Shown: positions 1-23,111 of the stretch, piece by piece
How the letters are laid out: each line of letters opens with the position of its first letter
Numbering within the stretch: the first letter of the stretch is position 1
Virus record (IMG/VR): IMGVR_UViG_3300047300_000021
Span: 1 to 23,111 of that record
Direction: 5' to 3' (one strand)
Source of the DNA: a virus
DNA: 23,111 nucleotides
The notes under the pieces: model-generated
Told to the model about the DNA's origin: nothing
What the model saw: only the letters and a program-made list of their open reading frames with translations
The model's database searches: none
Position numbers and translations under genes: made by a program

Positions 1-720
1 ATGTCTGAAATCATTTTCCTCTCGAACGTCCGTCTGTCCTTTCCCCACCTCGCTGAACCCCAGCGTCAGGTCAACGAGCAGACCGGCAAGGAGCGCATCT
101 CGTACAACTGCGAGTTCATCATGCCGCTCGATCACGCTGGGTTCCAGCAGTTCATGCAGAAGTACGGTGCGATGGCACTGGAGAAGTGGAAGGAACACGC
201 CCAGACCGTCATGGGCATGATCCAAGCCGACCGCAAGCTGCGCTGCTTTGGCCGTGGCGAGGAGAAGGTCAACAAGAAGACCTTCCAGCCCTACGATGGC
301 TATGCCGGTCATGTGTTCATCACCGCTGGCCGCGACAGCCAGCCGCAGATGATCCAAGGCGATGGTTCACCCATCGACCCGGCCAACACGATGGCTTACC
401 AGCAGCTTGCCCGCAAGATGTACGGTGGTTGCCGTGTCAACGCTGCCGTCAAGCCGTGGCTGCAAGAGAACAAGCACGGCCGTGGCATTCGTTGCGACTT
501 GATTGCCGTGCAGTTTGCTGGCGATGACACCCCGTTTGGTGAAGGTGCTGTGGACGCATCGAACCTGTTCGGCGCTGTGGCTGGTGCTTCCGCTGGCATG
601 TTTGCCCCGGCCGCTGCTCCCGCTGCTCCTGCCGTGCCGATACCTGCTGCGCCGATGCCTGCTGCGCCGTTCCCCGGTGCTCCCGCTGGCCTGCCGCCCT
701 TCATGATGGGTCAGCAGTAA
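1..720 (+). CDS. DUF2815 family ssDNA-binding protein (T7 gp2.5-like)
   Basis: This 239-residue protein resembles the DUF2815 family, regarded as phage single-stranded-DNA-binding proteins related to T7 gp2.5. It would coat ssDNA at the replication fork. The N-terminal NVRLSFPHLAEP and ISYNCEFIMP segments and the later RVNAAVKPWLQENKHGRGIR and NLFGAV segments match the family pattern. Residues from about 195 to the end are a low-complexity Ala/Pro tail ending MMGQQ. That differs from the acidic C-terminal tip usual in gp2.5-type SSBs. The next protein gene is a DNA polymerase, which fits a replication role. The gene opens with ATG at the first base of the window, so its ribosome-binding site is not visible and an upstream start cannot be excluded. 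The stop is TAA. The family assignment is good; the DNA-binding role is inferred from the family. Confidence 0.82.
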   Translation: MSEIIFLSNVRLSFPHLAEPQRQVNEQTGKERISYNCEFIMPLDHAGFQQFMQKYGAMALEKWKEHAQTVMGMIQADRKLRCFGRGEEKVNKKTFQPYDGYAGHVFITAGRDSQPQMIQGDGSPIDPANTMAYQQLARKMYGGCRVNAAVKPWLQENKHGRGIRCDLIAVQFAGDDTPFGEGAVDASNLFGAVAGASAGMFAPAAAPAAPAVPIPAAPMPAAPFPGAPAGLPPFMMGQQ

Positions 721-727
721 TTTATTT

Positions 728-831
728 GCACCTGTGCCGGAGTCTGGTCTATCGGTGACGCAGCTAGAGAGTTTCAAGGGCCGCTGTGGGCAATGCTTGG
801 AACTCCGTGAGTTCGAATCTCACCGGGTGCA
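728..831 (+). tRNA. tRNA-like gene, long-arm, anticodon register CTA, possibly degenerate
   Basis: Most parts of a cloverleaf are present. A 7-bp acceptor stem pairs 728-734 with 824-830 (one G-U) and A831 is the discriminator. TG at 735-736 is followed by a D arm with stem 737-740/752-755 and GG in the loop. A perfect 5-bp T stem (807-811/819-823) holds the loop TTCGAAT. CCA is not encoded. In standard register the anticodon arm is 757-773 with CTA at 764-766. However, that stem has a mismatch and a wobble, and position 33 is G instead of the near-invariant U. The variable region (774-806) is 33 nt, longer than usual. A competing 10-bp hairpin (769-778 with 796-805) would destroy the anticodon arm. 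It could be a class II amber-reading tRNA, a decayed tRNA, or a tRNA-like RNA with another role. Confidence 0.5.
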
Positions 832-849
832 ACTAATCGAGTAACCGTA

Positions 850-2703
850 ATGAGTAACGACTATGTGTTCGACATTGAAACCTACCCCAACGTCTTCACG
901 TTGGCTGTGGAACATGCGGACGCCCCGCTGCGCTGGATGTTTGAGATTAGCGACTGGCGCAACGACTCCCGCGAGATCATCGCGTTCCTCCAGTTCCTGA
1001 AGGAAACCAACGCCCGCATGGTGGGCTTCAACAACCTTGGGTTCGACTATCCGGTCCTGCACACCTTGATCCGCATGGGTAAGGCTGATGCTGCCACGCT
1101 GTACCAGAAGGCAATGTCAATCATCGGATCGCAGGATGAAGACGGTGGCAAGTGGATGCACATCGTCAAGCCGTCCGACCAGTTCGTCACCCAGATCGAC
1201 CTGTTCAAGATTCACCACTTCGACAACAAGGCCCGCGCCACCAGCCTCAAGGTGCTGGAGTTCAACATGCGCTCCGACAGCATCGAGGACTTGCCGTTCA
1301 AGGTAGGTACCACGCTGACCCGTGAGCAGATCGAAGTGCTCAAAAAGTACAACCAGCACGATGTGGCGCAGACCAAGGCGTTCTATCACAAGAGCCTCGA
1401 CATGCTGCACTTCCGTGAAGAACTGACGCGCAAGTACGCCCGGGACTTCATGAACCACAATGACACCAAGATCGGCAAGGACTACTTCGTCATGAAGCTG
1501 GAGGAGGCCGGTGTTGCCTGCTATGACTACGGCGACAAGGGTCGCACACCCCGGCAAACCAAGCGCCCAGTGATCCACCTCAAGGATGCCATTCTGCCGT
1601 GGATCAACTTCGAGCAGCCCGAGTTCAACCGTGTGCTGGGCTGGCTCAAGCAGCAGTCGATCACTGAAACCAAAGGGGTCTTCACGGACCTCACCGCAAC
1701 TATCAATGGATTTACTTTTGTCTTCGGCCTTGGCGGCATCCACGGCTCTGTCGAGTCGGAGATCATCGAGTCGGATTCTGAGTACGTCATCGTGGACCTC
1801 GATGTCACCTCGTACTATCCGAACTTGGCGATCACGAATGGGTTCCACCCGGCCCACCTCGGCAAAGAGTTTGTCGCCATCTACAAGTACCTGTTCGAGC
1901 AGCGCAAGCAGTATCCCAAGAAGTCCGCAGAATCGGCCATGCTGAAGCTGGCGCTCAACGGCGTCTACGGTGACAGCAACAACCAGTTCTCTGTCTTCTA
2001 CGACCCGCTGTTCACCATGAGCATTACGCTCAACGGGCAACTGCTGCTGTGCCTGTTGGCCGAAGGGCTGATGACGATCCCCGGGCTGCGCCTGATCCAA
2101 GTGAACACGGACGGCCTGACCGTGCGGGTGCCGCGCAACATGAAGGTGCTGGTCGATCTGGCCCGCATGGCGTGGCAGGACCGCACTGGTCTGAACCTTG
2201 AGGAAGCCATTTACAAGGCCATGATGATCCGCGATGTCAACAACTACATCGGCGTGTTCGAGGATGGCAGCACAAAGCGCAAGGGTGCCTACGAGTGGAA
2301 GGCTGGCTGGCACCAGAACGCCGGTGGCCTCGTGATCCCCAAGGTGGCCGAGAAGGTGCTGGTCGAGGGTGCGCCGATTCGGCAGACCGTGCAGCAGTGG
2401 CCCGACATCATGGACTTCATGCTGCGCACCAAAGTGCCGCGCTCCAGTTATCTGGCAATCGAATGGGATGGTCAGCAGCCCCAGCAGTTGCAGAACATCA
2501 CGCGCTACTACATCGCTGAAGGCGGTGGCCGTCTGTTCAAGTGGATGCCGCCGCTCAAGGGTAAAACCGAGTGGCGCAAGATCGGTGTCGAGTCGGGTTG
2601 GGGTGTCCAGCCTTGCAACGACATCAAGGAGGCCGGGAAGCTGCCGGTGGATTTTGATTACTACGTCAGAGAAGTGGAGAAGCTATGTCTGGGTCTAGCC
2701 TAA
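850..2703 (+). CDS. Family B DNA polymerase with 3'-5' exonuclease
   Basis: This 617-residue replicative polymerase copies the phage genome and proofreads. The exonuclease domain comes first: Exo I FDIE (D8, E10), Exo II NNLGFD (N61, D66) and Exo III YNQHD (Y167, D171). The polymerase domain follows: motif A DVTSYYP with catalytic D318, motif B KLALNGVYG (K366-G374), motif C NTDG (419-422) and a KRKGAYE segment near 477-483 resembling the template-binding KxKG/Y motif. Motif C is normally DTD; here the first Asp is Asn and only D421 remains, with D318 as the other metal ligand. The protein is short for family B and no terminal-protein-primed insertions are obvious. The start ATG follows only a weak GAG ribosome-binding site just after the tRNA-like gene. 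The end overlaps the next small gene. Family assignment is firm from motifs. Confidence 0.93.
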   Translation: MSNDYVFDIETYPNVFTLAVEHADAPLRWMFEISDWRNDSREIIAFLQFLKETNARMVGFNNLGFDYPVLHTLIRMGKADAATLYQKAMSIIGSQDEDGGKWMHIVKPSDQFVTQIDLFKIHHFDNKARATSLKVLEFNMRSDSIEDLPFKVGTTLTREQIEVLKKYNQHDVAQTKAFYHKSLDMLHFREELTRKYARDFMNHNDTKIGKDYFVMKLEEAGVACYDYGDKGRTPRQTKRPVIHLKDAILPWINFEQPEFNRVLGWLKQQSITETKGVFTDLTATINGFTFVFGLGGIHGSVESEIIESDSEYVIVDLDVTSYYPNLAITNGFHPAHLGKEFVAIYKYLFEQRKQYPKKSAESAMLKLALNGVYGDSNNQFSVFYDPLFTMSITLNGQLLLCLLAEGLMTIPGLRLIQVNTDGLTVRVPRNMKVLVDLARMAWQDRTGLNLEEAIYKAMMIRDVNNYIGVFEDGSTKRKGAYEWKAGWHQNAGGLVIPKVAEKVLVEGAPIRQTVQQWPDIMDFMLRTKVPRSSYLAIEWDGQQPQQLQNITRYYIAEGGGRLFKWMPPLKGKTEWRKIGVESGWGVQPCNDIKEAGKLPVDFDYYVREVEKLCLGLA

Positions 2704-2870
2704 GCACCAAGGTGCTGGAAGCCGGTGGGCACATTGAGTCGCGCTGCCTTGTGCAGAACCTACCCAACTTCACCGAGCAGTACGTTTTCACCAAGGAATC
2801 ACTGGAGAAGTTTGTCGAGATCATCACACAGGAGAACGACCATGACCAGCATCACAGAAGTAACCCCTGA
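2685..2870 (+). CDS. Small unknown phage protein
   Basis: A 61-residue protein that I do not recognise. It begins inside the last 19 bases of the polymerase gene and ends inside the following DUF3310 gene, a typical phage translational-coupling arrangement. Its ATG has a good Shine-Dalgarno sequence (GGAGAAG) a few bases upstream, and codon choice over the non-overlapping part looks coding. The central part (LPNFTEQYVFTKESLEKFVE) reads as a short strand plus an amphipathic helix. The C-terminus is polar and rich in Asp, His and Asn. No membrane segment, Cys cluster or known motif is visible. Its position suggests expression with the replication genes. Confidence 0.65.
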   Translation: MSGSSLSTKVLEAGGHIESRCLVQNLPNFTEQYVFTKESLEKFVEIITQENDHDQHHRSNP

Positions 2871-3135
2871 AGAACTTGAGGAGTGGAACAGAATGACAGC
2901 ACTGAGCAAACAAGTGGCCGGTAACCATTACAAAGACCTGCCGATTCAACCCGTCGAGTACATCCATGCCAACGCGCTGGGGTACTTTGAGGGCAACGTG
3001 ATCAAGTACATCAGCCGCTGGCGCAAAAAGAATGGCATCGCTGATTTGGAAAAGGCAAAGCACTACATCGAGTTGCTGATCGAGTTGGAGAACCGCAAAC
3101 TGGACGGAGAGTGCAATGCTGGAAAAACAGATTGA
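2842..3135 (+). CDS. DUF3310 family protein
   Basis: A 97-residue protein matching the DUF3310 family, widespread in phages and sometimes annotated as a nucleotide kinase-like protein without firm proof. The diagnostic stretch is present: NHYKDLPIQPVEYI (28-41), then GNVIKYISRWRKKNG (51-65), DLEKAKHYIELLIELE (68-83). A longer open frame begins at 2725, but the ATG at 2842 has an upstream AGGAG and the earlier region is better explained by the 61-residue gene in another frame. It overlaps the VRR-NUC gene by 20 bases. Its place among DNA-replication genes suggests a role in DNA or nucleotide metabolism; the precise activity is unknown. Confidence 0.85.
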   Translation: MTSITEVTPEELEEWNRMTALSKQVAGNHYKDLPIQPVEYIHANALGYFEGNVIKYISRWRKKNGIADLEKAKHYIELLIELENRKLDGECNAGKTD

Positions 3136-3412
3136 AGCCAAGGTCTGCGACTACGCCAAGACCAAGGGCATGATGGTTTACAAGTTCACCAGCCCCGCCC
3201 GGGCTGCTGTACCTGACCGTCTGTTCATCTACAACGGAAGCGTGTTCTTCATCGAGTTCAAGCGCGAGGGGCAAAAGCCCACGCCAGCGCAGGAGCGTGA
3301 GCACCACAGGCTGCGCCAGCAGGCGATCAATGTGTTCGTGGTGGACAGCGTAGACGCAGGCAAAGAGTGCATTGATCTGATGTACGGGCTGATTGAGCAT
3401 GGGCTATGCTGA
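3116..3412 (+). CDS. VRR-NUC domain nuclease
   Basis: A 98-residue stand-alone VRR-NUC nuclease of the PD-(D/E)xK superfamily. Family members cut branched or structured DNA. The catalytic pattern is visible: E7 in the first helix, VPD at 32-34 (D34), then FIEFK at 45-49 (E47, K49) and a following Gln-rich helix with TPAQ. Single-domain phage versions of about this size are common and usually sit next to a SNF2-type helicase, as here. The start ATG has GGAG about six bases upstream and overlaps the end of the DUF3310 gene. Its stop overlaps the helicase start. A role in recombination or fork processing with the helicase is inferred. Confidence 0.92.
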   Translation: MLEKQIEAKVCDYAKTKGMMVYKFTSPARAAVPDRLFIYNGSVFFIEFKREGQKPTPAQEREHHRLRQQAINVFVVDSVDAGKECIDLMYGLIEHGLC

Positions 3413-4812
3413 CACCTGACCTGCTTCATGACTACCAGAAAAAGGCGGTCAACTTCCAATGCACCCACGCCAACTCGATGTTGTGGTTGGACATGGGTCT
3501 AGGAAAGACCGTCATCACGCTGACCAGCCTCGCGCACCTGATCAACACCGGCTTCCTGCGTGGCGTGATCATCGTGGCCCCGATCCGCGTTATCCGGTTG
3601 GTGTGGCGACAGGAGGCTGCGAAGTGGGAACACACCAAGCACCTCAAGTTCAGCATGGTTGCGGGCACCAAGGACCAGCGCACCCGCGCTCTCCTGCGCC
3701 CTGCTGACGTGTACATGATCAACTACGAGAACCTCGGCTGGCTGGCCGAGACTCTCCAGACCTACTTCGTCAAGAAGGATCGTCCGATGCCGTTCAACGG
3801 GATCATCTGGGACGAGATCAGCAAGATGAAGAACTCCAGCACGAACCGGGTCAAGGCGTTTCGCAAGATCGCGGACAAGTTCGACTGGACCACGGGCCTG
3901 ACCGGCACCCCGGCCAGCAACGGCTACAAAGACCTGCACGGTCAGTTCCTCGTGGTAGACAAGGGTGAGCGTCTGGGCACCAGCAAGACGGCTTTCCGCA
4001 CCCGGTTTTACCGCAAGGTGGGGCCGTACAAAGAGGTGCCGTATGAGGACACCGAGGACACCATCAAGAAGCTGATCGGTGACATTACGCTGGAGATGTC
4101 AGCCGAGGACTACAACCCGCTACCCGATCTGATCGTGAACAACGTGGAGATCGAGATGCCCGACGATTTACGGGCCAAGTACGACAAGCTGGAGAAGGAG
4201 TTCTTCGTCGTGCTGGACAGCGGCAAGGAAGTCGAGGCGTTTAACCAAGCGGCGCTGACCAACAAGTGCCTCCAGTTCTCCAACGGTGCCATGTACCCGA
4301 TTGCCGGGATGCCGCTGTGGGAGCCGGTGCATGACATGAAGCTGGACGCGCTGGAGGACATCATCGACGAGGCCCAAGGCTCACCGATCCTGTGCGCCTA
4401 CGCCTACCGGTCTGACGCCGAGCGGATCATGGAGCGGTTCAAAGCGTTGCGGCCGATCAACCTGACCGAGTGCAAGAGCGAGGCATCCTTGACCAACGCG
4501 ATGCACCGATGGAAGACTGGCGACTGTCAACTGATGATCGGCCACCCTGCCAGCATGGGCCACGGCATCGACGGCCTCCAGAAGAACGGCCACATCCTCG
4601 TGTGGTATGGCCTCAACTGGTCGCTGGACCTGTACGAGCAGTTCAACGCCCGGGTGCGCCGTCAGGGTCAGGGTGCCCCGGTCATGTGCCACCGCATCTT
4701 GATGCAGAACACGCTGGACCAAGCGCAAGCACTGGCCCTCGACGAGAAGGCCACAACACAAGCAGGACTGCGCAACGCAGTCAAACAATATCGTCAATCC
4801 AAAGGAATATGA
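3406..4812 (+). CDS. SNF2-type superfamily 2 DNA helicase/translocase
   Basis: A 468-residue SF2 ATPase of the SNF2 type. Motifs appear in order: LHDYQKKAV Q-like motif (7-15), Walker A MGLGKT (30-35), IVAPIRV motif Ia (56-62), Walker B DEIS (136-139), TGTPASN motif III (166-172), GHPASMGHGIDG motif V (379-390) and QFNARVRRQGQ motif VI (412-422). It probably remodels or translocates on duplex DNA and may serve the polymerase or the VRR-NUC nuclease encoded just upstream. The start overlaps the nuclease stop by seven bases, so the two are translationally coupled; no strong separate ribosome-binding site is seen. The length is typical of phage SNF2 proteins that lack the large accessory domains of cellular members. 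Confidence 0.94.
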   Translation: MLTPDLLHDYQKKAVNFQCTHANSMLWLDMGLGKTVITLTSLAHLINTGFLRGVIIVAPIRVIRLVWRQEAAKWEHTKHLKFSMVAGTKDQRTRALLRPADVYMINYENLGWLAETLQTYFVKKDRPMPFNGIIWDEISKMKNSSTNRVKAFRKIADKFDWTTGLTGTPASNGYKDLHGQFLVVDKGERLGTSKTAFRTRFYRKVGPYKEVPYEDTEDTIKKLIGDITLEMSAEDYNPLPDLIVNNVEIEMPDDLRAKYDKLEKEFFVVLDSGKEVEAFNQAALTNKCLQFSNGAMYPIAGMPLWEPVHDMKLDALEDIIDEAQGSPILCAYAYRSDAERIMERFKALRPINLTECKSEASLTNAMHRWKTGDCQLMIGHPASMGHGIDGLQKNGHILVWYGLNWSLDLYEQFNARVRRQGQGAPVMCHRILMQNTLDQAQALALDEKATTQAGLRNAVKQYRQSKGI

Positions 4813-4814
4813 GC

Positions 4815-5120
4815 ATGAGTTACGCAGAAGTCGAGATGAAGGTGGTGCAGTGGGGCGAGGCCCGTGGCATCGTGCAAAACGCCACCGCGATGTCGCAGGC
4901 CATCAAGACCCTCGAAGAAACTACCGAGTTGCTTGCCGCCATCAACAAAAAGAACATCGAGGAAACCAAAGACGCCGTGGGTGACATCGTAGTCACGCTG
5001 ATCATGGTGTGCGCAGTGCTGGACATCAATCTGGTGGACTGCCTCAAGGGTGCCTACAACGAGATCAAGGACCGCAAAGGCTACCTCACAAAAGAAGGCG
5101 TGTTCGTCAAAGAAGTGTGA
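4815..5120 (+). CDS. MazG-like nucleotide pyrophosphohydrolase
   Basis: A 101-residue all-alpha NTP pyrophosphatase of the MazG-like group. The metal-binding signature is visible: ExxE (E35, E38), then ExxD (E50, D53), followed by D57 in AVGDIVVTL. Such enzymes hydrolyse NTPs or dNTPs to monophosphate and pyrophosphate. Phage copies are proposed to adjust nucleotide pools or alarmone levels. An ATG at 4809 overlapping the helicase stop is also in frame. I prefer 4815 because AAAGGA then lies about eight bases upstream instead of two. The stop codon lies inside a 22-bp inverted repeat. The C-terminal segment KDRKGYLTKEGVFVKE is typical of phage members. Confidence 0.88.
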   Translation: MSYAEVEMKVVQWGEARGIVQNATAMSQAIKTLEETTELLAAINKKNIEETKDAVGDIVVTLIMVCAVLDINLVDCLKGAYNEIKDRKGYLTKEGVFVKEV

Positions 5121-5136
5121 TACACTTGTGTCACAC
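5115..5136. promoter_or_regulatory. Inverted repeat at MazG stop, possible operator, terminator or promoter
   Basis: The arms GTGTGATAC and GTGTCACAC form a 9-bp stem (one T-G wobble) around a 4-base loop ACTT. The element covers the MazG stop codon and lies about 20 bases before the next gene. There is no T-run, so it is a poor Rho-independent terminator. TGATACACT inside it resembles an extended -10 promoter box. It might be a protein-binding site for the small-gene cluster downstream. Its function is unproven. Confidence 0.35.
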
Positions 5137-5156
5137 CAACCACCAAAGGAGTAATC

Positions 5157-5366
5157 GTGATCCGTGAACTGTACGAATGGGTGAAGAACATCTACGTGAC
5201 GCCGAGCGCCGAGGTCATCGCGCTGCGCGAACTGGAGGAGTCCAAGCGCAGGCTGCTGGAGGCCCAGACAGCCCGTGAGTACGCCGACTCAATGTGCAAG
5301 TTCCACGAGGCCAAGATCAAGCGTCTGACGGTTTATTTGCACAAAGCCACCGAGGAGCAATCGTGA
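5157..5366 (+). CDS. Small helical protein of unknown function
   Basis: A 69-residue protein that I cannot assign. Translation starts at GTG, preceded by a strong AAAGGAG about five bases upstream, following a 36-base gap after the MazG gene. Apart from the first 20 residues it looks continuously helical and charged (LRELEESKRRLLEAQTARE), with heptad-like spacing that suggests a short coiled coil. There is one Cys, and no membrane segment or nuclease motif. The stop overlaps the GTG start of the next gene (GTGA). It begins a tight run of five small genes ending at 6337. Confidence 0.72.
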   Translation: MIRELYEWVKNIYVTPSAEVIALRELEESKRRLLEAQTAREYADSMCKFHEAKIKRLTVYLHKATEEQS

Positions 5367-5470
5367 CATGGCCGTTTCCCCCGCCCGGTGGCCCTACGCC
5401 TTGGACCCCACAGCAGGAGCGCGAGTACCAGCGCCAGCAGCGTCAACAGATACCGGAGGCACCGTTTTGA
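5363..5470 (+). CDS. Very short Pro/Gln-rich protein
   Basis: A 35-residue protein starting at a GTG that overlaps the previous stop codon. GAGGAG lies five bases upstream, an excellent ribosome-binding site. It begins MTWPFPPPGGPTPWTPQQER and continues as a Gln/Arg-rich helix, ending in a TGA that overlaps the TTG start of the next gene. The Trp-Pro opening and PTPWTPQQ segment resemble short proteins I have seen in other phages, but I know no function. An alternative frame from ATG 5368 reads across this region, but it lacks a good ribosome-binding site and its first 33 residues look like shadow translation. Confidence 0.6.
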   Translation: MTWPFPPPGGPTPWTPQQEREYQRQQRQQIPEAPF

Positions 5471-5649
5471 TTGACCCCAAGACCAAGCGCATCACGGTAC
5501 CTGTGACCAAGGACATCGACCTGATCCGTGAGCGTATCAAACGCGACACAGGCATCGACATGACCTACGTCCAGATTTTCAACTTCCTGATCCACTTCTA
5601 CGTGGAACGGGCCAATGAACCCAAGAGCAAGTGGAGGTCGTTGTCGTGA
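5467..5649 (+). CDS. Small protein, possible ribbon-helix-helix-like fold
   Basis: A 60-residue protein whose most likely start is TTG at 5467, overlapping the previous stop as TTGA, with CGGAGG seven bases upstream. The sequence KRITVPVTKDIDLIRERIKR is a strand followed by a helix. A second helix then contains TYVQIFNFLIHFYVERA. This strand-helix-helix order and length resemble ribbon-helix-helix DNA-binding proteins, which would make it a candidate regulator, but the similarity is only structural guesswork. The same frame is open back to ATG 5368, giving 93 residues; I regard that extension as spurious. The stop overlaps the next start. Confidence 0.62.
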   Translation: MIDPKTKRITVPVTKDIDLIRERIKRDTGIDMTYVQIFNFLIHFYVERANEPKSKWRSLS

Positions 5650-6128
5650 GGAAACGCAGCAAGTACCGACCCAAAGGTGTCCGACTCGACACGATTGGCT
5701 ACGTCATGGAAAGCCTCAAGCCTGTTGCCAAGCATGAAAGCTACCTGCTGGACCTCAAGATCAAGAACAGCGAGGCGATGGTGGCGCTGATGCGCGGGTC
5801 AGCAGTCAAGGGTGACATGGACACCCTGATCGCCATGTCCAACATCGTGGAGGCGCTGTATCAGCTTGGATTCGGTGCCGAGTACAAGGACGTGGCGGTT
5901 GACGGGCGCGAGGCGATCCTTAACATCATCCATCGTGCAGTGACCACCAAGCGATTCGTGCCCACGGCCGAGCAGATCAAGGCACTGCAAGACCTGATGG
6001 AACTGCATGACGCCCAGATGGACGTGATCACGATCAAGGACATGGAGCGGGCGCTGGAGTTTGCCCGCATCCAGTTTGCCAACAAGAAAATGACCGTGCT
6101 GCCCAAACTCGAAGGAGTGCCGCTATGA
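5646..6128 (+). CDS. Conserved phage protein of unknown function
   Basis: A 160-residue protein starting at GTG 5646, which overlaps the previous stop (GTGA) and has GGAGG eight bases upstream. A GTG at 5631 in the same frame is less well placed. The N-terminus is strongly basic (RKRSKYRPKGVRLD), suggesting nucleic-acid contact. The rest looks helical, with a central DMDTLIAMSNIVEALYQLGF segment and a C-terminal MERALEFARIQFANKK. I recognise it only as a type of hypothetical protein seen in podovirus replication arms. No catalytic motif is visible. It ends by overlapping the start of the next gene (ATGA). Confidence 0.8.
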   Translation: MRKRSKYRPKGVRLDTIGYVMESLKPVAKHESYLLDLKIKNSEAMVALMRGSAVKGDMDTLIAMSNIVEALYQLGFGAEYKDVAVDGREAILNIIHRAVTTKRFVPTAEQIKALQDLMELHDAQMDVITIKDMERALEFARIQFANKKMTVLPKLEGVPL

Positions 6129-6337
6129 ACTGTTGCGACGAGTATGGAGACTGCCGCCAAGGGCGTGATTGCCCAGTGCGCGTTGCCAAAGTGGGTCAAC
6201 GGTATCCCAAGTACCCAGAGCCTGTGTTTGTGCCGTACATCAATCGGCAACTCAAGGCGCTGGCGAAATGGATGTTGCTGGCAATCCTTGGCTGGCTGGT
6301 CTGGGTGCCGTTGCTTTACTTGGCCTTGCGGGCGTAA
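6125..6337 (+). CDS. Small Cys-rich membrane protein
   Basis: A 70-residue protein. The first 18 residues hold a Cys cluster (MNCCDEYGDCRQGRDCP; Cys 3, 4, 10 and 16) that could bind a metal. Residues about 47-68 form one strong hydrophobic segment (WMLLAILGWLVWVPLLYLAL), so the protein is probably anchored in the inner membrane. The ATG overlaps the previous stop, with GGAG about eight bases upstream. It is the last gene of the + strand arm, and its final 22 bases overlap the end of the convergent holin gene. A role in membrane-linked host takeover or lysis timing is possible but unsupported. Confidence 0.72.
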   Translation: MNCCDEYGDCRQGRDCPVRVAKVGQRYPKYPEPVFVPYINRQLKALAKWMLLAILGWLVWVPLLYLALRA

Positions 6338-6687
6338 AACAGGGTGCGGTCACCGAACAGGTAAAACCCCACGGCAGCGGCGAAGTTGTCCACCGAGTCG
6401 CTGTCCAAGTTGTTCAGCTTCAGGTACGCCCATGTGCCCAGCACAATCATGGCGACAGCGGGTCGCATCAGGCGCACAGCAGCCTCGACCCACGGGTATG
6501 AGGGATTGGTGCCCCCTGCGTCATTCATCGCCTTGAACATGTCCAGATCAAGCTGACGCATCTTGACGTACTCGTCCACGTTCACCGGCTTGTAGGTGTC
6601 GGTCTGGATGAATCGGCCGATCAGGGATTTGCCCAGATCGACAGCCAGCGGGCCGAGGGCGGCGAGTATGGTCAACGGGTCCATCAT
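6316..6687 (-). CDS. Putative holin (3TM, gene-transfer-agent type)
   Basis: A 123-residue membrane protein with three hydrophobic stretches: about 4-20, 71-90 (VRLMRPAVAMIVLGTWAYL) and 101-112 before a basic tail DRTLFYARKAK. The arrangement and the RP followed by W in the second segment resemble the three-TM holin family first described in gene transfer agents. Such a protein would form the membrane lesion that releases the endolysin. The start at 6687 overlaps the endolysin stop as ATGA, and AGGA lies six bases upstream. A longer frame to 6753 runs into the endolysin gene and lacks support. It is the final gene of the late arm and overlaps a convergent gene. The holin role rests on topology and context. 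Confidence 0.72.
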   Translation of the reverse strand: MMDPLTILAALGPLAVDLGKSLIGRFIQTDTYKPVNVDEYVKMRQLDLDMFKAMNDAGGTNPSYPWVEAAVRLMRPAVAMIVLGTWAYLKLNNLDSDSVDNFAAAVGFYLFGDRTLFYARKAK

Positions 6688-7079
6688 GGATATTCCTTCT
6701 TGGGCAGTTGGAAGTGCGGGCCGTCCTTGAATGTGCGCCAGTCCCCGCCCCACTCGATTGGCACACCGATTTGCTTGGCCGCTTCCTTCATGGCTGCGGC
6801 GATCTTGTGGTACAGCGGCCAGTCCCAGCGCACCTCGTCATCCACCCAAGCCCCAAGGTCCACCGCTTTGGCGAACCCATCGGCTCCGGGGATGTGACGC
6901 GAGTTCATGGTCTGACTGGCCCCGGCCTCCACCAGCTTCTTTTGGCGCAGCGGATCGCGGACGCCTTCGAGTACGGTGAAGTCTACCGTGGTGATGTTGA
7001 TGGCCCGCTCGACGACTTTGACCAGATCGGGGTGAACGCCCTTGAGTCGTGCTTTGGATCGAACGCCAAGGGTGTACAT
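6684..7079 (-). CDS. Endolysin, M15-family L-Ala-D-Glu-type peptidase
   Basis: A 131-residue endolysin of the VanY/M15 peptidase type, which cuts the peptide stem of peptidoglycan. The zinc-binding pattern is clear: SRH (H62) with AVD (D74), and the C-terminal WGGDW followed by DGPHFQL (H122). The ARLKGVHPDLVKVVERA opening is typical of this group. There is no signal peptide, so export depends on a holin. The length equals the usual single-domain enzyme. It has a GGAAAGG ribosome-binding site and follows the coiled-coil membrane protein by one base. Its stop overlaps the holin start. Confidence 0.93.
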   Translation of the reverse strand: MYTLGVRSKARLKGVHPDLVKVVERAINITTVDFTVLEGVRDPLRQKKLVEAGASQTMNSRHIPGADGFAKAVDLGAWVDDEVRWDWPLYHKIAAAMKEAAKQIGVPIEWGGDWRTFKDGPHFQLPKKEYP

Positions 7080-7080
7080 G

Positions 7081-7302
7081 TCAGTTGCCTTTCCAGTGGC
7101 TGATGACGAATCCGATGAAGCCGGAAACCGCTGACGCCACGGTCATGCCGAACCACAAGCCACCTTTGCCCTTGTTGGCGAGTTCCAGAAGCTGCTCAAG
7201 CTGGCGTTCCATCTTGTCCACCTTCTTGTCCATGTCCTGCACCTTTTGCCACAGGACGCCATATTTCACGGGGTCGATTTCACCGTTCTGGAACTCCACC
7301 AT
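7081..7302 (-). CDS. Small coiled-coil/membrane protein in lysis cassette
   Basis: A 73-residue protein with a charged coiled coil (about residues 17-44, including MDKKVDKMERQLEQLLEL) and one C-terminal transmembrane segment (about 49-69, LWFGMTVASAVSGFIGFVIS). This layout resembles hemolysin XhlA-like phage lysis proteins, which associate with holins. It sits directly before the endolysin, seven bases after the largest ejection protein gene, with AAGGA upstream of its ATG. An accessory holin or antiholin role is plausible. It is not an Rz-type spanin, since the membrane segment is at the wrong end. Confidence 0.68.
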   Translation of the reverse strand: MVEFQNGEIDPVKYGVLWQKVQDMDKKVDKMERQLEQLLELANKGKGGLWFGMTVASAVSGFIGFVISHWKGN

Positions 7303-7308
7303 CTTTCC

Positions 7309-9249
7309 TTACTCCGTAACAAGCGAGTTTTGAACTTCAGCGGCCGGAGCAAGCATGTTCACGGCGGCAGGGGTGCGCAAGACCTTGGATGCAGCTTTGC
7401 CGGTTTTCTTGAAGGGGTCGGCCAGCTTCTCGCCTTTGGCTTGGCGGACCATCGCCTTTTCCAACGCCTTGGCTGCTGCGGCCGGGTCCAGCATCTCAGC
7501 AGCCAACTCGATTGCTAGCTTCTGATCCAGCTTGCCCTGCATCCGGCGCAGCAGATCGTTGGCGACCGTGGTCACGTTGTTGATGAAGTTGGGAGCGCGG
7601 ACGCTGCCCATGACCTCGGTACCCATCAGGTTCACGTCAGGACCAGCACCCCGGGCGGCAGCAGCCTGCGCCTCTGCTTGACGGGCGCGGGCCAGATCGG
7701 CGCGGACATCCTCGACAATCTTGACCTGCTCGGGTGTAAGCACTTCAGACAGGCTCTGGAACCGCGATTCACCAGTGGCCCGCTTGATGGTGCCCGGAGC
7801 GTTCTCCAGTGCTCCAGCGAACCCTGCGGCCCGCAGGCGGGCGGTTTCTTCACCCAGCGCAGGCTTGAGTTTGCCCTCAAGGAACTGGCCGACTTCCATC
7901 TGGTTGATCGGTTTGCTCTGCGCGGCGAATGTTTCCCGGGCCGTCTTGTATGACGGGGCTTTGCTCTCGGCCCACTCAAGGAACTGGGCGCGGGTACGAC
8001 CGATGGCTTTGGCTTCGGCCGAGCCGATGCCGAACGTAGCCGGGTCTTTGATCAGATCATCGAAGGCCATCTTCATAGCGTGAAGACTGCTGCCCGGGTA
8101 CTGGGCCACTTCGCCCGGGATCACGGTCTGACCTATTGGGCGACCTGCCTCATCGACAATGCTGGATGGCACCACTTGCGCAGGGCGGTTCTGACCGATT
8201 TGGAAAGGCTGACCCTTTTCCGCAGCCAAATCGCTGGCGCGGGCCAGCACCTTGTCCATCGAGGGGCGGTTCAGCAGCGAGGCGAACGTGTCATCCGCTG
8301 CCACCATCGCATTGTCGGAGATGCCATACAACTGCTTGGCCGTGGCCTTGCGTGTTGCCTCGGCGGCTTTGAGTTCAGCAGGGGTTTTACCGACCTGCTG
8401 CACCGCAGCAAGCTGCGCGGCCTTTTGAGCCTCGGCCCGCTCATAGAACGGGGTCGGGGCCGTCTTGGCGGCAGATGCACCCATTGCCGAGAACCGGGTG
8501 GCCCCCACAGGTGCAGCAGCTTCAGCGGCCGTGGGCAAGCTGCCCGGGACAATCTCGGACGGCTGGCGCAGGGCGTTGAGTACCTCGGGGCCACGTCCTT
8601 CCACGGCCGTCAGGTACGCTGCCGACTTCGGATCGAGAGCGTTGTAGACCGCACCCGCGCCTTTCGCGGCCAGCTTGAACGGAGCCTCGATGATCGGCGC
8701 AATCGGGCGCATCGGATTGATGGCGGCACCGGCTTTGGTCAGCGCAGCACCGGTCTGCGTGGCACCCAGCTTGGTCGCGGCAGCACCGCCACCGGTCAGC
8801 AGGGTGGACAGATCAGCCGCAGCACCCACGGGGTCTTCGGCAAATGTGCGCTTGATACCCTCGTAGCTGCCGTAGCGGTCCTTGTACATGCCACCGATGG
8901 CGTTGGCCGTCTGGACCGCCCGCTGCGTGGCTTCGGGGTTGTTGTCGAACTGGTCGATGAAGTTGACCACGCCCTGTGGCAGCGCGTTGCGCAGCGCCCC
9001 GGCACCAGCATCGAGGATGCCGGTGAGGGTTTGAACCGGGCTGGTCACGGCCTGCACGACCCCGCCGACGAACTTGCCAGCACTCTCGGGCAGGTTCTTG
9101 ACTGCCTCCACGGGCACCTCGGTAAGCGAGTACCCACGGCGCGGGCCGGGGATACCACCAGCAGGGGCTGCGGGAGCAAACTGCTCGAAGGGGTTGACCG
9201 CAGGCGCAGAAGGCTTCGCGGCAAACTGTGCAAACGGGTTCTCTGCCAT
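7309..9249 (-). CDS. Ejection/internal virion protein (P22 gp16-like position)
   Basis: A 646-residue Ala-rich virion protein. It begins with two NPFxQF motifs (NPFAQF 4-9, NPFEQF 19-24), which I associate with internal virion or DNA-transfer proteins of many podoviruses. The middle has Gly/Ala-rich hydrophobic stretches and the C-terminal half is strongly helical with many Lys, Glu and Ala. It is the last of three large genes in the order and approximate sizes of P22 genes 7, 20 and 16 (229, 471 and 609 residues in P22). It is therefore probably ejected with DNA to help cross the cell envelope. No transglycosylase or peptidase motif was recognised. The start directly follows the previous stop, with GGGGA upstream. 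Function is inferred mainly from position. Confidence 0.75.
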   Translation of the reverse strand: MAENPFAQFAAKPSAPAVNPFEQFAPAAPAGGIPGPRRGYSLTEVPVEAVKNLPESAGKFVGGVVQAVTSPVQTLTGILDAGAGALRNALPQGVVNFIDQFDNNPEATQRAVQTANAIGGMYKDRYGSYEGIKRTFAEDPVGAAADLSTLLTGGGAAATKLGATQTGAALTKAGAAINPMRPIAPIIEAPFKLAAKGAGAVYNALDPKSAAYLTAVEGRGPEVLNALRQPSEIVPGSLPTAAEAAAPVGATRFSAMGASAAKTAPTPFYERAEAQKAAQLAAVQQVGKTPAELKAAEATRKATAKQLYGISDNAMVAADDTFASLLNRPSMDKVLARASDLAAEKGQPFQIGQNRPAQVVPSSIVDEAGRPIGQTVIPGEVAQYPGSSLHAMKMAFDDLIKDPATFGIGSAEAKAIGRTRAQFLEWAESKAPSYKTARETFAAQSKPINQMEVGQFLEGKLKPALGEETARLRAAGFAGALENAPGTIKRATGESRFQSLSEVLTPEQVKIVEDVRADLARARQAEAQAAAARGAGPDVNLMGTEVMGSVRAPNFINNVTTVANDLLRRMQGKLDQKLAIELAAEMLDPAAAAKALEKAMVRQAKGEKLADPFKKTGKAASKVLRTPAAVNMLAPAAEVQNSLVTE

Positions 9250-10623
9250 TTATTTCCCCTTGCCCAAAACCCGTGCTGCCGACCCAGCACCGAACACAGC
9301 ATCAAACTGCTCGGGGGTGCCTTGACCAGCTTTGAGCGCGTTGATCGCACCGGCCGGGATGTTCATGACCGACGATGTTTTGCGTGACGGCACAATCACC
9401 GGTTCGGTGGAAATACCAGTACCTTCGAGTGCGGCGGCGGGAATCTGCTGGACACGCTTGTTCCACGACTCGGCGCTCTTTTCAGCCGCGAGGCGCGACA
9501 AACGGGCCAGTTCAGCCAGCGACTTCGAGTCGTAGCTGAGTTGACCAGCCTTGGCCTTTTCCAAGAAGTCCCGGTCGGCGTTGGTGAAGCCCTGACCTGC
9601 GCCAAGGTTCGACGATTTGATCGCACCCAGCGTTGTTTCGGCCAGCGAGGAGATCAGCACCTCGGTGTTGCGAATCTTCTCGGAGTCGGTACCACCGGCC
9701 AAGTTCAGTGCCTTGGCGATCTGCAAGCGGGCATTTGCGCCTGTACCGGTGATGACCTTGCCGGTTCCGATCAGGTCCATCACCCGGTCGGCCGTGGCCG
9801 CAGCTTCGGGAGCCTTCTCGGCCGCAGCCAGCTTGGCGGCATCGGACTCGGCAATCAGGCCGCCGAATCGCTCACCGTATTTCTTCTCGGTGCTGACGTT
9901 GACGTTGGTTGCACCAGCCTTGGCAATGCGCGACTTCTGAGCCTCGACCGCAGCGGGCAGCGGCACATCGGCGTAGGTGCCCACCGTGGTCGGTGCGCCA
10001 CCGAGGCCGGGAAGCTGGATGACCTGACGCTGGCCGCTCTGATCAATAACCTGAGTCGTGGGCTTGTTCAGTTCCATGAACTTTTCAGTGCCCAGCTTCG
10101 ATTGTGCGATCAGTTGCGCGAATGCTTGCGGTCCCTTGGCGATGGCATCGTTGATGCGACCCAGAGACTGTTCGGCAGTGATGCCCCGGGCCTTCAGCAC
10201 GGGACCGAGAACCGGATCAGCGTGGTTAGCCTGATGCCATGCCAGATATTGCTGCGGGGCGCTCGGGTCGTTGGGATCGATGGTGTCGAGGAACGAGCGC
10301 GATTGCTTCAGTTTGGCGTCCACCAGTTCGGTGTCGGCCTTCATCGTTTCACGGCGCGTCTTCACAAACTCTGAGTACCCTTTCAGATCACCCGAGCGGA
10401 GCAGCGCGTTGGCGATGGCGGTGTCATCTGTTCCCGCTTGTGCGAGAGCATTGGTACGTGCGATGTCTTTGGCTTCAGCACGTTGCGCTGCACCGAGCTG
10501 GTACTGCGCCAGAGCATTTTGGTTTTGGGCGTTCTGGATCGCAGAAACTTTGCCGTATTGAGCCAGCGGGTCTGCGAGTTCGATCCCTCGAACTCCCATT
10601 GCGATTGCGGGATTGACAGCCAT
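9250..10623 (-). CDS. Ejection/internal virion protein (P22 gp20-like position)
   Basis: A 457-residue protein, Ala/Gln-rich and predicted almost wholly helical. It starts MAVNPAIAMGVRGIELADPL and continues with QNAQNQNALAQYQLGAAQRA. This pattern is typical of podovirus proteins packed inside the capsid and injected with DNA. Size and place match P22 gp20 (471 residues) between gp7 and gp16. A stretch near 339-357 (TTLGAIKSSNLGAGQGFTN) looks conserved in kind. No enzymatic motif is visible. The ribosome-binding site AAGGAG lies six bases before the ATG. The stop abuts the next gene, so the three ejection proteins are made from one message. Confidence 0.75.
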   Translation of the reverse strand: MAVNPAIAMGVRGIELADPLAQYGKVSAIQNAQNQNALAQYQLGAAQRAEAKDIARTNALAQAGTDDTAIANALLRSGDLKGYSEFVKTRRETMKADTELVDAKLKQSRSFLDTIDPNDPSAPQQYLAWHQANHADPVLGPVLKARGITAEQSLGRINDAIAKGPQAFAQLIAQSKLGTEKFMELNKPTTQVIDQSGQRQVIQLPGLGGAPTTVGTYADVPLPAAVEAQKSRIAKAGATNVNVSTEKKYGERFGGLIAESDAAKLAAAEKAPEAAATADRVMDLIGTGKVITGTGANARLQIAKALNLAGGTDSEKIRNTEVLISSLAETTLGAIKSSNLGAGQGFTNADRDFLEKAKAGQLSYDSKSLAELARLSRLAAEKSAESWNKRVQQIPAAALEGTGISTEPVIVPSRKTSSVMNIPAGAINALKAGQGTPEQFDAVFGAGSAARVLGKGK

Positions 10624-10632
10624 GTTGACTCC

Positions 10633-11355
10633 TTACAGGCGACCGCCACCCAGCGAATAATCCGGGGTGAACGAATAATTCGTGGTCGGGGTGTAGCCAG
10701 TGGGCACAGCAGCCGTGGGAGCGCGAAGCGCGTTCAGCATGTTCTGACCCTGCGAGTAGTTCAGGTAAGTACCCAAACCCTGCGTCAGTGCGTTGGCACC
10801 GCCGACATAACCCGAGGCGCGGGCAGCAGCACCACTCGTCAGGGTTTCGCCCACATTCTGAGCAGTGCGCATACCAGCTTCACCAATCTGCTGGGCTGTG
10901 GTTTGGCCGACACCGGCGAGTGATTGGAGGGGTGCAAGGCGGGCCTGGCGCTCGGCTTGATACCGATTGAAAGCATTCTGGTACTCCTGCGAACCAAGGT
11001 CTTGACCGAACCGCTGGATGCCCTTGAGCGTGGCACCCGAGAGCAAGCCACCACGGGCCGCAGCCGACCGCTCCAGCGCCTTCATACCCTCGGACATGCG
11101 GAAACCGTAGCCGGGATCGGCTTGGAACTGAGCCATGCTGAACGGGGTATAGTCAGTCAGCGGAATCAGTTTGTTGAGCGCCTGTTCGCCAGCTTTGCGC
11201 CACGGTTCGGACAGTTCGACCTGCCGCTCGAACATGCGCTCCTGACCTTCAGCAGCGCGATCAGCGGCAGCAGCCTGTGTTTTTGCGGCTTTACTTGAAG
11301 CATTTGCGCCAATTGCCGAACTGACGACAACGGCACCAGCAACCCAGAAAGTCAT
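10633..11355 (-). CDS. Ejection/DNA-transfer protein (P22 gp7-like)
   Basis: A 240-residue virion protein. After a hydrophobic N-terminus (residues 3-17) comes a helical, Ala-rich region. A recognisable core follows: DPGYGFRMSEGMKALERSAA, then RGGLLSGATLKGIQRFGQDL, then AFNRYQAERQARLAPLQSLA. This core is widely found in phage proteins annotated as DNA transfer or injection proteins. The position and size match P22 gp7 (229 residues), the first of the three ejection proteins. The C-terminus is Tyr/Gly/Pro-rich. Its ATG overlaps the cupin stop (ATGA), indicating coupled translation. The assignment is good at the level of ejection protein. Confidence 0.8.
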   Translation of the reverse strand: MTFWVAGAVVVSSAIGANASSKAAKTQAAAADRAAEGQERMFERQVELSEPWRKAGEQALNKLIPLTDYTPFSMAQFQADPGYGFRMSEGMKALERSAAARGGLLSGATLKGIQRFGQDLGSQEYQNAFNRYQAERQARLAPLQSLAGVGQTTAQQIGEAGMRTAQNVGETLTSGAAARASGYVGGANALTQGLGTYLNYSQGQNMLNALRAPTAAVPTGYTPTTNYSFTPDYSLGGGRL

Positions 11356-11819
11356 GGCTGCACCTCGATTTCTTTGTGTTTGACCTGATTACCGAGACTG
11401 TACATCGAATCGGGTTCTACCTCAACCAATTCGGCCTCGGCTTCCTCGACAGATGTCGCCTCGATGGCGTGAAATGTCATGCAAAGCGCGTCAGTTACTG
11501 CATAGACTGCCCGCTTTGTCCCGGGTTTACTTTGAAACAAGTGAGGCCCGGTGACCTCTTGCACATTTCCCTCACCGTCCGTGATCGCAACGGTTCCCGA
11601 CACGATGAGGTAGAAGTGTTCTTTTTTGTGGACTGCGCCAACCACCAACACCCCGGCATGACGAAACACTTCCCGGCAGTACATCCCGCCGTGGAAATAG
11701 TGCTTGGTCTGGGGTTCATATTGCGGCAGCTTGGACAATTCCTGCTGCAAGGTTTCCACCTTCTGCCGCATCATCTGCGGCGGCGCAACCTCGAATCCCT
11801 TACCGTAGGTTATTCTCAC
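11352..11819 (-). CDS. Cupin-fold protein in the virion module
   Basis: A 155-residue protein with a central single cupin domain. The segment GAVHKKEHFYLIVSGTVAI (61-79) matches cupin motif 1, with H64 and H68 as likely metal ligands. PGTKRAVYAVTDALCMTFHA (99-118) matches motif 2, with H117. A helical N-terminus and an acidic C-terminal tail (EEAEAELVEVEPD) flank it. Translation begins at GTG overlapping the previous stop, with GAGGTG seven bases upstream. It stands where P22 has gene 14, between the needle and the ejection proteins, so it may help assembly of ejection proteins or be a virion component. Whether it binds metal or a sugar is unknown. Confidence 0.82.
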   Translation of the reverse strand: MRITYGKGFEVAPPQMMRQKVETLQQELSKLPQYEPQTKHYFHGGMYCREVFRHAGVLVVGAVHKKEHFYLIVSGTVAITDGEGNVQEVTGPHLFQSKPGTKRAVYAVTDALCMTFHAIEATSVEEAEAELVEVEPDSMYSLGNQVKHKEIEVQP

Positions 11820-12154
11820 TGGGTCACCTCACGCCCACTGACGCGCATGTTGATGGCGCTGGCGGTTCCGGCCAATGTCGAGATGAAGTCGCCCGGGTTG
11901 AGCACCTGACCCACCAGTTCAGGGAACGTGTAGACCTCGGACGGCTGAAGCGTTTTGGTCTTGGTGATCAAGTTCTGGTTGCCAGCGGACCCGGCAGTCG
12001 TGACGAGGTTGACCGAGATCGTGGCAGCGGTGCCGCTGTAATTGGTCGCGGTGAACTTGTCGATGATGGTCGTCACGTTGGTGGCCGTGTACTGCGTGGT
12101 CTGCACGTTTTCGACGGTCTTGCCCGGGACGAGGTTTTTGACAGTGACTGCCAT
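11816..12154 (-). CDS. Small beta-rich virion-associated protein
   Basis: A 112-residue protein rich in Thr, Val and Ala, with alternating patterns typical of beta strands (TTQYTATNVTTIIDKFTATN, ATISVNLVTTAG). It has no Cys, membrane segment or catalytic motif. A strong AGGAG precedes its ATG, and its stop overlaps the cupin GTG start. Comparable small beta-sandwich proteins occur among head or tail genes of phages, where they decorate or join virion parts. Its position between the fibre-like protein and the cupin suggests a minor structural role. Confidence 0.68.
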   Translation of the reverse strand: MAVTVKNLVPGKTVENVQTTQYTATNVTTIIDKFTATNYSGTAATISVNLVTTAGSAGNQNLITKTKTLQPSEVYTFPELVGQVLNPGDFISTLAGTASAINMRVSGREVTQ

Positions 12155-12165
12155 AGGGTTTCTCC

Positions 12166-13479
12166 TTATTCCAGTTCCAACGAGTTGTTGGAGTCGTATT
12201 GCGTCATCACCCAGTTTGTCCCATCGGACACAAGGGTAGCATTGGCACCCGCCACAGCCTGCAAGATAGCAGTAGTCGCAGACCCACCAGCCAACGGCAC
12301 CACGTTGCTCGAAGCTGACACGAGGGTCTGGGCTTGGTAATTCTGGAAGTGCAACTCACGGCCAGTGTTGGTGCTGGCGCTGGGTAGCGTCACGGTGCAG
12401 GACGACCCCGACTTGTTGTTGATCAGCCACTTCTCGCCAGCGGCTACCGTGAAGTCGGCGGTCTTGGTGACCGGGGCAGTCGCAGTCCCTGCAACCACGG
12501 ACGATGCGGGCACGTTCTCCCACCGCTGCTGCACCGAGTCGTACTGAAGCAGGTCGCCGTTGGCAAGCCCGCTGATCTCGACGTTGCTGTCTGTGGAACC
12601 CAAGGCTGATCCAAACGTTGGACGCACGAACAACGACCCATTGGACGCAGCATTGACCACCGAGGCCACGATGACCTTGGGGTTGGGTGCCGTGGGTACA
12701 TTTTTGGTCAGACCCCCGGGCACAGCCGGGTTGTAATACAGAATCTGCCCATCAACCCAAGCCTCTGCGCCACCGGTAGTGTTGATACCGCGCACCAAAC
12801 CAAACCACGTCACGTACCCCCAACCATTGTTGGCGATGTCTTGGGTGGCGACACCCATGATGTACTCGTTCTGGGTGGCCGTCAGCCCGGTGGCTGGTGC
12901 ACCTTTGAGCGCACCAGACGCACCCACGGTGCCCGTGAACATGACAACTTGACCGTTGGTGATGGCTGCGTCAGCTTTGATGCGGTAGTAGGTTTCCTCA
13001 CCGATTTGCTGGACAACGCCACCGCTGTCTTCCATGACGAGGTTAAGCGTCTTAATGCCGTCTGCATCGTCCCAGTACAGAGTGCCGTGAGCGTTTGCCC
13101 CCGTAGGCATTCCTGATGGTGTCGTATCAAACTGCAACCACGGCACGTTGTCCTGCTGAAGCTGACTCAAGGTACCCAACTCGGGGCGAACCTGAACCGC
13201 CAGCGCCTCGATCTGCTTGCGCAGTTCCGCGATCTGTTCGATGGTGCTCTCGGTCGATGGGCGCAGATTCTCGCTGGCCTTGTCCACGATGACGTTGATC
13301 TCGTCAACCGTGAGCATCGGTGGGCCTTTTTGCACATCGTCCAGCGACACGCTGCTGCCACCCGACAGGCTGAACAGCGACAGAAAGAACATGTACCACT
13401 CACGCGAGACGTTACCCGTCCTCGGGTCGATAAAGTTGACCCGGGGTGGCGTGATTGGTACGTTCAACGGATTAGGCAT
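12166..13479 (-). CDS. Tail fibre/needle-like protein (P22 gp26 position)
   Basis: A 437-residue structural protein. The N-terminus (NFIDPRTGNVSREWYMFFLS, about 15-34) is a motif I have seen at the start of phage tail-fibre-like proteins and probably anchors to the virion. A helical, possibly coiled-coil stretch follows (about 56-100, IEQIAELRKQIEALAVQV), then beta-rich repeats. A C-terminal domain contains SSCTVTLPSASTNTGRELHF and TLVSDGTNWVMTQYDS, a pattern common at fibre tips. The gene lies directly after the gp10-like gene, where P22 encodes its tail needle gp26. It may be needle, fibre or both. The start overlaps the gp10-like stop by eight bases; no strong ribosome-binding site is seen. 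Confidence 0.7.
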   Translation of the reverse strand: MPNPLNVPITPPRVNFIDPRTGNVSREWYMFFLSLFSLSGGSSVSLDDVQKGPPMLTVDEINVIVDKASENLRPSTESTIEQIAELRKQIEALAVQVRPELGTLSQLQQDNVPWLQFDTTPSGMPTGANAHGTLYWDDADGIKTLNLVMEDSGGVVQQIGEETYYRIKADAAITNGQVVMFTGTVGASGALKGAPATGLTATQNEYIMGVATQDIANNGWGYVTWFGLVRGINTTGGAEAWVDGQILYYNPAVPGGLTKNVPTAPNPKVIVASVVNAASNGSLFVRPTFGSALGSTDSNVEISGLANGDLLQYDSVQQRWENVPASSVVAGTATAPVTKTADFTVAAGEKWLINNKSGSSCTVTLPSASTNTGRELHFQNYQAQTLVSASSNVVPLAGGSATTAILQAVAGANATLVSDGTNWVMTQYDSNNSLELE

Positions 13480-14905
13480 TCGTCGGACTCACGATCAGTT
13501 CCGCGCCCACGATGGCGATCTTCACCGGGTCGGTGCCGCTCAGTTCATACACTCGGTCGCGCAGCTTCATGGTCATGCCCAGACGCCGCCAAATGGCGCG
13601 GCGGTAGAACTCACCGATCTTACCAATGCTGACCCAGTGTTCGCTGGACCATGTGTGACCGCCGTCATCGCTCCAGCGCAACATGACCTGCGGGTCGCTG
13701 CCTTGACCAAGGTTCAGACCCACACCAGTCTCACAATCGAGTTGGAGGCTGTGCTGCGCGGTGCGCTTGAGATTGTTCTGGCCGGTGGGCAGCGCCCTCC
13801 ACGACCGCAACCACTTTTGGATGTTGCCGTTGTCCGAGAAATCGTTCAAGTCAAACGAATAAATGTTGGCGTTCTGGTAGTCACCTACCAGCACATCACC
13901 TTGGAAAAACGCCTGACAGTTGCTGCGATGACGGGTGAACTCGCCGTTGACAAACCCGGCCCGCTCATGCCACGCCTGTGTTGCCACATCGTAGACCCAT
14001 GTGCGGTCGGCCTGCGGAAAAATCAGCACGTAGAAGCTGTGACCGTCCTGCTGGTAGGTATACCCGATGGCGTCCGACATGTTGGCGTACTGTTGGATTT
14101 GCCACTCGACAGCATGGGTTGAGATGCGCTGACCGGTGTAGCCGTTGGCCCGATAGACGATACCCTGACCCCGGGCGTCTTTACCCAGCCAGAACAGACC
14201 GTTGTCCATCTTGGCAATCGAGTACGGGGCGGCGCAGCCCAGTTCGTTGAACGCGCCTTGGATACGAGAAAGTGGAAAGTCAGCGTTGCCGCTGTTGTAC
14301 CAAACCTCGACCGAGTTGGTACCAAACACCCAGACCTCGCGGTGGTCCGCAATGATCCCCACTACACCATCGGGTGAGCCTTCGGCGCTGGCGAAATCCA
14401 GAGGATCGACACTCGTGCCGTCCAACAGTGCAGTCACCCAGATTTTCTGACTATTCGGCTCATTGAAGACAAAGTATCCATCGAGGTAGGACACAGTGAC
14501 AGCGCCGGGAAAATCGCTGTCAATAATCTGTGCGAACACGCCGGTCTGAGCGTTGTAAATGTAGCTGGGACCGTTACAGGCCACGAACAACTGGTTGCCG
14601 TTGTCGGCCATGCTGACTGGTCCGCTGGTACCAGCCACAGTGCCGAGGAGTGTCACGGCGTAGCTGGAGTCCACCTTGTACAATTTGTCACGGCTGACAA
14701 CGTACAAGTTGTCACCGTATTCCCACATGCCACGAATCGGCCCGAGGCCCACCGACACCTTCAAATTGAGGCCGGGGGCGCGGTTCAGAAACGCAGGCTC
14801 CTTGCCACCCTCGGGAATGATTTCAGGGAACAAGTTGATCATGCGGTTGTCGGCGGCGTTGACCGACCGAGCAACGTAAGCGGAGCCAAGGATCGGGGTC
14901 TTCAT
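13472..14905 (-). CDS. P22 gp10-like packaged DNA stabilisation protein
   Basis: A 477-residue protein that I recognise as the P22 gp10 family (Phage_stabilise), close to the 472 residues of P22 gp10. It forms part of the tail hub, closing the portal-adaptor channel and holding DNA in. Features include the opening MKTPILGSAYVARSVNAADN with RMINLFPE and the repeated beta-propeller-like blades (NLYVVSRDKLYKV, NQLFVACNGPSYIYN, EVWVFGTNSVEVWYN). A C-terminal RWSDDGGHTWS segment, which looks like an Asp-box, is also present. It follows the gp4-like gene with a one-base TGATG overlap, as expected for coordinated production of tail-hub proteins. Confidence 0.92.
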   Translation of the reverse strand: MKTPILGSAYVARSVNAADNRMINLFPEIIPEGGKEPAFLNRAPGLNLKVSVGLGPIRGMWEYGDNLYVVSRDKLYKVDSSYAVTLLGTVAGTSGPVSMADNGNQLFVACNGPSYIYNAQTGVFAQIIDSDFPGAVTVSYLDGYFVFNEPNSQKIWVTALLDGTSVDPLDFASAEGSPDGVVGIIADHREVWVFGTNSVEVWYNSGNADFPLSRIQGAFNELGCAAPYSIAKMDNGLFWLGKDARGQGIVYRANGYTGQRISTHAVEWQIQQYANMSDAIGYTYQQDGHSFYVLIFPQADRTWVYDVATQAWHERAGFVNGEFTRHRSNCQAFFQGDVLVGDYQNANIYSFDLNDFSDNGNIQKWLRSWRALPTGQNNLKRTAQHSLQLDCETGVGLNLGQGSDPQVMLRWSDDGGHTWSSEHWVSIGKIGEFYRRAIWRRLGMTMKLRDRVYELSGTDPVKIAIVGAELIVSPTNA

Positions 14906-15615
14906 CAGAAGTTCCCGGCGTAGATGTTGAACCGCTGCCTGTTCGCCACGATGCCGTAGGGCAGGCTCATGATGTCGTTCGGGTTGTTGACGCGCTTGAG
15001 GTTGCGCTTGCTGGTCATGGCGATGCGCTGGACCTGCGGTGACGGCTCAACACCGAACTCAGGGGCGATTTCCATCGCCAAGTTGTAGGTGAAGGCCCGC
15101 ATGTACCCGGGCGGGAAGTGCAATTCAGTCGCCAGCGTGGCGGGTTGCGACAATTCCTCAACCGAAATGAAATGCCACTCCAAGTCCTGTGTGGGCTTGG
15201 GATAAACGTACATCTCGACATCGGGGAATGTCTCGTTGACGAAAATCACCTGCGGGAAGGTGGACGTCGCCGTCTTGACCGCAATGCCGTTGTACTGGTC
15301 TTGGTTGATGAACTTGATACCATACGACACGCCACTGGGGGCTTTGTAGTAGGTGGCGTCATCAAGCAACACAGGGCGATTACCCACAAAGTCGCCAGTG
15401 GGGCCAAGGGTGCGTTTGATCTGACCAGACGGCCATGTGAAGATTTGGTCTTGGGTGGCGAAGACCGACAACCGCTCGGTATTCCACGAGTCGATCATCT
15501 GGTTCATCGCCAGAAGCGCGTCTTGACTAGTCGCCGCTGACGGAGTTTCACCCTCGGCCAGTACGCCGAGCAGGCGCAAGGCTCGGTTAATTTGATCGCC
15601 AGCGGTCGTTGCCAT
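14905..15615 (-). CDS. P22 gp4-like head-tail adaptor (tail accessory factor)
   Basis: A 236-residue protein resembling the P22 gp4 group, which binds under the portal ring and provides the platform for gp10. The opening MATTAGDQINRALRLLGVLA, the SQDALLAMNQMIDSWN helix and the later LHFPPGYMRAFTYNLAMEIA helix are characteristic. P22 gp4 itself has 166 residues, so this is a longer version, with a beta-rich middle. Position after the capsid genes and before the gp10-like gene supports the assignment. GGAAG lies upstream of the ATG, one base beyond the end of the preceding small gene. I see no sign of the muramidase activity reported for P22 gp4. Confidence 0.88.
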   Translation of the reverse strand: MATTAGDQINRALRLLGVLAEGETPSAATSQDALLAMNQMIDSWNTERLSVFATQDQIFTWPSGQIKRTLGPTGDFVGNRPVLLDDATYYKAPSGVSYGIKFINQDQYNGIAVKTATSTFPQVIFVNETFPDVEMYVYPKPTQDLEWHFISVEELSQPATLATELHFPPGYMRAFTYNLAMEIAPEFGVEPSPQVQRIAMTSKRNLKRVNNPNDIMSLPYGIVANRQRFNIYAGNF

Positions 15616-15616
15616 A

Positions 15617-15862
15617 TCAGCTTCCTTCGGATTCGTCGCTTGCCGAAGTCAAAAAAGATGGGACTTCGTTGGGCTGTTCGATGGGTTGTTCGGTCACTTT
15701 GCGCGACAGCTTGTTGCGCACAGGCTTGTCTGCTTTCGGTGCCACCTCGGCGGGCGTGTCAGGATTGTACTCGGTCCAGCCGTTTTTGACATCCTGTTCC
15801 ATCTCCAACTCGTTGGTGGCAACTTTGGCACCGTGGATGGGGTGTACGAGAACTACGTTCAT
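15617..15862 (-). CDS. Small hydrophilic protein between capsid and adaptor genes
   Basis: An 81-residue protein of unknown function. The chosen ATG at 15862 has GGAG six bases upstream; longer in-frame starts run into the terminator hairpin and are less likely. It opens MNVVLVHPIHGAKVATNELE, ordered-looking, and then becomes a disordered, Pro/Glu/Lys-rich tail ending in an acidic DESEGS. This plan (short folded head, charged tail) is common among small proteins beside phage coat genes, possibly chaperone-like or minor head proteins. It is the first gene after a terminator and probably relies on readthrough. Confidence 0.68.
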   Translation of the reverse strand: MNVVLVHPIHGAKVATNELEMEQDVKNGWTEYNPDTPAEVAPKADKPVRNKLSRKVTEQPIEQPNEVPSFLTSASDESEGS

Positions 15863-15877
15863 GTGAATCTCCATGCG

Positions 15878-15901
15878 AAAACGGGGCCGAAGCCCCGTTT
15901 T
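15878..15901 (-). terminator. Rho-independent terminator after putative decoration gene
   Basis: A perfect 10-bp inverted repeat, AAAACGGGGC and GCCCCGTTTT, surrounds a 4-base loop that reads UUCG in the minus-strand RNA, closed by C-G. This is the very stable cUUCGg hairpin followed by a U-run. It lies between the 135-residue gene and the next small gene. A-runs and T-runs on both sides make it potentially bidirectional. It shares a 14-base core with the hairpin at 16356-16373. Confidence 0.88.
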
Positions 15902-15915
15902 ACCTTGCTCAAGAT

Positions 15916-16323
15916 TTAAGCAATCTTGTACACAGACCAAGCCGCATCACCTGTCTTGCGGAACAGGAATGCTGCGCTGGAAGTGACGGCCACGGCCACA
16001 GCAGCGTTGCCGCCGTCAGTCAAGCCGGTGCCCATCGACAACGTGACAGTGCCCGAAGACGTGCCGGTGTTGACGATGTTCAGCACGAAGGTGCTGCCGA
16101 CTTTGGCGCTGGACACAACTGCGTCGATCTGAGCAGCAGTGGGCAGAGTGTAAGTGGCAGCAGAAGTGCTGGGGTTGGCGACCAACACACCACCGGTGAT
16201 CTGAGCAGCAGTCAGAGTAGCCGTGGAAGTGGCGGTCTGGGGGGCCGAAGAATAGCCCATCGTGATTTCGTTCAGGTTGCCGTCACCGAGTTGGTAACCG
16301 CCTGCGCCGTTGGGGAGTGCCAT
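15916..16323 (-). CDS. Putative capsid decoration/head protein
   Basis: A 135-residue protein rich in Ala, Thr, Gly and Val with beta-strand alternation (TATLTAAQITGGVLVANPST, TLPTAAQIDAVV, SGTVTLSMGTGLTDGGN). It ends with FLFRKTGDAAWSVYKIA. It has no Cys and few charges, like many head-decoration or fibre-tip domains. It lies directly downstream of the coat gene in its own segment, with a terminator on each side and a good AAAGGA upstream of its ATG. Capsid decoration is therefore the leading guess. It could alternatively be a small head fibre. P22 itself has no counterpart at this position. Confidence 0.7.
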   Translation of the reverse strand: MALPNGAGGYQLGDGNLNEITMGYSSAPQTATSTATLTAAQITGGVLVANPSTSAATYTLPTAAQIDAVVSSAKVGSTFVLNIVNTGTSSGTVTLSMGTGLTDGGNAAVAVAVTSSAAFLFRKTGDAAWSVYKIA

Positions 16324-16351
16324 GATGATTTCCTTTGAAAATGAAGTTCGG

Positions 16352-16373
16352 AAAAGAGGGGCCGAAGCCCCTC
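16352..16373 (-). terminator. Rho-independent terminator after coat gene
   Basis: GAGGGGC (16356-16362) pairs with GCCCCTC (16367-16373) around a loop that reads UUCG in the minus-strand RNA. The stem is followed by TTTT (complement of 16352-16355). It starts 10 bases past the coat stop codon. It should end or reduce transcription after coat and so set the coat level above that of downstream genes. Confidence 0.87.
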
Positions 16374-16382
16374 GGTTTCAGA

Positions 16383-17591
16383 TTAGCCCCACATGCGGCA
16401 GGCCATCTGCGGACGGATCGTGTTGTAGCCGTACAGAACGTCAACACGGCACGGCATACGGTCGTTGTTGATGTCGTACTGGCGAACCACACGCAGGCTG
16501 ATACCGTTGTGAACGGCACGGCTGGCCATGTCCACACCTTGAGGCAGGAGCAGGTCGGCAGTGGCGAACGCAATGGCGTCACGGTGGTAGGCCAAGTTCT
16601 GAGCGTAGCTGGTAGAAGCAGCGCCCACGAAGGTCACGGCTTTGCCGGTGGCGGGCAGGCTGACAACGGTTGCCAGAGCGTTGCTGGCCGAGTAGATCGG
16701 GGCAACGGTGATCGAACCTTCGCCGCTGGAACCCAGAGTCACGTCAGACAGAGCGACAAACTGGAACAGCGAACCGGTGGATTCACGGGTCTGGGGGTTG
16801 GCAGCGTAGCAGTCAGCCACGGTGAACACGTCACCGATCTTGATGGTGCCAGCGTTACCAGCGCCAGTGATGGCGATGGTGGTAGCGCCTTCGGTCGTCA
16901 CGGCCGAGGAGGTCGTGCCGCCAGTAGCGGTGCGCGAACCGGTGGTGAACGACTTGATCGACTGGCTCATGTTGACTTCATCGTAGCCCAGAACCTGCTC
17001 ACCCATCATGCCGTTCTTGAACTGGCGGGAGATCACGTCTTGGGGGTTGAAGAAGCCGGACAGGCCGTTGACCAGCGCAGCGTTGGCGGCGGGGTTCACG
17101 GTCAGGAAGCGCGGAGCCATCGTGGCAGCGTTTTCGTTCAGCTTCTGCTGGGCTTGCAGCATCACCAGAGCGGTGGCGGGCGTGGTGCCGGGGGTGCCGA
17201 CAGAGTTGCCGATCTGCTTGAAAGCGTTGGCAACGTCAGCGTCCACGGTGGAGGCCAACTGGCTGATACGAGGCTTCAGAACACGCTCTGCAAAGTCGTC
17301 CAACTGCATGGTCAGTTCAGCAGAGGTGAAGTTGATGCCAACGTGCTTCTGCGAGGCCACAGTCAGGGTGGTGTACTGTTCGTTGTCGTCCTGAGCTTGC
17401 AGGGCGGCACCGTCAGTCACCAGAGCGCGGTCGGGCAGACGGATACGCAGGGTAGAACCGATCTTCGCACCTTCAACAGCGAAGCTGTCGTCGTACTGGC
17501 GGTTCACGTTGCGGGTGATCACGAGGTTGTTCTCCAGAATTTCCAGAGATTTGCGCGTGATCATGTCAATGGTAAGAAGGCTGTTTGCCAT
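16383..17591 (-). CDS. Major coat protein, P22 gp5-like
   Basis: A 402-residue major capsid protein of the P22 coat family (P22 gp5 has 430 residues), an HK97-fold protein with an inserted immunoglobulin-like domain. Support includes the N-terminal ITRKSLEILENNLVITRNVN helix, the RIRLPDRALVTDG segment and the VNFTSAELTMQL-like stretch near 85-96. The conserved GFFNPQDVISRQFKNGMMGE (about 180-199) is also present. An inserted beta-rich region (about 225-285, including AITGAGNAGTIKIGDVFTVA) fits the P22 I-domain. The C-terminus has the AFATADLLLP segment typical of the family. AGGAC precedes the ATG. It follows the scaffold gene by 16 bases and is closed by a UUCG terminator, consistent with high expression. 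Confidence 0.94.
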   Translation of the reverse strand: MANSLLTIDMITRKSLEILENNLVITRNVNRQYDDSFAVEGAKIGSTLRIRLPDRALVTDGAALQAQDDNEQYTTLTVASQKHVGINFTSAELTMQLDDFAERVLKPRISQLASTVDADVANAFKQIGNSVGTPGTTPATALVMLQAQQKLNENAATMAPRFLTVNPAANAALVNGLSGFFNPQDVISRQFKNGMMGEQVLGYDEVNMSQSIKSFTTGSRTATGGTTSSAVTTEGATTIAITGAGNAGTIKIGDVFTVADCYAANPQTRESTGSLFQFVALSDVTLGSSGEGSITVAPIYSASNALATVVSLPATGKAVTFVGAASTSYAQNLAYHRDAIAFATADLLLPQGVDMASRAVHNGISLRVVRQYDINNDRMPCRVDVLYGYNTIRPQMACRMWG

Positions 17592-17607
17592 GATTGAAAT
17601 GTCCTAA

Positions 17608-18405
17608 TTAACGGTTGCGGAGTGCCTGTGCTTTGGCGATTTGTCGTTGACGCTCGGCCGCGATCCATTCCGATGCGCTCATAGTCTGAACAGACCGAGG
17701 ATCGGTGGTGTCAGTGACACCGGGATTCACAGCGCGGGCGCTCACCGGGCGAATCGGTTCGGGCGCAGACGTTGTTTTCTTTTTGGGAGGCTCGGATGCC
17801 AGTTTGGCCTCGATCTTCCCAATCTCACGCGCTTGCAGGAGCGGCGACAGACGCGAGATACGATCAGCTTCTTTCGGGTTGCTGCCCAGCCAGTAGGCCA
17901 GATCAGGTCCGATGTCGGACGCCTTGATTGTCTCGGCCATCACATCGGTGACTCGAAGCTGGGGGTTGTAAGCGACTTGCTCGAAGTCGTCGTACTTGCC
18001 ACGGGCTTCTTCCTCACGCTCTGCGTAGGCGTCCTCAATCTGAGCGCGTTGCTTTTGGAGTTCTCGCTGCGCGATCAGTTCTTCGGCCTTCCTGACGGCC
18101 AATGCTTCCGCATAGGCTTCAGGGGACTCAAACTGGTCCGCTGGCGGGAGTTCCGCTGGCACCGACTGCCGCGCTTGCATTTCTGCTTGCTTGGCTTGCT
18201 GCTCACGTTCCCACTTACGTTGCTCTCTTGCGAGGCGCTTGCCGATCATCGCATCGAGTTCAGCTTGGGTGAATCGCTTCTCCTCTGCTGCCTCGCCGCC
18301 TTGATCAGCGACTTCCGGCGCATTTTGTGCCTGATCCGTGGTGGCCGTCACCTCGGGGGCTGGCGCGGAGTCAACTTCCGCTAGGTTTTGGACTTCTTCA
18401 GTCAT
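17608..18405 (-). CDS. Scaffolding protein, P22 gp8-like
   Basis: A hydrophilic protein of 265 residues that directs coat assembly and leaves the procapsid afterwards. It is acidic at the N-terminus and then a long charged coiled coil (about 42-80, FTQAELDAMIGKRLAREQRK and following, and the QRELQKQRAQIEDAYAEREE region). The C-terminus is basic (WIAAERQRQIAKAQALRNR), as in P22 scaffold, whose basic helix binds coat. It has no Cys. Position directly before coat is that of P22 gene 8. I prefer the ATG at 18405 (GGA upstream); an ATG at 18417 in frame would add four residues. A strong-looking sigma70 promoter lies about 50-75 bases upstream. Confidence 0.88.
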   Translation of the reverse strand: MTEEVQNLAEVDSAPAPEVTATTDQAQNAPEVADQGGEAAEEKRFTQAELDAMIGKRLAREQRKWEREQQAKQAEMQARQSVPAELPPADQFESPEAYAEALAVRKAEELIAQRELQKQRAQIEDAYAEREEEARGKYDDFEQVAYNPQLRVTDVMAETIKASDIGPDLAYWLGSNPKEADRISRLSPLLQAREIGKIEAKLASEPPKKKTTSAPEPIRPVSARAVNPGVTDTTDPRSVQTMSASEWIAAERQRQIAKAQALRNR

Positions 18406-18453
18406 TGCATGTTCCATTGGAACCCCGGTCTACTGGGCCGGTACAGTTCTGAG

Positions 18454-18481
18454 ATTATGCGCCCAGAAAGCGCGGTGTCAA
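18454..18481 (-). promoter_or_regulatory. Sigma70-type promoter for scaffold-coat
   Basis: On the minus strand a perfect -35 box TTGACA (18481-18476) and a -10 box CATAAT (18459-18454, five of six) are separated by 16 bases. They lie in the 78-base gap between the tailspike stop and the scaffold start. The predicted transcription start is near 18447, leaving a short leader before the scaffold gene. It is the best promoter match I saw between genes in this window. Confidence 0.72.
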
Positions 18482-18483
18482 GA

Positions 18484-20136
18484 TTAAAGCTGAATCAACG
18501 AATTACCGTTGCGGATGAACTGCGCTACTTGCCCAGCCGTAAACGCTGTGTCTGCGCCAGTTTTCAAGATGAACTTGAATGCAGCGTTTACACTGTAATT
18601 GTTCTTCAACGTGCAGTTTGTCGAGAAGTTAAGGTAAAACACCTCGAACTCGCCGACCATCGGATAGTCAATCGCCAATTCTTCGTAAGGACGGACGGAC
18701 ACAAATCCTTCAACCGTAGTTAATCCACCGGTCAAGGTAATATCCCACACGTTTGCAGATGCGCGGTTGAAATACGCAACACAGTTTGCGCCTGTTGTTG
18801 CAGTCAACGTGGTTGTGCCAATGTCCACCGGACGATTTCGGTTATACCCAGCCATTGTTGGGTATTTGATCAGCGTCATGACGTAGTTGTTCGGTAACAG
18901 TGCGTCAACTGTATAACCAGAACCGCCTGAGTTGGCAGCGTCATCGGCCCACATCTTGATTTCGGCATTGGTGATGTACTTTGTGCCGGGGCTGTTGGAA
19001 TTGATCACTCCTCGGCAGTCTTTCACCGTGACCCAATTGATGTCCTCATAGATCAACAAAATCGGAGTCGTGTTGGTCGGTGGACGGCACCGCTCAATGT
19101 GAAGCTGAGCGTCCGTTGCAGGGGCTGATCCGTTGTACACAACCACGCCAGCAGAAGCGCCGCTGGCTTGCGAATGACGCCACCCTTCAATTTTGACATC
19201 GTGAATGTCGTAGTCCTTGATGTACAGCGCCGCAAAGTTATTGCCAGCATTTTCGCCGTAGCAATCACTGATGACGATATTGGTAAAACCAATCGCGCCA
19301 ACAGCGCCAACAGAGGTGCCCATCTCAAAACCACCCACGATTGCACCAGATGCCTGCATTTCACCAAGTGCGAAATAACACCTCTCAAATCGTGCATCCA
19401 ACACAGTATCGTACAGACCAACAGCGGGGTAAAAAGAACCACCGGGAATGTAATATTCTTGCTGAAACTCGCAGTTCACATACCGTTTGTCTCGGTTGGA
19501 GTTAGGCACCGAGTCATCTTTATAGACGGCAGACGGCAAACCAACATCCCACATGGACGAACAATACTGACCACCAAAAATCGCACCTTCGACCAAAATA
19601 CCTTCGGCGCGAGTGTTCACATAGGCAGCTTTCAAAAATGGACCAAACACGTAGGCGTTGTAAATCTTGATGTTCTGGCAGGTCGGACCAGCCGTGATTC
19701 CCATTCCTTGAACGGTGTAGGTTCCCGGCTCACGATATAGCATCAAACCACATACGGGTCGATCCGCAAGAGGAACGGCTTGCCACGCAGTGATGTCAAG
19801 ATAAGCCGGAATCTTGATACCGTGAATTTCTCCACTGTAACAAGAACCAACCTCAACCACGTTTTTGTGGTACCAGTTGGCATCCGGGTCGGGCAAAATC
19901 ATGGCCCCATCTGCAAAGATGCTGAAAAACCACATGCGCCGAAACGAAATGGTATCGCTGACGTAATATTTTCCGGGGGGAATGTAAATCGCCACACCTG
20001 CTTTTTCAGCAGCATCTGCCGCCATTGCTTGAAAGGCGGCGGTGCTATCCGTTGCACCAGTCGGGTCAGCGCCATAATCAAGGACGTTGTATGGAGAACC
20101 CTTGATCATCGAGTAGGAAACTTTAGTCAGCGACAT
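18484..20136 (-). CDS. Tailspike with pectate-lyase-like beta-helix
   Basis: A 550-residue receptor-binding protein. Residues 16-30 (YNVLDYGADPTGATD) and 48-65 (VAIYIPPGKYYVSDTISF) are the hallmark start of right-handed beta-helix proteins of the pectate lyase/epimerase type, found in tailspikes that bind or cut surface polysaccharide. A long series of short beta strands follows, then a beta-rich C-terminus (about 430-550) probably for trimerisation. The N-terminal 15 residues are too short to be a P22-type head-binding domain, so attachment probably uses one of the two neighbouring tail proteins. Base composition is visibly more AT-rich than in the flanking capsid genes. Catalytic residues cannot be identified by eye. 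AAAGG precedes the ATG. Confidence 0.86.
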   Translation of the reverse strand: MSLTKVSYSMIKGSPYNVLDYGADPTGATDSTAAFQAMAADAAEKAGVAIYIPPGKYYVSDTISFRRMWFFSIFADGAMILPDPDANWYHKNVVEVGSCYSGEIHGIKIPAYLDITAWQAVPLADRPVCGLMLYREPGTYTVQGMGITAGPTCQNIKIYNAYVFGPFLKAAYVNTRAEGILVEGAIFGGQYCSSMWDVGLPSAVYKDDSVPNSNRDKRYVNCEFQQEYYIPGGSFYPAVGLYDTVLDARFERCYFALGEMQASGAIVGGFEMGTSVGAVGAIGFTNIVISDCYGENAGNNFAALYIKDYDIHDVKIEGWRHSQASGASAGVVVYNGSAPATDAQLHIERCRPPTNTTPILLIYEDINWVTVKDCRGVINSNSPGTKYITNAEIKMWADDAANSGGSGYTVDALLPNNYVMTLIKYPTMAGYNRNRPVDIGTTTLTATTGANCVAYFNRASANVWDITLTGGLTTVEGFVSVRPYEELAIDYPMVGEFEVFYLNFSTNCTLKNNYSVNAAFKFILKTGADTAFTAGQVAQFIRNGNSLIQL

Positions 20137-20145
20137 GTTTGGCCT

Positions 20146-20706
20146 TTAGACGGAATAAGCAAGGGCGAATTGCATACCCGCGCCAGCTTGCGCGTTGGCG
20201 GCGTAACCGGACACTTGAGTTCCATTCAAGAACCCACGGATCACCGCATAGTCCAGACCACCTTGTGCGAACAACTGGATTGCTGTTACGGCCGGCAAGT
20301 TGGCAAACCCGTACACAAACGCAGAACCAGCGCCGGGTGCTACGTTCTGAATCGTAAAAGGTAACCCGGTAATTCGCAGGTCACCAACTGGCGATGAAAC
20401 TGATGCAATGTTGATGTATCCCTCAACAAACACCATGCGACCGATTCGTGTGTATCGTCCCGCACGATCTGTTGATGTGATAGTGCCACTCGTGCTGGCG
20501 GCAAATGCCGGATTCCATGTACCTTCATCGTATATCGTCAGAGTGTCGCCGCCTGCTGCTGCAAAGTTAATACCCTTGCCAGAAGCAGGTGCCAGAATTT
20601 GGTCAATGGTTGCTTTTTTGGTTGACCCGCCTTGAACAACCGGAACAACTTCTGTGCCCGCAAGTGCGGTTGCGGAACTGAGTTGGGAAATTTTCAAATC
20701 GGCCAT
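20146..20706 (-). CDS. Tail fibre protein with modular fibre domains
   Basis: A 186-residue protein. The opening MADLKISQLSSATALAGTEV with VVPVVQGGSTKKATIDQI is a small module repeated in many phage tail fibres. GKGINF followed by DEGTWNPAF and then GRYTRIGRMVFVEGYINI is another fibre module, usually near tips or junctions. The start at 20706 has GGAG five bases upstream; an in-frame ATG at 20721 would include the ribosome-binding site itself. It lies between the adaptor and the tailspike gene and shares their AT-richer composition. It could be a second receptor-binding fibre or a connector for the tailspike. Confidence 0.8.
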   Translation of the reverse strand: MADLKISQLSSATALAGTEVVPVVQGGSTKKATIDQILAPASGKGINFAAAGGDTLTIYDEGTWNPAFAASTSGTITSTDRAGRYTRIGRMVFVEGYINIASVSSPVGDLRITGLPFTIQNVAPGAGSAFVYGFANLPAVTAIQLFAQGGLDYAVIRGFLNGTQVSGYAANAQAGAGMQFALAYSV

Positions 20707-20717
20707 TTTTACTCCAA

Positions 20718-21221
20718 TCAATAGAAGGACACTTCAATCGAAGATGTGTACGGAGGTGCTTCGGAAAACACCAAATCCGTTCCGCTGATCGAGTATGTGT
20801 CTTTTTGCTGGTACACACCATTGACGAACACGCTTGTCGCATTTTCATTTATGGGTGTGGTCCCAAGAGAGAAAGTCGTTTGCGAACCCGTTCCTGTGAA
20901 ATTCGCAATTGTGGGAGTCGCAGCACCAATGCCGGAAATGTTGTCCCACGTTGCAATCAGCACATCTGTGCTTGTTTTTAAGACAAACTTGTAAGACGTT
21001 GCGGCGGTAAGCCAAATCTCACTGCTGCCCGGAACTCTGCCAGCCGCATCGAACACGACTGGATTGGTATGCGCAACATTTCCCGCAGACGTTGTGTATG
21101 TTGGCTCTGGCGTGGTCGTGCCAGCAACATACGTGTACAGCTTACCCCCGGTCAGCGGATTACCGTTGTTGTCAAAGAACTGGGCACCTGCGCCGCCCAC
21201 GGGAGAAAGAAAGACGGACAT
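20718..21221 (-). CDS. Tail adaptor with P22-tailspike-like head-binding domain
   Basis: A 167-residue protein. Residues 1-65 (FLSPVGGAGAQFFDNNGNPL, GGKLYTYVAGTTTPEPTYT, NPVVFDAAGRV) follow the plan of the head-binding domain of P22-type tailspikes: a strand, a GKLYxY hairpin, an N-P pair and D-AAGR. The second half (about 100-167, TGTGSQTTFSLG, TSVFVNGVYQQKDTYSISG) is a common fibre module seen in proteins that carry further fibres. It therefore probably binds the virion and carries the separately encoded fibre and tailspike. GGAG precedes its ATG. Its stop overlaps the upstream in-frame ATG (20721) of the next gene, but not its likely start. Confidence 0.82.
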   Translation of the reverse strand: MSVFLSPVGGAGAQFFDNNGNPLTGGKLYTYVAGTTTPEPTYTTSAGNVAHTNPVVFDAAGRVPGSSEIWLTAATSYKFVLKTSTDVLIATWDNISGIGAATPTIANFTGTGSQTTFSLGTTPINENATSVFVNGVYQQKDTYSISGTDLVFSEAPPYTSSIEVSFY

Positions 21222-21225
21222 CGGG

Positions 21226-21384
21226 TTACTCCAACAAAATCAGGCCACCGTCTTCTTGAACGAGATTGTCGCCAGATTCGGTGAGAAGATTGCTTTGCGC
21301 CTGCTCGTCAGCACGCCCGCCAAACAGCGACACAATGCCGCCGAGGCCGATGGCAATCGCGTTGCGGGCAGCGAGGAAACTCAT
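21226..21384 (-). CDS. Small protein with hydrophobic N-terminus
   Basis: A 52-residue protein. The first half is hydrophobic and Gly-rich (MSFLAARNAIAIGLGGIVSL), able to span or insert into a membrane. The second half carries an acidic repeat-like tail (LLTESGDNLVQEDGGLILLE). This plan is known from other small phage proteins of unknown role. The ATG overlaps the previous stop (ATGA) and has no separate ribosome-binding site, so it depends on coupled translation. A longer frame to 21450 lies inside the upstream gene and is not favoured. Function is not recognised. Confidence 0.66.
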   Translation of the reverse strand: MSFLAARNAIAIGLGGIVSLFGGRADEQAQSNLLTESGDNLVQEDGGLILLE

Positions 21385-21683
21385 TTGGTGTTCATCGGCT
21401 TGGCGTAAACCGTGCCGCCTGCGGACAATTGGATCGCGCTCACCCGCCACACGCCGGAAGTCGTGGTGGGTACTTTGAACGGGATCGGCGTGTAAGCGGG
21501 GATCGGGGTGCTGGCAGTCGTTGCCACAGCGCCTTCACCGACCTCGACGTAGCAAGGCTGGTCAGACCAAACCATCACGCCTTCGGGGCCAGCGTTCCAG
21601 CCGGTCGTGGAGCCAGCAGTGCCCGTGTACGAGACAGACTGGGCAGGGAAGTCCGTTTTGGACAGGGGATTCAAGAGTTCCAT
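21381..21683 (-). CDS. Small virion-type protein, unknown
   Basis: A 100-residue protein, mostly beta strands with many Thr, Pro and Val (GVMVWSDQPCYVEVGEGAVA, PFKVPTTTSGVWRVSAIQLS). It resembles small phage proteins with a jelly-roll-like pattern that sit next to portal or tail genes, which suggests a minor head or tail component. It has a single Cys (C44). AAGGAG lies before its ATG, and it is separated from the DUF5856 gene by nine bases. The precise role is unknown. Confidence 0.7.
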   Translation of the reverse strand: MELLNPLSKTDFPAQSVSYTGTAGSTTGWNAGPEGVMVWSDQPCYVEVGEGAVATTASTPIPAYTPIPFKVPTTTSGVWRVSAIQLSAGGTVYAKPMNTK

Positions 21684-21692
21684 GTTGGCTCC

Positions 21693-22055
21693 TTATGCGA
21701 GGAATTTTAGCTTGTACAGAGTGGACAGGTAAAGGCCCACGATTTCGTCAATGATGTTCTGAAGCGCGGTGTCGGTTTTCTCAACCACCTCGTAGCGCAT
21801 CTTTTCAATGTCGGCCAGCGAGTCCTCAAGGAACTCAACAATGTTGGTCGTTTTCTTGGCCGACATCAGGCTGATGGGGCCGATCAGACCGTGACGGCCC
21901 TGATACGCCTCGGCAAACTTGTCGGCCAACTCCACGATCTCATCGTAGAACCCGTTGAGGGCCGAGTGTTTGGCAAAGCTGCGGGTGTTCAGATGCACGG
22001 AATGCGCAACATCCCGTGCCAGAAACAACGTGCCCACGAAATCAGCGCATTTCAT
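21693..22055 (-). CDS. DUF5856/Dps-like helical protein
   Basis: A 120-residue all-helical protein. The first half, with DVAHSVHLNTRSFAKHSALN followed by GFYDEIVELADKFAEAYQG, resembles the metal-site helix pair of Dps/ferritin-like proteins and the phage family DUF5856 (H18, H21, H30, D38, E42, D45). It may form a small four-helix bundle that binds metal or DNA, but the spacing is not that of classical Dps ferroxidase sites. The ATG lies inside the last 14 bases of the portal gene in another frame, so it is coupled to portal translation. Presence in the virion module is unusual compared with P22. Family call moderate; activity unknown. Confidence 0.76.
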   Translation of the reverse strand: MKCADFVGTLFLARDVAHSVHLNTRSFAKHSALNGFYDEIVELADKFAEAYQGRHGLIGPISLMSAKKTTNIVEFLEDSLADIEKMRYEVVEKTDTALQNIIDEIVGLYLSTLYKLKFLA

Positions 22056-23111
22056 TCATTTCTCCTTGCTCGGGCATACCACCCATTTGTTCGGCCGATT
22101 CGATTTGCGGAGTTTCCCGCATCTCTTGTGCGCCCACCACAAGATCGTTGCTTTCCATCGCAGCAGCAACCACACCCATTGCGATGTCTTGAATCTGCTG
22201 CTCGGTCATACCGGCTTGCACGGCGCTGATGCGCTGTGTTTCAGCCTGATACGCTTTGATTTCAGCCTCAAATTCTTTGATTTCCAGATCGCGGGCTTCC
22301 ATGCTCCTGTTGACGTTTTGGAGCATGTTGAACATGTTCTCCATCTCGGCCTGCATGGCCTGCATTTGCTGATTGGCAGCGACCAAAGCCGGGTTGTCCT
22401 CGTCGGCCAGCACTTTGGGGTCCAGAGTCTTCTGGAACCGCTTGGCAAGGTCTTGAGCACCGGGCCAGTCCATGTTCTTGACGAACAGGTCGCCAGCCAC
22501 GCTCCAAAGCTGCGGGTTGCCCTGCAACAGTTGGGCCATCGACTCCAGAGCCTCTTGACGCTTGGTGGCGTAGCCGGGGCCGGTGATGACGCGCACATCG
22601 TACTTGCCGACAGACGGGTTGTAGATTTTGTCGATGACGATGCCTTCTTGGTTCACGATCTTCTTGACCGGTTCCTCTTGCATCGGGTTCATCTTGACGG
22701 TCGATGGTTCGCCGTCTTCTCCAATGATGCGGGCGATCCGCTCGGTGTCGTAAATCTTGGGGATCAGGTCCACCAGTTGACGACCAACATGGCGAATAGC
22801 GCGGGCCAGATTATCCACATAGTGATAGGTTCCTACGTCACCTTCGCGCTGACGCGCGAGGATGGCTTTACCAGAACGCTCGTTGCTGGACATACCCAGC
22901 GAGGCGTTGTACTGGCCGGTGGCCGACTTGATGTCCTCAGAAGCGCCCGCTTTGGCTTGCAGCAGGCCGCTGGAGGCCATCGGAGGCTGTGCCCGCTGGG
23001 GTAGTGGCAGGACAGCGCCTTGACCGTCTGTAACGTCTGGATTGACCTCCAGATACGGCCAGTTCTGGGTGTTGGCCGTCTTCCACTGCTGCTCGTAGCC
23101 CTCGAACTGAC
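22042..23111 (-). CDS. Portal protein, P22 gp1-like (5' end cut by window)
   Basis: The reading frame is open to the window edge, so this is the C-terminal 355 or so residues of a larger protein (P22 portal has 725). The portal is the dodecameric ring through which DNA is packaged and ejected. The sequence at the cut edge (YEQQWKTANTQNWPYLEVNP) and the next parts (GAVLPLPQRAQPP, YNASLGMSSNERSGKAILAR, YHYVDNLARAIRHVGRQLVD, LIPKIYDTERIARIIGEDG) follow the P22 portal family closely. The C-terminal third is a Gln/Glu/Met-rich helix (ANQQMQAMQAEMENMFNMLQ), like the P22 portal barrel. The methionine at 22980 is internal and not the start. The end overlaps the DUF5856 gene by 14 bases. Confidence 0.93.
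   Translation of the reverse strand, partial: QFEGYEQQWKTANTQNWPYLEVNPDVTDGQGAVLPLPQRAQPPMASSGLLQAKAGASEDIKSATGQYNASLGMSSNERSGKAILARQREGDVGTYHYVDNLARAIRHVGRQLVDLIPKIYDTERIARIIGEDGEPSTVKMNPMQEEPVKKIVNQEGIVIDKIYNPSVGKYDVRVITGPGYATKRQEALESMAQLLQGNPQLWSVAGDLFVKNMDWPGAQDLAKRFQKTLDPKVLADEDNPALVAANQQMQAMQAEMENMFNMLQNVNRSMEARDLEIKEFEAEIKAYQAETQRISAVQAGMTEQQIQDIAMGVVAAAMESNDLVVGAQEMRETPQIESAEQMGGMPEQGEMNEMR

Follow-up and report, generated by a model that had tools for sequence, protein, structure and literature searches.

Positions 728 to 831 of the window, a viral record of 23.1 kb (23,111 nt) that was analysed over its whole length, are a sense-strand structured RNA in which a tRNA-like elbow, made of D and T arms, stands on a basal stem. 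The anticodon and variable arms are replaced by a long hairpin, the loop of which forms a pseudoknot with the strand that follows the D arm. The element occupies an intergenic slot that always holds a hairpin, the top of which is exchanged like a cassette between unrelated RNA folds. We consider the structural identity of the element, together with its slot, to be highly probable. The phages bearing the slot are freshwater phages.

If true, these RNAs form a common, undescribed class of small modular phage RNAs, built from a constant base that can carry any of dozens of unrelated apical folds. They would also constitute a natural RNA domain-swapping system, in which tops, some of them from tRNA bodies, are traded between phages as cassettes. 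The role of the slot, in mRNA stability or in RNA-based counter-defence, is thereby made directly testable, and phage tRNA-like genes can evidently be neither tRNAs nor decayed tRNAs.

The element and its flanking genes

The gene for a single-stranded DNA-binding protein (ssb, 1-720), the element and a gene for a family B DNA polymerase (850-2703) follow one another on the plus strand, to which all window coordinates given here refer. The ssb reading frame encodes a Gp2.5-like single-stranded DNA-binding/annealing protein (phrog_112, E 6e-31), and a 7-nt spacer (721-727) separates its TAA stop codon (718-720) from the basal stem of the element. On the other side, a conserved leader, GAGTAACCGTA (839-849), abuts the polymerase start codon and ends the slot in most relatives. 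No terminator-like site was found between positions 550 and 1000, with no U-tract after the hairpin, and a local search for a promoter at the element found none.

By sequence reading, the acceptor-like basal stem pairs GCACCTG (728-734) with CGGGTGC (824-830), giving 7 bp in the RNA (GCACCUG/CGGGUGC) with one U-G pair. A831 comes after the stem, where the sequence runs AACTAA, and CCA is not encoded. The D-like arm (737-755; stem 737-740/752-755) carries loop bases resembling A14, G15, G18G19 and A21, and the T-like arm (807-823) has a 5-bp stem and the canonical T loop TTCGAAT. The initial annotation had proposed these three tRNA arms, all of which were found where it placed them, and its 10-bp hairpin (here P3) was likewise confirmed on reading the sequence: GAGTTTCAAG (769-778) pairs with CTTGGAACTC (796-805). 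P3 is prolonged by a 3-bp extension, GCC (780-782) with GGC (789-791), and the P3 hairpin loop, GCTGTG (783-788), pairs with CGCAGC (759-764), which occupies the position of the 5' anticodon strand. Of the poor anticodon arm that had been described, A32 and G33 hold, but what was taken for an abnormal middle is reread as the pseudoknot 759-764/783-788. The folding energy of the element is weak evidence when taken alone (z -1.36; 20 of 200 shuffles equally good), and it is conservation across relatives that decides that the fold is not due to chance.

Conservation and covariation of the pseudoknot core

In relatives of the polymerase, the space between ssb and the polymerase gene has conserved ends and differing contents, and the same fold was found in the same slot at three loci, namely the window, L052 and L054, the last two being identical in sequence. 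Their basal stem, GUACCCA/UGGGUAC, shows two compensatory changes relative to the window. Pattern scans of IMG/VR showed that further phages have this 89-nt core, in most cases on another base; 21 distinct relatives of the core, each exactly 89 nt long, align without gaps. A covariance model built from 15 cores found the known cores again and added L174:1008-1095 (81 bits, E 3e-19).

Across the 21 cores, 98.1% of cells in the whole structure are paired, as against 32-43% in slid controls. Compensatory changes occur at 12 pairs, and the covariation score is 0.367 versus 0.183 in shuffles, with none of 500 shuffles reaching 0.367. The pseudoknot shows two-sided changes at five of its six pairs, with 99.2% of cells paired: its strands are CGCAGC/GCUGUG in the window, CAUGAC/GUCAUG in L052, CUUGAC/GUCAAG in L091, UCUGGC/GCCAGA in L094 and UGUAGC/GCUACA in L126. 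Compensatory changes were also seen at four pairs of P3 (96.7% of cells paired), as a C-G/U-A covariation in its extension (100% paired) and as a G-C/A-U covariation at one pair of the D-like arm. The loop bases of this arm are mostly invariant, and the T loop is invariant in all 21 cores. The alignment contains 73 G-U cells and 8 A-C cells, which indicates that the active strand is the sense strand, acting as RNA.

Invariant columns number 51 of 89 and comprise 26 of the 33 unpaired but 25 of the 56 paired columns (p=0.002). Unpaired positions are thus better kept than paired ones, and this pattern refutes the decayed tRNA that the initial annotation had offered as one of its explanations. 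As to conservation in close relatives, on which that annotation had made its proposal depend, the core is conserved, but the slot of most close relatives holds other content. An identical 89-nt core is shared by L052/L054, from a window-type phage with the acceptor-like stem, and by L085/L087, where it stands behind another ssb-like gene on the loop-E platform described below; the module therefore moves by itself.

Relation to tRNA

ARAGORN called no tRNA and no tmRNA in the window. Rfam gave no match at gathering level in the window and no tRNA match on positions 600-1000 even at E<=10. A tmRNA was rejected on the ARAGORN result and on the length of the element, 104 nt. The tRNA family (RF00005) was rejected because the 21 sequences have no 5-bp anticodon stem with a 7-nt loop and U33, the 5' strand pairing instead with the hairpin loop. 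This pairing also disposes of a class II tRNA, another of the early suggestions, as a working tRNA, and most relatives lack the acceptor stem as well.

The third suggestion, a tRNA mimic, has stood as regards shape: the elbow bases of the D and T loops are retained (U8, A14, G15, G18G19, A21 and UUCGAAU, which conforms to UUCRANY). The long arm lies directly ahead of the T arm, and its placement and length suggest that the module descends from a class II tRNA whose anticodon arm was replaced. Since the core stands in most relatives on a loop-E hairpin and not on an acceptor stem, the element is neither a tRNA nor a decayed tRNA.

Exchange of slot contents

In the ssb-polymerase slots of window relatives, the hairpin starts 5-9 nt past the stop codon in 67 of 69 cases; a stable fold follows the upstream stop at a short and constant spacing, which is the arrangement of the intercistronic mRNA-stabilising type. 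The slots of 77 relatives were occupied by a CUGGGGGUUCCCGG stem-loop (22), a loop-E element (19), a simple UUCG hairpin (10), a tRNA-like element (3) or other content (23). In 42 pairs, drawn from 69 slots, the polymerase starts are at least 90% and the ssb DNA at least 85% identical, yet slot identity is below 0.55, near the 0.46 obtained for shuffles. The window compares with L010-L012 at 95% over the polymerase start, 88-92% over ssb and 0.55-0.58 over the slot.

Reading frames are inserted between slot and polymerase gene in L003, L004, L014, L035, L043, L049 and L051, and in L022, L077 and L078. They include a possible homing endonuclease ending ..YPPKPNCWSEKK and a methyltransferase-like product, both names being guesses. 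The same intergenic point thus also accepts protein genes.

The loop-E platform and its tops

Under most cores lies a platform that opens with one strand of a 4-6 bp stem, runs GAAAGC GGAUGCUG ... CAG(AC or U)GCAGC GAGUA and closes with the other strand of the stem; its G-GAA/AGUA-C resembles, at the level of sequence, the bulged-G (loop E) motif. Pattern scans found such elements at 194 or more loci, at least 152 of them distinct. Because the search patterns specified the platform words, part of the conservation of these words is built in; the basal stem and the CAGAC/CAGU ahead of GCAGC were left free in the first two patterns, and one later pattern demanded a stem of 3 bp or more. Among the matches listed, 129 of 194 elements are separated from the upstream stop by 4-9 nt.

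Upstream proteins, scanned with one representative per cluster, fall into several unrelated clusters: the Gp2.5-like SSB of the window type, three other SSB types, RecT, a RecE-type exonuclease and a helicase. The families matched were phrog_112, 7364, 6015/378 and 44 for single-stranded DNA-binding proteins, phrog_148 for RecT and 149/434 for the RecE-type exonuclease. For two large clusters, of 36 and 14 loci, the matches were to families without assigned function or to a nucleotidyltransferase.

BLAST clustering of the inserts divided the 152 or more distinct elements into about 84 apical groups, a rough count in that clustering may split diverged families. The pseudoknot family is the largest group among the matches listed, with at least 25 members, and the genes upstream of it belong to six or more different clusters. 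When representative tops were folded, they did slightly better than their shuffles (mean z -1.1). A T-arm motif was seen in 19 of 152 elements, versus 0.03 expected, and in 4 of the 84 groups, tRNA features being absent from most slot contents. Other tops are tRNA bodies: with the Rfam tRNA model (threshold 29), that of L187 scores 30.0 bits and that of L214 27.7 bits, and in both the platform provides the acceptor side. Of 40 phage records, 34 contain the platform word once, and the other six have a second match; two platforms in direct tandem, or nested, behind one gene were observed in L138, L156 and L104. In many near-identical contigs (L293, L294, L296, L298-L301, L304, L306-L308), this pseudoknot core stands on a variant platform, GGGGGGAAAGCUUUGCUG...CAGCGAGGCAAGUACCCCC.

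No isolate was retrieved when the phage record collection was searched by BLAST for the pseudoknot core and for one further top. Platform queries of the annotated phage collection returned one real element only, L288:2457-2541 (MW202879.1, phage ctjtQ328), which sits in an unannotated gap of this metagenome-derived record. Matches in Taipeivirus ssb (H89-H93) were short, antisense and inside coding sequence and were treated as chance; the pattern match in L082 is also a chance one. Seven pattern matches in genome contigs came from unrelated bacteria and archaea and were set aside. In L223, a Betaproteobacteria-1 RNA (RF02932, E 2e-16; 3482-3599, minus strand) adjoins a loop-E element, a hint that the hosts may be betaproteobacteria.

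Tandem arrays

In L174, L305, L133, L295, L302, L147, L297 and L292, hairpins stand in tandem arrays, each with a different top, and two constant bases alternate, GUUGGU/ACCAAC and ACACGCAUGGGG...CCCCAGCCGUGU. Some array tops are tRNA-like, and a tRNA-derived top is present in L292 and L303. The arrays with coordinates are L174:760-1180, L305 at about 7390-7630 (minus strand), L133:427-845 and L295:13270-13699, the last followed by a tRNA-Met-like sequence. Promoters precede 2 of 36 elements that lack a close upstream ORF, versus 2.6 in shuffles; there is no enrichment, and autonomous transcription units are not supported as the rule.

Possible functions of the slot

We tentatively propose that the hairpin may act as a barrier to 3'-to-5' exonucleases that stabilises the ssb mRNA relative to the polymerase gene. 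Once the downstream part of the operon had been cleaved or terminated, 3'-to-5' decay would begin there and would halt at the base of the fold, directly behind the ssb stop codon. The ssb segment would then be long-lived and yield abundant SSB, while the polymerase segment would be short-lived. Tight tertiary folds such as loop E, the pseudoknot and the tRNA elbow would be poorly unwound by helicases and RNase R, and as many folds would suffice for a barrier, tops could be swapped; a hypervariable top might add a trans-acting role, for example as a decoy.

We favour a barrier because the stop-codon distance is fixed and abundant single-stranded DNA-binding proteins of different origin are encoded upstream, and because there is no terminator and a simple UUCG hairpin replaces complex folds in 10 of the 77 relatives. 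In T4, no phage mRNA is more stable than that of ssb (gene 32), and the mRNA of the polymerase (gene 43) survives for about 3 min (PMC3014915). In E. coli, RNA structures protect segments from decay and thereby set operon stoichiometry (PMC5927463). However, a simple barrier does not account for the unpaired bases that outconserve paired ones in the pseudoknot family, nor for the frequent exchange of tops, the tRNA-derived tops and the arrays. Copies that lie in tandem arrays, and not behind ssb, count against it. Across the genome of DSL-LC05, 80-nt folding energies behind stop codons did not single out ssb, but the 80-nt span cut short the slot, which measures 103 nt.

Room for RNAs that act in trans, for instance decoys, is left by the hypervariability, the conserved loop bases, the tRNA-derived tops and the arrays. 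It is possible, if rather unlikely, that small RNAs are inserted into the slot as cassettes and that the basal hairpin merely displays and stabilises tops with which host defences that bind RNA or cleave tRNA are decoyed or inhibited. The exchange of cassettes among nearly identical phages, the number of apical groups (about 84) and the sharing of an identical 89-nt core by phages whose ssb genes are unrelated all speak for this, and there are defences that cleave tRNAs within the variable loop (PMC13096335, PMC11555353). On the other hand, the position is tied to replication-gene stop codons, simple UUCG hairpins occupy the same slot and promoter enrichment is absent. The more specific idea that a dedicated slot behind ssb, multiplied into tandem arrays in some genomes, displays on its constant base a very large swappable RNA repertoire, domesticated tRNA bodies included, whose members would serve in trans as decoys for, or inhibitors of, host RNA-targeting immunity is unlikely in our estimate; if true, the repertoire would be the RNA counterpart of anti-defence gene islands.

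We think it improbable that the element is an autogenous operator, to which SSB or polymerase would bind and so regulate ssb or polymerase translation. Its place, with ssb on one side and the gene of a family B polymerase on the other, fits such a role, and T4 gp32 and gp43 bind a pseudoknot and a hairpin, respectively, on their own mRNAs (PMC3014915). The T4 operators, however, overlap or precede the regulated start codon, whereas here the fold is 3' of ssb and leaves the polymerase leader uncovered. Moreover, the downstream genes vary among hosts of the same module, and the diversity of folds within one protein family speaks against a specific site.

Still less credible is a processing signal at which RNase P or RNase Z would recognise the elbow and separate the ssb and polymerase transcripts, between which the initial annotation had envisaged a processing site. 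The elbow bases are intact and the acceptor/T stack has exactly 7+5 bp in the window and L052, but the elbow mostly stands on the loop-E platform without an acceptor end, and tRNA features are missing from the majority of slot contents (4 of 84 groups have the T-arm motif). A DNA-level element, such as an origin, a recombination site or a single-strand initiation hairpin, would suit the usual single copy per phage beside replication genes but is very improbable, given the 73 G-U against 8 A-C cells and the canonical tRNA-loop bases, which point to sense-strand RNA. Finally, a decayed or genuine class II tRNA gene, for all its tRNA-like arms and a T arm that matches those of phage tRNA-Ser exactly over about 22 nt, can practically be dismissed, as neither ARAGORN nor Rfam calls it, the anticodon arm is absent and pseudoknot covariation has already refuted it.

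Comparison with known systems

Searches of Rfam 15 with the window element and with a set of loop-E elements gave no match save that of the tRNA model to tRNA-derived tops, and we found no description of element or slot in the open-access literature. A tRNA-like domain alone would be a variation on a known shape; for a slot in which unrelated tops are swapped on a constant base we found no precedent in Rfam 15 or that literature. The element shares with class II tRNA (RF00005) the 7-bp acceptor-like stem, the D arm, the canonical T-loop bases and a long arm before the T arm. It differs in having a pseudoknot in place of the anticodon arm and no encoded CCA, in scoring below the model threshold and in that most of its relatives lack the acceptor stem.

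The STAXI motif is likewise a pseudoknot RNA often found near ssb and DNA-handling genes (Weinberg 2010, PMC2864571). It differs in consisting of a pseudoknot repeated two or three times. To our knowledge, STAXI has no tRNA arms. The Rfam models of STAXI, GOLLD and ROOL matched neither the window nor the elements searched. GOLLD and ROOL are also structured phage RNAs of unknown function, often near tRNAs, and GOLLD similarly has one conserved and one less conserved region (PMC12286853), but they are about 600-900 nt long with Rfam families of their own, whereas slot elements span about 40-130 nt and have no Rfam match. The T4 gene 32 and gene 43 operators are structured RNAs, including a pseudoknot, on ssb and polymerase mRNAs (PMC3014915); they lie 5' of the regulated gene, while the present element is 3' of ssb. 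Protective operon structures lie mostly within coding regions and have no swappable apical domains, but they shield operon segments from decay, as is proposed here (PMC5927463).
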